From Sediminibacterium roseum (GTDB lineage Bacteria > Bacteroidota > Bacteroidia > Chitinophagales > Chitinophagaceae), in the NCBI RefSeq assembly GCF_009939005.1, contig NZ_JAACJS010000002.1:464646-528645 (forward strand): 64,000 bases of DNA, written 5' to 3'. Positions 1-64,000 of the stretch are shown here, piece after piece. The notes under the pieces are model-generated. The model was not told where the DNA came from, made no database searches, and saw only the letters and a program-made list of their open reading frames with translations. A program made the position numbers and the translations under genes. The first letter of the stretch is position 1. The number at the start of each line of letters is the position of its first letter.

Positions 1-1413
1 AAAGGATATGGCATCGAAGGCGTAAAGATAGATGGCAATAATATTCTAACCGTATACGATACCATACGCGGCGTGCGCGATTATTGTATCGAAAACCAAA
101 AACCTTACCTGGTAGAGTGCATGACCTTCCGCATGCGCGGGCATGAGGAAGCAAGCGGCACAAAATACGTTCCCAAAGAATTGTTTGAAGAATGGGGCGC
201 GAAGGATCCGATCAGGAACTATGAACAGTTCCTGTTGGATACAAACGTGATCACGGGAACACAGGTCGCAGACATCAGAAATGAATTCAAGAATTACATC
301 GATGAAGAATTGAAGATGGCCGCAGAAGCCGCACCCATAAAGCCGGATGAAGCAGAGGAGCTCAACGATGTATTTATGCGCAGGCCGGAAAAAACAAAAG
401 CCAGGATCATCGACCACGATACCATCCAGGTCGCGGGCGCCGGGCAGCAAACGGAAACCCGTTTTGTTGATGCCATCAAATCCGCACTGCAGCAGGGTTT
501 GGAGCAACACCCGGAGTTGATCCTTATGGGGCAGGACATCGCAGAATACGGCGGCGCGTTTAAAATAACAGAAGGTTTTGTAGAGATATTTGGCAAGGAG
601 CGCATCCGCAACACACCCCTGTGCGAAAGCGCAATTGTAGGGTCCGCACTGGGATTGAGTTTGGAAGGATATAAATCCGTTATGGAAATGCAGTTTGCAG
701 ATTTTGCAAGCGTAGGTTTCAACCAGATCGTAAACAATCTCGCCAAGATCCACTATCGCTGGGGACAAAATGCCGATGTTGTGATACGCATGCCCACAGG
801 CGGGGGTGTTGGGGCAGGGCCTTTCCATTCGCAAAGCAACGAGGCATGGTTTACGCATGTGGCAGGACTGAAAGTGGTGTATCCATCCACACCGCACGAT
901 GCGAAAGGTTTGCTCATTGCAGCGATCAACGATCCCAACCCTGTTTTGTTTTTTGAACACAAGGCATTGTACAGGAGCATCAGCGGCATGGTGCCCGAAG
1001 AATATTATGAAGTGGAGATCGGGAAGGCAAGGGTGGTAAAACAGGGAGAAGACATTTCCGTGATCACCTATGGAAGCGGTGTGCATTGGGCAAGCGAATA
1101 CCAGGAGCAGCACCCCGGCGTATCGCTTCACATCCTCGACCTCAGGTCGCTCGCCCCGCTCGATCATACGGCCATCAAAGCGGCGGTTGCCAGGACGGGG
1201 AAGGTATTGTTGCTGCACGAAGACACGTTGACCGGCGGCATCGGCGGCGAAATAAGCGCATGGATCAGCGAGCATTGTTTTGAATTGCTGGATGCGCCGG
1301 TGATGCGCTGCGCATCGCTCGATACACCCATCCCCTTTAACCTGGAACTGGAAAAGAACTTCATGGCAAAAAACAAGATCCATGAATACATACAGCGGCT
1401 GCTCAATTATTAA
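1..1413 (+). CDS. 2-oxo-acid dehydrogenase E1, alpha/beta fusion (5' partial)
   Basis: Thiamine-diphosphate-dependent E1 of a branched-chain 2-oxoacid or pyruvate dehydrogenase complex, decarboxylating the 2-oxo acid and passing the acyl group to E2 lipoate. The frame is open to base 1, so the N-terminus and most of the alpha part lie outside the window. The visible part starts with the end of the alpha subunit (RMRGHEEAS region), runs through a charged linker and continues as a complete beta subunit (TRFVDAIKSAL, GQDIAEYGGAF, then a transketolase C-terminal domain). One-chain alpha/beta fusions are usual in Bacteroidota. The substrate (2-oxoisovalerate or pyruvate) cannot be settled here. 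An E2 gene lies far away at 39.6 kb. Confidence 0.9.
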   Translation, partial: KGYGIEGVKIDGNNILTVYDTIRGVRDYCIENQKPYLVECMTFRMRGHEEASGTKYVPKELFEEWGAKDPIRNYEQFLLDTNVITGTQVADIRNEFKNYIDEELKMAAEAAPIKPDEAEELNDVFMRRPEKTKARIIDHDTIQVAGAGQQTETRFVDAIKSALQQGLEQHPELILMGQDIAEYGGAFKITEGFVEIFGKERIRNTPLCESAIVGSALGLSLEGYKSVMEMQFADFASVGFNQIVNNLAKIHYRWGQNADVVIRMPTGGGVGAGPFHSQSNEAWFTHVAGLKVVYPSTPHDAKGLLIAAINDPNPVLFFEHKALYRSISGMVPEEYYEVEIGKARVVKQGEDISVITYGSGVHWASEYQEQHPGVSLHILDLRSLAPLDHTAIKAAVARTGKVLLLHEDTLTGGIGGEISAWISEHCFELLDAPVMRCASLDTPIPFNLELEKNFMAKNKIHEYIQRLLNY

Positions 1414-1509
1414 GCAAAAGGAGCAGTTCCGGCGATTTTAATTCTGTAATCTGCGAAACTGCGGTTAAATTGTATACAGAACGGAATGTCTCACACTAAT
1501 TAGAACAAC

Positions 1510-3078
1510 ATGATGCTTGCGTTGAAAAGATTTTTGCTGCTTGGTTTGTCTTTTGTTTCTATCAATGTGTTCAGCCAGAATAAAAGCACGGCGGTAGCTC
1601 CCAACCCAAACAAAGCTTACAAGGCGCCTGCATTTACCGACCAGAACAGGCGCAAAAAAGTGGAGATGTTTTTCCCGATCGTGGAAATGATCTACCGCGA
1701 GTATGCCCAGAAAAATCATTTTCCCGGTTACGCATTCGGGATCATGCTCGACGGCGAATTGGTGTATTCGGGAAGTGGCGGTTACATCGACATCAATAAA
1801 AAAATTCCTGCCTCCACCACATCGATGTTCCGCATCGCTTCCATGAGTAAAAGTTTTACCGCCATGGCGATCCTGCAATTGCGCGATGAAGGCAAACTGA
1901 AGCTGGACGATCCCGTTTATCTCTACATCCCCGAAATGAAGGGCCAGAAGTTAACCGCCGATGCGCCGGAGATCACCATACGCAACCTGCTTACGCATTC
2001 GGCGGGTTTCCCGGAAGACAATCCCTGGGGCGACAGGCAACTGGCCGATACCGATGCGGACCTCATCAGCCTGATCAAAAAAGGAATTTCTTTTTCAAAC
2101 GATCCGGGCCTTGTATATGAATACAGCAATTTAGGCTTTGCCATGCTCGGCCACATCATTAAAAAAGTGACGGGTGTTGCTTACAGCGAATACATTGCAA
2201 AAAACATCTGGAAACCCTTGGGCATGCAGCAGGCAGAATGGGAATACACAAAGGTTCCGGCCAACCAGCTGGCGCATGGCTACCGGTGGATCAACGATAA
2301 CTGGCGCGAAGAAGCGTTGCTTCACGATGGCATTTACGGTGCAATGGGTGGGATGATCACCTCGATAGAATCGTTCAGTAAATATGTTGCCCTGCACCAA
2401 TCTGCATGGCCGCCAAGAAATGACTGGGATGCGGGCCCGTTGAAAAGAAGTTCGATACGCGAAATGCACCAGCCATCCAGGTTTGCTTCGCTGAATGCAA
2501 ATTATAAATACCCGGGCGGACGGGCATGTCCAACCACAGCTGCCTACGGCTATGGCCTGCGCTGGAGCAAAGACTGCGAAGCGCGCGAAACGGTGGGGCA
2601 CAGCGGCGGCCTGCCAGGTTTCGGGAGCAACTGGGCCATACTTCCTGAATATGGATTGGGCGTGATCTTCTTTGCAAACAATACCTACGCATCGGCAGGT
2701 ACCGCCAATATCATCGTGATGGACACGCTGATCAGGATGGCGCAGTTGAAACCAAGACAGATCGTGCCATCAGATATATTGAAACAACGGAAAAACGAAC
2801 TTGTTAAACTGCTGCCTGATTTTACCAATGCAAAAACCAGCGGCATATTCGCTGAAAATTTCTTTCTTGATTATTTTGTCGAGACGATGCAAAAAGACGC
2901 CAACAGTATTTTCGACAGGGCAGGCCGAATAAAAAACATCCGCGAGATCAACCCCGAAAACCAGTTGCGCGGATCGTTTGTAATGGAAGGAGAGAAAGCA
3001 AATGTATTGATCAGTTTTACCCTCACACCGGAAAACCCGGGTTTGATACAGGAATACAAGATCAGGCTGATAGAATAA
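1510..3078 (+). CDS. exported serine hydrolase, beta-lactamase (class C/DD-peptidase) fold
   Basis: A 522-residue periplasmic or surface serine hydrolase of the penicillin-binding-protein-like family. A Sec signal (MMLALKRFLLLGLSFVS, cleaved after about residue 23) precedes the catalytic domain. SMSK at residues 111-114 is the SxxK nucleophile motif, YSN (in YEYSNLGFA, about residue 200) is the second motif, and HSGG in the C-terminal half takes the KTG position. About 120 residues follow the domain without a recognised fold. The family includes esterases, D-aminopeptidases and DD-peptidases, so the substrate is open. The following minus-strand genes act on peptides and N-acyl amino acids, which hints at a related role. 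Two adjacent ATGs make the exact start ambiguous by one codon. Confidence 0.85.
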   Translation: MMLALKRFLLLGLSFVSINVFSQNKSTAVAPNPNKAYKAPAFTDQNRRKKVEMFFPIVEMIYREYAQKNHFPGYAFGIMLDGELVYSGSGGYIDINKKIPASTTSMFRIASMSKSFTAMAILQLRDEGKLKLDDPVYLYIPEMKGQKLTADAPEITIRNLLTHSAGFPEDNPWGDRQLADTDADLISLIKKGISFSNDPGLVYEYSNLGFAMLGHIIKKVTGVAYSEYIAKNIWKPLGMQQAEWEYTKVPANQLAHGYRWINDNWREEALLHDGIYGAMGGMITSIESFSKYVALHQSAWPPRNDWDAGPLKRSSIREMHQPSRFASLNANYKYPGGRACPTTAAYGYGLRWSKDCEARETVGHSGGLPGFGSNWAILPEYGLGVIFFANNTYASAGTANIIVMDTLIRMAQLKPRQIVPSDILKQRKNELVKLLPDFTNAKTSGIFAENFFLDYFVETMQKDANSIFDRAGRIKNIREINPENQLRGSFVMEGEKANVLISFTLTPENPGLIQEYKIRLIE

Positions 3079-3085
3079 ATAAATA

Positions 3086-3130
3086 CGGGCTGTGAAGTTT
3101 GAACGATGGTCTTGCCTCACAACCCGTTTT
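3086..3130 (+). terminator. possible terminator between convergent genes
   Basis: CGGGCTGTGA and TCACAACCCG form an imperfect 10-bp stem with a long loop (about 20 nt), followed by a T run, immediately downstream of the serine hydrolase stop. The long loop makes it weaker than the other terminators in the window. Confidence 0.4.
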
Positions 3131-3149
3131 TGTTCGACTGCTTACAAAA

Positions 3150-4946
3150 TTATTTTTCTCCCAACCATCCCGCCAGAATCTCTTTCTGCAATGCATCCGG
3201 GTTAGCGATCCGGGTGATGGTGAAATTCTTTTCTTTCTTTGTGCCCAACCTGATGTTCTCTTCCCTGGTTCCCGTTGCTGTAGTGAAAGCAATTTTCACC
3301 TGATCGCCATTCTTTGCCGCGGTTATCGCATCCTTCAATAACTTTTCATTCGCAGGTTCGCCATTGATCTTTGTGATCACGCCACGCGGGCGCATGCCTG
3401 CGTTCCATGCGGGGGATTGCCAGTCGACCGATGCAATAAAAACCGAATCGTTCCTGCTGCGCACATTTGCGCCCAGCCACGCCCCGGGAAGATCGTGTGT
3501 TGCTGTATCGATCGCAAGACCCGCATAGTTAAAATAGGTTGGATAATCAACGGTCTTCAACGTGTAGATGTAATCAAAAAAATCAGCGAGTGATGTGCCT
3601 GCCACCGTTTCCGCTTCTTTCCTGAACTCGGCTTCTGTAAAACCGCGGTTCTTTTCTTTGTAATATTTGTTATACAGCAAACGCATCAGGTTGTCGAGCG
3701 ATCTTTTGTTTTTTGTTTCATGCCGGATCTTGAAATCAAGCAGGATCCCAAGTGCGGGCCCTTTATCGTAAGGCGAAATGGTTTTGTTTGCATCATCCCC
3801 CGTTCTTCCAAAAGGGCCGTCTTCCCATGTGGTGAAGCTTGCATCGGCAGGCGTCTGGAACTGGCGCCCGGGTTTGTTTTCATAGGCGCTGATGGAGGCA
3901 GAGAATGTTTTGAACACTTCATCCGCATCGGTAAAACCTGCGCGTTTTAAAATGATGTATTCGTAGTACACCGTAATTCCTTCAGACAACCATAGCATTT
4001 TTGTGCGGCTGCCTTTGTCGTAGTCAAATGGCCCGAGCTCTATGGGCCGTATGCGTTTTACATTGTAATGATGGAAGTACTCATGCGCAAGAAAATTATA
4101 CATGGTGATCATCGATGTTTTTGATCCATACAAACGCGCGCCCGCAAATGAGATGGATGCAGAATTCAAATGCTCGATACCGCCACCACCGGGGCCAATG
4201 GCCAGGAATGTATAATGCCTGTAAGGAATATCGCCGATGATGTTTGATGCGGCGGTAACAATTTTTTGAAGATCGTTCATCAAACGCGCCTTGTCAAAGT
4301 CGCCGGGTTTGAAAGCAACAAAATTGTGCGGAATGTTATTTACCGTAAAGGTGGGGAACGATTCAAGCTGCCCCATCAAAAAAGGGCTGTCGTAAAGCAC
4401 GTCGTAATCCGGTGCGGTAAAAGTGTTGGCCTTCCCGGGTACCGGTTCCAGTCCTGTGGCAACGGTGTTCCATCCTTCGAGCGGAACAACGGTTACCGTT
4501 ACGGGCTGGTTGATCATTCCATCCGGGTAAAGAAAAACGCCTGCCGGCGAAATATAGGCACGTTCCGCATCCGCATAGGTTGCGGCCACAAATGCGCGTG
4601 GCGCTTTTACATCATAATCGATAACGAGTGTGTTGTTGTTTTTTGAATCCACTTTCCAGCCGTTGGCAGAAACCTTGCTCCATGAAAGTGTATCGGTTGA
4701 GGCGCCATTGGTAACATGAAAAGCAGAAACATTGTCTGCGTAGTTCATCAATTGATAATATCCGGGCGTCCATGCGGCTAATTTGAATTCGATGGATTCT
4801 TTCTTTATACCTGAACAACGGAACTGCACGTGTAAGATATGCGCCGCGGGATCTTTTACGGTAACCGTAAACGAAAGACCGGGTTTTTGCGCCTGTACGG
4901 AAACTGCAATGGCCAGCAATGCCAGAATGTGGGTGATTGTTCTCAT
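3150..4946 (-). CDS. M61-family (glycyl aminopeptidase-like) metallopeptidase with PDZ domain
   Basis: A 598-residue exported zinc peptidase. Signal peptide at residues 1-20 (ends VQAQ). An N-terminal beta domain of about 170 residues is followed by the gluzincin core with GGGGIEHLNS at about 254-263, the zinc motif HEYFH at 288-292, and WLSEGITVYYE, whose Glu is the third ligand. A C-terminal PDZ domain (about residues 480-560, containing AGMRPRGVITKING) is typical of the family. It is the last gene of a minus-strand series of hydrolases (3.15-10.85 kb) and begins 30 nt after the stop of the penicillin-acylase-like gene, so cotranscription is likely. M61 members prefer N-terminal Gly/Ala peptides; the physiological substrate here is unknown. 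Confidence 0.9.
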   Translation of the reverse strand: MRTITHILALLAIAVSVQAQKPGLSFTVTVKDPAAHILHVQFRCSGIKKESIEFKLAAWTPGYYQLMNYADNVSAFHVTNGASTDTLSWSKVSANGWKVDSKNNNTLVIDYDVKAPRAFVAATYADAERAYISPAGVFLYPDGMINQPVTVTVVPLEGWNTVATGLEPVPGKANTFTAPDYDVLYDSPFLMGQLESFPTFTVNNIPHNFVAFKPGDFDKARLMNDLQKIVTAASNIIGDIPYRHYTFLAIGPGGGGIEHLNSASISFAGARLYGSKTSMITMYNFLAHEYFHHYNVKRIRPIELGPFDYDKGSRTKMLWLSEGITVYYEYIILKRAGFTDADEVFKTFSASISAYENKPGRQFQTPADASFTTWEDGPFGRTGDDANKTISPYDKGPALGILLDFKIRHETKNKRSLDNLMRLLYNKYYKEKNRGFTEAEFRKEAETVAGTSLADFFDYIYTLKTVDYPTYFNYAGLAIDTATHDLPGAWLGANVRSRNDSVFIASVDWQSPAWNAGMRPRGVITKINGEPANEKLLKDAITAAKNGDQVKIAFTTATGTREENIRLGTKKEKNFTITRIANPDALQKEILAGWLGEK

Positions 4947-4976
4947 GTTGTCGGTTCTTTTTATCGAATGATTGGT

Positions 4977-7154
4977 TTATTGCCCGGGGTGATAGGTGCG
5001 CTCTGCATGCTTCACCACCTCGTCTTTGTAAAACAGTACGTCTTTGAATTTTCCTTTTACATACATTTCTGCCTGGTCGCCGAAATGTTTGGATCGCATG
5101 TCTCCACTTTCTCCACCGGCAAGCAATGATTTTGCTTTCACCTTTCTGCCAAATTCAACTGCGCAGATAAAACTGTTTCCGTTGTACCCATACCTGAGAT
5201 CCGTGCCTGCATAGGTTCTGCTTACAAACGAGGGCAGGCAACCCCAGGTAGACGCGGCAAAACCGCAGGCGATGCTGGGTTTGTTGTCGTCAAATTTTTC
5301 AACCAGTTCTCCTGTCAACCGCTGGTACCGGTTGATCTCTCCCCAGGGCTTGCGCCAGTCGCCGAATTTTTTTCGCAGGTCTGTAAGCGTTGCCAGTAAT
5401 GGATTCAGCAGCGTTTCAGCCGATGCCGTAGCCGCAAAGTTTTTTGTTTTGTCAACCTGGTCGCTTTTATCGTCCGCGCCTTTTCCTCTTAGTATGGCTG
5501 GCCATATGCGTTGCGCCCACTCTATCGCAATGGTGGTTGCTATGGATGTTTCTGAACTGTTCCGGTCCCATTCGCGCAGCAAGGCAATCGCTGTTTCAGC
5601 AGGCTGGTAAACGGTATCGTTTTTCTTTTTTTGAAAGGCATCGAGCAATGCAGGTATCAATACATCAAATGCGGCAAGGTGTGTGTCGTATCCCGAACGG
5701 ATGGTTTTATCGATGTCGTACGCGCTGTTCTCATTCAATACCTTCACTGCGTTGATGCCCCTGAAATTCTCGCCGTTGGGGGCCATGTAAGAAGGAAAGT
5801 TTTCTTTTGCCGGGCTTCCCTTACCCGAAACCGTAAAGGGTGTGGAATTGCAATTCTGGATAAAACCATTCACCGGGTTTTTTACCTGTATCAATTCTGA
5901 AAGCGTGTGCAACCCTTTCCATTCGGTTGCGGGTGTGCTGCCGTCAACGGGTTTCGACCAGTTGTATGCCGTATCGCGCTTTGGCATAAAGTTGCCGTGC
6001 CAGTAGGCTATGTTGCCTTTGTCGTCTGCGTAAACCGTATTGTTGGATGTATTGGCGAGCAGCTCCATGGTTTTTGTAAACGACGCCAGGTCAGTTGCCT
6101 TGGTGCGTTGCCAGGATTGGATCAGGCCCTTCGCATCCCTGTTGTTGGCGCGTACGCTGATCCACCTGCCGTTTCTTTTGGCCATCACCGGCCCATGGTG
6201 CGTGTAGTAGGTTTTGAATGTCCTGGAAAGGATCGTGCCCGCGGCTGAATATTGTATTGAAATATCTTTCACTTTAACCGGTCTTGTTTTTCCATCGTAT
6301 GCATATACAAAACCATTTTCCGTTTTACTCACTTGCTCTTCGTACGAGTCGGCCACATCGCTGTAGCTCGATGTGTGCATCCATCCAAGGTGTTCATTGA
6401 ATCCCTGGTAGATAAAAAATTGTCCCCAGGTAACGGCCCCGTACGCATGCAGCCCCTCCTCGCTTTGCACAGATACTTCGGGTCGGAAATAAAAAGTTAC
6501 ATGTGGGTTGATGTACAGTATCGCATTGCCCGATGCGGTTTTCTTTGGTGCGATCGCAAAACCGTTTGAGCCGCCCGGCAAGGGATCAACATCCCCCCGA
6601 ACCACAGCGGCAGTAACCGCTTCGCCTGAATAAAAATTCTTTAACTCATTCACAGAAACATCGGCAATGTCTATGGCGCCAATGCTTCCATCTGTCCATA
6701 ACATGGGATACCAGGGCTCGAAACGCTTTAGCAGTGCGGGTTTTGTACCCGGGTTACGGAACAGGTAGTAATTGATGCCGTCTGCATAGGCATTCATTAA
6801 TTTCCTGAGCCAGGGCGGGCTTTGGTTGTAGTCTTTGATGGCCGCCGCGGTATCGATCAGCATGCGTATCAGCAGGTCGTTGTAAAGGTCCCTTTCGCCG
6901 TTGATCTCAGACAGCCGCCCGAGTTTCTCAACATAATTCATCTCCACTCTTTTGAAATCGTCTTCGCACTGCGCATATAACAAACCGAACACCGCGTCTG
7001 CATCCGATTTTCCATACACATGCGGGATGCCCCAGCCGTCGCGGATGATGGTTACGCGCTTTGCCTGCTCTTCCCTCCGTTTTGTTTCTGCGGGCGTAAA
7101 GGTTTGGGCAGGCGAATACATTGGAATGATGAGCAGCAATAAAAACTTTTTCAT
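4977..7154 (-). CDS. penicillin acylase-type Ntn hydrolase
   Basis: A 725-residue precursor of the penicillin G/AHL/cephalosporin acylase superfamily (peptidase S45 fold), made as one chain and self-cleaved into alpha and beta subunits. A signal peptide occupies about residues 1-17. The alpha part carries RDGWGIPHVYG at 38-48. The GG-S junction PGGSNGFAIAP places the catalytic N-terminal serine at residue 196, and NPHVTF/SEEGLHAYGAVTWGQ follow as in the family. Substrates may be N-acyl amino acids, acyl-homoserine lactones or lipopeptides; the sequence does not decide. A palindromic repeat ends 16 nt before the start codon. Confidence 0.9.
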   Translation of the reverse strand: MKKFLLLLIIPMYSPAQTFTPAETKRREEQAKRVTIIRDGWGIPHVYGKSDADAVFGLLYAQCEDDFKRVEMNYVEKLGRLSEINGERDLYNDLLIRMLIDTAAAIKDYNQSPPWLRKLMNAYADGINYYLFRNPGTKPALLKRFEPWYPMLWTDGSIGAIDIADVSVNELKNFYSGEAVTAAVVRGDVDPLPGGSNGFAIAPKKTASGNAILYINPHVTFYFRPEVSVQSEEGLHAYGAVTWGQFFIYQGFNEHLGWMHTSSYSDVADSYEEQVSKTENGFVYAYDGKTRPVKVKDISIQYSAAGTILSRTFKTYYTHHGPVMAKRNGRWISVRANNRDAKGLIQSWQRTKATDLASFTKTMELLANTSNNTVYADDKGNIAYWHGNFMPKRDTAYNWSKPVDGSTPATEWKGLHTLSELIQVKNPVNGFIQNCNSTPFTVSGKGSPAKENFPSYMAPNGENFRGINAVKVLNENSAYDIDKTIRSGYDTHLAAFDVLIPALLDAFQKKKNDTVYQPAETAIALLREWDRNSSETSIATTIAIEWAQRIWPAILRGKGADDKSDQVDKTKNFAATASAETLLNPLLATLTDLRKKFGDWRKPWGEINRYQRLTGELVEKFDDNKPSIACGFAASTWGCLPSFVSRTYAGTDLRYGYNGNSFICAVEFGRKVKAKSLLAGGESGDMRSKHFGDQAEMYVKGKFKDVLFYKDEVVKHAERTYHPGQ

Positions 7155-7170
7155 GCGAAATGTTTTGCGC

Positions 7171-7215
7171 AGCGCTAACTTTTGGAAAGTTTAAAACTTT
7201 CCAAAAGTTAGCGCT
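7171..7215. repeat. dispersed palindrome, copy 1
   Basis: A perfect 22-bp inverted repeat around a single central base, with the core AACTTTTGGAAAGTT flanked by AGCGCT on both sides. The same core is found at 50759-50791 and 55844-55877. It lies 16 nt upstream of the start of the penicillin-acylase-like gene and about 87 nt downstream of the dipeptidase stop. It has no terminal T run of its own, so operator, mRNA hairpin or REP-like element are all possible. Confidence 0.9.
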
Positions 7216-7302
7216 GTACTAATGTATAAATTGAGACCAGGAGAGACTACCTATATATTAACCGTTGGTTATTCACGATTGACGGGTTACCAGGCGCGAA
7301 AA

Positions 7303-8472
7303 TTATTTCCGCTCGTTTTCCTTCATCACACGCATAAAATTCTCGCCGAGGATCTTGCGGATGTCTTTTTTGCTGTAGCCGCGTTCTGCCAGTGCTTTGG
7401 TGATAACGGGATAGCAGGAAACATCATCCAGTTGCTGCGGGCCGGAGTTGATGCCGTCGAAATCGGAGCCCAGGCCCACATGGTCGATGCCGATCATCTT
7501 TACGATGTAATCAATATGGTCGATCACGAGCGACAAAGGTGCGCGGATGTTCTGCACCTCGTCTGCGTATTTTTCGTACAGGATCTCATCGGCATAATAG
7601 TTTTCGGGATTGATCTTTTTGAGTGAATCTTTTTCAGCCTTGTGCCGGGCTGCGAAGGCCGCGTTTTTTCTTTCGTAATTGCTGTCGAGAAACCCCGAAA
7701 AGAAATTGATGTCTATCACCCCGCCATTCTTGCCGATCGCACGGATCTGGTCGTCTTTGAGTGTTCTGAAGGAATGACATAAATTATATACACAGCTGTG
7801 CGATGCGATCACCGGTTTTGTGCTGGCTTGTATCGCGTCCCAGAAAGTTTGTTCGCCCACATGTGAGAGATCAACCATCATACCCAGTTCATTCAAACGT
7901 TTTACAACCTGTATTCCGAATTCGTTCAATCCTTTTTTTGCGTTCTTAAACGTGCCGCGTGTTTCTTCCATGGCAGAAGTGGCCCATGGCGTTGAATTGT
8001 TCCAGGTAAGTGTGAGGTAGCGCGCGCCGCGGTTGTAAAAACTGTCGATGTTCTCAAGTTTGTCTTCGATCATGTGTCCGCCTTCCACGCCAAACAATGC
8101 CGCGAGCTTGTGCCCGCGTACCGCTTTGCGGATCTGTTTTGTATTTGTTGCAAGCACGATCTTGTCAGGGTTTCTTTTGATCACTGCATACAGCGAATCC
8201 ATCTCGCGGTTTGCCCTTGTAAATGCCGCGCCGTTCTTAAACGAGCCATCGCAGAACACCGAGAACACCTGCACATCTACGCCGCCCTGTTTAAACCTCG
8301 CCAGGTCGCTGTGTGTTTTTCCTTTCAGGTTGGCATCCATGGCATAACCCTTCTCCACAGCTTTGCTGAGAAAATCATTGTGCGTATCCGAAACCAGTGA
8401 TTTGAAATGGAGCTTGTCTGTTTTCTGCGCTTGCGCTGCGAAAGGAAGCAGGAGAAGGAGGAGTTTTTTCAT
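7303..8472 (-). CDS. M19 membrane (renal) dipeptidase
   Basis: A 389-residue zinc dipeptidase that splits L-aa/D-aa dipeptides. Start set at the ATG at 8472, where a signal peptide (MKKLLLLLLPFAAQAQ) begins; the six codons upstream start with TTG and are not needed. The HxD metal motif is in SDTHNDF (His31, Asp33). FGVEGGHMIED, VDLSHVG and IASHSCVYNLCH carry the remaining ligands, and LGSDFDGI is a family signature near the C-terminus. Its tolerance for D-residues fits with the D-aminoacylase gene directly upstream. Confidence 0.93.
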   Translation of the reverse strand: MKKLLLLLLPFAAQAQKTDKLHFKSLVSDTHNDFLSKAVEKGYAMDANLKGKTHSDLARFKQGGVDVQVFSVFCDGSFKNGAAFTRANREMDSLYAVIKRNPDKIVLATNTKQIRKAVRGHKLAALFGVEGGHMIEDKLENIDSFYNRGARYLTLTWNNSTPWATSAMEETRGTFKNAKKGLNEFGIQVVKRLNELGMMVDLSHVGEQTFWDAIQASTKPVIASHSCVYNLCHSFRTLKDDQIRAIGKNGGVIDINFFSGFLDSNYERKNAAFAARHKAEKDSLKKINPENYYADEILYEKYADEVQNIRAPLSLVIDHIDYIVKMIGIDHVGLGSDFDGINSGPQQLDDVSCYPVITKALAERGYSKKDIRKILGENFMRVMKENERK

Positions 8473-8584
8473 GGTGGTTGTGATCGTCAATTGAATATTG
8501 AATGAACCGCCGATCGTGGATCGTCAGTTCATCCTGTTGTTCTTAAAATAAGTTGCACACCGGGCCTGAAGCCTGGCAGGCAAA

Positions 8585-10141
8585 TCAATGCAAACGCAAA
8601 GTGTTTCCGGCCCGCGTTCCGTTGTGTTTTCCGTCTTCAACAGTAACCTGCCCGTTTACCAGAACATATTTAAACCCGGTAGTATATTGGTGCGGCTGGT
8701 CGTAGGTTGAGTTGTCTTTTACCGTTTTCTCATCAAACAAAACAATATCCGCCGCAAAACCTTCGCGGAGGATGCCGCGGTTGCCGAGCTGGAATTTTTG
8801 GGCGGGCAAGGAGGTCATGCGGCGTATCGCTTCTTCCAGCGAGATCACTTTTTCTTCGCGCACATATTTTGAAAGTACACGCGCATTGGTTCCATAACCC
8901 CGTGGGTGCGGGTTGCCCGAGCCATAAATGCGGATGCTCGCATCGCTTGCAAACATATTGAACGGGTAACGCATGATCGCTTTCACATCCTCATCGCCCA
9001 TACCATGAAACACCATGCCTGCTCCGCCCTGTTCCATCATTTCCATAATGGTAACGGCTTCTTCTTTTGCCTTGTGTTTCCTGCCCTTGAGCAGGTTTAC
9101 CTGTTCAATGCTTTTTCCATTGTAGGTACTGTCGGCGCGGAAAGAAGCAACAACAGGATAGCTGAAATTTTTCAGCTTTCGTTTTTTTAATTTCTTCAGC
9201 ATGTAATCCGTTACTTCTTTGCGTATTTCGGGTCGTGCCAGTCTTGCTTTGATCGAATCCTGTCCATCGGCCAAAACCCAATCGGGCAACAAAGTGCTGA
9301 GTGATGTGCTGCTTGCGGTGTAAGGGTATTGATCGATGGTTACATCCAATCCTTCCTCCCGGGCCCTGGTGATCATCGGAACGGTTTCTTTGCTTCTTCC
9401 CCAGTTCTGTTGCCCGCTCAGTTTGAAATGCGAAATCTCAACAGGCATCTTTGCTTCGCGCCCGATGTGTAACGCTTCTTCGATGGCCTGGGTTACGCTG
9501 TCGCCCTCATCTCTCATATGACTTGCATACACGCCATTGTACCTGGACGCTACTTTTGCGAGCCTTACCACTTCTTCGGTTTTGGAATACGTGCCGGGGA
9601 TATAGATGAGGCCGGTAGACAATCCCACTGCACCATCTTTCATTGCCTGTTCAACAAGGCCTTCCATTTTTTTCATTTCTTCTTCGTTGGGATCGCGGTT
9701 GGCCGAGCCGATCACGGCCTTTCTCACATCGTTGTGGCCAACCAGTGTAGCCACGTTAACAGACAACTTCAGGCTGTCAAGCATTGAAAAATACCGGCCG
9801 ATGTTGATCTGCGATCCGCCGCAGTTACCCGTTACAACGGTGGTTACGCCATCGTAAATAAAATTGTCGGCAGTAGGGTTTCTTCTTTCGTCGCCCTCAA
9901 TATGCGTGTGTACGTCAATAAAACCCGGTGCAACGATGAGCCCGGTTGCATCAATCGTTTTGGCGGCGCCCCACTTGCTTAGCCTGCCCATGGCAACGAT
10001 CTTGCCGTTCTGAACGGCGATGTCGCCGTAATGCCAGCTGTTGCCGGTACCGTCCAGGATCTTTCCGTTTTTGATGAGCACATCGGCCTGTTGTGCAAGA
10101 GATAAAAAGGGGAGGCATAAGAAGATGATCAGTGGTTTCAT
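8585..10141 (-). CDS. N-acyl-D-amino-acid deacylase (D-aminoacylase), amidohydrolase family
   Basis: A 518-residue exported amidohydrolase that removes acyl groups from N-acyl-D-amino acids. The start is the ATG at 10141, which begins a signal peptide (MKPLIIFLCLPFLSLAQ) and overlaps the upstream gene's stop (TGATG, one shared base), implying coupled translation. APGFIDVHTH gives the metal-binding HxH (His78, His80); GNCGG, ASHMRDEGD, EISHFK and FASD follow in family order. It can supply free D-amino acids from products of the downstream acylase and dipeptidase. Confidence 0.92.
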   Translation of the reverse strand: MKPLIIFLCLPFLSLAQQADVLIKNGKILDGTGNSWHYGDIAVQNGKIVAMGRLSKWGAAKTIDATGLIVAPGFIDVHTHIEGDERRNPTADNFIYDGVTTVVTGNCGGSQINIGRYFSMLDSLKLSVNVATLVGHNDVRKAVIGSANRDPNEEEMKKMEGLVEQAMKDGAVGLSTGLIYIPGTYSKTEEVVRLAKVASRYNGVYASHMRDEGDSVTQAIEEALHIGREAKMPVEISHFKLSGQQNWGRSKETVPMITRAREEGLDVTIDQYPYTASSTSLSTLLPDWVLADGQDSIKARLARPEIRKEVTDYMLKKLKKRKLKNFSYPVVASFRADSTYNGKSIEQVNLLKGRKHKAKEEAVTIMEMMEQGGAGMVFHGMGDEDVKAIMRYPFNMFASDASIRIYGSGNPHPRGYGTNARVLSKYVREEKVISLEEAIRRMTSLPAQKFQLGNRGILREGFAADIVLFDEKTVKDNSTYDQPHQYTTGFKYVLVNGQVTVEDGKHNGTRAGNTLRLH

Positions 10142-10851
10142 CAGGACAGGTGGTATTTTTTTCTGAGCAATTCGATTCCTTTTACGGCTTTTTGTTTTTG
10201 TTCGGCGAGGTTGGCCACGTAGTTCTCTATGATCTTGCGCTGGATAAAACATTTGTTGTAGAACGTGCGCATTTTATCGGCATCATCCGATACATAAAGG
10301 CCGGCGGGCGGCGTTTGCTGCGCGGCGCCTGAAAAATCGAGCACCTGTTCCATCAGGTTCAGGATCTCGAGCATTGATTTGTAATAGGCATCGCCTTGTT
10401 TGGTTACGTGCGTGTTGAACTGCTCGTAATCGGTAATGGCGTTTACACAGGCGGTGTCTTTGATCAGGCGGAGCCCGCCAGCGTTTTTCAATTGGGTGAT
10501 GGTTCCGTTCTCGTTTTCAAACAAAGCGCTTATGCCAACGAAACGGCTGTGCATATATATGTTTTTGGCGGCGCCGGGCTCTTTTGATTTCAGTGATACA
10601 AGCAGGGAATCGATACCAACCACCATTTTTTTATTGATGCGGATGAATTGCGTAAGCTGGAGGGTGTCTTTCTGAAGATCAGTCACCATGCTGGCCATAT
10701 ATTCGTGCGCCCTTTCTTTTTCAACATAGCTTTCACGCAGGTTTTCGGCGATAAATCCGCAGAAAACCGCCAGGAACAGCATCAGGAATTCGCCGGCATA
10801 GCTTTTCCAGTTCTTTTTTCCATGGTTTTTAGAATGGTGGTGTACTTCCAT
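10141..10851 (-). CDS. membrane-anchored protein of a Bacteroidota-specific family, unknown function
   Basis: A 236-residue protein with a His-rich cytoplasmic start (MEVHHHSKNHGKKNWKSY), one hydrophobic segment at about residues 21-36 (FLMLFLAVFCGFIAE) and a helical, charged remainder predicted outside the membrane. Proteins with this N-terminal pattern (HH, then EFLM(I/L)FLAV..GF.AEN(L)RE) are common in Chitinophagaceae and are uncharacterised. First gene of the hydrolase run, overlapping the D-aminoacylase start by one base. Confidence 0.8.
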   Translation of the reverse strand: MEVHHHSKNHGKKNWKSYAGEFLMLFLAVFCGFIAENLRESYVEKERAHEYMASMVTDLQKDTLQLTQFIRINKKMVVGIDSLLVSLKSKEPGAAKNIYMHSRFVGISALFENENGTITQLKNAGGLRLIKDTACVNAITDYEQFNTHVTKQGDAYYKSMLEILNLMEQVLDFSGAAQQTPPAGLYVSDDADKMRTFYNKCFIQRKIIENYVANLAEQKQKAVKGIELLRKKYHLS

Positions 10852-10940
10852 AAACGGGCCGGTTTGGGCCGATTAAGATACAGAATTCTCTTTTCAGAAC
10901 CGGCTTTGAGATTAAGGCCTGTAAAACGCGCCCAAAATTG

Positions 10941-10948
10941 TACTTTTG
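10941..10948 (+). promoter_or_regulatory. -7 promoter box of prfA
   Basis: TACTTTTG matches the Bacteroidota -7 consensus TAnnTTTG and lies 20 nt before the chosen prfA ATG. No convincing -33 element (TTG) at the expected distance was found. Confidence 0.5.
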
Positions 10949-10968
10949 CTCCCTGAATTTTGAATCAT

Positions 10969-12030
10969 ATGCTGGATAAGCTTGAAGCCATAAAAGCACG
11001 TTTTGACCAGGTAGGCGTGGCCCTTACCAACCCCGAGATCATCAACAACCAGAAGGAGTTTGGGGCCTACAGCAAGGAGTACCGCTCCCTGGAGAAGATC
11101 GTGAAGCCTTACGAAGAATACAGGAAAGTGCTGGACGAACACGCATTTGCCAAAGAGGCCCAGCATTCATCCGACGAAGAAATGCGCGAGCTCGCCAAGA
11201 TGGAGCTGCCGGCATTGGAGGAGCGAAAAGAAATACTCGAAAAAGAACTCACCCGCCTGCTGATACCCAAAGATCCGCAGGACGATAAGAACGCCATCCT
11301 CGAGATCCGCGCGGGAACGGGTGGTGACGAAGCAAGCCTTTTTGCCGGCGACCTCCTGGGTATGTACCTCCGTTATTGCTCACGACGCGGTTGGAAAACA
11401 TCGATCGTAACCGAAAGCGAGGGAACGGTTGGAGGATACAAGGAAGTGATCGTTGAAGTAACAGGAGAAGATGTGTACGGCACCCTGAAATTTGAGAGCG
11501 GCGTACACCGTGTACAACGTGTGCCCGATACAGAAACCCAGGGCCGCGTTCACACTTCCGCGGCAACGGTTGCGGTGATGCCCGAAGCAGAAGAAGTGGA
11601 TTTTGAACTGAAAGAAAGCGATGTTAAAATGGAAACGGCACGAAGCGGGGGTGCCGGCGGACAAAACGTAAACAAGGTAGAAACAAAAGTATTTCTCACC
11701 CACATACCAACAGGCGTAGTTGTGGTTTGCCAGACCGAAAGGTCACAGCTCGGCAACCGCGAGAAAGCGATGACGATGCTCCGTACCAAACTCTACGAAG
11801 AACAGGTACGCAAACAGGAAGAAGAAATATCGCGCCAGCGGAAAACATTGGTAAGCACCGGCGACAGAAGCGCCAAGATCCGTACCTACAACTGGCCGCA
11901 GGGCCGGGTAACCGATCACCGCATCGGCCTCACTTCTTATAACCTTGATGCCGTGATCAACGGTGATATCGATGAATTCATTGAGTCGCTGCAAATGGCA
12001 GAGAACGCAGAGAAAATGACCACGCAGTAA
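10969..12030 (+). CDS. prfA: peptide chain release factor 1
   Basis: A 353-residue class-1 release factor recognising UAA/UAG and triggering peptidyl-tRNA hydrolysis. Start at the ATG ([12 protein letters not shown]); a TTG three codons upstream is unlikely. The PxT codon-recognition tripeptide is present as PDT in [10 protein letters not shown], and the catalytic GGQ lies at residues 230-232 within [16 protein letters not shown]. Length and domain order are normal. A strong terminator follows at 12085-12116. Confidence 0.97.
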
Positions 12031-12084
12031 GCCGGGTAGTGAATAGAGACTTCTCAGCATGCATCCGGAATGGTAATAGAACTA

Positions 12085-12116
12085 AAAAAGGTGGATCATC
12101 ATTGATCCACCTTTTT
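12085..12116. terminator. bidirectional intrinsic terminator
   Basis: AAAAAGGTGGATCA pairs with TGATCCACCTTTTT around the loop TCAT, giving a 14-bp stem with A/T tracts on both sides. It can end both prfA (plus) and galE (minus). Confidence 0.9.
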
Positions 12117-12139
12117 CATAATCTGTATTAGTACGCACT

Positions 12140-13183
12140 TCAATTACTCTTCACCATCTCTTCGGCTTCCTTGATCTTCAGTTCCCATTGCCATGCGGTG
12201 CGGATCATTTCCTCGAGATTGTATTTAATCTTCCAGCCGAGTTGTTGGATGGCAAAATCGTTGTTTGCGTAAATGGCCACGATATCGCCGGCGCGGCGCG
12301 GACCTATTTCGTAATTGAGCTTTACGCCGCTCACTTTTTCAAACATGCGGATGGCCTCAAGCACGGTAACGCCATCGCCGGTGCCGAGGTTAAAAACATC
12401 GCAGCGCGATTTGTTTTTCTTATCGGAAAGATATTGTACCGCCAATGTGTGCGCATGCGCTATGTCGCAAACATGAATGTAATCGCGTACGCAACTTCCA
12501 TCGCGTGTGGGATAGTCATCTCCAAACACCATCATTTTTGGCAGCTTGCCAATGGCGGTTTGTGTAATTACAGGAACCAGGTTCTGCGGTTTGCCCAACG
12601 GTAATTCGCCGATCAGCGCACTTGGATGCGCACCCACCGGGTTGAAATAACGAAGCAGTGCGATCGTGGTGGCGCCGGTTGATTTTGCAAAGTCCTGCAG
12701 CACACGCTCCCCCATCTGCTTAGTGGCGCCATACGGCGATTCGGCTTTGCCGGTAGGCGAATCTTCGGTAACCGGCATGTGTTCAGGATTGCCATACACC
12801 GTGCAGGAAGAAGAGAAAACAAAATGTGGCACGGAGAATTCCTGTACACATTTGACGAGGTTGATCAACCCGAAAATATTGTTCTCATAATACTGCAACG
12901 GGTCTTCCACCGATTCGCCAACGGCTTTGTACGCGGCAAAATGAATCACGGCATTGATATCCGGGTTCTCCTGGAAAACGGCGCGCGTTTCATCAAAATT
13001 CTTAAGGTCTACTTTGTAGTTCTTTATTTTTTTACCGGTGATCTTCTCGATACCTGCAAGCGCATAGGGGGTTGATCTTGAGTTGTCGTCAATAGAAATC
13101 ACATCGTACTGGTGATCCAGCAGATCTACGATTGTATGCGAACCGATATAACCACAACCACCTGTAACAAGGATCTTAGGCAT
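12140..13183 (-). CDS. galE: UDP-glucose 4-epimerase
   Basis: A 347-residue short-chain dehydrogenase-type epimerase interconverting UDP-glucose and UDP-galactose. Start at the ATG giving MPKILVTGGCGYIGSHT, whose GxxGxxG binds NAD; the upstream in-frame extension is low-complexity and unlikely. The catalytic Tyr-x-x-x-Lys is YGATK after SSSCTVYG, and LRYFNPVGAHPS and RDYIHVCD are typical. It follows the phosphate transporter on the same strand with a 153-nt gap. Confidence 0.95.
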   Translation of the reverse strand: MPKILVTGGCGYIGSHTIVDLLDHQYDVISIDDNSRSTPYALAGIEKITGKKIKNYKVDLKNFDETRAVFQENPDINAVIHFAAYKAVGESVEDPLQYYENNIFGLINLVKCVQEFSVPHFVFSSSCTVYGNPEHMPVTEDSPTGKAESPYGATKQMGERVLQDFAKSTGATTIALLRYFNPVGAHPSALIGELPLGKPQNLVPVITQTAIGKLPKMMVFGDDYPTRDGSCVRDYIHVCDIAHAHTLAVQYLSDKKNKSRCDVFNLGTGDGVTVLEAIRMFEKVSGVKLNYEIGPRRAGDIVAIYANNDFAIQQLGWKIKYNLEEMIRTAWQWELKIKEAEEMVKSN

Positions 13184-13336
13184 AGGAGATTTTGAAAGTG
13201 CAAGATGGTGAAAAGCTGCGAGCCACGCGCTGCGGACCCTGCGCTTTTTTTTCTTTGCATTGGAAAAACGTAAAAACATCCCGCCGGGCGGGCCTTTGCT
13301 CCACGCTGCATTGCCAGCGGCGCAGGGCTTCCTGGG

Positions 13337-14377
13337 TTAAACAAACATCTTCAAAACATAGAACACACAGGCCGCGATAAATGCGGAGATGGGAATGGTC
13401 AGGATCCAAGCCCAGAGCAGGTTTACGGTTACACCCCAGCGTACTGCGCTCAGGCGTTTGGTGGCGCCTACACCGATGATGGAACCGGTAATGGTATGCG
13501 TGGTTGATACGGGAATTTTAAAATGTTCGGTGAGGAACAACGTAATGGCGCCCGCTGTTTCGGCCGCCACCCCTTCGAGCGGTGTTACTTTGGTGATGCG
13601 GGTTCCCATCGTTTTCACGATCTTCCAGCCACCACTCATGGTTCCGATGCCGATGCAGAGAAAACTGGTGAAAGGCACCCAACCGTACTGCGAAACAAAC
13701 TGGTCGAAATCCATATGGTTGCCCTTGGTTCCTTCGTAGTAGATCACGGCTGCGCCGATGATACCCATAACTTTCTGGGCGTCGTTGCCGCCATGCCCAA
13801 GGCTGAAGGCGGCGGATGATACCAGCTGTAATTTCTTAAACCAGTTTTCGGCCCTGTATGGGTTGGACCGCTTGCACAGGTGAACGATCAATATGGTGAT
13901 AAAGAACGCAATGACCATTCCTATGAGCGGTGCAAAAAAGATGAAAAGGAAAGTAGGAACCACTTTTGCGTAGTTGATCACATGAATGCCATTGTCTGCA
14001 AACCCATGTGCGTTGGCGAGGGCTGCGCCCACAAAACCACCCATCAGCGTATGCGAAGAGCTGGAAGGGATGCCGAACCACCAGGTGATCAGGTTCCAGA
14101 TGATGGCCGCGATGATACCCGCCAGGATCACATGCAGCGTAATGAATTCAGGCTGTACCCATTTGGCAACCGTATTGCCGATGCCAAACTCTTTGAAAAT
14201 ATATTTCGAGATAAAAAAGGCCGCGAAATTGAAGAACGCCGCCCAAACCACCGCCTGGAAAGGCGTAAGCACCTTGGTGGAAACGATCGTGGCAATAGAA
14301 TTGGCCGCATCGTGAAAACCATTGATGTAATCGAAAATGAAAGCGAGAACTATAATGATGACGAGTAAGGTAAACAT
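13337..14377 (-). CDS. PiT-family inorganic phosphate transporter
   Basis: A 346-residue integral membrane Na+/H+:phosphate symporter. The ATG at 14377 (MFTLLVIIIV) is preferred; the longer frame starts with TTG inside an AT-rich repeat. The family signature GFHDAANSIATIVST occurs in the N-terminal half, and its repeat (SLGHGGNDAQKVMG) and PVSTTHTITGSIIG in the second half show the inverted duplication of PiT carriers. About ten hydrophobic segments are visible. It lies downstream of the DUF47 gene on the same strand, the usual pairing. Confidence 0.95.
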   Translation of the reverse strand: MFTLLVIIIVLAFIFDYINGFHDAANSIATIVSTKVLTPFQAVVWAAFFNFAAFFISKYIFKEFGIGNTVAKWVQPEFITLHVILAGIIAAIIWNLITWWFGIPSSSSHTLMGGFVGAALANAHGFADNGIHVINYAKVVPTFLFIFFAPLIGMVIAFFITILIVHLCKRSNPYRAENWFKKLQLVSSAAFSLGHGGNDAQKVMGIIGAAVIYYEGTKGNHMDFDQFVSQYGWVPFTSFLCIGIGTMSGGWKIVKTMGTRITKVTPLEGVAAETAGAITLFLTEHFKIPVSTTHTITGSIIGVGATKRLSAVRWGVTVNLLWAWILTIPISAFIAACVFYVLKMFV

Positions 14378-14383
14378 TGGGTG

Positions 14384-14477
14384 CAATTAGTAATTAGTAA
14401 TTAATAATTAGCAATTGACGGATAGTTATTAGAAAATGAAACTCATTACTAATAATTAATGATCAATTATCAATTAA
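14384..14477. repeat. AT-rich inverted-repeat element between DUF47 and PiT genes
   Basis: About 94 bp with AATTAGT heptamers in tandem on the left (CAATTAGTAATTAGTAATTA) and a roughly complementary right arm (ATTACTAATAATTAAT, CAATTATCAATTA) around a unique centre. It resembles the element at 37227-37330 in heptamer unit, length and layout. Confidence 0.7.
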
Positions 14478-14481
14478 AATC

Positions 14482-15129
14482 CTATGCGTATTTGATAATG
14501 ATCGATTCAATTACGTTCGCGGCATCTTCACATTTGTCTGTAGCAATCTCCATTACCTGGTAGATCTCGCGTTTCTTGATCACTTCCTTAAAATCGTTTT
14601 CGTGGTTGAAGAGCTTTTCGATGCTCATGTCAAACACGTCGTCTGCCTGGTTTTCAATGCTGTTCACTTTCACCATCGCCTCGGTCATTTCGCGGAGGTT
14701 TTTCATATCGCGCAAACCGAATACCGCTTTTTTGATCTCTGCCGAACCCTGGAGAATCAGGTCGGCCATTTTCTGGATGCCGGTGTCGTTCGGGTTTACG
14801 CCATAAAAGTTGATCTTTTTAGCGGAACCATAAATGTAATCTGCAATATCATCCAACGCACTTGCCAGGTAGTGGATGTCTTCCCGGTCGAAAGGCGTTA
14901 TGAAGTTACGCCCGAGCTCGGTGAAGATGCGGTGGGTATTGTCGTCGTTTTTGTGCTCCAGGTCCTCGAGCTGCGCAAGAATAGCGGCGCGTTTGTTGTT
15001 GTCGTGCTCGCTTACCATTTCCTTGAGCTTGAGGCCCATTTCGTAAACTTTGTCGGCTACGTCTTCAAACAACTCATAAAACACCTTGTTCTTTGGCATA
15101 AAAAAACGACCAAAATTGTTGATACCCAT
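14482..15129 (-). CDS. DUF47/PhoU-like partner of PiT transporter
   Basis: A 215-residue all-helical protein of the DUF47 (TIGR00153) family, related to PhoU and nearly always encoded beside a PiT transporter, which it is thought to regulate. Visible features are MPKNKVFYELFEDVAD near the start and acidic helices (EDIHYLASALDDIADYIYG; CEDAANVIESIIIKYA at the end). It is cytoplasmic, with no signal or membrane segment. Upstream gene of a two-gene unit with PiT, which starts 104 nt after its stop. Confidence 0.93.
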   Translation of the reverse strand: MGINNFGRFFMPKNKVFYELFEDVADKVYEMGLKLKEMVSEHDNNKRAAILAQLEDLEHKNDDNTHRIFTELGRNFITPFDREDIHYLASALDDIADYIYGSAKKINFYGVNPNDTGIQKMADLILQGSAEIKKAVFGLRDMKNLREMTEAMVKVNSIENQADDVFDMSIEKLFNHENDFKEVIKKREIYQVMEIATDKCEDAANVIESIIIKYA

Positions 15130-15144
15130 ACATTAAAATTTAGG

Positions 15145-15152
15145 CAAAAATA
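15145..15152 (-). promoter_or_regulatory. -7 promoter box of the DUF47-PiT unit
   Basis: Read on the minus strand, TATTTTTG matches TAnnTTTG and ends 15 nt before the DUF47 ATG. No -33 TTG at the expected spacing is obvious. Confidence 0.5.
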
Positions 15153-15527
15153 GGGGTATGCAGGGGATAGTGCTTACCCATATTTTAATTAACGATTAGA
15201 TAATATTGGGGTTCTTTAATTTTTTGTAAAGCTTTTTCGACGCAGCCGCGACGTACCAGCCGGAAACCTCGTGCCCCGGGCCAGCTTTAAGGTACGAATC
15301 TTTGCAGAAACAAGCAGGTGTTTATTGTCAACAACCAGCCACCTGGTTAACATTTTCATCTTACTGCCTTCACATTCAGTTAATATCCGGGCGCCATTTT
15401 TGCACCGCATAGCAAGCAATGGAACTTTTTATCTCATGTGAAGGCCGCGATTTCTATCGTGGCCGTTTTTTTTGCCTGGCCGTTCTTAAGAAAAGGGTTG
15501 GCTGCATAAGGATCACAGCGGATAAGA
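15153..15527. other. intergenic region without a recognised gene
   Basis: About 375 bp between the DUF47 promoter and the histidine kinase stop. A 67-codon minus-strand frame (15216-15419) has no recognisable content. No RNA gene, terminator or repeat was recognised. Confidence 0.5.
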
Positions 15528-16577
15528 TCATTCTTTCCTCGCATCAAGTGTAAATCCTATGGTTGTGCCGATATCCAGTTTGCTCCGCACGTGCATGGCC
15601 TGGCCGTGGGCCTCGATGATGTGTTTGCAGATGGCGAGGCCGAGCCCCGTGCCGCCTACATCCCTGCTGCGGCCGCGGTCGGTGCGGTAAAAACGTTCAA
15701 AAATCCGGGGCAGGTGTTCTTCTGAAATGCCAATGCCATCATCGCTCAGCTCGATGAGTACGTGCCGGCCGTCGGTTTTGTAAACACTGGCCACAATGCT
15801 GCCGTCTTTTTTGCCATATTTGGCGGCGTTCTCGATCAGGTTGTTCAACACCTGCCTGATCTTTTCTTTGTCGGCAAACACCGTGATCGGTGATTCACAT
15901 CCTTTTTTGATGCTGCACCTGATGTTCCGCGCATTGGTTTTGATCGACAATGCCTCGTAGGTTTCGCGGATCACATCCTGTATCACAAAATTCTCCTTGT
16001 TAAGCGGCTGTTCTCCGCTCTCCAGGCGCGAGATCTCGTCGAGGTCCTGTACCAGGTTCACCATCCTGTCTACATTGCGCGATGTGTTTTCGAGGAAACG
16101 TTTACTCACTTCGGGGTTCTCCATCGCCCCACTGAGCAATGTGTCTACATAACCCTGTATCGCAAAAATGGGCGTTTTGAACTCGTGTGCAAGATTTTGT
16201 AAAAATTCTTTCCGGTAGGCCTCGTTGGTCTTTAACAACTCGATTTCGGCGCTCCGTTGCTCGGCCCATTGTTCCACATCCTTCCTTACTTCATCTATGC
16301 CTTTCTGTGGTAATATGTACTTGTAATAGGTTTCCTCCCGTTTGGTGGCCTTGGTCTGGTAAATGAACTTGTAAATGAGTTTGATCTTCCGGTAAATGAA
16401 CGACTCCAGTACAAAACGGATCAGCAGGTAACCTCCTATAAACGTAACCACCAGCGATACCAGGGCAACCAGCCAGTCCCACGTAAGCACCCATATCCCC
16501 ACCGCGATCGGCAACGACAGTATCAGCGCCGTGAATGCGGAGAGTTGTTGCGGGGATAAATTTTTGGTCTTGAACAT
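15528..16577 (-). CDS. PhoR-like sensor histidine kinase
   Basis: A 349-residue membrane histidine kinase. Two adjacent transmembrane helices (about residues 15-32 and 35-58) with almost no periplasmic loop are followed by a linker with a predicted helix. The dimerisation/phosphoacceptor box NLAHEFKTPIFAIQ has His131. The ATPase domain has the N box (NNLIENAAKYG), G1 (ELSDDGIGI), the F box (IFERFYRTD) and G2 (GGTGLGLAI). The ATG at 16577 is chosen over an upstream GTG. It lies 120 nt after the response regulator on the same strand and just upstream of the DUF47-PiT pair, suggesting phosphate sensing by inference. The short loop argues against direct ligand binding outside the cell. Confidence 0.92.
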   Translation of the reverse strand: MFKTKNLSPQQLSAFTALILSLPIAVGIWVLTWDWLVALVSLVVTFIGGYLLIRFVLESFIYRKIKLIYKFIYQTKATKREETYYKYILPQKGIDEVRKDVEQWAEQRSAEIELLKTNEAYRKEFLQNLAHEFKTPIFAIQGYVDTLLSGAMENPEVSKRFLENTSRNVDRMVNLVQDLDEISRLESGEQPLNKENFVIQDVIRETYEALSIKTNARNIRCSIKKGCESPITVFADKEKIRQVLNNLIENAAKYGKKDGSIVASVYKTDGRHVLIELSDDGIGISEEHLPRIFERFYRTDRGRSRDVGGTGLGLAICKHIIEAHGQAMHVRSKLDIGTTIGFTLDARKE

Positions 16578-16697
16578 GTTGCGGTTACCGTTTTTGAACA
16601 CCTGACATTCAACAATAATGCGAATGTTGAACGCAGGTTATCAGCCCGAAGTTAGTATGGATCCCCCAATAAGGGCAATGCTATCAGTTACTGGCTG

Positions 16698-17378
16698 TTA
16701 ATGTTCGAATTTATACCCCACTCCCTTAACCGTGGTGATACAATCCACCCCCAGTTTCTGCCGTACTTTGCGGATGTGTACGTCGATGGTGCGGTCGCCA
16801 ACGATCACGTCGTTGCCCCAAACCTGCGAGAGTATTTCATTGCGGAGGAAAACGCGTCCAGGGCGCGATGCCAGCAGGTAAAGCAGTTCGAATTCTTTTT
16901 TTGCGAGGATGACTTCCTGGTTATCAATGGTTACAATAAACTTCACCGGGTCGATAACAATATTGCCAAGTTTGATGCTTTTGCCCGTGTCTTTGCTGTT
17001 TACCCGCCTGAAGAGGGCATTGACGCGGCTCACCAGTACTTTCGGGCTGATGGGTTTGCTCACATAATCATCCGCGCCGGTTTCGAGGCCCTTGATGTGC
17101 GAGGCCTCATCACTCAAAGCCGTTAAAAAGATGATCAGCGTTTCCTGGAAAGCGGGTTGGGAACGGAGGATCTGGCACACTTCCACGCCGGTTTTCTTCG
17201 GCATCATGATATCGAGGATGATCAGGTCGGGTTGCAGTTGTTTGGCATTCTCCAGCGCTTCATTGCCATCCTTTGCCGTGTGGATTTCGTACCCTTCCCT
17301 GCCAAGGTTGTAACTTACGATCTCCAGGATATCCGGTTCATCATCTGCGATCAGTATCCGTTTCGGTTTGCCTTCCAT
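16698..17378 (-). CDS. OmpR/PhoB-type response regulator
   Basis: A 226-residue two-domain regulator. The receiver domain has the acidic pair Asp12-Asp13 (ILIADDEPD), phosphoacceptor Asp56 (LIILDIMMP) and the conserved Lys in VSKPISP. The C-terminal winged-helix DNA-binding domain (about 130-226) contains LAKKEFELLYLLASRPGRVF and DRTIDVHIRKVRQKLG. The ATG at 17378 directly precedes the fold; the ORF upstream of it is short and crosses the promoter box. Partner of the histidine kinase encoded next; the pair is PhoB/PhoR-like and next to phosphate-transport genes. Confidence 0.93.
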   Translation of the reverse strand: MEGKPKRILIADDEPDILEIVSYNLGREGYEIHTAKDGNEALENAKQLQPDLIILDIMMPKKTGVEVCQILRSQPAFQETLIIFLTALSDEASHIKGLETGADDYVSKPISPKVLVSRVNALFRRVNSKDTGKSIKLGNIVIDPVKFIVTIDNQEVILAKKEFELLYLLASRPGRVFLRNEILSQVWGNDVIVGDRTIDVHIRKVRQKLGVDCITTVKGVGYKFEH

Positions 17379-17396
17379 GTTAACCTTAAGTTTACG

Positions 17397-17404
17397 CAAA
17401 ATTA
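17397..17404 (-). promoter_or_regulatory. -7 promoter box of the response regulator gene
   Basis: On the minus strand TAATTTTG matches TAnnTTTG, 18 nt before the ATG at 17378. It supports that start, since the longer ORF would begin inside the box. Confidence 0.55.
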
Positions 17405-17496
17405 ATTTTAAACCGCTGCAATAACGTGTTTTGCCTTTATTATGTTATTGTTAACTGCAAGAATGGCCAAAATCGTGTCTTTTATCTCAATGGCAG

Positions 17497-17504
17497 TATT
17501 TTTG
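17497..17504 (+). promoter_or_regulatory. -7 promoter box of the caspase-like gene
   Basis: TATTTTTG matches TAnnTTTG and is followed 10-15 nt later by two in-frame ATGs (17514, 17520). This excludes the more upstream start codons of the same frame. Confidence 0.55.
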
Positions 17505-17519
17505 CCTAAGGATATGCAA

Positions 17520-19718
17520 ATGAAGAGAATCTACACTACAGCCCTTGCGGTGTTCATGGTATTGGCTCTGGCCGCCCAGCAGGAAATAAAGATGCCGGTG
17601 ATACCCGCCTCGCGCGAGTACCACCACGAACAGATCATCAGTTCACTCAACGCGATCACCAAACTGGCCAGGAAAACGGATACGCTTTTCCCGGTTACGG
17701 GCAACAAAACGCTCGACCAGTCGATCAATAAGGCCGTCCGCCTCCGCGTTAACAACATGCGCGCCCAGGTGGAATTGAACAGCAAGCTGGACGAAAAAGG
17801 CAAATTCACCTGGCTGCGCGGTATCAACGAAATGCTGGTGGCCTTTGGTTCGGCCTACCGCAACCACGTGCTTTCGGCCTCCATGCTTCCGCCGCTTGTA
17901 AAAGCGTTCGAAGACGCCATGCAGGCACAGCTCTCCGGTAATTCCATCCTCCCCGTGGTAACGGCCAACGAGCCTGAAGTGGGTAATATATTGATGGATA
18001 ATTTCGCACTCAGGGAAAACGAAGGCATCCCGGCTGCACGCGATGTGATCGTGCTCAAATCGATCCAGCGCAACCCCAACCAGGTATTACAAATCCTTAC
18101 CAAACACCCGAACAACCGTTTTGCAGACAGCCTCATCATCCGCGAAGCGTTCAAAAATCAGGAAGACCTTTCGCGTTATGCCGCCGCACCCAATGCATTG
18201 GGACGAAGGATCCAGTCTGTGAACCACCCGCTGGTGAAGATCATCGGCAAGCTGGCTCTCACCAAAACAGGGCGCATGTATTTTCCCTTCCTGGATAATT
18301 TATATACAGGAAAGATCACCATGGATTCCATCACCCCCTATGTAAAGAACGATTCATCGGTGGGTTACTATCGTTTGCTTGTAAGAACCCGGATCGAATA
18401 TGCAGAACGCATGCACCGTGGCGATACGCCTATGGCCGTTCAGGCGCTTACGGTGAAGCTGAAACAAAAAGCGGTTGACCTGTTCATCAACGAGATCAAT
18501 GCACTGCACGATATCTCGAACGAAAAGATCCGTTTCAAAAAACTCGAAGGACTCCGCCCCGAAGAACTGTACTATTTGGCGGTATTGGGAGAAGATGAGA
18601 TCTACACATCGAGCTTTGTAAGCGGTGTATATAAAAAGATCTTTGAATCGATGGATGTACCGCGTTCGGACTCGCTGCTCGACAGGGTGCACAACGATTA
18701 TTACAAGAAGTTCATCAAAATGTGTGCGGCCTACAATACGCTGGATAATTTTCTCAGCCGAATGAGCGCCACCACTTCAGAAGGGCTCCTGCGTAGTTTC
18801 GTAGACGGGCTCGAGAAAGGCGCCACGCTCGAAGATGCCGTTGATGTGGCAGACTCGTATGCCAGTATTTACAACAAAGACATCCGCAAACTGATTCTTA
18901 CCGAAGTACAGACCAACCTCGATCAAACCTCGCGAACACAGAACAAAAGAGGACAACTGATCTACAAACTGCTCAATACCATTTTCCAGTCGATGGATTC
19001 AACAAAGCACATCGATATGACCGCCGAGCTTGGCATCGACCCGGTTTATATTATGCCAAAGAAAGCATTGCAGGATACATCGAACCGAATCATCATACAA
19101 CAGTTTTCTTATGGCGATAAAGATGCGGCCACCTATTTTGCCGCGTTCATGTCGCGCTTCCGCAATGCAAACTGGAAAATAAAAACAACGCCGCAGTGGG
19201 TCGAGATCAGCTCTGTGGGAAAAAATACCACGCCGGTTACCATCTACGCAAATCTTCCGCTGGATGAGAAACAGGAGCTGGATATACAGGCGCAGGATGC
19301 ATTGATCGATTACCTCGAAGCAAACAACCTTGAACCAAAGATCGTGATCCACCGCGGCCACAGTTACTACCTCAACGGAACCATCAGCCGCCTGCCTTCA
19401 AGCGCCAAACTGGTATTGCTGGGAAGTTGCGGAGGTTACCAGAAACTGAACGATATACTCAAGATCTGCCCTACGGCCCAGATCATCTCTTCTAAACAGA
19501 CCGGCGCAGGCGTGGTGAACCAGATCATCATCGACGCGATCACCGAAAGGCTGAGGCTGGGCAAGGACCTGGTTTGGGAAGACATCTGGAAGAACGTATC
19601 CATCAAAGTGGGCGCCGGATACCGCGAGAAATTCGACGATTACATTCCACCGCATAAAAACCTGGGCGCCATTTTTATCATGGCATACGACAATGCCTGG
19701 AGAGGCGGAACGCGTTAA
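17520..19718 (+). CDS. exported protein with putative clan-CD (caspase-like) cysteine peptidase C-terminus
   Basis: A 732-residue protein (two more residues if the ATG at 17514 is used) with signal MKRIYTTALAVFMVLALAAQ. The first 550 residues are helical with no recognised domain. The C-terminal about 170 residues show the clan-CD pattern: a hydrophobic strand and His (KIVIHRGHSYY, His611/His614), a spacer of about 20 residues, a second hydrophobic strand and Cys (AKLVLLGSCGGY, Cys637), then a helix and strand (TAQIISSKQTGAG). Gingipains, CHAT proteins and metacaspases share this His...(G/A)-Cys order. The family is inferred from motif order only; overall similarity to a named family was not established. 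It is divergent from the PhoB-like gene and convergent with the MBL hydrolase. Confidence 0.7.
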   Translation: MKRIYTTALAVFMVLALAAQQEIKMPVIPASREYHHEQIISSLNAITKLARKTDTLFPVTGNKTLDQSINKAVRLRVNNMRAQVELNSKLDEKGKFTWLRGINEMLVAFGSAYRNHVLSASMLPPLVKAFEDAMQAQLSGNSILPVVTANEPEVGNILMDNFALRENEGIPAARDVIVLKSIQRNPNQVLQILTKHPNNRFADSLIIREAFKNQEDLSRYAAAPNALGRRIQSVNHPLVKIIGKLALTKTGRMYFPFLDNLYTGKITMDSITPYVKNDSSVGYYRLLVRTRIEYAERMHRGDTPMAVQALTVKLKQKAVDLFINEINALHDISNEKIRFKKLEGLRPEELYYLAVLGEDEIYTSSFVSGVYKKIFESMDVPRSDSLLDRVHNDYYKKFIKMCAAYNTLDNFLSRMSATTSEGLLRSFVDGLEKGATLEDAVDVADSYASIYNKDIRKLILTEVQTNLDQTSRTQNKRGQLIYKLLNTIFQSMDSTKHIDMTAELGIDPVYIMPKKALQDTSNRIIIQQFSYGDKDAATYFAAFMSRFRNANWKIKTTPQWVEISSVGKNTTPVTIYANLPLDEKQELDIQAQDALIDYLEANNLEPKIVIHRGHSYYLNGTISRLPSSAKLVLLGSCGGYQKLNDILKICPTAQIISSKQTGAGVVNQIIIDAITERLRLGKDLVWEDIWKNVSIKVGAGYREKFDDYIPPHKNLGAIFIMAYDNAWRGGTR

Positions 19719-19754
19719 CCACCCGGAACTGTTTTAAGGCGCAAGGTGCCTGGG

Positions 19755-20390
19755 TCAAAGAAAAGGGTTGTTGCGTTTCTCATAGCCGATGGTTGTGGGG
19801 CGCCCATGCCCCGGGTAAACCACCACATCATCCGGCAAAACAAACAATTGTTCCCGGATGCTGCGCAACAGCGTTTCATGATCACCACCCGGAAGGTCGG
19901 TGCGGCCGATGCTCTGGTAAAAAAGTACATCACCGCCGATCAGGAATTTTTCTTTTTCGGCGTAGAAACACATACTGGCAGGGGAATGGCCGGGTGCCAG
20001 GATCACTTTGAGCGTATCATTATCCAAAACGATCGTATCCCCCTCGTGTATAAAATGAACAGGGCCGTCGTAGTTTTTAAAGCTCATGCCCCATTTCTCT
20101 CCCCATAAAGGCGCATTGGCAAGCACTTCTTCTTCGCCCGAAGGGATCCAGAGCTCGGTGCCCCAGTTCTGGTATACCCAGAGGTTGCCGCAAACATGGT
20201 CGAGGTGGCAGTGCGTGTTCAGCAACCTCGCGGGCTCAAGTTGCGTATCTTTTAAGAAAGAATTTAACGTTTCGTGTTCAGCGCTGAAGTAACATCCGGG
20301 ATCAATTATGATAGCTTTGTTCTGTTCATTGAATAAGATGTAAGTATTTTCCTGTGCAGGATTGAATGTTAGCGCCTTGACCTTGAGCAT
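19755..20390 (-). CDS. MBL-fold metallo-hydrolase (glyoxalase II-like)
   Basis: A 211-residue cytoplasmic hydrolase. THCHLDH (in LLNTHCHLDHVCGN) is the HxHxDH metal motif; LAPGHSPAS, GGDVLFYQSIGR and VVYPGHGRPT supply the further His/Asp ligands. Family members hydrolyse thioesters such as S-lactoylglutathione or act as sulfur dioxygenases; the specific substrate is unknown. The start MLKVKALTFNPAQENTYI is typical. Convergent with the caspase-like gene. Confidence 0.9.
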   Translation of the reverse strand: MLKVKALTFNPAQENTYILFNEQNKAIIIDPGCYFSAEHETLNSFLKDTQLEPARLLNTHCHLDHVCGNLWVYQNWGTELWIPSGEEEVLANAPLWGEKWGMSFKNYDGPVHFIHEGDTIVLDNDTLKVILAPGHSPASMCFYAEKEKFLIGGDVLFYQSIGRTDLPGGDHETLLRSIREQLFVLPDDVVVYPGHGRPTTIGYEKRNNPFL

Positions 20391-20452
20391 AATCGTATTT
20401 TTAACGTCTTTTACTGAGTAATTGCCTAATTTTAAAACACTAAAGTTCGGAT

Positions 20453-23400
20453 ATGCAATTGAATCGAATCAAACAATGGGTGGTTTTTGTGGGTTTTCTT
20501 TTACCGGTGCTTGCCCAATCGCAGGTTAACTCTGTTGAATTTGGCAAGAACCGCATTCAGCATAAAAAGTTTCAATGGAAATTTTACCAGTCGCCTAATT
20601 TCAACACCTACATCGCACAGGGTGGTGTTGAACTCGGCAAATTTGTGGCGCAGGTGGCGGAAACCGAATTGCAGCCCATCGAGAATTTTATTGAATATTC
20701 CTTGCAGCGGCGCGCCAACATCGTGGTGTACAACAATTACAACGATTACAAAAGCAGCAACATAGGCCTCGGCAGCGATTGGCAGAACTCGGGCGGTCTC
20801 ACCAAACTCGTTAACAACAAGATCGTGGTTTACTTCGATGGCAACCACGAGCACCTGAAACAACAGGTTAAAGAAGGCATCGCACGTGTGCTTACAGACA
20901 ACCTCATGTTCGGCGACGACATCGGCGAGTTTGCCAGCAACCAGGCCTTGCTCGATCTGCCCAAATGGCTGGTCGATGGCTACGTGGCCTACGCAGCACA
21001 GCCATGGAGCACCCAAAAAGACGATGAGCTGAAAAGCGCCATCCTCGGGGGAAGCTACAATTCCTTTTACCAGTTCGCCTTCGAGAAACCATTGCTCGCA
21101 GGACACGCTTTCTGGAACTACATCGCCGAAAAATACAGGAAAGAAAACGTAACCTACCTCTTGTACCTCGCACGGATCTATAAGAACCTCAACAACGCGT
21201 GTCTGCGCGTTTGTAAAAAGAAATTCAAAGAGGTGCTGTCCGATTTCATGCAGTATGAGCAGGAAGTGTATGTAAAAGACATCCGCCAGCGCAGGAACCA
21301 GCCCAAAGGGCAACAGGTGGTGGCAGAAGATGTTTCCAAAAACGATTACATCCGCTTCCAGGCCAACCCAAACCCGAGAAGCACAACCTATGGTGTGGTT
21401 GAATTTAAAAAAGGACAATACACCGTTAAGTTGATGGAGAATTTCTACGATGCAAGAACCTTGCTCAAGATCGGCGTACGCACCAACCAGGGCGACATCA
21501 ACCCGAACTACCCCATCCTCGCCTGGGATGTAAAAGGAACGCGCCTGCTCTGCATCTACTGGGAAAACGGCAAAACAAAAATGTTTGTGTACGATGTGCT
21601 CGCTAAATTCAAAAGATACAAACAGGAGCTGGAAGATTTTGACCAGGTGATCGATGCCTCTTTCATGCTCGATGCAAACTCGCTCGTATTGAGCGCAGTA
21701 AAGAACGGACACACCGATATCTTCACCTACAAGATCGAAGAAAACAAAGCAACACAGATCACCGATGATGTATACGATGATGTGGATCCCACTTTTGTGT
21801 CATTCCCCAACCGTTCCGGCATCGTGTTCGCATCCAACAGGCCCGCTCCCGATGCGCCCAATACGGATACGGTTTTACCCGGCAGGCATTCGTACAATAT
21901 TTTTATCGTAGACATTCTGAACGACAGCAAAAAGAAACAGATCGCGCAGCTCACCAACGTAAAAGCCGGTAATGCGCGTTACCCGATGCAATACAATACC
22001 AACCACTTTACATTCGTATCAGATGAAAACGGCATCGGCAACCGCTGGGCCGGATTCTTTTCAACACAACGCAACGGGCTCGATACTTTGTATTACATCG
22101 GCGACGAGCTGCTGCGCAACCCGAGCACTAAAGAATTTGATTCTACCCTGCGCGCATGGCAGAAACCCGAGCCAGACAGTGTGAGCTATTTCCAGGTATA
22201 CAAAGATTCAACCTACACCTTCCCGATCACCAACTATGCAAGCAGCCTGCTAGAAACACGCATCGCGGGAAACAACGGAACCGTGAGCGAGGTGAGAAGA
22301 GAGGGCGACTACAAATTCCTCTACAAACTGAAAGTGGATGAAGTGGCGCTCAGCAAAAGAAACGTAAACGCAAGGCCAACAGAATACATGCGTAAGGTAT
22401 TGGCCGAGAAAAAAGCGGCAGACGGGAAAGCCATCAACTACAACAAAAAAACAACGGCAGACAGCACAAAGAAGGTGGATTATTTCCAGAACGAGTTTGC
22501 GGATGAAAAACCCGATACAACAACCATCGTTCGCAACAATGCATTACCGGGTGTATTGCCGGCTTCCGTTTTGTCGAAATCAAAACTGTTTGATTACAGG
22601 ATGAAGTTCAGCAGCGATTATGCATTGGTAGGGTTTACAAACAACATCCTCGTTAACCGCTACCAGCCTTATGGCGGTGGATCGGGCCCGATACAGCTCA
22701 ACAACGGGAACGACTTCAATTTCACCTTCCGCGTTGGGGCAAGCGATTTGATGGAGGACCTTAAGTTTGTAGGCGGCCTGCGTTTCGGAACCAACCTGAG
22801 CGATAAAGACATCTTCTTCACTTTTGCCAATTACCGCAAACGTGTAGACTGGAGCGTTACTTATTACCGGAGCAACGTAACCAATTTCTTCAACACGAGC
22901 TACAACACGATGTTGTATACAAACCTCTACCAGGTAAATGTTTCCTATCCATTCAACGAAGTAAAAAGTTTGCGCGCAACGGTTGGATACCGTACGGACA
23001 AAGGCGTTCTGCGGCCGTTCGACAACAGTGCGGGATTGCCCGACCCAGCGGCGCTGAAGTTTCCCGATACTCTTTCGCAGTGGATCGTTTCGCGCCTGGA
23101 ATATGTGCACGACAATACGGTCAACCCTACCCAGAACATCTGGAACGGCCTCCGTTACAAAGTGTACCTAGATGCGAACATGCCATCGGGCGGCGGGAAA
23201 ACAACTTTCAATTTTGGTTTTGATGGAAGGTATTACCACAAGATCTACCGCAACTTTATCTGGGCCGGCCGCGCCGCTGCGGATTTCTCATGGGGCCAAA
23301 ATAAGATCATCTATTACCTGGGTGGAGTGGACGGATGGATCAGCCCTAAATTCAACAACAACCAGCCGGCGCCCGATCAGACCTATGCGTTCCAATCGCT

Positions 23401-23803
23401 CGCGGTCAACATGCGCGGCTACAACCAGAATGTGGCAAACGGGAACAATGCTTTTGTGATCAACAGCGAATTCCGTTTCCCGGTTTTCTCAACACTGCTC
23501 AACAGGCCCATCAATAACGCCTTCCTGCGCAACTTCCAGCTCGTACAGTTCATCGACCTCGGAACCGCATGGAACGGAAGCTACAACGGCATTAAACGCC
23601 CGGGCGAAGTGGTACGCGACCCAACCACACCGGTAGTGGTACGTATAGATGCAGGCGGACTGGGGCCATTTGCAGGTGGTTACGGTTTTGGTGTACGCAG
23701 CACATTGCTCGGCTACTTCCTCAAGTTTGATGCGGGCTGGCCAATGAAAGGCGTGTTCAAAGGAAAACCTGTATATTATTTTGCTTTGGGATTTGATTTC
23801 TAA
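20453..23803 (+). CDS. TolB-like propeller protein with degenerate peptidase and C-terminal beta-barrel
   Basis: A 1116-residue exported protein with a signal peptide of about 23 residues (ends LAQS). Residues about 30-260 resemble the peptidase-MA fold often fused to TolB-like propellers in Bacteroidota, but the helix that would carry HExxH reads QVKEGIARV, so zinc catalysis is probably lost. Residues about 300-560 are WD40/TolB-type blades (DPTFVSFPNRSGIVFASNR). The C-terminal about 400 residues are alternating beta strands ending in FALGFDF, as in BamA/surface-antigen outer-membrane barrels. Likely sits in the outer membrane; role unknown. A strong terminator follows directly. Confidence 0.82.
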   Translation: MQLNRIKQWVVFVGFLLPVLAQSQVNSVEFGKNRIQHKKFQWKFYQSPNFNTYIAQGGVELGKFVAQVAETELQPIENFIEYSLQRRANIVVYNNYNDYKSSNIGLGSDWQNSGGLTKLVNNKIVVYFDGNHEHLKQQVKEGIARVLTDNLMFGDDIGEFASNQALLDLPKWLVDGYVAYAAQPWSTQKDDELKSAILGGSYNSFYQFAFEKPLLAGHAFWNYIAEKYRKENVTYLLYLARIYKNLNNACLRVCKKKFKEVLSDFMQYEQEVYVKDIRQRRNQPKGQQVVAEDVSKNDYIRFQANPNPRSTTYGVVEFKKGQYTVKLMENFYDARTLLKIGVRTNQGDINPNYPILAWDVKGTRLLCIYWENGKTKMFVYDVLAKFKRYKQELEDFDQVIDASFMLDANSLVLSAVKNGHTDIFTYKIEENKATQITDDVYDDVDPTFVSFPNRSGIVFASNRPAPDAPNTDTVLPGRHSYNIFIVDILNDSKKKQIAQLTNVKAGNARYPMQYNTNHFTFVSDENGIGNRWAGFFSTQRNGLDTLYYIGDELLRNPSTKEFDSTLRAWQKPEPDSVSYFQVYKDSTYTFPITNYASSLLETRIAGNNGTVSEVRREGDYKFLYKLKVDEVALSKRNVNARPTEYMRKVLAEKKAADGKAINYNKKTTADSTKKVDYFQNEFADEKPDTTTIVRNNALPGVLPASVLSKSKLFDYRMKFSSDYALVGFTNNILVNRYQPYGGGSGPIQLNNGNDFNFTFRVGASDLMEDLKFVGGLRFGTNLSDKDIFFTFANYRKRVDWSVTYYRSNVTNFFNTSYNTMLYTNLYQVNVSYPFNEVKSLRATVGYRTDKGVLRPFDNSAGLPDPAALKFPDTLSQWIVSRLEYVHDNTVNPTQNIWNGLRYKVYLDANMPSGGGKTTFNFGFDGRYYHKIYRNFIWAGRAAADFSWGQNKIIYYLGGVDGWISPKFNNNQPAPDQTYAFQSLAVNMRGYNQNVANGNNAFVINSEFRFPVFSTLLNRPINNAFLRNFQLVQFIDLGTAWNGSYNGIKRPGEVVRDPTTPVVVRIDAGGLGPFAGGYGFGVRSTLLGYFLKFDAGWPMKGVFKGKPVYYFALGFDF

Positions 23804-24088
23804 TTAAAAGAAGCAAGGAACAAACAGGCAGGAGACAAGCACATTGTCTCCTGTTTTTTTTAGGACACAGGGAGCAAGAAAACAGGCCACGCGATGACCT
23901 GTAACAACATCGTCGCCGTAAGATGCGTGCAAACGCAACAGTCCGGGTTGTTTGTGATGGGAACTTTTAGCGGGTCCTTCTTTTGTAAAAGCTTCCGCAT
24001 CGTTCATAAGTGCGCTGTAAGCGATGGCGAACAACAGAAGGGCAAGAATGCCGGCAAGTATCGATTCGTTCCTGGACAATGGTTTCAT
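23804..24088 (-). CDS. possible small membrane protein (hypothetical)
   Basis: A 94-codon frame with a plausible N-terminus (MKPLSRNESILAGILALLLF) and one hydrophobic helix, then a basic, His-rich tail. It follows the DUF1361 gene on the same strand. Against it, its last 20 codons read through the terminator of the convergent gene, and the C-terminal sequence looks random. Either a real single-span protein with a drifting C-terminus or a chance frame. Confidence 0.3.
   Translation of the reverse strand: MKPLSRNESILAGILALLLFAIAYSALMNDAEAFTKEGPAKSSHHKQPGLLRLHASYGDDVVTGHRVACFLAPCVLKKTGDNVLVSCLFVPCFF
23829..23861 (+). terminator. intrinsic terminator of the TolB-like gene
   Basis: A perfect 10-bp stem, CAGGAGACAA / TTGTCTCCTG, with loop GCACA, followed by eight T residues, 25 nt after the stop codon. 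Confidence 0.93.
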
Positions 24089-24150
24089 ATTTTTTGTTGC
24101 GGATTTTAGAGGCAACCCCTGTTGCCTTTGCCGATACATTAAGTCGTTAT

Positions 24151-24798
24151 TCAGCGAACGCTTGTCTTACCAAGCTCTTTCAGCGTAAAATAAATGATCA
24201 TCAAAAACCCCGCAAACAGTACGGTGAACACCCACAGCTTGGGATAATTCAGCGGGAGCAGGATATGATGTGCGGAAGCCATCGCAAGCCCCCCGGGGTC
24301 CGTAACCACATCCCAACTGTTGAAACGAAGGAACCGCCCGATGAATACGCCATAACCACACAACAAGAGGCTGGCAAACACGAGTGTCTTTACCACCAGG
24401 GGTTTGAGGTAACGGGATAAAAAACGTTCGATGTTCATCAGCGATGCCATGCCCAAAAGAACACCGTTCCATGCGCCTGAGGTTACAAGCAGCAGGTCGT
24501 ACCAGAGGGGCGCATCGGTGCGTTGTTCAAAATGGAACAGGTCGGTGACCAGGTAAGGCGCATTGGGCAGGAACAGGATCCAAACAAAAAGCAACGGCAA
24601 CACAAAACGGTTCCCTTCTCTTTGTTTAATGAACCATGTGCTGATCAGGTAAGGGATCGTGGCCAGGAAGGTGTTCCATGCATAGCATCGGTAAGTAACC
24701 GTATCGCCTGTATACACAAAACGAACGATCAGCAGGATCATACAGAATACGATCGACAACAGCAGCATCCTGCTTGTTCCGGATAATTTCAGATTCAT
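24151..24798 (-). CDS. DUF1361 integral membrane protein
   Basis: A 215-residue protein with about six hydrophobic segments. The DUF1361 signatures are FLPNAPYLVTDLFHF (about residues 77-91) and GRFLRFNSWDVVTDP (about 154-168). Function unknown in the family. Its ATG overlaps the stop of dgkA (ATGA), so translation is probably coupled. Confidence 0.88.
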   Translation of the reverse strand: MNLKLSGTSRMLLLSIVFCMILLIVRFVYTGDTVTYRCYAWNTFLATIPYLISTWFIKQREGNRFVLPLLFVWILFLPNAPYLVTDLFHFEQRTDAPLWYDLLLVTSGAWNGVLLGMASLMNIERFLSRYLKPLVVKTLVFASLLLCGYGVFIGRFLRFNSWDVVTDPGGLAMASAHHILLPLNYPKLWVFTVLFAGFLMIIYFTLKELGKTSVR

Positions 24799-25157
24799 AA
24801 CAATTGAATTGTTTTAGGAATAAAGATCACCAACCCGATCGCCACGCTTACAAGCGCAGACCACAACACAGCCGCCGCCGCAACGTCTTTCGCGATCCTG
24901 ATCAGCGGGTGATACGACGGGTGTGCCACATCGCAAACCTGCTCCAGCGCATAGTTCATCATTTCAAAACAGGGAACCATCGCGAAGCAGGCCAACAGGA
25001 AAAGCCATTCTGTTGCGGATACATGGAAATAAAGACCCGCACCCGATACCAATACAGAAACAGCCAGGTGAATACGGCCGTTCCTGTCGCGCCGCAAAAA
25101 AAAGAACAGCCCGTTGAACGCGTTGGAGAATGCCTGGGGAAGAGATTGTTTTTTCAT
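24795..25157 (-). CDS. dgkA: diacylglycerol/undecaprenol kinase family protein
   Basis: A 120-residue, three-helix membrane kinase of the DgkA type, phosphorylating diacylglycerol or undecaprenol for lipid recycling. The start is the ATG at 25157 (MKKQSLPQAFSNAFNGL), after which SFRxA-like and NGRIHLAV motifs follow. EMMNYALEQVCD carries the catalytic Glu and Asn (E-x-x-N), and HPLIRIAKDVAAAAVL is the usual continuation. No PAP2 phosphatase domain is fused. It lies between creD and the DUF1361 gene on one strand, consistent with an envelope operon. Confidence 0.9.
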   Translation of the reverse strand: MKKQSLPQAFSNAFNGLFFFLRRDRNGRIHLAVSVLVSGAGLYFHVSATEWLFLLACFAMVPCFEMMNYALEQVCDVAHPSYHPLIRIAKDVAAAAVLWSALVSVAIGLVIFIPKTIQLL

Positions 25158-25226
25158 GTTTGTTTGAAATAAGGTTAGGGCGCGGATCACAGAGCAGTTG
25201 CCAATGATTCCGCGCCACGACAAATT

Positions 25227-27029
25227 TTATTGTACCGCCATTGTTTCCGGTTGATACCAGTTTATTTTCCTGCTCACATACATCACCAGGGCGAGTACGA
25301 TGAACAAACCGATGCTGCCAACAAGCAATGCAGTGTCTTCGAGGCTGATGAGCACAAAGATGAATCCATACAACCCGCTCATCAGCGAAGCGAATATGCC
25401 AGCGGTCTTCCAGCTTTTGAAATGGCCTTTCGCATAGAGGGTAATGAGCAGGATCGTAGCAACAGCAGCGATCAGGTAAGCGAGATCGAAAAGAACAAAC
25501 TCGCTGATCGAAAGAAGCAAGGTGTAAAAGATCACGAGCGCGAGCCCGATCAAAACATATTGTACGGGATGCACTGGTTTTTTCTGCATCAGTTCTGTGA
25601 TGAAGAAAAGGGAGAGTGTCAAGCCGATGATCAAGATCGCATACTTTACACTGCGTGTTGTTTTTGCATATTGATCCGCAGGCTGGATCATGCTTATTCC
25701 GAAAGCGTGGGCCTGTTTATTAAGCTGCTTGTTTTCGAGTACGGTGCCGAAAGGAAGGTTCGCCTTGTTGAATTCCCATTTTGCCTGGAAGCCATTGTTG
25801 CCAACATTTCTTTCACTCGGAATCGAATTGCCATCGAAAGAAGGGTTGGCCCACACAGAGCTGATCGTAAACTGGCTGTTTCCGCTTAGCGGAACAAAAT
25901 GCAGCTGTTCACTTCCTTTGATCTGCAGAGGGAACGAGAAAGAAAGGGACTTGCCAAAATTTTCAGGCTTCAGATCAATGGATGCCGATAACCCGGTTTC
26001 ATCAACAAAATCAGTGGGCAGGCCTGGCGAAAGTATGTAGTTCGAATCATTCAGCCTGATCTCGATCTTTTTCTCGATCCCTTTGAAATCGGTGATGCCC
26101 ACGCAGATTTTTGCCTCGTTCAAAACGAGCGAAGCGGGATCAACTTCTTTGGGTAATTGAAGGATGAAATTTCCCTTGCTGTTGAGCTGGCTCTTGTACA
26201 ACAACACTTTGTAGATCGAACGCAATCTTTGTTCGGGAACGATGTTGCCACTCACCTCTAAGTTGTCGGGAAGAAATACAAGTTCTTTTGTTCCTGCTGT
26301 TTCTTTGCCGTCTTTGTCCCTGGTTTTATACCGAATGAAAATGTACGGCCCTGTAATGGTTTGGGCAGTGGCCCATTTGCTGCTCACGTCTTTCACCACT
26401 TCGGCCTGCCGCAGCTGGCGTTCCTGGATGAGGTTGGTGATGAAGATGGTAGGGATCAATAACAAAAGTATCAATCCACCGGTGATCATTCCTTTGATCA
26501 TGGTTTTGTTGCCGGGTTTTTCTGTTGGTTCGGGTGAGGATGTGAACGGGTCCATGTTTGTTTGGTTTTTATGAGGTGAACGATTTGTTTCGGTGGTGGT
26601 GGAGGGATCAATGAAATTCATTTCCGGAGAAAAATAGGAGAGGATGCGTTCTCGGTTCCATAAAACGGAGGCGAGGCCGCAAACGAACAGCATTAAAAAA
26701 GCGGGAAAATATATTTCCAGGTTGAGTATGTTGCCGATCATGTTGTTCCATGCAAAAACTGCCGCGAGCGGTATGGCATACAGTGCTGCAATGCCACCTG
26801 TTGCTGCAACTATGCCATAAAATTTTTGGATGGGATGGATGCGGATGCGGTTTAAAAGCCAGAACGCGATCATATAAGCAACGCCCGAGGGCGCACTGAG
26901 AATAAGGGAAAGCCCGCAGATAAACGGTATGACAAAATCAGTTCTTACAAATACACCAAGCATGATAAGCAGTGCGCAGAAAGCGATCCATGTATTAAAC
27001 CATATTCTGAATGACGGGGAGTATTTCAT
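25227..27029 (-). CDS. creD: CreD-family inner membrane protein with extra N-terminal membrane domain
   Basis: A 600-residue protein. The last 440 residues, from MDPFTSSPEPTEKPG onward, are a complete CreD: a transmembrane helix (ILLLLIPTIFITNLI), a large periplasmic beta domain (EGA: KELVFLPDNLEVSGNI) and six C-terminal helices. CreD is linked to envelope stress. The first about 160 residues form a separate four-helix membrane domain plus a polar linker. An internal ATG at 26555 would give a CreD of ordinary length (442 residues), so two overlapping products are possible. The ATG at 27029 lies 7 nt from a palindromic operator; the TTG start seven codons further up lies inside it. Confidence 0.85.
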   Translation of the reverse strand: MKYSPSFRIWFNTWIAFCALLIMLGVFVRTDFVIPFICGLSLILSAPSGVAYMIAFWLLNRIRIHPIQKFYGIVAATGGIAALYAIPLAAVFAWNNMIGNILNLEIYFPAFLMLFVCGLASVLWNRERILSYFSPEMNFIDPSTTTETNRSPHKNQTNMDPFTSSPEPTEKPGNKTMIKGMITGGLILLLLIPTIFITNLIQERQLRQAEVVKDVSSKWATAQTITGPYIFIRYKTRDKDGKETAGTKELVFLPDNLEVSGNIVPEQRLRSIYKVLLYKSQLNSKGNFILQLPKEVDPASLVLNEAKICVGITDFKGIEKKIEIRLNDSNYILSPGLPTDFVDETGLSASIDLKPENFGKSLSFSFPLQIKGSEQLHFVPLSGNSQFTISSVWANPSFDGNSIPSERNVGNNGFQAKWEFNKANLPFGTVLENKQLNKQAHAFGISMIQPADQYAKTTRSVKYAILIIGLTLSLFFITELMQKKPVHPVQYVLIGLALVIFYTLLLSISEFVLFDLAYLIAAVATILLITLYAKGHFKSWKTAGIFASLMSGLYGFIFVLISLEDTALLVGSIGLFIVLALVMYVSRKINWYQPETMAVQ

Positions 27030-27036
27030 AAAAAGT

Positions 27037-27053
27037 ACTTTGAATTTCAAAGT
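27037..27053. promoter_or_regulatory. palindromic operator upstream of creD
   Basis: ACTTTGAATTTCAAAGT: 8-bp arms around one base. It ends 7 nt before the creD ATG, and a near-identical site lies at the same distance before the membrane-protein gene at 28010. Likely target of the winged-helix regulator encoded between them. Confidence 0.7.
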
Positions 27054-27069
27054 GAATGGGTAAAAAAAT

Positions 27070-27369
27070 TTAGCTCAACTTCCGGATCATTTTTTCCAGC
27101 GCTTCCAAATGGTGTTTAAATGCTTTTTCGCCCGACTTTGTAACTGCATAGGTGGTATTTGTTTTCCGGCCGATGAAGCCCTTGTTTACTTTGATGTATG
27201 CTGCTTCTTCCAGTGTTTTCAGATGGCTCGCAAGGTTACCGTCTGTAACCTGGATGAGTTCTTTCAGGTCGTTGAAACTCACTTCATTGTTCACCAGCAC
27301 GGCGCTCATGATGCCGAGCCGGATGCGGCTGTCAAAAATTTTATTAAGGTGTTCGATCGGATTTTTCAT
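27070..27369 (-). CDS. winged-helix transcriptional regulator
   Basis: A 99-residue single-domain ArsR/PadR-like winged-helix protein: helices ending in the recognition helix TDGNLASHLKTLEEAAYI, a wing (GFIGRKTNTTYAVT) and a C-terminal helix for dimerisation. No metal-binding cysteines or effector domain are seen. It starts 14 nt after the upstream membrane-protein gene (same mRNA) and ends 40 nt before creD. Small winged-helix regulators commonly precede creD in Bacteroidota. Two matching palindromes bracket it and are the probable operators. Confidence 0.9.
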   Translation of the reverse strand: MKNPIEHLNKIFDSRIRLGIMSAVLVNNEVSFNDLKELIQVTDGNLASHLKTLEEAAYIKVNKGFIGRKTNTTYAVTKSGEKAFKHHLEALEKMIRKLS

Positions 27370-27383
27370 GTTGCCCGCCTTGG

Positions 27384-28010
27384 TTATTTCTTTTCATATT
27401 TCCACCACATGATCGCGCCATATAAAATATGAAGCACGCCAAAACCAATGGTCCAGAACAGGAGCCCGTAACCGATGTACCAAAGGTTGATCAACCCCAG
27501 TGCCAGCTCACTAAAACCCAGCCACCGTATTTCTGATAAAGTGTATTTGCTTCCGTTGATCAGTGCCAATCCATAAAACAGCAGGCACGATGGCGCGATC
27601 AATCCGCCCAACCCCAACTCAAAAAACCGGAAAGTAACGATCCCGCCAACCAGGAGAGGGATCATCGTGTTCCACATCAAACGCCTGGAGGTGGTTCCCC
27701 AGATGGGCGTTGCTGTTTTCCTGCTGCGAAGGTAGGTGAACAGGAACGCTACGGCCAGGGCCGCAAAAAAAATGGCAACACCAAGGACCATCAAAGGCCT
27801 GCCTACACTGGAGCCTTCCTCGAAAAAGATCCACTGGTAATCAAAAAAACCATCGATGCGCATGATCTTCTGCGCGCAAAAAGCGCCCACCAGTGCACAA
27901 ACACCCGCGCCAATACCACTCAGCCCACTCAGGCTGATGAACCGGCTGCTCCGCTCCATCATCTGTTTGATGTCTTGCAGGGCGTCGAGATGTACGTTTT
28001 TGTCTTCCAT
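27384..28010 (-). CDS. membrane protein encoded with the creD regulator
   Basis: A 208-residue integral membrane protein. A cytoplasmic N-terminus (MEDKNVHLDALQDIKQMMERSSRF) is followed by about six hydrophobic helices (first at GIGAGVCALVGAFC). The family recurs beside small winged-helix regulators in Bacteroidota but has no assigned function. The ATG at 28010 is chosen: the longer frame begins at a non-ATG codon inside the operator region. First gene of the regulator operon. Confidence 0.85.
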   Translation of the reverse strand: MEDKNVHLDALQDIKQMMERSSRFISLSGLSGIGAGVCALVGAFCAQKIMRIDGFFDYQWIFFEEGSSVGRPLMVLGVAIFFAALAVAFLFTYLRSRKTATPIWGTTSRRLMWNTMIPLLVGGIVTFRFFELGLGGLIAPSCLLFYGLALINGSKYTLSEIRWLGFSELALGLINLWYIGYGLLFWTIGFGVLHILYGAIMWWKYEKK

Positions 28011-28017
28011 AAAAAGT

Positions 28018-28034
28018 ACTTTGTAATTCAAAGT
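28018..28034. promoter_or_regulatory. palindromic operator upstream of the membrane protein-regulator operon
   Basis: ACTTTGTAATTCAAAGT, one mismatched pair relative to perfect symmetry. It ends 7 nt before the ATG at 28010, in the same context (AAAAAGTACTTTG on the plus strand) as the creD site. Confidence 0.7.
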
Positions 28035-28117
28035 AAGGTTGAATTCTTCAGATCCCAAAATTTTTTTTGCGGACCGGCCATTGGAAAGCCTGCAGCTTTC
28101 CCCGGATCATCCTTTGG

Positions 28118-28918
28118 TTAATGGGCTTCGTCTGAACCGGAATCCAGTGTTTCGGCCGGTAAAGTAGGCTCGCGGAGCTGTACGGGCGGAACGTATTTTT
28201 TCCGCATCCGCATATTGAGGATCTCAACGATGAAAGAAAACGCCATCGCGAAGTAAACATAGTTCTTGAGGTGCATTTCGTGTGCGCGCTCGCTGTCCCA
28301 GCCCTCTACCAGCAACACCAGCCCGATCATCACGAGGAATGAAAGCGCAAGCATTTTCAATGTCGGGTGTTTGTGTATGAAAGACGAAATCCTGGGGCTG
28401 AAAAGGAACATGACGATCATGGCAACCACAACGGCGGCGATCATTATTTCCAGTCGTTTTGCGGTTCCGCCCGCGGTAATGATGCTGTCGAAACTAAACA
28501 CCATATCGATCAGCATGATCTGTACAACCGCCGCGCCGAATGCCAGTGGTTTTGTTTTGATGCCCGCCGCTTCATCTGCTTCGCCCTCCAGTTTGTGGTG
28601 GATTTCTTTTACGGTTTTGTACATAAGGAACAACCCGCCCGCCAGCATTACAAGGCTCGCGATGTCAAAATCCTTACCAAACATGGAAAACAGCGATTTG
28701 CCTTTTTGCGCAAGCAGCCAGCTCAGGCCGAACAACAGGACACTGCGGGTTGCAATACCGGTGACCATCCACGTGATCCTTGCTTTCGGCTGCAGCGCTT
28801 TGGGTAAGCGGTTCATGATGATGCTTACAAAAATCACATTATCGATACCCAATACGATCTCGAGTATAACCAGTACAAGAAAACTCACGAGGTTGTCGGC
28901 GCTGAACAATGACTCCAT
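28118..28918 (-). CDS. TerC-family integral membrane protein
   Basis: A 266-residue membrane protein with seven to eight helices. Acidic residues within helices are typical of TerC (EIVLGIDNVIFVSII, DMVFSFDSIITAGG, VEGWD). TerC proteins take part in metal (Mn2+) export and tellurium resistance. It starts five nt after the pyrD stop, on the same strand. Confidence 0.93.
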   Translation of the reverse strand: MESLFSADNLVSFLVLVILEIVLGIDNVIFVSIIMNRLPKALQPKARITWMVTGIATRSVLLFGLSWLLAQKGKSLFSMFGKDFDIASLVMLAGGLFLMYKTVKEIHHKLEGEADEAAGIKTKPLAFGAAVVQIMLIDMVFSFDSIITAGGTAKRLEIMIAAVVVAMIVMFLFSPRISSFIHKHPTLKMLALSFLVMIGLVLLVEGWDSERAHEMHLKNYVYFAMAFSFIVEILNMRMRKKYVPPVQLREPTLPAETLDSGSDEAH

Positions 28919-28923
28919 AACAA

Positions 28924-29979
28924 TTATTTTATAGCAAGGTGTTTACAAATATTTTTAACGATCGATGGCCCTTCGTAAATAAACCCGGTCCATACCTGTA
29001 CAAGTGTTGCGCCCGCATCCAGTTTTTCTTCCGCATCGGCGCCGGTAAAGATGCCGCCGCTTGCGATCACGGGAATTTTTCCTTCGAGCCCGCGGCAAAG
29101 GTATTGAACAACCTCTGTTGCCCTTTCCCTAACCGGTTTCCCGCTCAGCCCGCCTGCGCCGATCTGCTGTATGGTTTGCGCCGGTGTTTTGAGGTTCTCC
29201 CTGCTGATGGTTGTATTGGTGGCAACCAACCCGCTGAGTGCCGTCTCAAAACCCAGTTCAATGATGTCGTCCAGTTGTTCGTTGGTAAGATCCGGCGCGA
29301 TCTTGAGCAGCAATGGTTTCGGGCCGGGTCTTGCGTGGTTGCGGTTCTGTATTTCGGATAAGATCTTTTTGAGCGAATCTTTTTCCTGCAGCGCGCGCAA
29401 TCCCGGTGTGTTGGGTGAGCTTACGTTCACCACGAAATAATCCACGCCCTCAAACAATCCTTCAAAACCAATGCAATAATCTTTCCAGGCATCCTCGTTA
29501 TCGGTTGTTTTGTTTTTGCCGATGTTTCCCCCTACAATAAAACCGGTCTTTTTGCCTTTTGCCTCGCGCTCCTTTCTCTCAACCAGCCTTTTCCGGATCA
29601 CTTCAACCCCATCGTTGTTAAATCCCATGCGGTTGACAAGCGCTTTGTCTGCCGGCAGCCTGAACAACCTCGGCTTTTCATTTCCCTGCTGTGGTTTGGG
29701 CGTAACCGTTCCTATTTCTGCAAAACCGAAGCCCAGTGTTTCGAGCTCGCGCAGGTAAAGGGCGTTTTTGTCGAAGCCGGCGCCCAATCCCACAGGGTTC
29801 TCAAACGACAACCCGAATACTTCTTTTTTCAACGAAGGGTGAGATACACGGAAATTGCTTTCCAGTAAAGACCTGACGGGGGCGATGCCGCAGCCCGCGC
29901 GCAGCAGGTTCATCGAAAAATAATGAACATCCTCGGGCGGGAAACAGAACAACAACTCGCGGATAAGGGGGTAAAGCAT
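28924..29979 (-). CDS. pyrD: dihydroorotate dehydrogenase (quinone), class 2
   Basis: A 351-residue FMN enzyme oxidising dihydroorotate to orotate with quinone in de novo pyrimidine synthesis. The ATG at 29979 (MLYPLIRELLFCFPPEDVHYF) begins the class-2 N-terminal membrane-association helices; the 24 codons upstream are dispensable. NPVGLGAGFDKNA, VVNVSSPNTPGLR with the class-2 catalytic Ser, and KIAPDLTNEQ are present; GAGGLSGKPVRERATEVV and IPVIASGGIFTGADA bind FMN phosphate. Confidence 0.95.
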   Translation of the reverse strand: MLYPLIRELLFCFPPEDVHYFSMNLLRAGCGIAPVRSLLESNFRVSHPSLKKEVFGLSFENPVGLGAGFDKNALYLRELETLGFGFAEIGTVTPKPQQGNEKPRLFRLPADKALVNRMGFNNDGVEVIRKRLVERKEREAKGKKTGFIVGGNIGKNKTTDNEDAWKDYCIGFEGLFEGVDYFVVNVSSPNTPGLRALQEKDSLKKILSEIQNRNHARPGPKPLLLKIAPDLTNEQLDDIIELGFETALSGLVATNTTISRENLKTPAQTIQQIGAGGLSGKPVRERATEVVQYLCRGLEGKIPVIASGGIFTGADAEEKLDAGATLVQVWTGFIYEGPSIVKNICKHLAIK

Positions 29980-30085
29980 GAGCGCGAAGATAGCAGGAAG
30001 CTGCGAGTTGCGAACCGCAGGCGGCCTGCTTTTGTTGACAGAACGGGACAAGCGGCAGGCAACACCCCATACCCCATAGCTTTAG

Positions 30086-30115
30086 TTGCATAAACAACCT
30101 TTTTTCCTATATTTG
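30086..30115 (+). promoter_or_regulatory. Bacteroidota-type promoter of the thiolase gene
   Basis: TTG at 30086-30088 and TATATTTG at 30108-30115 are 19 nt apart, matching the TTG/TAnnTTTG promoter. The -7 box ends 19 nt before the ATG. Confidence 0.75.
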
Positions 30116-30134
30116 AGATGTAAAACGTAATCAT

Positions 30135-31310
30135 ATGCAGGAAGCATACATCGTAACCGGTTACCGCACGGCGGTGGCCAAGAGTAAGAAGGGCGGGTTC
30201 AGGTTTTTCAGGCCCGACGACCTGGCGGTTGAGGTGATCAGGGGGTTGATGGCCACCGTGCCGCAGCTTGATCCGAAAAGGGTGGATGATGTGATCGTTG
30301 GTAATGCCGTTCCGGAAGCGGAGCAGGGCCTGCAGTTCGGAAGGATCATTTCTGCGCGGGCATTGGGTATTGATGTGGCCGGGCTTACCATCAACCGGTA
30401 CTGTGCGAGCGGGTTGGAAAGCATCGCCATCGCCACTGCCAAGATCCGCACGGGTATGGCGGATTGCATCATCGCCGGTGGAACGGAAAGCATGAGCCTG
30501 GTTCCCACGGCCGGGTGGAAAACGGTTCCTTCGTATGCCATTGCAAAAGACGAACCGGATTATTACCTGAGCATGGGGTTAACGGCAGAGGCCGTTGCCA
30601 AAGAGTTCAAGGTGAGCCGCGAAGACCAGGACGAATTCGCTTACCACTCGCACCGCAAAGCAAAGACCGCGCTCGACGAGGGTTATTTCAAAAGCGGGAT
30701 ACTGCCCATTACGGTTGAAGAGGTTTATCTCAACGAAAAAGGAAAAAAAGCAACACGGTCTTACGTGGTAGATACAGACGAAGGTGTGCGTGCCGATACC
30801 AATACAGAGGCGCTTGCCAAACTCAAACCCGCGTTTGCAACAGGTGGCAGTGTAACGGCGGGCAATTCATCGCAAACCAGTGATGGCGCCGCTTTCGCAT
30901 TGGTGATGAGTGAGCGGATGATCAATGAACTTGGATTGAAACCAATTGGCCGCCTGGTGAACTGCGCATCTGCAGGTGTTCACCCGCGGATCATGGGCAT
31001 CGGGCCGGTGGCGGCGATACCGAAAGTATTGAAGCAGGCGGGTATGCAGCTGAACGATATTGACCTGATCGAATTGAACGAGGCCTTCGCCTCGCAATCG
31101 CTGGCCGTTATACGGGAGCTTGGATTGAACCCTGATATAGTAAACATCAACGGCGGCGCCATCGCCCTCGGGCACCCACTCGGATGCACAGGTTGCAAGC
31201 TCACCGTCCAATTGTTGAATGATATGAAACGGCTGGATAAAAAATACGGGATGGTTACTGCCTGTGTTGGCGGCGGGCAGGGAATCGCCGGTATCATCGA
31301 GCGCATTTGA
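30135..31310 (+). CDS. acetyl-CoA acyltransferase (thiolase)
   Basis: A 391-residue thiolase that cleaves 3-ketoacyl-CoA in beta-oxidation or condenses acetyl-CoA. The nucleophilic Cys is in NRYCASGLESI, the catalytic His in GGAIALGHPLGCTG, and the second Cys in CVGGGQGIAGI near the C-terminus. Length and motifs are complete. No other beta-oxidation gene is adjacent, so FadA-like versus biosynthetic AtoB-like is undecided. Its own promoter and a terminator suggest a single-gene unit. Confidence 0.95.
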   Translation: MQEAYIVTGYRTAVAKSKKGGFRFFRPDDLAVEVIRGLMATVPQLDPKRVDDVIVGNAVPEAEQGLQFGRIISARALGIDVAGLTINRYCASGLESIAIATAKIRTGMADCIIAGGTESMSLVPTAGWKTVPSYAIAKDEPDYYLSMGLTAEAVAKEFKVSREDQDEFAYHSHRKAKTALDEGYFKSGILPITVEEVYLNEKGKKATRSYVVDTDEGVRADTNTEALAKLKPAFATGGSVTAGNSSQTSDGAAFALVMSERMINELGLKPIGRLVNCASAGVHPRIMGIGPVAAIPKVLKQAGMQLNDIDLIELNEAFASQSLAVIRELGLNPDIVNINGGAIALGHPLGCTGCKLTVQLLNDMKRLDKKYGMVTACVGGGQGIAGIIERI

Positions 31311-31351
31311 CGACACCTTGCCAAAGCCGGGAGCACATTTCTGCAGCGCAC

Positions 31352-31391
31352 AAAAAAGCGGGCACCATCAAAAGGGCGCCCGCTTTTTTTT
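31352..31391. terminator. intrinsic terminator after thiolase
   Basis: An A tract, GCGGGC, an inner CC/GG pair, GCCCGC and a T run form a GC-rich hairpin with symmetric A/T flanks. Confidence 0.85.
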
Positions 31392-31471
31392 AACAGGTTT
31401 TTCTGCGCCGGAACGGTGCAGGGGCATGCTTTTTTTAGCCGGTTCATTACCGGCCACCAAACACGTAAGCC

Positions 31472-32305
31472 ATGCAATCCATCCTTCTCCCCACCGATTT
31501 TTCACCCACCGCAAAAAATGCCGCGCGGTATGCTTTGGAGCTGGCGAAACAGTTGGGTATTCCGCGCATTGTGCTGTATCATTCGTACGAGATCCCGCTT
31601 ACCATCGATCCGATCTCGCCGGGTGTGCAGATGCTCGATATGGAATCGGTTAAGGCAAACGCAGCAAAATCGCTTGAAAATTTCGAGGTGCAGGTGAAAG
31701 CCTTTGCGGGCGATATACAGGTTGAGCACCTCAACGAGTATGGGGCGCTTGCAGATGGCCTGGACGAAGTTTGTACAAAAACCAATGCGGCACTGGTTGT
31801 AATGGGCATTACCGGTGGAAGTGTGCTCGAGGAAAAACTGATCGGCAGCAACACCGTGTCTGTTGCAAAACATACCCGGGTGCCGGTGATCATTGTACCG
31901 GCAGGCGCATCGTTCAACCGGGTCAGGTCGGTAATGCTGGCGAGCGATTTTGAGCGCGCAGATACCACGGTTCCGGTGCAGCGCATCAAACAATTCATCG
32001 ATCGGGCAGGCGCTAAGTTTTTTGTTTTTCATGTAGAGAACAAAGAACCGGTTACCCTTCCTTCCGAAGTGATGGGTGAAGATTTTGCGGTGCATGATGT
32101 TTTGCAGGAGCTGCATCCCGAATATCATTTCACAGAAAACAAAAATTTTGCGGAAGCGGTGAATGATTTTGTAACGGAACATGCGATTGACCTGGTCATT
32201 TCCGTTCCGAAAGAACATGGTTTTTTTGCAGGATTGTTTGCCGGGAACCATACAAAAATACTTGCCTTTCACAGCCATGTTCCAGTAATGGTGGTGCACA
32301 AATAA
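31472..32305 (+). CDS. universal stress protein family, two tandem Usp domains
   Basis: A 277-residue cytoplasmic protein. The first Usp domain opens with MQSILLPTDFSPTAKNAARY and has GITGGSVLEEKLIGSNTVSVAKHTRVPVIIVP read in two stretches, where the ATP-binding G-2x-G-9x-G(S/T) is only partly kept. The second begins near SVMLASDFERADTT and ends HSHVPVMVVHK. Tandem Usp proteins are common in Bacteroidota and respond to stress or energy limitation. It is followed by the small acidic ORF and the SET gene on the same strand. Confidence 0.88.
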   Translation: MQSILLPTDFSPTAKNAARYALELAKQLGIPRIVLYHSYEIPLTIDPISPGVQMLDMESVKANAAKSLENFEVQVKAFAGDIQVEHLNEYGALADGLDEVCTKTNAALVVMGITGGSVLEEKLIGSNTVSVAKHTRVPVIIVPAGASFNRVRSVMLASDFERADTTVPVQRIKQFIDRAGAKFFVFHVENKEPVTLPSEVMGEDFAVHDVLQELHPEYHFTENKNFAEAVNDFVTEHAIDLVISVPKEHGFFAGLFAGNHTKILAFHSHVPVMVVHK

Positions 32306-32339
32306 CAGAACGAGCTCACTAAACCCATGTTATCGTTTT

Positions 32340-32507
32340 ATGAAAGATCCCAAAAAACAAATAAAAAAGACAGAAGAAGAAACTGCCCCGAAAGCTCATG
32401 ATAATGATGCATATTTGCCATCCCGAGAAGACGAAGGTTATATAGAGCCTGAAAAACAGGATGGCATGCAACCCGAGGACCTCGACAGTGACGCTGAAAA
32501 TTTTTAA
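32340..32507 (+). CDS. small acidic protein (55 aa), unknown
   Basis: ATG at 32340, stop TAA at 32505-32507. The product starts MKDPKKQIKKTEEETAPKAH and is charged throughout with an acidic tail (PEDLDSDAENF); no hydrophobic segment. It ends 6 nt before the SET-domain gene and begins 34 nt after the Usp gene, so it fits an operon. Position and composition support a real gene; function unknown. Confidence 0.6.
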   Translation: MKDPKKQIKKTEEETAPKAHDNDAYLPSREDEGYIEPEKQDGMQPEDLDSDAENF

Positions 32508-32513
32508 CCCATT

Positions 32514-32921
32514 ATGGCCCTACTCGAAAAGCAATTGATCGTAAAACGATCCGGTTTACCCAACGCAGGAAAAGGTTTGTTTACCACGAAAGAGATCCCA
32601 CGCGGCACGCGTATTGTAGAATACAAAGGTGTGATCAAAACATGGAAAGAGATCACAGACAACCCCGTATTCAACGGTTATGTTTTTTATGTGAACAAAA
32701 ACCACGTGATCGACGCAAAAAACTACAAACCCGGATTGGCCCAGCTCGCCAACGATGCAAAAGGCCTGAGCCGTATTGAAGGTGTGCTTAACAACTGCAA
32801 GTACGAAGAAGACAACAAAAAGGTCTATATCGTTTCCACCAAAAAAATTCCTGCCGGCGCCGAAATATTGGTTGGATACGGAAAGGAGTATTGGGATGTG
32901 GTTAAGAGCCTTGGTAAATAG
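32514..32921 (+). CDS. SET-domain protein (putative lysine methyltransferase)
   Basis: A 135-residue protein consisting of a bare SET domain, which uses S-adenosylmethionine to methylate lysines. Motif I is NAGKGLFTTKEIPRGTRIVEY, the NHxxxPN-like segment is weakly kept as LNNCKYEED, and the end carries the GxEILVGYGKEYW motif. No pre- or post-SET cysteines. Bacterial SET proteins are rare; chlamydial ones methylate a histone-H1-like protein, and a Lys/Ala-rich H1-like protein is encoded at 45.3 kb here. The loss of NH in the catalytic segment leaves activity uncertain. Confidence 0.85.
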   Translation: MALLEKQLIVKRSGLPNAGKGLFTTKEIPRGTRIVEYKGVIKTWKEITDNPVFNGYVFYVNKNHVIDAKNYKPGLAQLANDAKGLSRIEGVLNNCKYEEDNKKVYIVSTKKIPAGAEILVGYGKEYWDVVKSLGK

Positions 32922-32954
32922 GGAAATCTTTTTACCGGTTGAGCTTCAAGCGTA

Positions 32955-34637
32955 CTACCCGAGGTATTTCCCAACGATCGGCACCCTTCTGCCCACGCCA
33001 AATGCTTTTGGCGATACGCGGATGATGGGGCAGAACTGGTTTCTTTTGTACTCGTTTGTATTCACCATTTTCAGGATGCGGTCTACAAGGGCCGCATCAA
33101 ATCCCTGGATCTTTATTTCTTCCGGTCCCAGCCTTCTTTCAATGTATTGGTAGAGTACCTGGTCCATCACTTCGTAATCAGGCAGGCTGTCGCTGTCTTT
33201 CTGCCCCGGGCGAAGTTCGGCACTCGGTGGTTTGCTTAGGATGTTGCCCGGGATGATCTCCCCGTTCCTGTTGATGAATGTTGCGAGCTCGTAGATCTGC
33301 AGTTTGTAACAATCGCCCAGCACACCAAGTCCGCCGGCCATATCGCCATACAATGTACCATACCCTGTGGCCAGTTCGCTTTTGTTGGATGTGTTGAGTA
33401 AGATATAGCCGAATTTATTAGCGATCGCCATCAGCAGGTTTCCGCGTGTGCGGCTTTGTATGTTCTCTTCTGCAAGCGAGAAGGGAAGGTCTTTGAAAAC
33501 GGGTTTGAGTGTTTGTAAAAAAGATTCGTATACATCGTTGATGCGGATGATCTCGTACGGATTGCCCAGGTTTTTGCTGAGTGCAACGGCGTCATCAACC
33601 GAGTGGCTGGTTGAGTAGGGCGATGGCATCAGTACGGCATGTACGTTCTCTTTCCCCAGTGCATCGCAGGCGATGGCGAGTGTTACGGCAGAATCAACCC
33701 CGCCGGATGATCCGAGGATCGCTTTGCTGAACCCCATTTTTGTAAAATAATCGCGGATGCCCAATATCAATGCGTCGTACACCTGCGCGATGTTCAATTT
33801 GGGTTCCAGTGTAACGGGATTGAGTTCTTTATCAGGCACACGGCTCGCCGGTTCGATGATGGGCGCATCTATCATCCCATTGTCGAGCAGCACCACGCTT
33901 TCCATCGCCTCTTCAAACATGGGCAATGCTTTGCAGAGGTTGGCGTCTTTGTCAAAGATCAGCGAAGCGCCATCGAACACCACTTCTGTCTGGCTGCCCA
34001 CCGAGTTGCAATAGAACATCGGGATCCTGTATTTCACAACGTTTGCCTTGATCACCGATTTGCGGTCCTCATCGTGCGTATAATCAAACGGCGATGCGCT
34101 GATGTTGAGCATGAGATCGGGTTGCTGTTCCATGAGCTGGTCCATGGGGCAGATGCGGTACAGCGGATTGTCGCCGAGGTTCCATATGTCTTCGCAGATG
34201 GTGATGGCCAGTTTTTTTCCTTTGAACGGTACCACTTTCCAATCGAATGCGGGTTCGAAGTAGCGGTATTCGTCGAACACATCGTAGGTGGGCAATAAGG
34301 TTTTGTGTATCTCGGCTTTGATCTCTTTTTCGTACAGGAAGAAAGCGGCGTTGAACAGGCTTTTTCCTTTGTGAACGGTATTTCTTGCCGGGCTTCCGAT
34401 CAGTACGGCGATGGTGTCGGCTTCTTCGCGGATGCGGTCAACGGCGTCGTAACATTTTCCTATAAAATCATTGAACTCTACAAAATCCCTTGCAGGATAC
34501 CCGCTTACGCACATCTCGCTGAACATGATCAGGTCGCCCCCCTGCGCTTTTGCTTCCCTGATGGCGGAGATGATCTTATTGGTATTGCTTTCAAAATTCC
34601 CGATATGGTAATTCTGCTGCGCTAAAAAGATTTTCAT
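32955..34637 (-). CDS. nadE: glutamine-dependent NAD+ synthetase
   Basis: A 560-residue two-domain enzyme. The N-terminal nitrilase-fold glutaminase has the Glu-Lys-Cys triad (Glu in MFSEMCVSGYPARD, Lys in HKTLLPTYDVFDEYRYF, Cys in ITICEDIWNLG). The C-terminal synthetase domain has the PP-loop LGSSGGVDSAVT and later KPPSAELRPGQKDSDSLP. It amidates nicotinate adenine dinucleotide in the last step of NAD synthesis, with ammonia channelled between domains. Convergent with the SET gene. Confidence 0.96.
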   Translation of the reverse strand: MKIFLAQQNYHIGNFESNTNKIISAIREAKAQGGDLIMFSEMCVSGYPARDFVEFNDFIGKCYDAVDRIREEADTIAVLIGSPARNTVHKGKSLFNAAFFLYEKEIKAEIHKTLLPTYDVFDEYRYFEPAFDWKVVPFKGKKLAITICEDIWNLGDNPLYRICPMDQLMEQQPDLMLNISASPFDYTHDEDRKSVIKANVVKYRIPMFYCNSVGSQTEVVFDGASLIFDKDANLCKALPMFEEAMESVVLLDNGMIDAPIIEPASRVPDKELNPVTLEPKLNIAQVYDALILGIRDYFTKMGFSKAILGSSGGVDSAVTLAIACDALGKENVHAVLMPSPYSTSHSVDDAVALSKNLGNPYEIIRINDVYESFLQTLKPVFKDLPFSLAEENIQSRTRGNLLMAIANKFGYILLNTSNKSELATGYGTLYGDMAGGLGVLGDCYKLQIYELATFINRNGEIIPGNILSKPPSAELRPGQKDSDSLPDYEVMDQVLYQYIERRLGPEEIKIQGFDAALVDRILKMVNTNEYKRNQFCPIIRVSPKAFGVGRRVPIVGKYLG

Positions 34638-34717
34638 GCGGTAAAGTTCCGTAACTTTTCGCAGGTTTTATTTTTTTGCATCAGAAAATCCGGCCCCTTA
34701 CCGGACAATGTTTCTTC

Positions 34718-36151
34718 ATGAAAAGAGCAGCGTTATTTGCTTACTTCCTGGTTGTGTCTTTTACCGGCACGGCGCAATCGCATGAGTTTCGTTTTTTTCC
34801 TGTCAAAGATCTTTCCTGGGTGTACCAGGGCGTGGTTGGAAAAGTGGGCAATCATTTTTTCCTGATCAACCGGCTGACGCAGGGCGGGCTTGATCTTTTT
34901 ATCTACGATACCGTTTCGCAAACGGGTAACAAACGTTTCTATACGTTTCCGCGGCAGATCTCTTCTATCCTGGTTTTTGAGCGGTCGATCGTTTTCGCGG
35001 GTGTTACGGCGAACGCCGAACAAGGCGTCAGCTACCATTTTATAGAGCTTGATGAAAACGGCAACGAGGTCAGGCGCCTGCAAGACTCGCTCCGGATGAG
35101 CCCGCAGATGAATGTGCTTGCGAGCCCCGATAAAAAGAACGTGCTTTATTTCCAGTACTTCAAACGCGGGCCCGATTCGGCATTCATCCAGGCAGCCATC
35201 ATCGGCAATGACGGGCTGGTGAAAAAAAACCTTGCCTACACCTTCAAACACGATAAGGAACGGGACGATGAGCCGGAGACATTTTTAGACAACAATGGCA
35301 ATACACACATCGTTGTGTACGACAAATACAACAATTACCGCCTGTCTACCGACCTTACCATCAACACCATTCCTTTCGCCGAAGAGCTGATGACGAGTGA
35401 AACGTTCTCGCTTCAGAAAACGAAGTTGAAGACGATGCAGATCTTCCAGAACAAATCATGCAATTGCCTGCAGGCGCAGGGAATGTATGCGGATGGATCT
35501 TTAAAAACAGTAAGGGGCATGTACACCATTTCTTTTCCCATTGCACGGAGAAATGAGATCAGGCAGCGCTACAGCGCGTTCACGCCCGGGATGATCAAGG
35601 ATTTCAAAAAAGGTTTCGCCGCATCCGACGGAGGTATTGCCAACGCGCTTTACCTGCAGGAGATGATCAGCACCGACAGCGGCACGTACGCCATATTTAA
35701 ACTCAACTCGGAACTGGTGCAGATGCAGGAAAAACGCATCCGCGCCAACCGGCCCTGGGTAGACTTTGCTCCGCAGGCAATGGTAACATCGCGCGCCAAC
35801 AACTGGAACTCGCCAAAAATGATTTACCTGAAGATCGGCAGGGACCAGAATATTGCATGGCACTCGATCAAGGGGCAGGATGTTTTCCGTTTTACAGAAG
35901 CGCGTTACAACCGCGTGTATGTAAGCGGTGACGAGAGTGAGCTGCTGACGACCATGAGCCTTGCAGACAAAGCCGATGAGCCACAGCCGGTGCTGCTCAC
36001 CATCAGGAACGGGGAACAGTTGATCGAGAAACTGCCGGAGAAATTTCTTACGCTTTCACCATTGCAATTGTTGTCGAAACAGTTGTATGGTTCCGTGTAC
36101 GTGAACGACAGAACCAAGGAAGGAGGTCTCCTGCTGGTGGTCTCGAAATAG
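34718..36151 (+). CDS. exported protein of unknown function
   Basis: A 477-residue protein from the ATG at 34718, which opens a signal peptide (MKRAALFAYFLVVSFTGTAQ); the frame upstream starts with TTG. The body is rich in beta strands of about 45 residues each (for example GNKRFYTFPRQISSILVF), reminiscent of a propeller, but no family was recognised. Upstream of gldB with a 76-nt gap. Confidence 0.75.
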   Translation: MKRAALFAYFLVVSFTGTAQSHEFRFFPVKDLSWVYQGVVGKVGNHFFLINRLTQGGLDLFIYDTVSQTGNKRFYTFPRQISSILVFERSIVFAGVTANAEQGVSYHFIELDENGNEVRRLQDSLRMSPQMNVLASPDKKNVLYFQYFKRGPDSAFIQAAIIGNDGLVKKNLAYTFKHDKERDDEPETFLDNNGNTHIVVYDKYNNYRLSTDLTINTIPFAEELMTSETFSLQKTKLKTMQIFQNKSCNCLQAQGMYADGSLKTVRGMYTISFPIARRNEIRQRYSAFTPGMIKDFKKGFAASDGGIANALYLQEMISTDSGTYAIFKLNSELVQMQEKRIRANRPWVDFAPQAMVTSRANNWNSPKMIYLKIGRDQNIAWHSIKGQDVFRFTEARYNRVYVSGDESELLTTMSLADKADEPQPVLLTIRNGEQLIEKLPEKFLTLSPLQLLSKQLYGSVYVNDRTKEGGLLLVVSK

Positions 36152-36200
36152 CTTTAACACACAATTATACGGATACCCTTTTTTCTTACGCGGCAGCGTT

Positions 36201-36208
36201 TACTTTTG
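36201..36208 (+). promoter_or_regulatory. -7 promoter box of gldB
   Basis: TACTTTTG (TAnnTTTG) ends 19 nt before the gldB ATG. Confidence 0.5.
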
Positions 36209-36227
36209 TGATCGTTTATAAACAGGT

Positions 36228-37223
36228 ATGAAAAAAATAGTTTTGGTTTTCTCTGTGGCGCTGCTGGCTGCATGCAGTTCAAAAAAAACACCGGATGTAT
36301 CGGGTATCAAGGTAGAGTTGAAGACTGAACGCTTTGAAAAAGATTTTTTTGCGGTAGATACATTACACGTAAAAAATTCGCTGACCGAACTCAACCGGAA
36401 ACATCCCGGGTTTACGCAGGATTTCTTATATAATATTTTAGGAACGGCACCTGACAGCGTGGAAAAAGATGTTCCGGGTTTCATCCGCAGTTACCAAAGC
36501 ATGAATGCCCTGGTGCCGGAGAAATTCAGGGATTTTCCGAAGATCGAGGCGGCGGTAAAGAGAGGGCTCCAGTTCGTGCATTATTATTTCCCGGCGTATC
36601 GTTTGCCTACGCGGCTGATCACGTTCATCGGGCCGATCAACAGTTATGGAAACATCATCACCACCAATGCGCTGGCCGTAGGGTTGCAGTTGTATATGGG
36701 GAGCGATTATCCTTTGTACCTGAGCAGCATGGGGCAGCAGATGTATCCTACCTTTATTTCAAGAAGGTTTTCCCCCGAATACATACCAGTGAACTGCATC
36801 CGGAATATCGTGGATGACATGTACCCGCTGAACAACCTCAACAGGCCCCTTGTGGAGCAGATGGTGGAATCGGGCAAACGCCTATACCTGCTGGACCTGC
36901 TTCTGCCAGAGGCCGCCGACACACTCAAGACCGGTTACACCCAACAGCAGCTTGACGAGTGTTATGCCAGCGAAAAAAACATCTGGAGCTTTTTTGTGCA
37001 AAACGACATGCTCTATAAAAACGATCCCAACTTTACAAGAGATTATATGAGCGATGGCCCCAGTACACAGGCGCTCGGCGACAGATCGCCCGGAAACATC
37101 GGCCAGTTCGTAGGCTGGCAGATCGTTAAAAAATGGATGGCCAAAAACCCCGGCACCACCCCGCTTCAATTGATGGAAAAAAATCCAAAGCAGATTTTTG
37201 AGGAGGCGAAATACAAACCATAG
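36228..37223 (+). CDS. gldB: gliding motility lipoprotein GldB
   Basis: A 331-residue lipoprotein. The signal ends in the lipobox LLAAC (Cys16). Family features are the segment VELKTERFEKDFFAVDT near the N-terminus and QFVHYYFPAYRLP and MYPLNNLNRPLVEQMVESG further on. GldB is needed for gliding or for stability of the gliding/T9SS machinery in Flavobacterium and is widespread in non-gliding Bacteroidota. It has its own -7 box. Confidence 0.9.
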   Translation: MKKIVLVFSVALLAACSSKKTPDVSGIKVELKTERFEKDFFAVDTLHVKNSLTELNRKHPGFTQDFLYNILGTAPDSVEKDVPGFIRSYQSMNALVPEKFRDFPKIEAAVKRGLQFVHYYFPAYRLPTRLITFIGPINSYGNIITTNALAVGLQLYMGSDYPLYLSSMGQQMYPTFISRRFSPEYIPVNCIRNIVDDMYPLNNLNRPLVEQMVESGKRLYLLDLLLPEAADTLKTGYTQQQLDECYASEKNIWSFFVQNDMLYKNDPNFTRDYMSDGPSTQALGDRSPGNIGQFVGWQIVKKWMAKNPGTTPLQLMEKNPKQIFEEAKYKP

Positions 37224-37226
37224 TTA

Positions 37227-37330
37227 TAATTAGGAATTAGGAATTAGGAATTAATAATTGTGAAATGCGATCGGGTAGCTGAAAATATTCAATTCCCAAT
37301 TCCTAATTCCTAATTATTAATTCCTAATTC
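37227..37330. repeat. AT-rich inverted-repeat element between gldB and apaG
   Basis: The left arm holds AATTAGG heptamers in tandem (AATTAGGAATTAGGAATTAG) ending AATAATTG. The right arm (CAATTCCCAATTCCTAATTC and onward) is complementary to it at about 27 of 31 positions. It lies between two convergent genes and includes the apaG stop codon. Related in unit and layout to 14384-14477. Confidence 0.8.
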
Positions 37331-37710
37331 ATTTTCCCCGGTGCTATCATCTCAAACGCCGGAATGTTAACCGAGAACAAATGTTTGCTGTTCTCGTTTT
37401 GCATTTGGTAGGAGCCATGCATTTTGCCCATTTCTGTGCGGAGGTTGCAGCCGCTTACGTATTGGTAGTTTTCGCCGGGTTTGAGAACCGGTTGAACGCC
37501 TACCACGCCTTCGCCCTCCACCTCGCGGTGCTCGCCGTTGCTGTCGAAGATGTACCATTGACGGCGCAGCAGTTTTACGGTAAAATTGTTGTGGTTCTCG
37601 ATGGTAATGCGGTAGGCAAACATAAATTCGCCGTTCAGCGGGTTGCTGTAATCGGCCTGGTAAAAGGTCTCAACGCTTATTTCAACACCTTCTGAAATTT
37701 TGGATACCAT
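37324..37710 (-). CDS. apaG: ApaG family protein
   Basis: A 128-residue immunoglobulin-like single-domain protein. Signatures are RITIENHNNFTVKLLRRQW, YVSGCNLRTEMGKMHGSY and FSVNIPAFEM. ApaG is associated with Co2+ resistance/Mg2+ efflux in enterobacteria, without a defined biochemical activity. Convergent with gldB. Confidence 0.93.
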   Translation of the reverse strand: MVSKISEGVEISVETFYQADYSNPLNGEFMFAYRITIENHNNFTVKLLRRQWYIFDSNGEHREVEGEGVVGVQPVLKPGENYQYVSGCNLRTEMGKMHGSYQMQNENSKHLFSVNIPAFEMIAPGKMN

Positions 37711-37916
37711 GCGGGAGGGCTTTTAGTAAAAATAAGGAAATGGCAGATAGGTTGCTGTTAAAACGGGCATCTTTTTACCGGCGGTAAGGGCCCCGTGCGC
37801 CTTGGCCTTTTTGGGTGTGATCGTGGCTGTTTTTCGGCCGGAAGGTGTAAAGGTGGCGGTACACTGCGTAAAGCAGGGCCGGAGTAAAATAACATGGCAT
37901 TCTACCCATTTGCTCG

Positions 37917-37924
37917 TAATTTTG
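37917..37924 (+). promoter_or_regulatory. -7 promoter box of icd
   Basis: TAATTTTG (TAnnTTTG) ends 18 nt before the isocitrate dehydrogenase ATG. Confidence 0.5.
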
Positions 37925-37942
37925 CAACTCTAAAATTTCCCT

Positions 37943-39397
37943 ATGACAAAAATTGCTGTTGCTAACGGAGATGGTATCGGGCCGGAGATCATGGCCGCCG
38001 TTCTTTCTATTTTCAAAGCGGCTGAACTGCCCCTCGAGTTTGAGTTTGTAGACATGGGTAAGTGGGTGTTCGATAAAGGCTACAGCAATGGCATGACCCC
38101 GGAGGCGCAGCAAACCATCGAATCGCTCGGTATCCTGTTCAAAGGGCCGATGGAAACCCCGAAGGGAAAGGGTGTAAAAAGCATCAACGTAACCGCGCGC
38201 AAAACATGGAACACGTATGCGAACAAAAGGACTTTCCAGACCCTGCACGGCGTTGATACGGTGTTCAGTAAAGCGGGCATTCCCATCGACATTACCATTG
38301 TGCGCGAAAATATTGAAGATACCTACGGCGGTATTGAGCACATGCTTACGCATGATGTGGCGCTGAGCCGCCGTTTCATCACCCGCCCGGGCAGCATGCA
38401 GGTGATCAAATATGCCTTTGAAATGGCGAAGAAAAAAGGTGCAAGGCGCATTACCTGTGGTCATAAGGCAAACATCATGAAACTCACCGACGGCCTCTTT
38501 CTCGAAGTGTTTTACGAGGTGGCGAAAGAATACCCGGAACTGAATGCAGACGACGTGATCGTGGATGATCTCTGTATGAAACTGGTGAGCCGCCCAGACC
38601 TTTTTGATACGGTGGTGTTGACCAATCTCCAGGGTGATATCGTAAGCGATCTTTGCGCAGGATTGGTTGGCGGCCTTGGTTTTGCCCCTTCCGCAAACAT
38701 CGGCGATCATATTTCCATATTTGAAGCGGTGCACGGAACCGCACCGGATATTGCGGGCAAGAACATAGCCAATCCAACCGCCCTGCTGTTGAGCGGCTTC
38801 AACCTGCTTCGTCACATTGGCCTGATGGAACCTTCCAATATGATCGAAAATGCACTGCTGTACACGCTGGAAAGCGGCGTGCATACGGGCGATTTTGGCG
38901 ATAAAAGCACACCATCGCTCAACACCACCGCATTTGCGGAAGCGGTGATCAGCAATTTCGGGAAAAAGCCGACGCACAACGCAAGGCCATTTATCCCGAA
39001 CCAGGAGCCTACACAAACCCATTTCAAACTCGAGAAAAACCCGATGCTCGAGAGCAAGGATGAAGGAACGGTGTCGATTGTAGGTGTAGATATGTTTATC
39101 GAAAGCAACCTGCAGCCGATGGCCGTGGCAGACAAATGCCTGCATCATACCGCCAATCTCTTCAAACTCGTAACCATCAGCAACCGCGGAACACAGGTGT
39201 GGCCCAAGGGATCATCTTTCACCAACCTTGTAAACCTTTATTGTGCACGTTTTGAAAGCCTGGGAGATGTTGCGGTAACGCAGGTAGACATCATGGAACT
39301 GTACAAAAGGCTCTCGCAGGATTTCAAGATCTGCTCAACGGAGTTGCTGGATATGTGGGGCGATAAGAAAGCTTATAGCCTGGCACAGGGGCAATAG
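37943..39397 (+). CDS. icd: isocitrate dehydrogenase, long-chain homodimeric type
   Basis: A 484-residue isocitrate/isopropylmalate dehydrogenase-family enzyme converting isocitrate to 2-oxoglutarate in the TCA cycle. The substrate segment VRENIEDTYGGIEHM, KLTDGLFLEVFYEVA, the metal-binding NLQGDIVSDLCAG and EAVHGTAPDIAGK are all present. About 130 residues beyond the catalytic core form the C-terminal extension seen in Thermus-type IDHs. NADP specificity is likely by family but not proven by sequence. Confidence 0.92.
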   Translation: MTKIAVANGDGIGPEIMAAVLSIFKAAELPLEFEFVDMGKWVFDKGYSNGMTPEAQQTIESLGILFKGPMETPKGKGVKSINVTARKTWNTYANKRTFQTLHGVDTVFSKAGIPIDITIVRENIEDTYGGIEHMLTHDVALSRRFITRPGSMQVIKYAFEMAKKKGARRITCGHKANIMKLTDGLFLEVFYEVAKEYPELNADDVIVDDLCMKLVSRPDLFDTVVLTNLQGDIVSDLCAGLVGGLGFAPSANIGDHISIFEAVHGTAPDIAGKNIANPTALLLSGFNLLRHIGLMEPSNMIENALLYTLESGVHTGDFGDKSTPSLNTTAFAEAVISNFGKKPTHNARPFIPNQEPTQTHFKLEKNPMLESKDEGTVSIVGVDMFIESNLQPMAVADKCLHHTANLFKLVTISNRGTQVWPKGSSFTNLVNLYCARFESLGDVAVTQVDIMELYKRLSQDFKICSTELLDMWGDKKAYSLAQGQ

Positions 39398-39590
39398 CGT
39401 AAACTTTTTGATTTATTGTACGGATCCAATGAGGGATCGGCTGATCTGCTTTGGTTGCAGATAAATTAAGGAGATTTCCCGCCGTTCAGGGAGGAAATCA
39501 CACCCGATCCTGCCAAAATCCTGAAAATCGGCGATTGAGAGTCAACGATTCTTAGTAATTTCACGCCTCATTTAAAAGAGCAATCGAACT

Positions 39591-41291
39591 ATGGCTGAAG
39601 CGATCTTAATGCCCCGTCTTAGCGATACCATGACCGAAGGTGTTATTGCCGCATGGCATAAAAATATCGGGGATACCGTGAAGAAGGGCGACCTGCTGGC
39701 AGAAGTGGAAACAGACAAAGCCACCATGGAGCTGGAAAGTTACCAGGATGGCGTGTTATTATACATCGGTACACCTACCGGCGGCAAACTGCAGGTGAAC
39801 GACCTCCTTGCCATCTTTGGAAAAGCCGGTGAAGATGTATCTGCACTGGTTGCGCAACATGCACCAGGTGGCGCAAAACCCGCAGCGGATGCGAAACCCG
39901 CAGAACAGGCGCCTAAAGAAGCGCCGAAACCCGCTGAACAACCAAAAGCAGAAGCGGCCCCTGCCGCCGAAGCAAAACCCGCCGCTTCAAATGTAGAAGG
40001 CATGGATGGTGTTGTACTGATGCCGCGGTTGAGCGATACCATGACAGAAGGCGTGATCGCCGGATGGCAGAAAAACGTTGGGGATACCGTGGCAAAAGGA
40101 GAGGTGCTGGCAGATATCGAAACCGATAAGGCCACGATGGAACTGGAGTCTTACAAAGACGGAGTTCTGTTATACCAGGGCGCCAAGGCCGGCGATAAGA
40201 TACAGGTAAACGACCTGCTCTGCATCATCGGCAAACAGGGAACAAATGTTGATGCCATCGTAGCCGCGGTAAAAGCCGGCGGCGGTGCACCACAACCTGC
40301 AGCGGACCAAAAGCCTGCCGAACAACAGCCGGCGGCGCAGCAACAGACCGATGCCGCACCCGCAAACCAGCCACAACAACCCACGCAGCCGCAACCAGAA
40401 GTAGTGAACGACGGAAGGATCTTTGCTTCACCGCTCGCAAAAAAAATGGCGACGGAAAAAGGCATCGACCTTCGTTATGTGAAAGGCACGGGCGATAACG
40501 GAAGAATTACAAAAACAGACATCGATAATTACAAACCGGCAGCGGCGGCAAACGCCCCTGCACCTGCACCAGCTGCGAAAGCGGCGGCGCCTGCGGCACC
40601 ATCGGGCGTGGTGAGTTTTGATGAAGTGCCTGTTTCGCAGATGCGCAAAACCATTGCGCGCCGCCTGAGTGAGAGCCTGTTCACCGCACCGCATTTCTAC
40701 CTCACCATGACGATCGATATGGATGCCGCTGTTGCGGCACGTACCAGGATCAACGAAGTGGCGCCGGTAAAGATCAGCTTTAACGATATGGTGCTGAAAG
40801 CAACCGCACTCGCCTTGCGCCAGCATCCGAAAGTGAACAGCAGCTGGCTGGGAGACAAGATCCGTTACAACCACCACATCAACATCGGCGTTGCCGTTGC
40901 AGTAGAAGACGGGCTGCTGGTACCCGTTGTTCGTTTCGCCGATGGAAAATCGCTGAGCCAGATCGGTGCAGAAGTAAAAGAATACGCACAGAAAGCAAAA
41001 GATAAAAAATTACAACCGGCCGATTGGGAAGGAAGCACCTTCACCATTTCTAACCTGGGTATGTTTGGCATCGACCAGTTTACCGCCATCATCAACCCGC
41101 CGGATGCATGTATTCTTGCCGTAGGTGGAATATCGCAGGTGCCGGTAGTAAAGAATGGGCAGGTGGTTCCCGGCAACGTTATGAAAGTAACCATGAGCTG
41201 CGATCACCGCGCAGTAGACGGCGCCACCGGCGCAGCCTTCCTGCAAACGCTGAAAAGCCTGCTGGAAGAGCCTTTGCGGATGCTGGTTTAA
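39591..41291 (+). CDS. pdhC: pyruvate dehydrogenase E2, dihydrolipoyllysine acetyltransferase
   Basis: A 566-residue E2 core of the PDH complex. It has two lipoyl domains with lipoyl-lysines in VETDKATMELES (Lys43) and IETDKATMELES (Lys180), separated and followed by Ala/Pro/Gln-rich flexible linkers. An E3/E1-binding domain (FASPLAKKMATEKGIDLRYV) precedes the catalytic domain, which ends with the active-site motif SCDHRAVDGATGAAFL. The E1 gene at the window start could be a partner only by inference. Confidence 0.93.
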   Translation: MAEAILMPRLSDTMTEGVIAAWHKNIGDTVKKGDLLAEVETDKATMELESYQDGVLLYIGTPTGGKLQVNDLLAIFGKAGEDVSALVAQHAPGGAKPAADAKPAEQAPKEAPKPAEQPKAEAAPAAEAKPAASNVEGMDGVVLMPRLSDTMTEGVIAGWQKNVGDTVAKGEVLADIETDKATMELESYKDGVLLYQGAKAGDKIQVNDLLCIIGKQGTNVDAIVAAVKAGGGAPQPAADQKPAEQQPAAQQQTDAAPANQPQQPTQPQPEVVNDGRIFASPLAKKMATEKGIDLRYVKGTGDNGRITKTDIDNYKPAAAANAPAPAPAAKAAAPAAPSGVVSFDEVPVSQMRKTIARRLSESLFTAPHFYLTMTIDMDAAVAARTRINEVAPVKISFNDMVLKATALALRQHPKVNSSWLGDKIRYNHHINIGVAVAVEDGLLVPVVRFADGKSLSQIGAEVKEYAQKAKDKKLQPADWEGSTFTISNLGMFGIDQFTAIINPPDACILAVGGISQVPVVKNGQVVPGNVMKVTMSCDHRAVDGATGAAFLQTLKSLLEEPLRMLV

Positions 41292-41322
41292 AACATTTAC
41301 CGTAATTCCGGATGATATCTAT

Positions 41323-41352
41323 AAGTCCCTGAACATTCAGGGACTTTTTTTT
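41323..41352 (+). terminator. intrinsic terminator of E2 gene
   Basis: AAGTCCCTGA / TCAGGGACTT stem with a 4-nt loop, then eight T residues. Confidence 0.92.
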
Positions 41353-41469
41353 GCATGGGCCAGATCCCCCGCAACTTATCGCGCAGCAATCCGGGCAATG
41401 CCTTTGCGGAGCAGAATGTGCCGCGGTGCGTTAACAAAAAGTTTGGATTTGATTGTTGATATTTAAACA

Positions 41470-42618
41470 ATGACCAGGCTGCTGCTTTCACTGCTTCTGC
41501 TGCCATGCATTAAAGCGCATGCGCAGAACCTCATTGCCAACCCCGGCTTTGAAGACCGGAACACATGCACAGAGCTGCACAAAGTATGTGCGCCGGAAGG
41601 ATGGTTTCGCATACCGCTCGATGCCGTATCGGCCAACAAGGGCACCGCGGGTTTCCTGATCGGCAACCACCACGATAATATTGTAATGGAGAACGTGAAA
41701 CGGCCCGGCATCGGCAGAACCTATCTCTATACAAAACTGCTTTGCTCCCTGGAAAAAGGGAAAGAATATAGGTTCACCGCGTTTTTCAGGACAGGTGGCA
41801 ATGATGATTTTCATCACATGAACCTGCTGTGGACAAATTTCGAGCCCTTCCGTTTCCAGGGAAGGATCTTAAGTGAAAAAAGCCGGTACACCATAAAGCC
41901 GGCTGATAAAACCAACGACCAGCCTGTGGGATGGAAGGAATATGAATTGCGTTTTGTTGCAACCGGCGAAGAAAAATATGTGTTGATCGGGAACCTTGAA
42001 AGGGATGTTTTTCCCGGTAAGGGTTCGCAGCAGCGCGGCTTGATCATCTACGAGATCGATAATGTTTCACTCCGTTCCGTAGATGGGAACACCGGCGCTT
42101 GTGCAGAGATCAGCGTCAATAAAGAAAAACTATACCTGAACAACTACCGCCATACACCGGGGAAATTTATTGATGAAGAAGAGGAAGTTGTTTCAACCCC
42201 CACACCCAAAGACGAGACAAAGACAGATACGCCCGTACCCGCCCCCATTGTGGTTGCGCCACCACCGGTTGTGAACGATACGCTGGTAATACCCGATGTG
42301 CTTTTCAAATTCGACAAGAAAGACCTGAATCCTGCATTTGCCTACCGACTGGATACGCTGATCGATAAGATCAAAAACAAAACCTTTAAACGCATTGAAA
42401 TATTGGGGCATACAGACAGTCTTGGCAACAACACATACAACCAGAAGTTATCCATCAGCCGTGCCGAAACAGTAAAAAAATATTTGATCGACAGGTTGAA
42501 TTATCCCGCAGACATCATCATTACCAAAGGTTTTGCCGCCACGCTCCCGGTAAGTACCAATGCTACGGGAGAAGGCAGACAGAAGAACAGGAGAGTAGAG
42601 ATTGTTTTAATAAAATGA
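41470..42618 (+). CDS. OmpA-family outer-membrane/peptidoglycan-binding protein
   Basis: A 382-residue exported protein. The signal peptide ends near HAQ (residue 19). An N-terminal about 200-residue beta-sandwich begins NLIANPGFEDRN, as in carbohydrate-binding-like modules. A Pro/Thr linker follows, then the OmpA domain with FKFDKKDLNPAF, the peptidoglycan-binding core IEILGHTDSLGNNTYNQKLS and a typical RAETVKKYL helix and RRVEIVL end. Probably anchors the envelope to murein. Confidence 0.9.
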   Translation: MTRLLLSLLLLPCIKAHAQNLIANPGFEDRNTCTELHKVCAPEGWFRIPLDAVSANKGTAGFLIGNHHDNIVMENVKRPGIGRTYLYTKLLCSLEKGKEYRFTAFFRTGGNDDFHHMNLLWTNFEPFRFQGRILSEKSRYTIKPADKTNDQPVGWKEYELRFVATGEEKYVLIGNLERDVFPGKGSQQRGLIIYEIDNVSLRSVDGNTGACAEISVNKEKLYLNNYRHTPGKFIDEEEEVVSTPTPKDETKTDTPVPAPIVVAPPPVVNDTLVIPDVLFKFDKKDLNPAFAYRLDTLIDKIKNKTFKRIEILGHTDSLGNNTYNQKLSISRAETVKKYLIDRLNYPADIIITKGFAATLPVSTNATGEGRQKNRRVEIVLIK

Positions 42619-42677
42619 TTTTGTGAATGGAAATTCGTTTGTTCAATCATAAAAAATTATACGATAGCGTTGACATA

Positions 42678-42706
42678 AAACGGCGGGCCAATTTTGGCCC
42701 GCCGTT
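42678..42706. terminator. intrinsic terminator, probably bidirectional
   Basis: CGGCGGGCCA / TGGCCCGCCG stem flanked by A and T runs, between the OmpA gene and the convergent metalloprotease gene. Confidence 0.92.
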
Positions 42707-42738
42707 TTTGTTTTAAAATCTCTCCCCCATCCTGCGCA

Positions 42739-45156
42739 TCAGTTCCAGTCGCACCCTATCGGCGCACCCGGCGGGATGTCTTTGTGTTGCGGTTGCGGAA
42801 TGTCTTTCGGCTTTTCAATACGCTCGATCGCGTAAGCGTAATGGCCACGTGTATCTGTTGTTTTCATGCGCTGCGCATATTCTTTGAGTGATTGAAGACG
42901 GCTGTAGCAGATCGATTTCACCGCGTAATTGGCATTGTCGTTCTGGCTAAGGCTCAATAATGCAGTCAATACCATCTGTTGCGTTTGCAGGCGGATCTCT
43001 TCTTTCAGTCCCTGCAACCGCGGTGTTTTCCATGTTTTTGCAAGGATGGCGTCGAGCACATCATCCCAGCCAACGCTACCGGCCTGTGCTTTGAATTCTG
43101 CCAGGCGGTTGGCCCGTTCAACATGGAACAGGAAATCGAGTTCGTATTCCGTAAGCGCCTCTGCGGCCGCCAGCGGATCGAAACTCATGCCTGTTCTTTT
43201 TGAAAAAAGTTCTCCCACTCCATAAAACATGGGCGGGCGCGGTGGAATGAGCTGGGTTATTTTTTCCGGTATGGAGAGTGTTTCGGGTGATAAACAATCG
43301 AGCGCTGCCTGCAATGCTTTTTCCTGGACCGCTTTTGGAAGTACCTGCGGTGTTTGCTGTTTATCGCCGCGAACGCTGTAACTGTAATCCATACCGCCGA
43401 TGAGTTTGCAGATGGCTTCGAGTTGGTAACGGTGGTAATTGTATACGGGAACAAGCACATCCTCTATCCTCGCCATGGGCGTATTTACGCGGATGGCTTT
43501 TTCAGAAAAATTGGCGAGCGCTTTCTGGCGCACCCGGAGCACGTTTTTCAATTCTTCTGCTGCGTCGTTCCCATTGTCCCACAAATGTGCTTTGGGATGT
43601 AATCCGCCTGCGGCGCGCGCATCTGCGTCGGCAATAAAGAGCAGACCCTTGCGTGTATTTTCTTCCAGCAATGCGTTCAGGTTGCCGGTTTCATCGGTGG
43701 TTGCAGGAAACACAGAATAGCCGTACATAATGGCGCGTTTGTCCCATTCTCCTATTTCATTGGTATAAACCTGGGTAAGATCGAGATCGCCTTTCCCATT
43801 TATAAAAACATTTGGATGCGGGTAATCCATTACCGAAGCACGGTTGTTAAAACTTGATGCGTAGTTGTGCTGCAGGCCGAGCGTATGACCGATCTCGTGC
43901 GCCGACAACTGCCGCAAACGCTGCAGTGCCGCGGTTCTCATCGGTTCTGTTTCCGGAACATACAATTCGCCGTTTTGTGGTTCTTTGGCAAACGGAGAGA
44001 GCAACCCTGAGAAGATCAGGAAATCCTGTCTTACACGGAGGGAACCGAGTGTTACCTGTCCTTTGATGATCTCGCCCGTGCGTGGATCTGTGATCGATGC
44101 GCCATAGCTCCATCCGCGCGAAGAGCGGTGAACCCAGTTCACCATGTTGTAACGGATGTCCATCGCGTCTGCTGTATCCGGTAATATTTTTACGATGAAA
44201 GCATCTTTAAAGCCTGCGGCCTCAAAAGCCTGGTTCCACCATTTGGCGCCGTCGAGCAATGCGGAACGGATCGGTTCGGGTGTTCCGTTGTCAAGGTAAT
44301 AAGTGATGGGTTTCACTGCCTCGCTCACTGCTGCCGAAGGGTCTTTTTTCTCGAGGCGGTGGCGTGAGATAAACATTTTCTCGATGGGATCCGACAGCGG
44401 GCTGCTGTAATCGAAATAAGAGATCCCGAAATAGCCGCTGCGCACATCGTAACGGCGCGGCTTGTATTTATCGTCGGGAAGCTGCACAAACGAGTGGTGC
44501 ATGCGAACGGTGATGGCTTCGTTGGAAGGGGTAACGGCGCTTACAAAACGTCCCGCATCGCTGCCCCCAACAAAGGTGATGCTTGCTTCGAACTCGCTGT
44601 TCAATGGAAAATTTTTGGTGTTGGCCATATACATCGCCGAACGAGGTTCGCTGAAAACATAAGTGCCCTGGCGCATGTTGCGTATGCGGTCCGCCACATT
44701 CTGCGCGTCACGTACAAAGAATGAAGTGGCATCTACCAATACCTTGTCGCCTTCGTCTTCATCCACTACAAAGCTTGCTATCGTAGACTGTGCAAACGAT
44801 TCGCGAACGGCGCGTTGTTCATTTTTGTCGTTTGAAGAAGCGCGATAGCTATAGTTGGGTTGAACAAGGAATAATTTTTTCCCGACCTTATTAAAGAAAA
44901 CAATGCGCGAGCCGCCGATCAACCCGCGGTCGAGCCCGATGTCGTTGGATCCCAATCCCGCGGGCAATGAGTTTACATACAGGAATTCCTTATCCAGTTT
45001 ATCAACCTGGAGCCAGATCTTGCCATTCGCAGCGTCCCACCAAAAAGTGAAATAGCCATCGAAGCGTTTCATATTTTTTGTTTTGTCGGCGATCTTCGAC
45101 TGGGCAGAAGAGAACAGCGTGGAAAGGCATAACACGGTAATGCAGAGAAAACGCAT
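42739..45156 (-). CDS. zinc-dependent metalloprotease (DUF5117/DUF4953 type)
   Basis: An 805-residue exported protease. The signal peptide covers about residues 1-18. The zinc motif is AHEIGHTLGLQHNY (HExxHxxGxxH, metzincin-like) with a downstream SVMDYPHP Met-turn. N-terminal and C-terminal flanking domains are those of the Bacteroidota DUF5117/DUF5118/DUF4953 architecture. Substrate unknown; probably secreted or surface-exposed. Confidence 0.9.
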   Translation of the reverse strand: MRFLCITVLCLSTLFSSAQSKIADKTKNMKRFDGYFTFWWDAANGKIWLQVDKLDKEFLYVNSLPAGLGSNDIGLDRGLIGGSRIVFFNKVGKKLFLVQPNYSYRASSNDKNEQRAVRESFAQSTIASFVVDEDEGDKVLVDATSFFVRDAQNVADRIRNMRQGTYVFSEPRSAMYMANTKNFPLNSEFEASITFVGGSDAGRFVSAVTPSNEAITVRMHHSFVQLPDDKYKPRRYDVRSGYFGISYFDYSSPLSDPIEKMFISRHRLEKKDPSAAVSEAVKPITYYLDNGTPEPIRSALLDGAKWWNQAFEAAGFKDAFIVKILPDTADAMDIRYNMVNWVHRSSRGWSYGASITDPRTGEIIKGQVTLGSLRVRQDFLIFSGLLSPFAKEPQNGELYVPETEPMRTAALQRLRQLSAHEIGHTLGLQHNYASSFNNRASVMDYPHPNVFINGKGDLDLTQVYTNEIGEWDKRAIMYGYSVFPATTDETGNLNALLEENTRKGLLFIADADARAAGGLHPKAHLWDNGNDAAEELKNVLRVRQKALANFSEKAIRVNTPMARIEDVLVPVYNYHRYQLEAICKLIGGMDYSYSVRGDKQQTPQVLPKAVQEKALQAALDCLSPETLSIPEKITQLIPPRPPMFYGVGELFSKRTGMSFDPLAAAEALTEYELDFLFHVERANRLAEFKAQAGSVGWDDVLDAILAKTWKTPRLQGLKEEIRLQTQQMVLTALLSLSQNDNANYAVKSICYSRLQSLKEYAQRMKTTDTRGHYAYAIERIEKPKDIPQPQHKDIPPGAPIGCDWN

Positions 45157-45266
45157 GTGGGTTGGTTTTGGTCTTTGCTAAGATATTGAATTTCGGCAGA
45201 CCCGTCCTGCCCGGTTTTTTCCGGTGATGCGTACCGCACCGCACCTTGGTGATTCTATTTGTGAGC

Positions 45267-45300
45267 AAAAAAAAGCCCCTCCCTGATGCAGAGAGGGGGC
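45267..45300 (-). terminator. intrinsic terminator of the H1-like gene
   Basis: On the minus strand GCCCCCTC pairs imperfectly with GGAGGGGC across a 10-nt loop and is followed by eight T residues. Confidence 0.8.
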
Positions 45301-45318
45301 AGGATGCGTTTAGGGAAC

Positions 45319-45861
45319 CTAAGATTTTTGATCATCACTGCCAGATCCGGGTGCTTCGCGGTCTTCAGGGAACAATGATGTTTGCGGTGTTTCAACAACC
45401 GTAGCTTTTGGATCCTCTACAGGTTCAGATGCAGGAACGGGCGCAGGCGCTGAGGTTGGTTTTTTAACGGCTGGCTTCTTTTTAGCCACCGGCTTTTTAG
45501 CTGGTGCCGCTTTTTTGGGTGCTGATTTTTTAGCTGCTTTCTTTGGTGCGGCCTTCCTGGCTGCTTTTTTTGGCGCTGCTTTTTTTGGTGCCGATTTTTT
45601 AGCTGCCTTCTTTGGCGCTGCTTTTTTGGCTGCTTTTTTAGCGCCGGATTTTTTCACCGCTTTTTTAACGGCAGATTTCTTAGGTGCAGATTTTTTTACT
45701 GCTTTCTTGGCTGCTTTTTTCGGCGCTGATTTTTTCTTTGGCGCTGCTTTTTTCGCGGCTTTTTTAGGTGCTGATTTCTTAGCTGCCTTCTTTACGGCTT
45801 TCTTGGGTGCGGCCTTTTTTACGGCTTTTTTCGCGGCTTTTTTCTTGCTTGCTTTTGCCAT
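45319..45861 (-). CDS. histone H1-like Lys/Ala-rich repeat protein
   Basis: A 180-residue protein. Residues about 1-135 are tandem variants of KKAAPKKAAKK/KKSAPKKAVKK, extremely basic, like the C-terminal domain of histone H1 and bacterial H1-like proteins (Hc1, BpH1). The tail (about 136-180) turns acidic with Pro/Ser/Glu. It should bind DNA, RNA or polyphosphate non-specifically. The repeats make copy number prone to change. The start MAKASKKKAAKK is preceded by an A-rich leader. A SET methyltransferase gene at 32.5 kb could provide modification, by analogy only. Confidence 0.85.
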   Translation of the reverse strand: MAKASKKKAAKKAVKKAAPKKAVKKAAKKSAPKKAAKKAAPKKKSAPKKAAKKAVKKSAPKKSAVKKAVKKSGAKKAAKKAAPKKAAKKSAPKKAAPKKAARKAAPKKAAKKSAPKKAAPAKKPVAKKKPAVKKPTSAPAPVPASEPVEDPKATVVETPQTSLFPEDREAPGSGSDDQKS

Positions 45862-45956
45862 GGTAATAGGAGTTGTGTTTTGTTAATGATGAGACTTTGT
45901 AAGTTAAAAAAATATTTCTTTAATACCCGCCATTTCTTCCCGGGAAATTTTATGAA

Positions 45957-46832
45957 CTATTTGCCAAACCCCTGCTTCTGCAACCATTGTATACAAAGAG
46001 CGGGCCAGCGGTTGAGCACAGGATCGGCAACGGCCATGCCGAACCCATGGCCACCATGATCGAACACCCAAAGTGAAGCAGGTACTTTGTTTTTCTTTAA
46101 AGCCTCATAAAAAACAACACTGTTTAAAAGCGGAACCGTTTTATCGTCGTCGGCATGGATCAGTAATACGGGAGGGGTTTGCGGTGTGATGCGTTTGTCG
46201 GTCGATAACGCGGCTACCATTGATTCTTCGGGGGTGGGCCCCAGTAACATATTGCGGCTTCCCCGGTGGGCAAAGCTGGTATCCATTGTAATAACGGGGT
46301 AAACAAGGATGGAGAACGATGGGCGCGTGCTGATCCTGTTGAGCGGGTCCGCGGCGTTCGCGTCTGCAGGTTTGTAAATGGTAGTGAGCATGGAGGCCAG
46401 GTGCCCGCCTGCAGAAAACCCCATCACGCCTGTTTTGTCTGCATCGATGTGAAACTCGTCCGCCTTGCTCCGGATGATGCGGATAGCGGTGGTTACATCA
46501 TTGTATTGATCCGGAAAACGATGGCCCTCCTGTTTCGCATTGTTGAGCCGGTATTTCAGCACAAACACATCGATCCCGTTCTCATTGAAGAACCGGGCAG
46601 GCAATGTGCCTTCTTTTTCCCAGGCGAGATGGGTATAGCCACCGCCCGGGCAAACCAGCACACAGGTTTTTTTGAGCGAAGGATTGGCCGAAGGATAATA
46701 GTCCATATACGGAGCGATCGTATCAAACCCTTTGTTTACAATACCTTCTTCCGATGGATACAAAAAGAAGCGCTGCTGCGCATTTGCGCTGAATTGGACG
46801 GCAACACAAAAAACGAGGATGAGTAGGCGCAT
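45957..46832 (-). CDS. exported alpha/beta hydrolase (acetyl-esterase type)
   Basis: A 291-residue esterase from the ATG at 46832 (MRLLILVFCVAVQFSANAQ signal). An oxyanion-loop segment VCPGGGYTHL, the nucleophile elbow GFSAGGHLASM, the acid in HADDDKTVP and the His in FDHGGHGFG complete an alpha/beta-hydrolase triad. Related proteins deacetylate xylan or other carbohydrates. Confidence 0.88.
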   Translation of the reverse strand: MRLLILVFCVAVQFSANAQQRFFLYPSEEGIVNKGFDTIAPYMDYYPSANPSLKKTCVLVCPGGGYTHLAWEKEGTLPARFFNENGIDVFVLKYRLNNAKQEGHRFPDQYNDVTTAIRIIRSKADEFHIDADKTGVMGFSAGGHLASMLTTIYKPADANAADPLNRISTRPSFSILVYPVITMDTSFAHRGSRNMLLGPTPEESMVAALSTDKRITPQTPPVLLIHADDDKTVPLLNSVVFYEALKKNKVPASLWVFDHGGHGFGMAVADPVLNRWPALCIQWLQKQGFGK

Positions 46833-46933
46833 AGGTGTATTTTTAAAGAGACGAGGGCAGGAACAGGACACGGGATACCTTAATTGCAGGCTCCCTGCAT
46901 CTTTTCCTGCTTTCCTTTTTTTGACTTTTACGA

Positions 46934-48781
46934 TCAGTTAGATTCGAGCAACGCGATCTTTCCATCCATTGTGGATGCCAATACCTGTTTGCCATTGATC
47001 ACGTTCACCGTGTTCACCATGGAGTTATCGATCTTGGCGGTCCATACGCGTTTCAGGGTGCCCGGGTTGATGGCATATACCTGACCGTTCTTGGTTCCAA
47101 AGAATACGAGCCCGTCTTTTTCAATCAGCATTGAAGGCACATGCTCGTAGCCAAAACCGCAATCGAGTTTCCAGGCGGCGCGTTGTTTTTCTTTTGATGT
47201 GGGGAACGCAACGATGGTATCATTCATCGTTTTTCCATAAACAAATTTCCCGTCGGCCGAAATACCGATGGATTCCCTTACGGTTGATTCATTGTTGCGC
47301 CACAATGTTTTGCCGGTGGTAAAATCGATGGCGCTCAGGTAACGGTCGGGCGCAACAACGTAAACAACATCATCGTGTATGACCGGTATGCAGGCGGCGG
47401 GAGAAAAATTCCGGACGGTAGATCCGTTGTTCCATTTCCAAACCATTTTGCCGGTGGCGGCATCCAATGCGTAAAGGTGCCTGTCCCACGCGCCAAAAAC
47501 AAGCGTGTTTTTATAAAGAACAGGTGTGCTCATAACCGGCCCTTCCAGGCCTTCAAAATTCCATATTTCCGTTCCCGTAGAAAGATCTATTGCGCGGAAA
47601 TGGTGATCGCTGCCCCCGATGTATACCGTGTTGCCGGAAATAAGCGGGCAACCCAATACGGCTGCTCCTGTTTTGTATTTCCAGACCTGTTTCCCGTTCG
47701 CAGTATTGAGGCAGTATACGTAGCCGTCGCCCGATCCAAATACCACCTTGTTGTTGCTTACCGCTGGCGATGAAAAAACAGAGCCGTCTGTTGTAAACGA
47801 CCATTGTTTTTTTCCGTTGGAAAGAGACAGGGCATCTACTCTTCCAACCGCGTTCCCAAAGATCACGAGTTTGCTGGTAACTGCGGGCGTAGAGATCACG
47901 TTCGCGTCTGAAGCATAGGTCCATTTTGAACGGACGGACGGGAAGCTGTCGTTCACTTTGTAAGACGGACGCGGAAATGTTTTTGTAAGGTCATATTGAT
48001 GCGGCTCGAGTTTCACGCGCGTCCATGGTTTTTTTGTGGCGATGCCGGGGGTTCTTTCAGAGAAGATCATTGAATCGGTACGAACCTCAACCAGGTTGTA
48101 ACCACCGTATTCCGCTTTTGCGCGCAGGTTAGAGCGGCCCATCACGCCGGGGATCTCTTCAAAATTCAGCGCATGGTTGTTGTGCCCGTGGCCGCAGAGG
48201 ATGGCCAGGGTATTGTGTTGTTTGAGGCGATCGATGGCTTCGTACCAGTTGTCGAGCGCATTGTCGATGGGATAGTGATTGAGAAAGACAACGGGCTCTT
48301 TCGGATCGATCTTTTTCAGTTCTTTATCCAGCCAGTTCACCGCATCGCGCGGGATGTGCCCATCGCTCATGCGCACAAAAGGGCCGGAGGCGCAGCCCAG
48401 GAAATGGATCCCGTTGTATTCGAAATTGAATTTATCGTACCCGAAAACGTTGCCAAACGTTACGCCGCCGCTTTCGCTCCAGCCACTGTCGTGGTTACCG
48501 GGGATGATGTAGTATTTTACTTTGAGTCCGTCGAGGATCTCTTTGGCGAGCCTTATCTCGGCATCGGTGCCCAGTTCGGTGATGTCGCCGGTGATCACCA
48601 CAAAAGCGATATCGTTCATGGCATTGATATCGGCAACGGTCCTGCGCAGATCCTCTTCCTGCGTACCGCCCGGCGCGCTGATGTGTGTGTCTGAAATAAA
48701 GGCAAAACGGAAGGGTTTCCACTGTGCATCGGCACAAAAAACACCGGCAGAGAGGGCCAGCAGCAACATAAATCTTTTCAT
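46934..48781 (-). CDS. metallophosphoesterase fused to PQQ-type beta-propeller
   Basis: A 615-residue exported protein. The signal peptide ends near residue 19. The calcineurin-like phosphoesterase domain (about 25-250) has ISDTHI, ITGDITE, IPGNHDSG and LCGHGHNNH metal motifs. Residues about 300-615 contain PQQ-enzyme/propeller blades (repeated GKxxWxxxT with VYCLNTANGKQVWKYKTG). Such fusions occur in Bacteroidota; the phosphorylated substrate is unknown. Confidence 0.9.
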   Translation of the reverse strand: MKRFMLLLALSAGVFCADAQWKPFRFAFISDTHISAPGGTQEEDLRRTVADINAMNDIAFVVITGDITELGTDAEIRLAKEILDGLKVKYYIIPGNHDSGWSESGGVTFGNVFGYDKFNFEYNGIHFLGCASGPFVRMSDGHIPRDAVNWLDKELKKIDPKEPVVFLNHYPIDNALDNWYEAIDRLKQHNTLAILCGHGHNNHALNFEEIPGVMGRSNLRAKAEYGGYNLVEVRTDSMIFSERTPGIATKKPWTRVKLEPHQYDLTKTFPRPSYKVNDSFPSVRSKWTYASDANVISTPAVTSKLVIFGNAVGRVDALSLSNGKKQWSFTTDGSVFSSPAVSNNKVVFGSGDGYVYCLNTANGKQVWKYKTGAAVLGCPLISGNTVYIGGSDHHFRAIDLSTGTEIWNFEGLEGPVMSTPVLYKNTLVFGAWDRHLYALDAATGKMVWKWNNGSTVRNFSPAACIPVIHDDVVYVVAPDRYLSAIDFTTGKTLWRNNESTVRESIGISADGKFVYGKTMNDTIVAFPTSKEKQRAAWKLDCGFGYEHVPSMLIEKDGLVFFGTKNGQVYAINPGTLKRVWTAKIDNSMVNTVNVINGKQVLASTMDGKIALLESN

Positions 48782-48953
48782 GGCCGGAAGTTAGGAAAAG
48801 TTTCAGTTGGTGGTATGGTTATTGAATTAATGAATGGTGAAGAACCCGGGTGTTCAAATCGTCAACTGATGCGTAACTTGGTGTATGCATACGGCAACCC
48901 ATTTACCACGGGCTGTTGATCATCCAACAAAAATAAATACACATAAACCAGAT

Positions 48954-49313
48954 ATGAAGAAGACAATAGTACTTGGCGCCAGCGATAACCCTTCGCGGTA
49001 TAGTTTTTTGGCAGTAGAGAAACTAAACCGTTATGGGCATCCTGTGGTGGCCATTGGAAAGAAAGAGGGACAGGTAGGTAATACGAAAGTGATCAAAGAA
49101 CGGCCGGATGAAAAGGATGTAGATACGGTTACCTTGTACCTGAACCCGCAATTGCAGAAACAGTATTACGACTATATCTTATCCCTCCACCCAAAGCGCG
49201 TCATCTTTAACCCGGGTACGGAGAACGACGAATTGGCTGCGCTCGCAAAAGAGAACGGGATCCAGCCCGTAGAGGCCTGTACGCTGGTGATGTTGGGCAC
49301 AGGACAGTATTGA
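48954..49313 (+). CDS. CoA-binding (Rossmann) domain protein
   Basis: A 119-residue single-domain protein. It begins MKKTIVLGASDNPSRYSF with the nucleotide-binding GASxxPxR motif; PVVAIGKKEGQVGNT and VIFNPGTENDEL follow as in the succinyl-CoA-ligase-like CoA-binding family. The ATG at 48954 gives the canonical N-terminus; the 23 codons upstream are spurious. Confidence 0.9.
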   Translation: MKKTIVLGASDNPSRYSFLAVEKLNRYGHPVVAIGKKEGQVGNTKVIKERPDEKDVDTVTLYLNPQLQKQYYDYILSLHPKRVIFNPGTENDELAALAKENGIQPVEACTLVMLGTGQY

Positions 49314-49386
49314 GGGGGCCAGCGCTTCGCAAGAAAGATGGCGGACGGTTTACATTCACTCAGCATAAATCAACAGCTTCCTTAAA

Positions 49387-49965
49387 ATGACACAAGCTCC
49401 TTTTACAACGCTTATTCTCATGTGGATCATCTTCGCGGTGGTACACAGTGGGCTGGCATCGGGGCCTGTGGCGAGAAATGTTGGGACAAGGCTGGGAAAA
49501 TATTACCGGCCCCTGTATTCGCTGGCGGTGTTGATCGTGTTGTTGATATTGATCCACTACCATTATGTTGCAACGGGCACTATATTCTGGCACCCGCATT
49601 GGGTTGTTAAGATCATCGCGGCTGTTCTGGTGCTGGCAGCTTTTGCGGCCATTGTTGTTTCGCTTTGGAAGCATGCACTTAATTACAGTGGCCTGGCAAC
49701 ATTACTCGGCATGGAAACTTCGGATGATTTTGAGCGCGATGGATTGCATACCTATGTGAGGCATCCTATGTATACGGGTGTTTTGTTTCTTTTTTGGGGC
49801 GTATTTATCGGTTATCCGTACAGGAACAACCTGGTTAGTGCGGTGTGTTTTACTTTGTACTGTTTTATTGCGATCTATTTTCTCGAGCGGAAATTGATGG
49901 CGCAGTATGGAGAAGATTATAAAGTTTACAGGTTGCGGGTGCCTATGTTGCTGCCGTTTATTTAG
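49387..49965 (+). CDS. isoprenylcysteine carboxyl methyltransferase-family membrane protein
   Basis: A 192-residue protein with about five hydrophobic segments. The family signature is YVRHPMYTGVL (SAM-binding RHPxYxG) and, near the end, ERKLMAQYGEDYKVYR. In bacteria these membrane methyltransferases act on lipids or other small substrates, mostly unidentified. 73 nt after the CoA-binding gene. Confidence 0.88.
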   Translation: MTQAPFTTLILMWIIFAVVHSGLASGPVARNVGTRLGKYYRPLYSLAVLIVLLILIHYHYVATGTIFWHPHWVVKIIAAVLVLAAFAAIVVSLWKHALNYSGLATLLGMETSDDFERDGLHTYVRHPMYTGVLFLFWGVFIGYPYRNNLVSAVCFTLYCFIAIYFLERKLMAQYGEDYKVYRLRVPMLLPFI

Positions 49966-50073
49966 CAGCGGCCCTTTACAAAGTATAAGGCGTTGTATTC
50001 CTGTTATTGTTGCCCGGAGTTAGTTATGTGATAGCATAAGTGGTTATGCGTTTCATCTTTATATTTTCCCTCG

Positions 50074-50655
50074 CTACACTTTTATTTTAGGCCCGGTAAA
50101 ATAAAGCGGCGTAAGGAGTATGCATTCAATTGGCTCACCCGGGGTAAACGGCGAGGATTTTTCAGAATGATCAAAGTCGTTCATGTGGAGAAAGTTATAG
50201 TGCATGCTTTTCTGCATGCTTTTGATCATGTCAGTAGAATCAGTGATTTTTGGTATTCTCGCAAGTATTTCAGTCACGGGCGTGTTCGGGCCAATCGGAG
50301 CGCAATCTCCTGAATTGAATAATACCGGCAGAACAAAGGGTTTATTACTTTTCGTTCCTTTCCATCTACCGCTGGTTGTGCGCAGGGCCGATTGTACAAT
50401 TGTGTCCAGTGCCTGCCATGCGCCCCGGTTGGATTGAATATTACTTATAAATCCATTTGCATCAACATTGAACCTGATAAAAAAACAGCCATCTTCGCAT
50501 TCACGCGCCAATATTTCTTTTCCTGCTGTATAGACATACGCATTCAGGCTACTGTAAATAGCGTTTCTGTTTTCCAATAGCTTTTGCTGACCGATGGTGT
50601 TGATGCTGAAAAGAAGAAATGCGACGAATAGCAAGATCGTTTTACAAAAGTTCAT
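50074..50655 (-). CDS. exported protein with TonB-C-like segment
   Basis: A 193-residue protein from the ATG at 50655, starting a signal peptide (MNFCKTILLFVAFLLFSINT). The segment FFIRFNVDANGFISNIQ followed by ALDTIVQSAL resembles the C-terminal domain of TonB energy transducers, but no TonB membrane helix/Pro-rich spanner is present. Probably periplasmic. A copy of the dispersed palindrome lies 103 nt upstream. Confidence 0.7.
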   Translation of the reverse strand: MNFCKTILLFVAFLLFSINTIGQQKLLENRNAIYSSLNAYVYTAGKEILARECEDGCFFIRFNVDANGFISNIQSNRGAWQALDTIVQSALRTTSGRWKGTKSNKPFVLPVLFNSGDCAPIGPNTPVTEILARIPKITDSTDMIKSMQKSMHYNFLHMNDFDHSEKSSPFTPGEPIECILLTPLYFTGPKIKV

Positions 50656-50758
50656 AGCAGTTGTTTTAAGGGTTAATTGCAATTTAGCTCCGGACGATAA
50701 GTACAATTAGGTACTTGCTGTGGTTTCTATCTTGCTATTTCTTTTGAATCTTCCATAC

Positions 50759-50791
50759 AACTTTTGGAAAGTTCCAAACTTTCCAAAAGTT
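50759..50791. repeat. dispersed palindrome, copy 2
   Basis: AACTTTTGGAAAGTT, spacer CCA, then its reverse complement (15-bp perfect arms). It is followed by AAGCT as in copy 3 and lies 5' of the TonB-C-like gene. Confidence 0.9.
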
Positions 50792-51158
50792 AAGCTAATT
50801 CGAGGTTATTTTGATTCGCCGAAGTGTGTTCACACAAACAAATCAATCCTGAAAATTCGCCGTGGGCAACGCTCGAAGCGTACTACGCGCCGCACTGATT
50901 TTCTATTCATCCATTCAATTACCAATGTAAACAAAAACGCAACAAGTCCCGGCACGGATTTTTGAAGAGTAAGGCATGAACATTGAAATCAGGAAGTCTT
51001 TCAGTTTCATCCGGTCTTTTAAGGGAAGTATAACCTGGGTATCTGCATAGTGCGCCGGGCAGCTGCTTCGGTTCAGAGAACCAAGGCCCAAATGGATGAA
51101 AGCATGAGAATTCATTAATCACCAGCCGGGGAATACCCGCCGCATAAAACAACAACCG
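50792..51158. other. intergenic region without a recognised gene
   Basis: About 370 bp between the palindrome and the NTF2-like gene. Short frames on both strands (50915-51155 minus, 50720-50965 plus) have no recognisable sequence. No RNA gene or terminator was seen. Confidence 0.5.
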
Positions 51159-51509
51159 ATGTCAGACAAAAACAAAGAAACACTTTTACAAGCCAACGCG
51201 TTAATAGCTGCAGGTGATAACGAAGGATTTCTATCCTTTTGTACAGAGGATACGCAGTGGAATTTTGTAGGCGATCAGGTTCTAAGTGGAAAAGAAGCTG
51301 TCCGGCAATGGATGCGTGAAAACTATATAGACCCGCCGGAGTTTAAGGTTGAGCACCTGATCTCGGAAGGCGATTTTGTTACCGCTGTCGGGAAAATTAC
51401 TACGAAAGACAAAGACGGCAAGCCCGTCCAGTCATCCTATTGCGATGTATGGCATTTCCGGGAAGGTGAGATGGCTGGGTTGCAGGCTTTTGTTATCGAA
51501 GACAAATAG
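51159..51509 (+). CDS. NTF2-like/SnoaL-type protein
   Basis: A 116-residue cone-shaped-fold protein. N-terminal helix (LLQANALIAAGDNEGFLSF), TEDTQWNFVGDQVLSGKEAV and a C-terminal strand set CDVWHFREGEMAGLQAF match the NTF2-like superfamily. The family holds isomerases, hydrolases and binding proteins, so no activity can be assigned. Confidence 0.8.
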   Translation: MSDKNKETLLQANALIAAGDNEGFLSFCTEDTQWNFVGDQVLSGKEAVRQWMRENYIDPPEFKVEHLISEGDFVTAVGKITTKDKDGKPVQSSYCDVWHFREGEMAGLQAFVIEDK

Positions 51510-51671
51510 CGGCGACCCTTGCTTGCCTGGTGATCGATTTTAGTTTTTCAATCACGGCAGGGTATGCATAAAACAGTCCTGGAAAGATAGCCTTACAAAT
51601 TCACAATTCCGGGCATGCGATTTTCTATTCAATTTCTATTGCTCTCGCAACTCAGAAACTGTAGATGATTT

Positions 51672-54182
51672 ATGAAAAAAGATGGGTATGTTGTCGTAAA
51701 AGGTGCGCGTGAGCACAACCTCAAAAACGTGTCTGTGGAAATCCCACGGGATGCATTGGTCGTGTTTACAGGTGTATCGGGTTCAGGCAAATCATCCCTT
51801 GCCTTCGGAACTTTGTATGCCGAAGCACAGCGCAGGTACCTTGAATCGGTATCGCCTTATGCGCGGCGCCTGTTCAACCAGATGTCCGTGCCCGAGGTAG
51901 ATTCGATCGAAGGGCTTCCACCAGCGGTTGCATTGCAGCAGCAACGTGGCTCACCGACCACCCGTTCATCCGTGGGCAGCGTTACCACCTTGTCAAACCT
52001 GCTTCGGATGCTGTATTCCCGGGCGGGTGATTATCCCGCAGGGCAGGCTATCCTGTATGCAGAATCTTTTTCACCCAATACACCTGAGGGCGCCTGTCCG
52101 AAATGCCACGGACTCGGCCGGGTTTATGAGGTAACAGAAAAATCAATGGTGCCGGATGATTCTTTATCGATACGCGAACGCGCGATCGCTTCCTGGCCCA
52201 CGGCCTGGCACGGGCAGAACCTGCGCGAGATCCTGGTTACGCTGGGGTATGATGTGGACAAACCCTGGCGCGACCTTCCGAAAAAAGACCGCGACTGGAT
52301 CCTTTTTACCGAGGAGCAACCCGAAGTACCGGTATACGCGGGCTTTAACGCAAAGGAAGTAAAACAGGCGCTCAAGCAGAAAATGGCACCCAGCTATATG
52401 GGAACTTTTACCGGTGCGCGCAAATATGTGATGCAGACCTTTGCCACCACCCAGAGTCAACTCATGAAAAAAAGGGTGGCGCAGTTTATGACAAGCACGG
52501 ACTGCACCCTATGCCAGGGCAAGCGCCTGCGCAAAGAATCGCTGTCTGTAAAATTCGCGGGCCTTGACATCGCAGAACTCTCGCGTGTTCCGTTGAAGAA
52601 GTTAAGCGAACTGTTACATCCTTTTGCACAGAAACAGCAGAGGTCCGTAACACAAAAGGACGCTCACCCGGAAAAGCTCATCGTTACACAGCGTATTGCA
52701 GCCGACATTGCTGAACGTTTACAGGTGTTGCTTGATCTGGGTCTTGGTTATTTAACGCTTGAACGAAGCACGCCTACGCTCTCGCCGGGCGAACTGCAGC
52801 GGTTAAGGTTGGGTACGCAGGTTCATTCCAACCTCTTCGGTGTGGTGTATGTGCTGGACGAACCATCGGCCGGCCTGCACCCCGCAGATACACATGCCTT
52901 GCTTGAAACACTAGAGCTCCTCAAAAAATCAGGCAATTCTATTTTCGTAGTTGAGCATGAACTGGAGGTGATCCGCAAAGCGGAATGGATCGTTGATGTA
53001 GGCCCGGCCGCGGGTGTGGCGGGTGGCGAGATCCTTTATAGCGGGGTGCCGGAAGGATTGCAAAAAATTGCCGCGTCAAAAACAAGGGAATACCTGTTCA
53101 GCAATAAAAGTTTTACGCCTCCCCCGGCCCGGAAGCCCAAAGGATGGCTCACGCTTGAAGGTGTAACCCGCAATAACCTTGCAGGACTTGACGTAAGATT
53201 TCCGTTGGGTGTTTTCACCAGTGTAACCGGAGTTTCAGGTTCGGGAAAATCGAGTCTTGCAGCACAGGCGTTGCCTGAATTTGTAAGTGCACAACTGGGG
53301 CAGTTTATTGAAACGGAAAAAGAGGAAACCGAAGAACTGGAACGTGTTGAAGTTGAGACGACAGGCGGAAAGATCACGGGCGGTATGGAATACATCAAAC
53401 GAATGGTACGCGTGGATCAGAAAGCGATTGGCCGCACGCCCCGCTCCAACCTGGCTACATATACCGGTCTTTTTGATCACGTGCGTAAACTGTTCGCCGA
53501 AACACCGCTCGCCAAGAAGCGAAAATATGATGCAGGCAGGTTTTCTTTCAATGTTGCCAAGGGACGATGCGAGAACTGCAAGGGCGAAGGCTTTGTAATG
53601 GTTGAACTCCTGTTCCTTCCCAGTGTGTATGCACCATGTCCTGTATGCAACGGTGCACGTTACAATGCAAAGACGCTCGAGATTACATACCGCGGTAAGA
53701 ATATTGCCCAGGTACTTGAACTTACCGTTGATGACGCACTCAGCTTTTTTTCAAACGATACAAAAGTAAAATCCGCCCTTTCAGTGCTTCATGAGGTAGG
53801 GCTTGGGTACATCCGGCTGGGCCAGTCGGCAACCGAACTTTCAGGCGGCGAGGCGCAACGCATCAAACTTGCAACGGAACTACAGCGTACACAAAATGGC
53901 CAGACACTTTACATACTTGATGAACCCACCACGGGTCTCCATCCATCTGACGTTGAACGGCTGCTGAAACAGCTCAACCGCCTTGTTGATGCGGGCAATA
54001 CCGTGATCGTGATAGAACACGATATGCATGTTGTGGCGGGCAGCGACTGGGTAATAGACATTGGTCCCGGCGCCGGCGACGAGGGAGGAAAGGTTATTGT
54101 ACAGGGTACACCGCAAGCGGTGTCGAAAAACAGGAACAGTAAAACCGCGCCTTACCTGGCGGATTTTTTGCGCCAGGGATAA
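51672..54182 (+). CDS. UvrA2-like ABC ATPase (excinuclease subunit A paralogue)
   Basis: An 836-residue protein with two UvrA-type ABC modules. Walker A sequences are [13 protein letters not shown] (about residue 35) and [13 protein letters not shown] (about 520); signatures are [12 protein letters not shown] and [12 protein letters not shown]; Walker B regions are [12 protein letters not shown] and [12 protein letters not shown]. Zinc-finger cysteines appear as [16 protein letters not shown] and CENCKGEG...CPVCNGAR. It is about 100 residues shorter than UvrA, in keeping with UvrA2-like proteins linked to DNA-damage or drug tolerance rather than core repair. Confidence 0.9.
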
Positions 54183-54374
54183 CGATTGGTGAATGCCGGT
54201 TGCTTTATCAATATGATCATTATAACAAAGATCATAATCCATAAACGTATCAATCATTTGGTTGCAACGCCCTATCTCTTCTTTCGTTCAAGGAACCGTA
54301 TCGCATAAATTACGATCATTTCGTAACACTACGATTTATTCGTAGAATTTAAAAAACATCCGTAGATTTAAAAC

Positions 54375-54962
54375 ATGAATAGGCTGATCGCATTTTTTTC
54401 GTTGATGATACTTTTTGCAGAAGGAGTATCCGCGCAACTTCCCGCCTATGAATTTCCGGCGCCAGCGGGCTGGGGAAAGGAAACATTCAAGCTTCCGCCA
54501 GGGTTTGCAAAGGAGATTACTTTTAATGGAATCGAGGACATCCGTTTTACACCTGGCTGGTCAAAACAAGGGAATGTACAGTACTGGTCTTATGCTTTTG
54601 TCTGGCTGATCAAAGGTTCCCAATCATTCACGGAGAAAAGCTTGTCTGCATACATGACCGCCTATTACAATGGCATTTATCTCAGCAACCTGGGTCAGAA
54701 ACCAGCCCCTGCCGCCGGCTTTACCTCGTCTGGTTTCCGGCAGGTAAAAACCTCAAACGGCGATCGTGAAACGTTCGAAGGGTTTGTCAAAACTTTAAAT
54801 TTTTTGAGCCACGATCCGCTGGCTTTGCACTTGAGGGTTCATGTGCGAAAAAGCCCGGTCGGCCGCGCTTCAGCGATCCTTTTTGAAATTTCGCCCCAGC
54901 CATACACCCATGCGGTCTGGAAAGAACTGGCTTCTGTGTCCAATGGATTCAGGCTGAAATAA
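54375..54962 (+). CDS. exported protein of unknown function
   Basis: A 195-residue protein with a signal peptide (MNRLIAFFSLMILFAEGVSAQ). The rest is a mixed alpha/beta domain (EITFNGIEDIRFTPGWSK; YWSYAFVWLIKG) not assigned to a family; no metal or catalytic motif seen. Convergent with the outer-membrane protein gene. Confidence 0.75.
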   Translation: MNRLIAFFSLMILFAEGVSAQLPAYEFPAPAGWGKETFKLPPGFAKEITFNGIEDIRFTPGWSKQGNVQYWSYAFVWLIKGSQSFTEKSLSAYMTAYYNGIYLSNLGQKPAPAAGFTSSGFRQVKTSNGDRETFEGFVKTLNFLSHDPLALHLRVHVRKSPVGRASAILFEISPQPYTHAVWKELASVSNGFRLK

Positions 54963-55042
54963 ATATTCCGGGCTTCAACTTTACAACGTTGGAAATTCCA
55001 AAACAATAAAGACACCATTTACCTAACCAATCAGGGCGCGAT

Positions 55043-55795
55043 TTAAAATTGCCATCCCACCGCCCATCCAATAGACAAATAAGAGATCGGCTGCGTAATG
55101 ATTTTTGTTGTATTGGTGATTGTGCCGTTATCATTTTTGGTTGACTGGACATCATTAAACCGCGCGCGGCTCATACACAGATCTACCGTGGCTTTCATAA
55201 AAAGATGATTTTTCGGAATTGATTTGATCGCACCACCGATGGTAAGTGAAAATGCAGGAGCATTTTTAGCGGGCTGGTTAAACGAAAGTGTAGAAGCTCC
55301 GTTGGTGCTTGCTACAAATGTGTTTGGTGTACTGACAGAAGCGAGGCCCAACAGAAAACGGTTTTCAACCAACATTTTGGGTTGCTGTTCCTTGTTTTTT
55401 ATTGTATAAATATTGGTAAGGCCCAGTTGAAAATTATTGATGATCCACCAGCCGGCGATGGAGTTGCTAACCGTATAGCCCGGGTACGATTGGTTGAATG
55501 AGTTGAGGATGGTGGTTTGATCTTGGTGGAATGAGACCCTGTCGTAATTCAAAACCAGCGCCAGCTTTTGGGTTAAGTTATAATCGGCCGTTACACGAAA
55601 CGTACCGCCTGGTTTCGCAAACCCCGATCTGGCGGATGTTGTGTTTTGTGAGGCAAACACGCCAAAAGGAATAGAAAAGCAAGGAGAGATTGACAAAGCG
55701 AGAGGTGTTTTTGGCCCGGATCTGTTTTGCTGCGAGAAAAGATTGCCTGTGCAGAGTAAAAGAAGAAAAATGTAAAAGCAGGCTGTTTTTCTCAT
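55043..55795 (-). CDS. putative outer-membrane beta-barrel protein
   Basis: A 250-residue protein with a signal peptide (MRKTACFYIFLLLLCTGNLFSQ). It has alternating beta strands with aromatic ends (TFRVTADYNLTQKLALVLNYD; YLSIGWAVGWQF as the last strand, ending in Phe), typical of a small 8-strand barrel. No specific family recognised. Copy 3 of the dispersed palindrome lies 48 nt before the start. Confidence 0.75.
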   Translation of the reverse strand: MRKTACFYIFLLLLCTGNLFSQQNRSGPKTPLALSISPCFSIPFGVFASQNTTSARSGFAKPGGTFRVTADYNLTQKLALVLNYDRVSFHQDQTTILNSFNQSYPGYTVSNSIAGWWIINNFQLGLTNIYTIKNKEQQPKMLVENRFLLGLASVSTPNTFVASTNGASTLSFNQPAKNAPAFSLTIGGAIKSIPKNHLFMKATVDLCMSRARFNDVQSTKNDNGTITNTTKIITQPISYLSIGWAVGWQF

Positions 55796-55843
55796 AAAGT
55801 TGGATTGGTATCAGAAATATAATGATTTTTTGAATACGTCTGC

Positions 55844-55877
55844 AACTTTTGGAAAGTTTTAAAACTTTCCAAAAGTT
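55844..55877. repeat. dispersed palindrome, copy 3
   Basis: A perfect 34-bp palindrome (17-bp arms, no spacer) with core AACTTTTGGAAAGTTTT, followed by AAGCT as in copy 2. It lies 5' of the beta-barrel gene. Confidence 0.92.
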
Positions 55878-55947
55878 AAGCTTTGCCGTCGACGTTCAAT
55901 CTTTTATGCGTTAAATACGTGATGATTCTCGAACCCTTTTTCTCCCT

Positions 55948-55987
55948 CCCGGGTAGTTGTTGGTCGCCTGACCAACAACTACCCGGG
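55948..55987. repeat. perfect 18-bp hairpin
   Basis: CCCGGGTAGTTGTTGGTC, loop GCCT, then GACCAACAACTACCCGGG. No T run follows on either side, so it is not a classical terminator. It lies 110 bp from the left end of the IS1595-type element. Confidence 0.9.
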
Positions 55988-56078
55988 ATAATGCATAAGT
56001 ATCAAAAAATCATCAATCCCGGTTTTATTCTCCGCATTCTATCTTAAAAACCAAAACAAAACACGCACGACTGTTCGC

Positions 56079-56097
56079 CGCAAATGTCTCTCGAAGA
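56079..56097. repeat. left half of a hairpin split by the IS (with 8-bp target duplication)
   Basis: Joined to 59105-59116 after removing the element and one target copy (CTCGAAGA, 56090-56097 and 59097-59104), this gives CGCAAA t GTC t CTC-GAA-GAG GAC TTTGCG. The stem has two single-base bulges on the left arm. An intact relative is at 62292-62322. Confidence 0.75.
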
Positions 56098-56155
56098 GGT
56101 ATCGAATCACCTAAAGGGAGTATATAGAATAATAAGTTAGTTATTTTATTAAAAA

Positions 56156-56179
56156 ATCCCTCGCATTGGTGTGAGGGAT
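56156..56179 (-). terminator. intrinsic terminator near the IS left end
   Basis: On the minus strand ATCCCTC / GAGGGAT form a stem with a 10-nt loop, followed by T residues, 26 nt after the stop of the tail-anchored protein gene. Confidence 0.8.
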
Positions 56180-56205
56180 GTCTGAATCTGAATATACTTT
56201 ACGTC

Positions 56206-56721
56206 TTATCCTATTACGTGTAGTGCAACTAATATGCTTATCAGAGTTGCTAGTGCTATTCCGGCTATTGTCCAATTAAGAGTTTCCCTACTTATTTTCA
56301 AGCCCTTTTTAGTTAAATCGCTATTGTCTGTACCTATGGTAGTTCGGTCGCTGTTGGCTACAGCAGGGCTATTTGCTCCATGAGTAGTAATGTTAGTGAT
56401 GTATTGAGGGGCTTGCGGAGTTTTGGGAACTTGCCGTTCCTTTTCATATTTAAGAGTGCTTTTAATGTGGAGCGAGTTTGTGGGGTAAGCACCTTGCATA
56501 GTTGTCATTAACGCCATTGAAGCCGCACTATCTGCGTAGTCGATGTCCTTATCTTCTTTCAAAGCACGAAGAACTTTAAAAATATCTCCCCTAACGGGGC
56601 GTTGCTGTTCCCTATCTAACCCTTCGGTATATTTTTCAATCAATGGTTTAATGTCCACAGAACACATCGGGGATTCGTGTATAAGTTCCTTAATTTCCTC
56701 AATGAGTTTAAGGTTATCCAT
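56206..56721 (-). CDS. passenger gene: C-terminally membrane-anchored protein
   Basis: A 171-residue protein of unknown family. An N-terminal helical part (MDNLKLIEEIKELIHESPMC) is followed by a polar Ser/Thr/Asn linker and a single C-terminal hydrophobic helix (WTIAGIALATLISILVALHV). No signal peptide, so it would be tail-anchored with its bulk in the cytoplasm. It starts one base after the 46-residue gene's stop, so the two are cotranscribed. Confidence 0.75.
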   Translation of the reverse strand: MDNLKLIEEIKELIHESPMCSVDIKPLIEKYTEGLDREQQRPVRGDIFKVLRALKEDKDIDYADSAASMALMTTMQGAYPTNSLHIKSTLKYEKERQVPKTPQAPQYITNITTHGANSPAVANSDRTTIGTDNSDLTKKGLKISRETLNWTIAGIALATLISILVALHVIG

Positions 56722-56722
56722 G

Positions 56723-56863
56723 TTATTTGCCCTTCTTTTTAATAGGAGTATTTAAAGCCAGTTTAAGCAGTTCATCAGGGGATAGATTGACTTTTAGAGG
56801 CTTCTCATCTTTGAGAGCCTTATTAGTCATTTTGGGCGGCTTAGGGTTGATTGCTTTTGCCAT
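56723..56863 (-). CDS. passenger gene: 46-residue basic protein
   Basis: Start at the ATG at 56863 (MAKAINPKPPKMTNKALKDE); the longer frame upstream has no ATG support. Very basic, ends PIKKKGK, with one short amphipathic helix (SPDELLKLAL). Tight 1-nt spacing to the next gene supports it. Function unknown. Confidence 0.6.
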   Translation of the reverse strand: MAKAINPKPPKMTNKALKDEKPLKVNLSPDELLKLALNTPIKKKGK

Positions 56864-56957
56864 AGCCACTAAGATACAGCGTTTTATACGTAGTATTATC
56901 ACCCCTATTAAGCATAACAAGCATTGATAATCAATCAAATATTAGTTAAACAACCAA

Positions 56958-57000
56958 AGTATTGTATAAGAAATACTAACTTTGAGTAATAATTAGTATT
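56958..57000. promoter_or_regulatory. putative promoter/operator of the HicB-HicA pair
   Basis: TAACTTTG (56977-56984) matches TAnnTTTG. Three copies of the half-site AGTATT/AATACT surround it (56958-56963, 56972-56977, 56995-57000), two of them forming AATACTAA-N13-TTAGTATT. This suits autoregulation by the antitoxin complex. A further TTAGTATT precedes the gene at 58526. Confidence 0.55.
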
Positions 57001-57023
57001 ATTAATTATCAAAAATTAAAATT

Positions 57024-57236
57024 ATGGCACAGATAACCGGTTTATTGATCCCCGCAGAAGGCGAGCAAGGTTACACTGCTATCGTAGCCGAGTTTCCTGG
57101 GATTATTGCGGAGGGAAAAACAAAAGAGGAAGCCAAACAAAATCTTATGGATAATTTCCATTTAGTGATGGAACATAAGCGGCAAGAAATGTATAAGTCC
57201 TATGGTGAAAAGACAGAATCATTTGCTTTAGCATAG
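57024..57236 (+). CDS. HicB-like antitoxin
   Basis: A 70-residue protein with the HicB partial RNase-H-like fold: QGYTAIVAEFPGIIAEGKTKEEAKQNL (two stretches) matches the family pattern of a strand ending in FPGxxxxGxTxEEAxxNL. It lacks a separate C-terminal DNA-binding domain, so operator binding would need the complex or another protein. Its stop is one base before the toxin gene's ATG. Confidence 0.82.
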   Translation: MAQITGLLIPAEGEQGYTAIVAEFPGIIAEGKTKEEAKQNLMDNFHLVMEHKRQEMYKSYGEKTESFALA

Positions 57237-57237
57237 A

Positions 57238-57480
57238 ATGACCAGAAGACAATTATACAATTATATTGTAAAGGAACACAAATGTACACAGCGTGTTTTG
57301 CCGGAAGGGCAGGCACGCTGTATTTATTTTGAGAATCCTAAGAATGGTAGGTATGGTACATTGAATACACCAATTGATGATAGAGAAATGTTACCTGCTA
57401 CTGTGACTGCAATTTGTTTGGCTTTAGGTATTCCCATACCCGCATCGCTTGAACCTCCTGTTACCTTTTCGCGTAATTAG
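57238..57480 (+). CDS. HicA-like toxin (divergent)
   Basis: An 80-residue protein directly after the HicB-like gene. An N-terminal helix (MTRRQLYNYIVKEHKC), a central strand pair (RCIYFENPKNGRYGTLNTPI) and a last helix TVTAICLALGI match the HicA layout, but the usual GSHH catalytic histidine is absent from the central strand. Either a divergent HicA-type mRNA interferase with another catalytic residue or an inactive member. The order antitoxin-toxin is the less common one for HicAB. Its stop overlaps the convergent transposase stop by three bases. Confidence 0.6.
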   Translation: MTRRQLYNYIVKEHKCTQRVLPEGQARCIYFENPKNGRYGTLNTPIDDREMLPATVTAICLALGIPIPASLEPPVTFSRN

Positions 57481-58478
57481 AATTTGTTTATTCTTTTAGC
57501 TTCTTTATCCAACACCCATTTAGGAACACTAGGCAATACTTCAACCTTCTTAGTCAATGTTTTATAGTCTATCCTGCGTTCCATATTTTTTAAGGATAGG
57601 GCAAAGCGATCTGCATCTTTAATTTTACGTGTGTTATAGCGATACGCAAATTCATCGCAATACCTCTGCATGTGTTTTGGTGATGCTTGATGATAAATAC
57701 CATAGATACCACGTTTGAGAGTTGAGAAGAACCCTTCTACACTGTTAGTATGAATATCACCGTTTACAAATTCATCTTTATCATGTCTGATAATCTCATG
57801 CGCTCCAAACATTTTATCTAATCCCCGGTATGCCATTAAGCTATCAGTCATAACAATACTAGGGCGTGTTACGTACTGGTTAACCATTTCTTTCAAAGTT
57901 TGCTTTTGGCTGTCTATTACAACTGCTTTTACTTCACCGTGTCTTTGCAGTAATCCCATAACGCCCGTCTTATTACCCGCGTGTCCTGATTCATAGCCTC
58001 CCTCTTTCTTGTATTGCTCGCGTACTTTCTTGTGCTTATTTTTCATCTTACCACCTACATACGTTTCATCTACTTCTACTATCCCTTCTAATTGTACCCC
58101 TACATTCTTCATCATTTCTCTAATACGGTGGATCATAAACCATGCAGTACGTTGAGTAACGCCTAAGTCTCTGCCTAGCTGGTGTGAAGAAATACCTTTC
58201 TTATGTGCTGTAACCACATACACCGCAGATAACCATTTAGTCAATGGAATACGGCTGCTTTCAAATATAGTTCCTACTGTAACGCTGTATTTCTTACCGC
58301 ATACGTCTTGACTTGCTCCACATTTAAACCTTTTACCGCTCTCAATAACATATGTTTTATCACTAAATCCACAGTAAGGACATACCGGGCAACCATCCCA
58401 ACGTTGAGTAATAAGATAGTCCCTACAAGCCTTTTCAGTAGGCATTGAAAGCAATAATTCGTGTAGATTCTTAAACAT
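57477..58478 (-). CDS. IS1595-family (ISXO2-like) transposase
   Basis: A 333-residue DDE-type transposase. An N-terminal zinc ribbon (CPVCPYCGFSDKTYVIESG, later CG..CGKKYSV) is followed by a helical DNA-binding region (LGRDLGVTQRTAWFMIHRIR) and the ISXO2-like catalytic core, with VEVDETYVGGK (first Asp), TDSLMAYRGL (second Asp) and HTNSVEGFFSTLKRGIYG (Asn/Glu end). Complete, no frameshift, so the element may be active. It is inside the inverted ends at 56098 and 59096. Confidence 0.93.
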   Translation of the reverse strand: MFKNLHELLLSMPTEKACRDYLITQRWDGCPVCPYCGFSDKTYVIESGKRFKCGASQDVCGKKYSVTVGTIFESSRIPLTKWLSAVYVVTAHKKGISSHQLGRDLGVTQRTAWFMIHRIREMMKNVGVQLEGIVEVDETYVGGKMKNKHKKVREQYKKEGGYESGHAGNKTGVMGLLQRHGEVKAVVIDSQKQTLKEMVNQYVTRPSIVMTDSLMAYRGLDKMFGAHEIIRHDKDEFVNGDIHTNSVEGFFSTLKRGIYGIYHQASPKHMQRYCDEFAYRYNTRKIKDADRFALSLKNMERRIDYKTLTKKVEVLPSVPKWVLDKEAKRINKF

Positions 58479-58525
58479 ATATTAGTTATTTTAGTATTCT
58501 CAAAGCAACCTAAAGCGTAATAAAA

Positions 58526-58948
58526 ATGAGTTTACAATTGCCAAAGATTATCCAACGTGAAGGAATTACCATTGTCATTAACGTGTTTCGGGTAGAATAT
58601 AATCCGCTTATTAAAACATTGGATAGTTCAGCATATTTATTGGGGAATGTACAAAAGCCAAAAGGCTTTGTTACTCCCATAGTTAAGTCAAACCATGTGT
58701 TTGTGGACTTACAATTTGTGGTTAAAACCCCAGAATTAGAATTGCCTGCAATCATTGCCACTACTAAAGCGTTATTGTCTGATGACGAGCCAATAGCAGA
58801 TTCTAAACACGTTTGGAACTTGGTAGATGAATACTTAACACTCATTTCAGAAGATATTAAAGAAAATAATGTAGTGGATAAAAACGGAGACCTCATATCA
58901 CTTGGACACAACAATTTCGCTACCGACAATTTTGAGGGAATTATTTAG
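58526..58948 (+). CDS. passenger gene: unknown 140-residue protein
   Basis: A soluble, mixed alpha/beta protein (MSLQLPKIIQREGITIVINV start; acidic C-terminal helices ADSKHVWNLVDEYL). No family recognised. It is divergent from the transposase, with TTAGTATT in the shared upstream region as in the HicB promoter. Its last 51 bases overlap a minus-strand frame (58898-59068). Confidence 0.65.
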   Translation: MSLQLPKIIQREGITIVINVFRVEYNPLIKTLDSSAYLLGNVQKPKGFVTPIVKSNHVFVDLQFVVKTPELELPAIIATTKALLSDDEPIADSKHVWNLVDEYLTLISEDIKENNVVDKNGDLISLGHNNFATDNFEGII

Positions 58949-59068
58949 CCATCGGGTAACCATCTGACCGTCTCTTACTTCAAATGTGGCTATTACCTCT
59001 GCTTCTGTATCTTTAATTTCTTCCCATAGTTCTTCAAAAGAACTCTTACCTAACTCATTATAATTCAA
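58898..59068 (-). CDS. possible 56-residue protein at the IS right end
   Basis: A frame starting with TTG at 59068 behind an AGGGAG stretch. The product is protein-like and acidic (LGKSSFEELWEEIKDTEAEV) but lacks an ATG and overlaps the convergent gene. Its ribosome-binding region lies within the terminal inverted repeat. Confidence 0.35.
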   Translation of the reverse strand: MNYNELGKSSFEELWEEIKDTEAEVIATFEVRDGQMVTRWLNNSLKIVGSEIVVSK

Positions 59069-59173
59069 TTCTTCTCCCTTTACATGATTTAGTGCCCTCG
59101 AAGAGGACTTTGCGCAGCACGGACTTACTAATAATTTTTAATTGTGAAATGAACAATCCGGTGATGTGATTGG

Positions 59174-59690
59174 TCAACCCGCCCAACCTTCTCTGTCGAG
59201 ACTGCGAAATTGAATCGCCTCGGCTAAATGCTCCGGTTTGATCTCCTCACTCCCTGCAAGATTCGCGATCGTTCTGCTTACTTTTAAGATCCTGTCGTAT
59301 GCGCGGGCGCTTAAATTCAACCGCTCCATCGCTTTCTTCAAAAGCGCTTCACCAACAGGGCTGATGATGCACATTTCACGCAATTGTTTGCTGCTCATTT
59401 GTGCATTGCAAACGTGCCGGGCATTTCGGCATATCGTGCTGACTGGATCTCACGCGCACCTATCACCCTTTCGCGGATGGCTGATGAAGATTCGCTTTCA
59501 TTGTGATTGCTGAGTTCGCTGAACGCTACAGGCGTTACCTCCACATGCAGATCAATACGATCCAATAAAGGCCCCGATACTTTATTCAGATATTTCTGGA
59601 CCGCACCCGGCGGACAGGTGCATTCTTTCTCCGGATGGTTGTAAAACCCACAGGCGCATGGTTTTGTCGATACTGTGCAGGTACACCGCC
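59174..59690 (-). pseudogene. comM/yifB-like 3' fragment, copy 1 (frameshifted)
   Basis: C-terminal third of a Mg-chelatase-like AAA+ ATPase of the ComM/YifB family. The 5' piece reads KPCACGFYNHPEKECTCPPG, SGPLLDRIDLHVEVTP and so on. Near 59411 one base is missing, and the frame continues as SSKQLREMC...[20 protein letters not shown] to the normal end GWAG. The N-terminal two thirds (Walker motifs) are absent; a broken HTH gene on the other strand abuts. Non-functional. Confidence 0.85.
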
Positions 59691-59714
59691 CGCGTGCAAA
59701 AGCCTCATTTTCAA

Positions 59715-60104
59715 GGCTATCCCCAACACCCGAAAACGCTCGGGGATCATATCAGGAAGCGGAGAATGGATTTGGGGTTGTATTAAAGCTAAGCCGCAAA
59801 GTTGATGAATGTGTCAGAAGACTGCCTGTGTTATTGGGAGAATGGACGCAATGAACCGCGACTCTATCAATATCCCACGATCATTGCTTTTCTCGGCTAT
59901 TACCCCTTTGACCACGAAACGGAAACGTTTGGAGGGAAGATCAAGCGGTACAAATACGAGCATGGGTTGAGCAATTTGAAGCTCGCGAAGATGCTTGGTG
60001 TGGATGAAGGAACTGTTGCCAATTGGGAGCGAAATAAGTGCCTTCCTCACAAAGAAGCATTGAAAGGGTTACTTTCGACGTTAAACAAAAACGCCGCTCA
60101 TTGA
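59715..60104 (+). pseudogene. helix-turn-helix (XRE-like) gene with two nonsense codons, copy 1
   Basis: The frame GYPQHPKTLGDHIRKRRMDL is interrupted by TAA at 59784-59786 and 59790-59792 (each one change from CAA, in a stretch expected to read Q-x-Q). It then continues AAKLMNVSEDCLCYWENGRN through a second HTH (LAKMLGVDEGTVANWERNK) to a normal stop. A common Bacteroidota double-HTH protein. The C-terminal 100 codons remain open and could be translated from an internal start, but the first HTH is lost. Confidence 0.8.
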
Positions 60105-60117
60105 GCGGCGTTTTTTT
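60086..60117. terminator. bidirectional terminator between convergent genes
   Basis: AACGCCGCTCA / TGAGCGGCGTT stem with A and T tracts; the HTH stop codon is in the hairpin and the convergent gene's stop lies at its edge. Confidence 0.9.
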
Positions 60118-60854
60118 CATTGCTTAAATTCATCAAAGTATCGTCGTATTTCGGTAGAGATTTCTGTAATTTTTTCCAAAGTGTACAACGTTTTGCCAGC
60201 GTTCATTTTAAAGCGGTATTCTTTAAAATAATAATCGTAAGACTGAACATCTATCCGATATGCCTTGGTTTTCTTTGTGCTATCCAATTGGCGGCATAAC
60301 GTTTCATTAACGGTCTTCAACTTGTCTGAATAGTTGACTTTCCATGTTTCAATAAGAGCATTATCTTTTTTATGCCTGAATTCGTACACTTCATACAACC
60401 CATTTTTATCGCGTTTGGATTTCACAACCCTAACTTTGAAATTCAAAAAAATGGGATAGAGATCGGTTATCACAAACCATTGGTTTTTTAGTGCATCCTT
60501 TCTGCTAATTTGTTTTTTTGACGACAGATTTTGAGGGTTGAATTCGTAACCTAAATTTGTGACAGTATCACACACAAAAATTCGAAATCTAGTTTCCTGA
60601 ACTAATTTGTTATTTGGCCCTACGGAATCGAACTTGTAAGACATTTTATACAACTTGATAGTAGCGAGCGTGTAGATGTCAACTGTTCCGTTAGAATAAT
60701 GAATGATGCCAGTATCAGATTGAATGGGCAACCGCTCGCTGATTCTTACGCCACTAATATCCGAGTTGTGATTTGATTGTTGCGAGATCGCACATTCAGG
60801 ATATGCAAAAATGATTATGAAAATCGCAAGTAAAGTGTCATATGTAGTTCTCAC
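60117..60854 (-). CDS. exported protein of unknown function (variable family, member 1)
   Basis: A 245-residue protein starting with GTG (MRTTYDTLLAIFIIIFAYPECAISQ signal). The body is beta-rich and basic. The motif FVCDTVTNLGYEFN-x-LSSKK followed by K-DAL..QW has a counterpart in the protein encoded at 63131, and the end regions (RQLDSTKKTKAYRI) also align loosely, so the two are distant paralogues. It follows the frameshifted lipoprotein gene by 31 nt on the same strand. Confidence 0.7.
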   Translation of the reverse strand: MRTTYDTLLAIFIIIFAYPECAISQQSNHNSDISGVRISERLPIQSDTGIIHYSNGTVDIYTLATIKLYKMSYKFDSVGPNNKLVQETRFRIFVCDTVTNLGYEFNPQNLSSKKQISRKDALKNQWFVITDLYPIFLNFKVRVVKSKRDKNGLYEVYEFRHKKDNALIETWKVNYSDKLKTVNETLCRQLDSTKKTKAYRIDVQSYDYYFKEYRFKMNAGKTLYTLEKITEISTEIRRYFDEFKQ

Positions 60855-60885
60855 AATGAATGAATTTGATGTTTAATCTACGGTA

Positions 60886-62095
60886 TTAATAGCCAACATA
60901 CACCTGACCTGTACTTGAACCAGTGTAAACAGGTGAACCGCGTACACCAAACGCGCATGCAATAGTATAGTTAAAAGTCCAACTTCCCGCCACGTTTGCC
61001 TCAGTATTACCATTACCCAGCGTTCCGTTAGTAAACGTTCCAGTGAGGCTACCTGAGTGACACGTCGGAAATCCGTCAGGCGTTGATGTGTTTGTGAAAA
61101 TAGCATTTACAAATTTCCACGTTGGGTCATACACGCTGGTTTTGTATTGCTCACCATAGTAATTTGCAAAATATCTGTTGTACCAAACATTCGCCAGTTC
61201 GAAATTTGTAAAGTGCCATTTACCGGTATACGGTCTGTAGAGATAGCCGGAAACTGGGTCAACTTCAAATGACCCAATCGAAGTTGTATGCCATTCATTC
61301 ACGGACTCCTGAGAGACATTAGCAAACAGGTCGTCAACCTCTTCGTCGGTAAATCCACAAGCGGGAGGTGGTGGGGGTGGAGCGCCGTCACTGCCTCCTC
61401 CTCCACCCTCATAGCATTCGCCGCTATAATATAAAAACGTCACTTCTAAGATTCTATGTGTTTCTTGGTCGTATTCAATCAAAAACCATGCAAGGCACTC
61501 CTCGATAGGCGGAATATAATCTGATCGGGTGCCGCTGGCAGTTTTTGTCGCTTTGGCGAACGCCACTTTGACGTCTTGCCCTTTCGCTACACCCATTCCT
61601 TTGAAATTCCTAACCTTTCCGCCTACACCGCCAACCCACACCTTAATAGGATTGTTGGTAAGCGATCGAACCTTAATAGAATCTCCTGGGATCATGGAAT
61701 TGCCCGCGAACAAGGTCCGGATCGTTGTAATGTCTTTCGCTTCATAAATCCCATCGAATGTATATGATGAGTCATTTTTTACGAGGGCAAAAAATTGTTC
61801 TCGCCGTTGAACTGACATTGATTTCATCTTGATGAGAACTAAAGGCTTTTCGTTTGCTCTTTGTATTGTATAGCTTATTGCATAGTCTAGTCCTCCTTTC
61901 ATGAGAATGTCGCTTCGTTGTTTGTCTTTCGTGTTGGCAATTTTGCCGTACGACAAATACCATTGTTCGACGATCTTTTGGAAGCCAAGTACTTCGGGAT
62001 TTGATGTTGTTTGCAAATGCTCTTTTTTACAAGCAAAAAAAAACGCCTGTTGCTAGCGCGATAAGCAAAAGCAGTTTTGATGATAGTAGTTTCAT
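60886..62095 (-). pseudogene. lipoprotein gene with homopolymer frameshift in the signal peptide
   Basis: From the ATG at 62095 the frame gives MKLLSSKLLLLIALATGV and then stops after a run of nine T (A9 on the plus strand, 62035-62043). With eight T it would continue FFACKKEHLQTTSNPE, a normal lipobox and the 376-codon downstream frame. The mature part has a Gly5/Pro6 linker (GGGGGSDGAPPPPPPACG) and a C-terminal beta-rich domain with GSWTFNYTIACAF; no family recognised. The tract could be a phase-variation switch, a recent loss, or a sequencing error. Likely operon with the gene at 60117. Confidence 0.75.
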
Positions 62096-62291
62096 TGTTT
62101 TGGTTTAATGAAGAATGAATGTAAATCGAATAAAGAACTTAGCGTAGGGGTAACCCCCCTTTTTTTTATAATACGGGAAAAATACCCGGCTACTAGTTAA
62201 TTAGCAGAGAAACAGAGTCATGTGATCCAGAAATATGTATTATTCATTCTCCGCAGAGTGTCCTTAAAACCAACTATTTTTTGAACGTTCT

Positions 62292-62322
62292 CCGCAGACG
62301 TCTCCCGAAGGGGACTCTGCGG
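62292..62322. repeat. hairpin of the comM 3' module, copy 2
   Basis: CCGCAGA c GTC t CCC-GAA-GGG GAC TCTGCGG. It has the same architecture and bulges as the hairpin split by the IS, with paired (compensatory) base differences. It lies about 90 nt downstream of the second comM fragment's stop. Confidence 0.8.
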
Positions 62323-62411
62323 TCGGAGGGTTACACATGCCATTACGAACAAAACGATGCTTGTCGGTAACAGACGGATGAGAAAGGTCCGATTGGCGGG
62401 CAATGAGTTTA

Positions 62412-62635
62412 TCAACCCGCCCAACCCTCTCTATCCAGACTCCGAAACTGTATCGCCTCTGCAAGGTGCTCCGGCTTAATGTCATCGCTTCCGGCGAGAT
62501 CCGCAATTGTCCGGCTCACTTTCAAAATGCGATCGTACGCACGCGCACTAAGATTCAATCGTTCCATTGCTTTTTTTAAAAGCGCTTCGCCAACAGAACT
62601 GATCTCGCATATTTCACGTAGCTGCTTACTGCTGC
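62412..62635 (-). pseudogene. comM/yifB-like 3' fragment, copy 2
   Basis: The last 73 codons of a ComM/YifB gene ([18 protein letters not shown] ... GWAG). Compared with copy 1 it differs at only six residues but at many synonymous positions. The fragment begins at the same point as copy 1's intact C-terminal frame and is fused to an HTH remnant. Confidence 0.85.
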
Positions 62636-62753
62636 GAACATGCTGAGTATTGATGAAGGAACAGTCGCAAAATGGGCGTCAAATAAGACTTTACCTTTAG
62701 CACGAACTATTGGAAAAGTTTCCATTATCCTAAGTTTAAATACCACCTATTAA
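62634..62753 (+). pseudogene. helix-turn-helix gene remnant, copy 2
   Basis: [20 protein letters not shown] corresponds to the second HTH of copy 1 (KMLGVDEGTVANWERNKCLP) and runs to a stop inside the following terminator. Everything upstream of this helix is missing. Confidence 0.75.
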
Positions 62754-62766
62754 GGGTGGTATTTTT
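62739..62766 (+). terminator. intrinsic terminator after HTH remnant
   Basis: AATACCACC / GGTGGTATT stem, 7-nt loop, then T residues; it overlaps the remnant's stop codon. Confidence 0.85.
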
Positions 62767-63130
62767 CCAAATCCGCAGAGATGCGATTGTTGATTGAGCT
62801 GTGGCAGCCGATGAAATATGTTTGCGTAGCTAGTGATCTATCTATAATTAATATCAACCACCCATTATTTTCATTGCAAATAAAAAAAGGGTTTTCACCC
62901 CTTTTTCAATTCAAAGCATTGCGATATTTTCAATCAATAAAAGTTGTCACCCTCACCAATCTCGGTACAACGATAAAACCCAATAAACTATCAGCACAAG
63001 GATCGATAAGCTATAATGCGATATTTTACATTACTTGTTTAAATAACTTGCAATATGCAAAGCCAAAATCGATACGTCAACGCCAACCCTTGTTGCCAGT
63101 TATTCAGTGAATCCTTGATTCAACAGAACT
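62767..63130. other. AT-rich intergenic stretch with a terminator-like hairpin
   Basis: No convincing gene: the 109-codon frame at 62781-63110 has no recognisable content and runs through a hairpin. That hairpin, AAAAAGGG / CCCTTTTT (62884-62906, 7-nt loop), could terminate in both directions. Confidence 0.55.
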
Positions 63131-63859
63131 ATGAAAATTTCATTTTTTATCGCGTCGTTATTGTTTAGTGCGATTATTCTAGGACAGTCACACACTCTCA
63201 AATTGCGTTGTATAAAAGGGACGTCTATTTTTCCTAATCTCACTCCCAGCGGTAAAATAAATGGCGAAGAATACAGTACGATCCGAATCTATGAATATGG
63301 AAAAAAACGTCTGTATGATCTTGAATATGATGAGCGTGTCATTGATGGAGGTGTAATTAAATCTACCAAGACTGTCAGACACTGGATAACGTTCTATGTT
63401 GACAGCGCATACGGATATGACTATAACCTATCGTCTAAAAAAAGAATGCGGGTTAAGCTCGATTCGGCTATGCAACGAGAATGGGTATATTCAAATAATT
63501 TGTATTCAGGTGTCTCTGCAAACCGGAGCGTTTTAACTTCATCGAAACGAAATTCTGTAAGTGGAACTTTGGTCGAAGAATATTCAATACTGAGTCCATC
63601 AGATTCATCTGAGGTAATGAAACAAATATTCTTTTACTCAACTCACGTATTGAAAAACGTCTCGATCAGTTTATCGAAGAAGCTGGATAGTTTAAAGCAA
63701 ATGAGACTATATAAAGCGCAGACAATAGTATTACCCAGAAAAATCCCAGGAAAGGGTATAACGCTGCCAACTTTCAGAACCGAGTTTGCTTTGCAAGAAA
63801 TTGTCCCTCCAAATAGTACTCAAGTGCTATTACACTTGTCAAAATTGAATGTTCAGTAA
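63131..63859 (+). CDS. exported protein of unknown function (variable family, member 2)
   Basis: A 242-residue protein with a signal peptide (MKISFFIASLLFSAIILGQ). The middle reads ITFYVDSAYGYDYNLSSKKR then KLDSAM..EWV, aligning loosely with the protein encoded at 60117. Later, SGTLVEEYSIL and KKLDSLKQMRLYKAQTIV also correspond. No known domain. The gene is AT-rich like the rest of the region and is followed by a terminator. Confidence 0.7.
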   Translation: MKISFFIASLLFSAIILGQSHTLKLRCIKGTSIFPNLTPSGKINGEEYSTIRIYEYGKKRLYDLEYDERVIDGGVIKSTKTVRHWITFYVDSAYGYDYNLSSKKRMRVKLDSAMQREWVYSNNLYSGVSANRSVLTSSKRNSVSGTLVEEYSILSPSDSSEVMKQIFFYSTHVLKNVSISLSKKLDSLKQMRLYKAQTIVLPRKIPGKGITLPTFRTEFALQEIVPPNSTQVLLHLSKLNVQ

Positions 63860-63867
63860 AGGGTGGA

Positions 63868-63903
63868 AAAGAAACGTCGCTCAATAAGCGACGTTTCTTT
63901 TTG
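63868..63903 (+). terminator. intrinsic terminator
   Basis: AAAGAAACGTCGCT / AGCGACGTTTCTTT, a 14-bp stem with a 5-nt loop, followed by more T. Its core (AACGTCGCTCA) resembles the terminator at 60086-60117 with paired base changes. Confidence 0.92.
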
Positions 63904-64000
63904 TTACATATATTCTTGAGCATCCTGAGAGTTCGCTCGCCAGTTCGCTAACTATCGTACTCTCTTTTGCTTTCAATTTTTATTTCTCTGCATAGTCTCC

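Follow-up and report, generated by a model that had tools for sequence, protein, structure and literature searches.

The question raised by this locus is why the 3' end of a comM gene, the remains of a helix-turn-helix (HTH) gene and a terminator should occur in the same order more than once in a window of 64,000 nucleotides, the whole stretch of Sediminibacterium roseum DNA that was analysed. ComM is a helicase for the integration of divergent DNA. The first-pass annotation described this order at two places, A and B, and took it for an independent recurrent module. The order is present at both and also at a third place, C (Table 1), but an element junction, composed of an HTH gene, an attachment site and the displaced 3' end of comM, describes it better. 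What looks like a module is probably the place where integrative elements joined comM on their HTH side (attR), a scar rather than a designed unit. A hairpin was also said to stand in front of both modules; the one in the 3' flank of B is strong (-27.4 kcal/mol, z -3.7), and the candidate in front of A (-3.2 kcal/mol, z +0.9) is no better than shuffled sequence.

Table 1. Features of the comM locus in and around the window.
Feature	Position	Strand	Remarks
Flank behind fragment A	59097..59143	.	part of a dispersed REP-like palindromic repeat, also at C and D
comM 3' fragment A	59174..59658	-	codons 377-537; one-base deletion near codon 459
attR-like junction	59657..59690	-	TG (59657-59658) ends the comM homology, then element-side sequence; terminal repeat presumably decayed
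Decayed HTH gene at A	59673..60101	+	two in-frame stops; listed ORF 59802-60104
Terminator hairpin after HTH remnant of A	60084..60117	+	-19.9 kcal/mol, z -5.4
Cargo gene 2 (A-B interval)	60117..60854	-	245 aa; secreted-type N-terminus; possible LolA/RseB-like fold
Cargo gene 1 (A-B interval)	60886..62046	-	listed ORF 60886-62016, 376 aa
3' flank of fragment B with strong hairpin	62232..62411	.	same flank as that of intact comM D
comM 3' fragment B	62412..62633	-	codons ~464-537
HTH remnant at B	62634..62744	+	last ~35 codons, joined directly to fragment B
Terminator hairpin after HTH remnant of B	62738..62765	+	-13.8 kcal/mol, z -4.4
Cargo gene 1 remnant	62946..63106	+	C-terminal ~55 codons; orientation opposite to that of the other operons
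Cargo gene 2 (second copy)	63131..63859	+	242 aa; 66% identical to the gene between C and D
Start of fragment C flank	63978..64000	.	sequence match
comM 3' fragment C	C8:528769-529265		just outside the window
Intact comM (D)	C8:532261-533874	-	3.6 kb beyond the window edge
comM piece E	C8:316764-316956		207 kb off; older

Besides the fragments, an intact comM (D) was located a short way past the window. Over 1,026 nt, which take in a shared frameshift, fragments A and C have 96% identity, and D is 90-91% identical to A and C over about 500 nt and 91% identical to B over 403 nt. In both A and C the comM homology sets in at codon 377, facing a decayed HTH gene head to head, and both have the same one-base deletion near codon 459. 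Fragments A and B had been thought to start alike, at SSKQLRE, and this common start has two causes, since in A it is a new frame opened by the deletion, the homology itself reaching codon 377, and B truly breaks near codon 464. The divergence of the fragments was computed by the Nei-Gojobori method, which gave a dS of 0.04 and a dN of 0 for A and C, 0.49 and 0.019 for D and A, and 0.60 and 0.029 for D and B; between A and B the synonymous sites are saturated, with a dN of 0.066. The earlier view that the copies are not recent duplicates of a dead gene holds for A and C as compared to B, and fails within A and C, a pair that arose recently, by duplication or by conversion. The comparison supports the suggestion that the fragments are ends of comM genes that would once have worked.

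The 3' flank of B is 93% identical to that of D over 184 columns, and the flank behind A is 91% identical to the D flank over 47 nt; used as a query, the D flank matched 15 places in its own genome. The intact gene is a mosaic, A/C-like before codon 492/493 and B-like after it (50 informative sites, maximum chi-square 34.7, 0 of 20,000 permutations), and its 3' part and flank are derived from B. This implies that the copies recombine. Codon-level gene conversion of A towards D was considered too, but in the comM part searched C is the same as D at three of the four A-C differences, which is too few to build on. D bears no trace of attL.

The meaning of the order can be seen in relatives where comM is occupied. 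We searched 244 genomes and re-examined 23, namely those with two or more or weak comM matches, minus G010 and G000. Nine of these, all of the same family, have comM interrupted at codon 376-377 and element sequence adjoining the break, and no such sequence was seen at the cut in the other 14; as only 23 of the 244 were re-examined, nine is a lower bound. One more genome, G135, is cut exactly at the site and was left out of the count, both its contigs stopping at the cut. The two halves of comM lie on one contig in three genomes, 42.4 kb (G124), 47.4 kb (G246) and 20.0 kb (G245) apart. A large serine recombinase of about 500 aa adjoins comM in eight of the nine, and an HTH gene related to that of the window does so in seven. 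Two recombinases were scanned, and both were over the cut-off for PF00239 and PF07508 (Resolvase and Recombinase). The recombinase and HTH ends are swapped in G124. ArdC and TraG-like genes are carried by the elements, and no phage genes were found by name in their ORF lists. The idea that comM is a target of large elements is thus borne out by site-specific insertions in relatives, and because these inserts are bounded by the recombinase at one end and by a related HTH gene at the opposite end, attR is the most likely identity of the module.

Comparison with empty target sites, taken from intact comM genes, showed TG at all eight 5' junctions and all seven 3' junctions. Between the deduced attB and attP of the relatives' elements this short core is all that is shared, and since a conserved Cys codon opens with TG, finding it at every junction is in part to be expected. 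The deduced target, a predicted serine recombinase site, would lie between ...ATGAAYCC and TGC, at codon 376/377. The repeat GGNAAAAGGCAACGCA is present with 0-1 mismatch at six of seven HTH-side junctions, and is exact in G060 and G035, which belong to the same genus as the window; at G010 and G050 it is unrecognisable within 3 mismatches. On the recombinase side it was found within 3 mismatches at only four of eight junctions, the inverted repeats being incomplete there. Pieces of comM begin at codon 373-377 in A, C, G010 (two pieces), G060, G050 and G035. Codons 301-376 of the G010 comM are inverted in place; the inversion has one end at the codon-376/377 point and its second end at a CA, which is TG reversed. 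A selected mini-ComM gene was also considered, the fragments of G010 (m1), G060, G050 and G035 being open over the comM part, and was set aside because occupied sites explain the start at codon 377, and an open frame may mean only that a fragment is young.

Modules A and C have the arrangement by which we define an attR scar, comM homology from codon 376/377 beside a terminal HTH gene. The HTH gene at A is 67-68% identical to an intact 145-aa HTH gene in the same position in G060. Copies of this family occur in all four genomes with comM scars and in none of four without, and six of the seven copies adjoin a comM fragment. The terminal inverted repeat was not found at A or C with up to 3 mismatches allowed; since it is exact in the two genomes of the same genus, decay is assumed, and we name A and C decayed or presumed attR scars. 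The codon-377 junction is absent from B, a structure that is consistent with a deletion across it. No close relative of the recombinase was found in this genome, the best matches being two distant serine recombinases (at most 26% identity), and no ArdC, TraG-like or ~1000-aa element gene was found in its interval.

It is probable that elements were inserted by a large serine recombinase at one exact point of comM, codon 376/377, and that each insertion severed the last 161 codons, against which the element's terminal HTH gene came to stand head to head. There would have been at least two insertions in this lineage, of the A/C type and of the B type. An intact comM would have been regained as the upstream copy, with loss of most element genes and of the recombinase, so that only scars of HTH gene and comM 3' end remained. 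Homologous recombination among these near-identical ends may then have duplicated or converted the scars A and C, and the same process would have made the present comM a mosaic.

The three intervals between the comM copies hold a single cargo family, a two-gene operon that is once inverted and partly lost. The proteins of the two full operons are only 25% identical, as compared to 90-96% for the modules around them. Homology of cargo gene 1 extends upstream of its listed ORF to a lipobox-like FACKK, and its structure model is too poor for a fold comparison (pLDDT 51). For the predicted structure of cargo gene 2 the best Foldseek match was LolA (E 9e-6), yet with a TM of 0.28-0.32, and the best VIA Z was 7.5, under the threshold of 8. 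G035 and G050 have related operons next to comM, and in L193 a gene-2 relative adjoins a comM fragment. Cargo gene 1 is linked to a G050 protein by profile comparison (probability 91); the second genes of the operons were linked only by iterated search in a comM-biased ORF set, and not by direct comparison. No relation was found between cargo gene 2 and the 245-aa protein neighbouring E. Cargo differs from species to species, and relatives have anything from 0.8 to 18.3 kb between comM and a conserved CoA-binding gene, a variation so strong that the region can be called a hotspot. The annotation's variable-gene hotspot is thus seen between relatives, but not in this genome with its one cargo family. 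Extra comM 3' ends beside an intact comM were found at one of 80 named loci.

These operons could suggest a selected cassette array, in which comM 3' ends serve as homology handles to gain, lose or swap effector-like lipoprotein operons. The conserved modules around diverged operons, the mosaic comM with its 3' part from B, the variable interval and the related operons at comM in other genomes all agree with this. We still regard it as unlikely, because no strain comparison shows an exchanged cassette, only one of four gene-2 places outside the array (61 genomes) is beside comM, and scars with ordinary recombination give the same pattern without selection; the association of cargo and comM outside this genome is weak. 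A related extension of the scar reading is that comM is a renewable landing site, where cycles of insertion and restoration leave 3' ends as recombination handles and fast-diverging lipoprotein operons become stacked and reshuffled. This we put forward tentatively, as a possible though doubtful addition.

A plain tandem duplication would need no site-specific recombinase: a deletion would have fused comM to a neighbouring HTH gene and unequal crossing-over copied the dead block. The 1 kb shared by A and C with its common frameshift would fit, as would the missing recombinase, and the HTH-type junctions all look homologous, which makes one founding event possible. What renders this explanation quite improbable is that other genera have large recombinase-bearing elements at the same codon, and that G010 m2 and G060 C452, whose upstream flanks differ, break at the same place in comM, as does the G010 inversion. 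REP/RAYT activity might instead have spread comM 3' ends along with the hairpins, since comM-type hairpins directly follow a RAYT-like gene on C7 and fragment E immediately precedes another. The RAYT-like genes of this genome score 63 and 71 bits (NCBIfam, cut-off 80), and a search of it with Pfam PF01797 (Y1_Tnp) gave 0 hits. Most hairpin copies were found without comM sequence, such activity accounts for neither the HTH gene nor the breakpoint at codon 377, and G036 has a RAYT-like gene directly after an intact comM, so that E may be a comM end displaced long ago; this route is very improbable. A Tn7-like transposon of the AbaR/Tn6022 type comes to mind because AbaR islands commonly disrupt Acinetobacter comM (PMC7253598), but it is hardly credible here, as the junctions of occupied relatives have large serine recombinases, in elements known by their listed ORFs and six named proteins.

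If the scar reading is right, old element junctions beside an intact, recombined comM would record, like fossils, how the gene was repeatedly lost and recovered, and regain of comM by recombination could be tested through strain comparison. It would also provide a defined target and a deduced attachment site for a putative group of serine recombinases of this bacterial family. Should the landing-site extension hold as well, operons would be reshuffled behind the very gene that aids integration of foreign DNA. Why mobile elements hit comM so often is a question under discussion (PMC11472951). Of the predicted site-specific large serine recombinases, 12.4% target Mg-chelatase/ATP-dependent protease homologues (PMC10083194). 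The elements described there by Durrant et al. (2022) likewise have a Resolvase and Recombinase integrase beside the junction and insert into a comM-type coding sequence; as presented there they are single and integrated, whereas here recombinase-free, inter-recombining scars are stacked behind an intact comM. The Wolbachia prophage sr1WO is, in the account consulted (PMC9203015), similar in its serine recombinase, the magnesium chelatase gene halves that flank it and the HTH_XRE genes at its 3' end, but it is a phage, while the elements here have ArdC and TraG-like genes. The AbaR/Tn6022-type islands share the preference for comM and its disruption, but have a transposon backbone in place of a serine recombinase, and a stack of 3' ends does not appear in that account (PMC7253598). 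For Acinetobacter baumannii the idea that an interrupted comM can be restored by recombination has been raised, and recovery is there reported as not above chance (PMC11472951), whereas scars by an intact mosaic comM suggest restoration here. Serine-recombinase elements in comM/Mg-chelatase genes are thus already known, and the unusual part of this locus is the stacked scars behind a restored mosaic comM.

The first-pass annotation had asked for the intact comM related to the truncated 3' ends A and B of the window to be located, and this gene, D, was found in the 4.5-Mb genome, together with fragment C and an older piece, E. The closest named relatives of comM are mostly from Chitinophagaceae. 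A and C are 96% identical across 1,026 nt, a match which spans the comM part, where both lack the same single base, and most of the HTH remnant, with the divergence concentrated in its last 100 bases. An IS1595-family transposase gene (PF12762) is situated close to A. E is directly upstream of a RAYT-like gene; since a RAYT-like gene 49% identical to this neighbour is seen 21 bases after the intact comM of a relative, G036, E may be a comM end that was displaced long ago together with its neighbour. A second RAYT-like gene, on contig C7, has hairpins resembling the comM-side ones directly after it, and one query found such hairpin-type repeats at 15 places in the genome.

Positions of comM copies and associated features (window: C8:464646-528645)
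Feature	Position	Strand	Basis or remark
comM 3' fragment A	window 59174-59658	-	sequence match to comM
comM 3' fragment B	window 62412-62633	-	sequence match to comM
comM fragment C	start 124 bases beyond window end		
Intact comM D	3.6 kb beyond window end		537 aa
comM fragment E	C8:316764-317605 (L030:8764-9606)		including RAYT-like gene; 207 kb from the others
Two-gene lipoprotein operon family	window 60117-62046, 62946-63859; L004:7716-9706		
CoA-binding gene	window 48885-49313		
IS1595-family transposase gene	window 57477-58478		
Second RAYT-like gene (C7)	L032:6105-6856		
Inverted part of G010 main comM	L067:10659-10886		codons 301-376
G050 lipoprotein-like protein	L074:5837-7852		671 aa
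G060 C468 HTH copy	L242:1380-1520		
G124 element ends	L119:1208-2707; L121:3227-3664		recombinase and HTH ends swapped

When 61 genomes of the genus were searched with the comM C-terminus and the loci read, more fragments starting at codon 373-377 were found in G010 (two), G060, G050 and G035, and a second piece in G060 (C452) also starts near there. In G010 (m1), G060, G050, A and C, comM meets an HTH gene head to head at the same position, and this HTH gene is intact, 145-147 aa, in the first three; in G035 the contig stops just past the junction. The pieces G010 m2 and G060 C452 have different upstream sequence, yet the break position is identical. The HTH family, queried with the G060 protein, was present in all four genomes with comM scars and in none of four without, and six of its seven copies lie beside a comM fragment. 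The exception, in G060 (C468), has no comM adjacent, is preceded by ATGAATCCCCA, and is perhaps an insertion at a second site. In the main comM of G010, codons 301-376 are inverted in place, between the insertion point and a CA, which could be an old, recombinase-made event.

Among 244 genomes of the family, all at least 90% complete, 20 besides G000 gave at least two comM matches; 19 of these (G010 omitted) and four weak-match genomes were searched again. Element sequence was found exactly at codon 376-377 in nine of the 23. The insert lies within comM on a single contig in G124 (42.4 kb), G245 (20.0 kb) and G246 (47.4 kb), and these three elements have in common a second serine recombinase, an ArdC-like protein, a TraG-like ATPase and a ~1000-aa ATPase. 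In G278, G238 and G074 the comM halves, cut at the same codons, are on separate contigs, while the junction is known from the 5' side in G284 and G083 and from the 3' side in G102; another contig of G083 also bears an uninterrupted comM stretch. A serine recombinase of ~500 aa abuts comM in eight of the nine genomes and an HTH gene in seven, the recombinase being on the 5' side of the element in all but G124, whose element has its two ends exchanged. The solved structures closest to this recombinase by sequence include the TP901-1 integrase and SPbeta YokA.

The attB and attP sites of large serine recombinases have only a short core in common. The empty site here reads ATGAAYCC-TG-YCC..., and TG was found at 8/8 5' and 7/7 3' junctions of occupied comM, a constancy which a conserved Cys codon in part imposes. 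GGNAAAAGGCAACGCA is present with 0-1 mismatch at six of seven HTH-side junctions (G245 is the miss), exactly at the G060 and G035 junctions, and at four of eight recombinase-side junctions, two with one mismatch and two with three; matches with 2-3 mismatches are common background, and one match with 0-1 mismatch is situated off any junction. No match within 3 mismatches was seen at A, C, G010 or G050, and for this reason the scars of the window are called decayed or presumed.

At the 50 sites in codons 465-537 which separate A from B, D is like A to codon 492 (17/18) and like B from 493 (29/32), a break with a maximum chi-square of 34.7 that was reached in 0 of 20,000 permutations. The downstream flank of D is also B-like (93% across 184 columns), with an A/C-type repeat farther out. 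The low dN/dS of D against A, B and C fits a divergence of the fragments that took place largely while they still worked as genes.

The gene order upstream of comM is conserved, and downstream a CoA-binding gene recurs. The interval between comM and this gene is a hotspot: it measures 18.3 kb in S. roseum, 9.2 in G047, 8.5 in G021, 7.9 in G010 and 3.4 in G036. Among 80 named loci the CoA-binding gene was found downstream in 6, at distances of 0.8-4.3 kb. The contents vary, with a C39-peptidase ABC exporter in G010 and a beta-helix protein of 1123 aa in G060. Other genomes with extra comM pieces beside an intact gene are G116, G152 (weak) and G251, and among the 80 named loci only one has such a piece, L193 (Sediminibacterium magnilacihabitans). 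In G251 the intact comM is followed by a decayed piece ending at codon ~377, with codons 419-537 21 kb farther, which looks like an interrupted copy next to a restored one.

Intervals A-B and C-D each contain a two-gene operon (gene 1, 376 and 414 aa, 25% identity; gene 2, 245 and 241 aa), and B-C has an inverted gene 2 of 242 aa and a remnant of gene 1. A Pfam scan of the cargo genes in these three intervals gave nothing above cut-off. Gene 1 was found in 3 and gene 2 in 4 of the 61 genus genomes, and a related lipoprotein operon adjoins comM in G035 and G050. The lipoprotein-like protein adjoining the comM 3' end in G050, also without a Pfam match, has an N-terminal lipobox, a linker and a distinct C-terminus, an architecture that may resemble that of polymorphic effectors.

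The most likely reading is that serine-recombinase elements inserted in comM at codon 376/377, that comM was restored, possibly with DNA from a relative whose comM was intact, and that the element genes were lost, while the scars stayed behind and recombined. A search of the S. roseum comM interval for element genes showed no close recombinase and no other element gene. The Mg-chelatase genes in the serine-recombinase papers cited below we take to be comM homologues. According to extracts of these papers, Mg-chelatase/ATP-dependent protease genes are a frequent target, that of 12.4% of predicted site-specific serine recombinases (PMC10083194), and sr1WO, a described case, has HTH_XRE genes at its 3' end (PMC9203015). 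As extracts of further sources describe, comM is also disrupted by AbaR islands, which reach it by a different route from the serine-recombinase elements (PMC7253598), and in A. baumannii the proposed recovery of comM through recombination did not exceed chance (PMC11472951). The kind of target is already established; the outcome in S. roseum is unusual.
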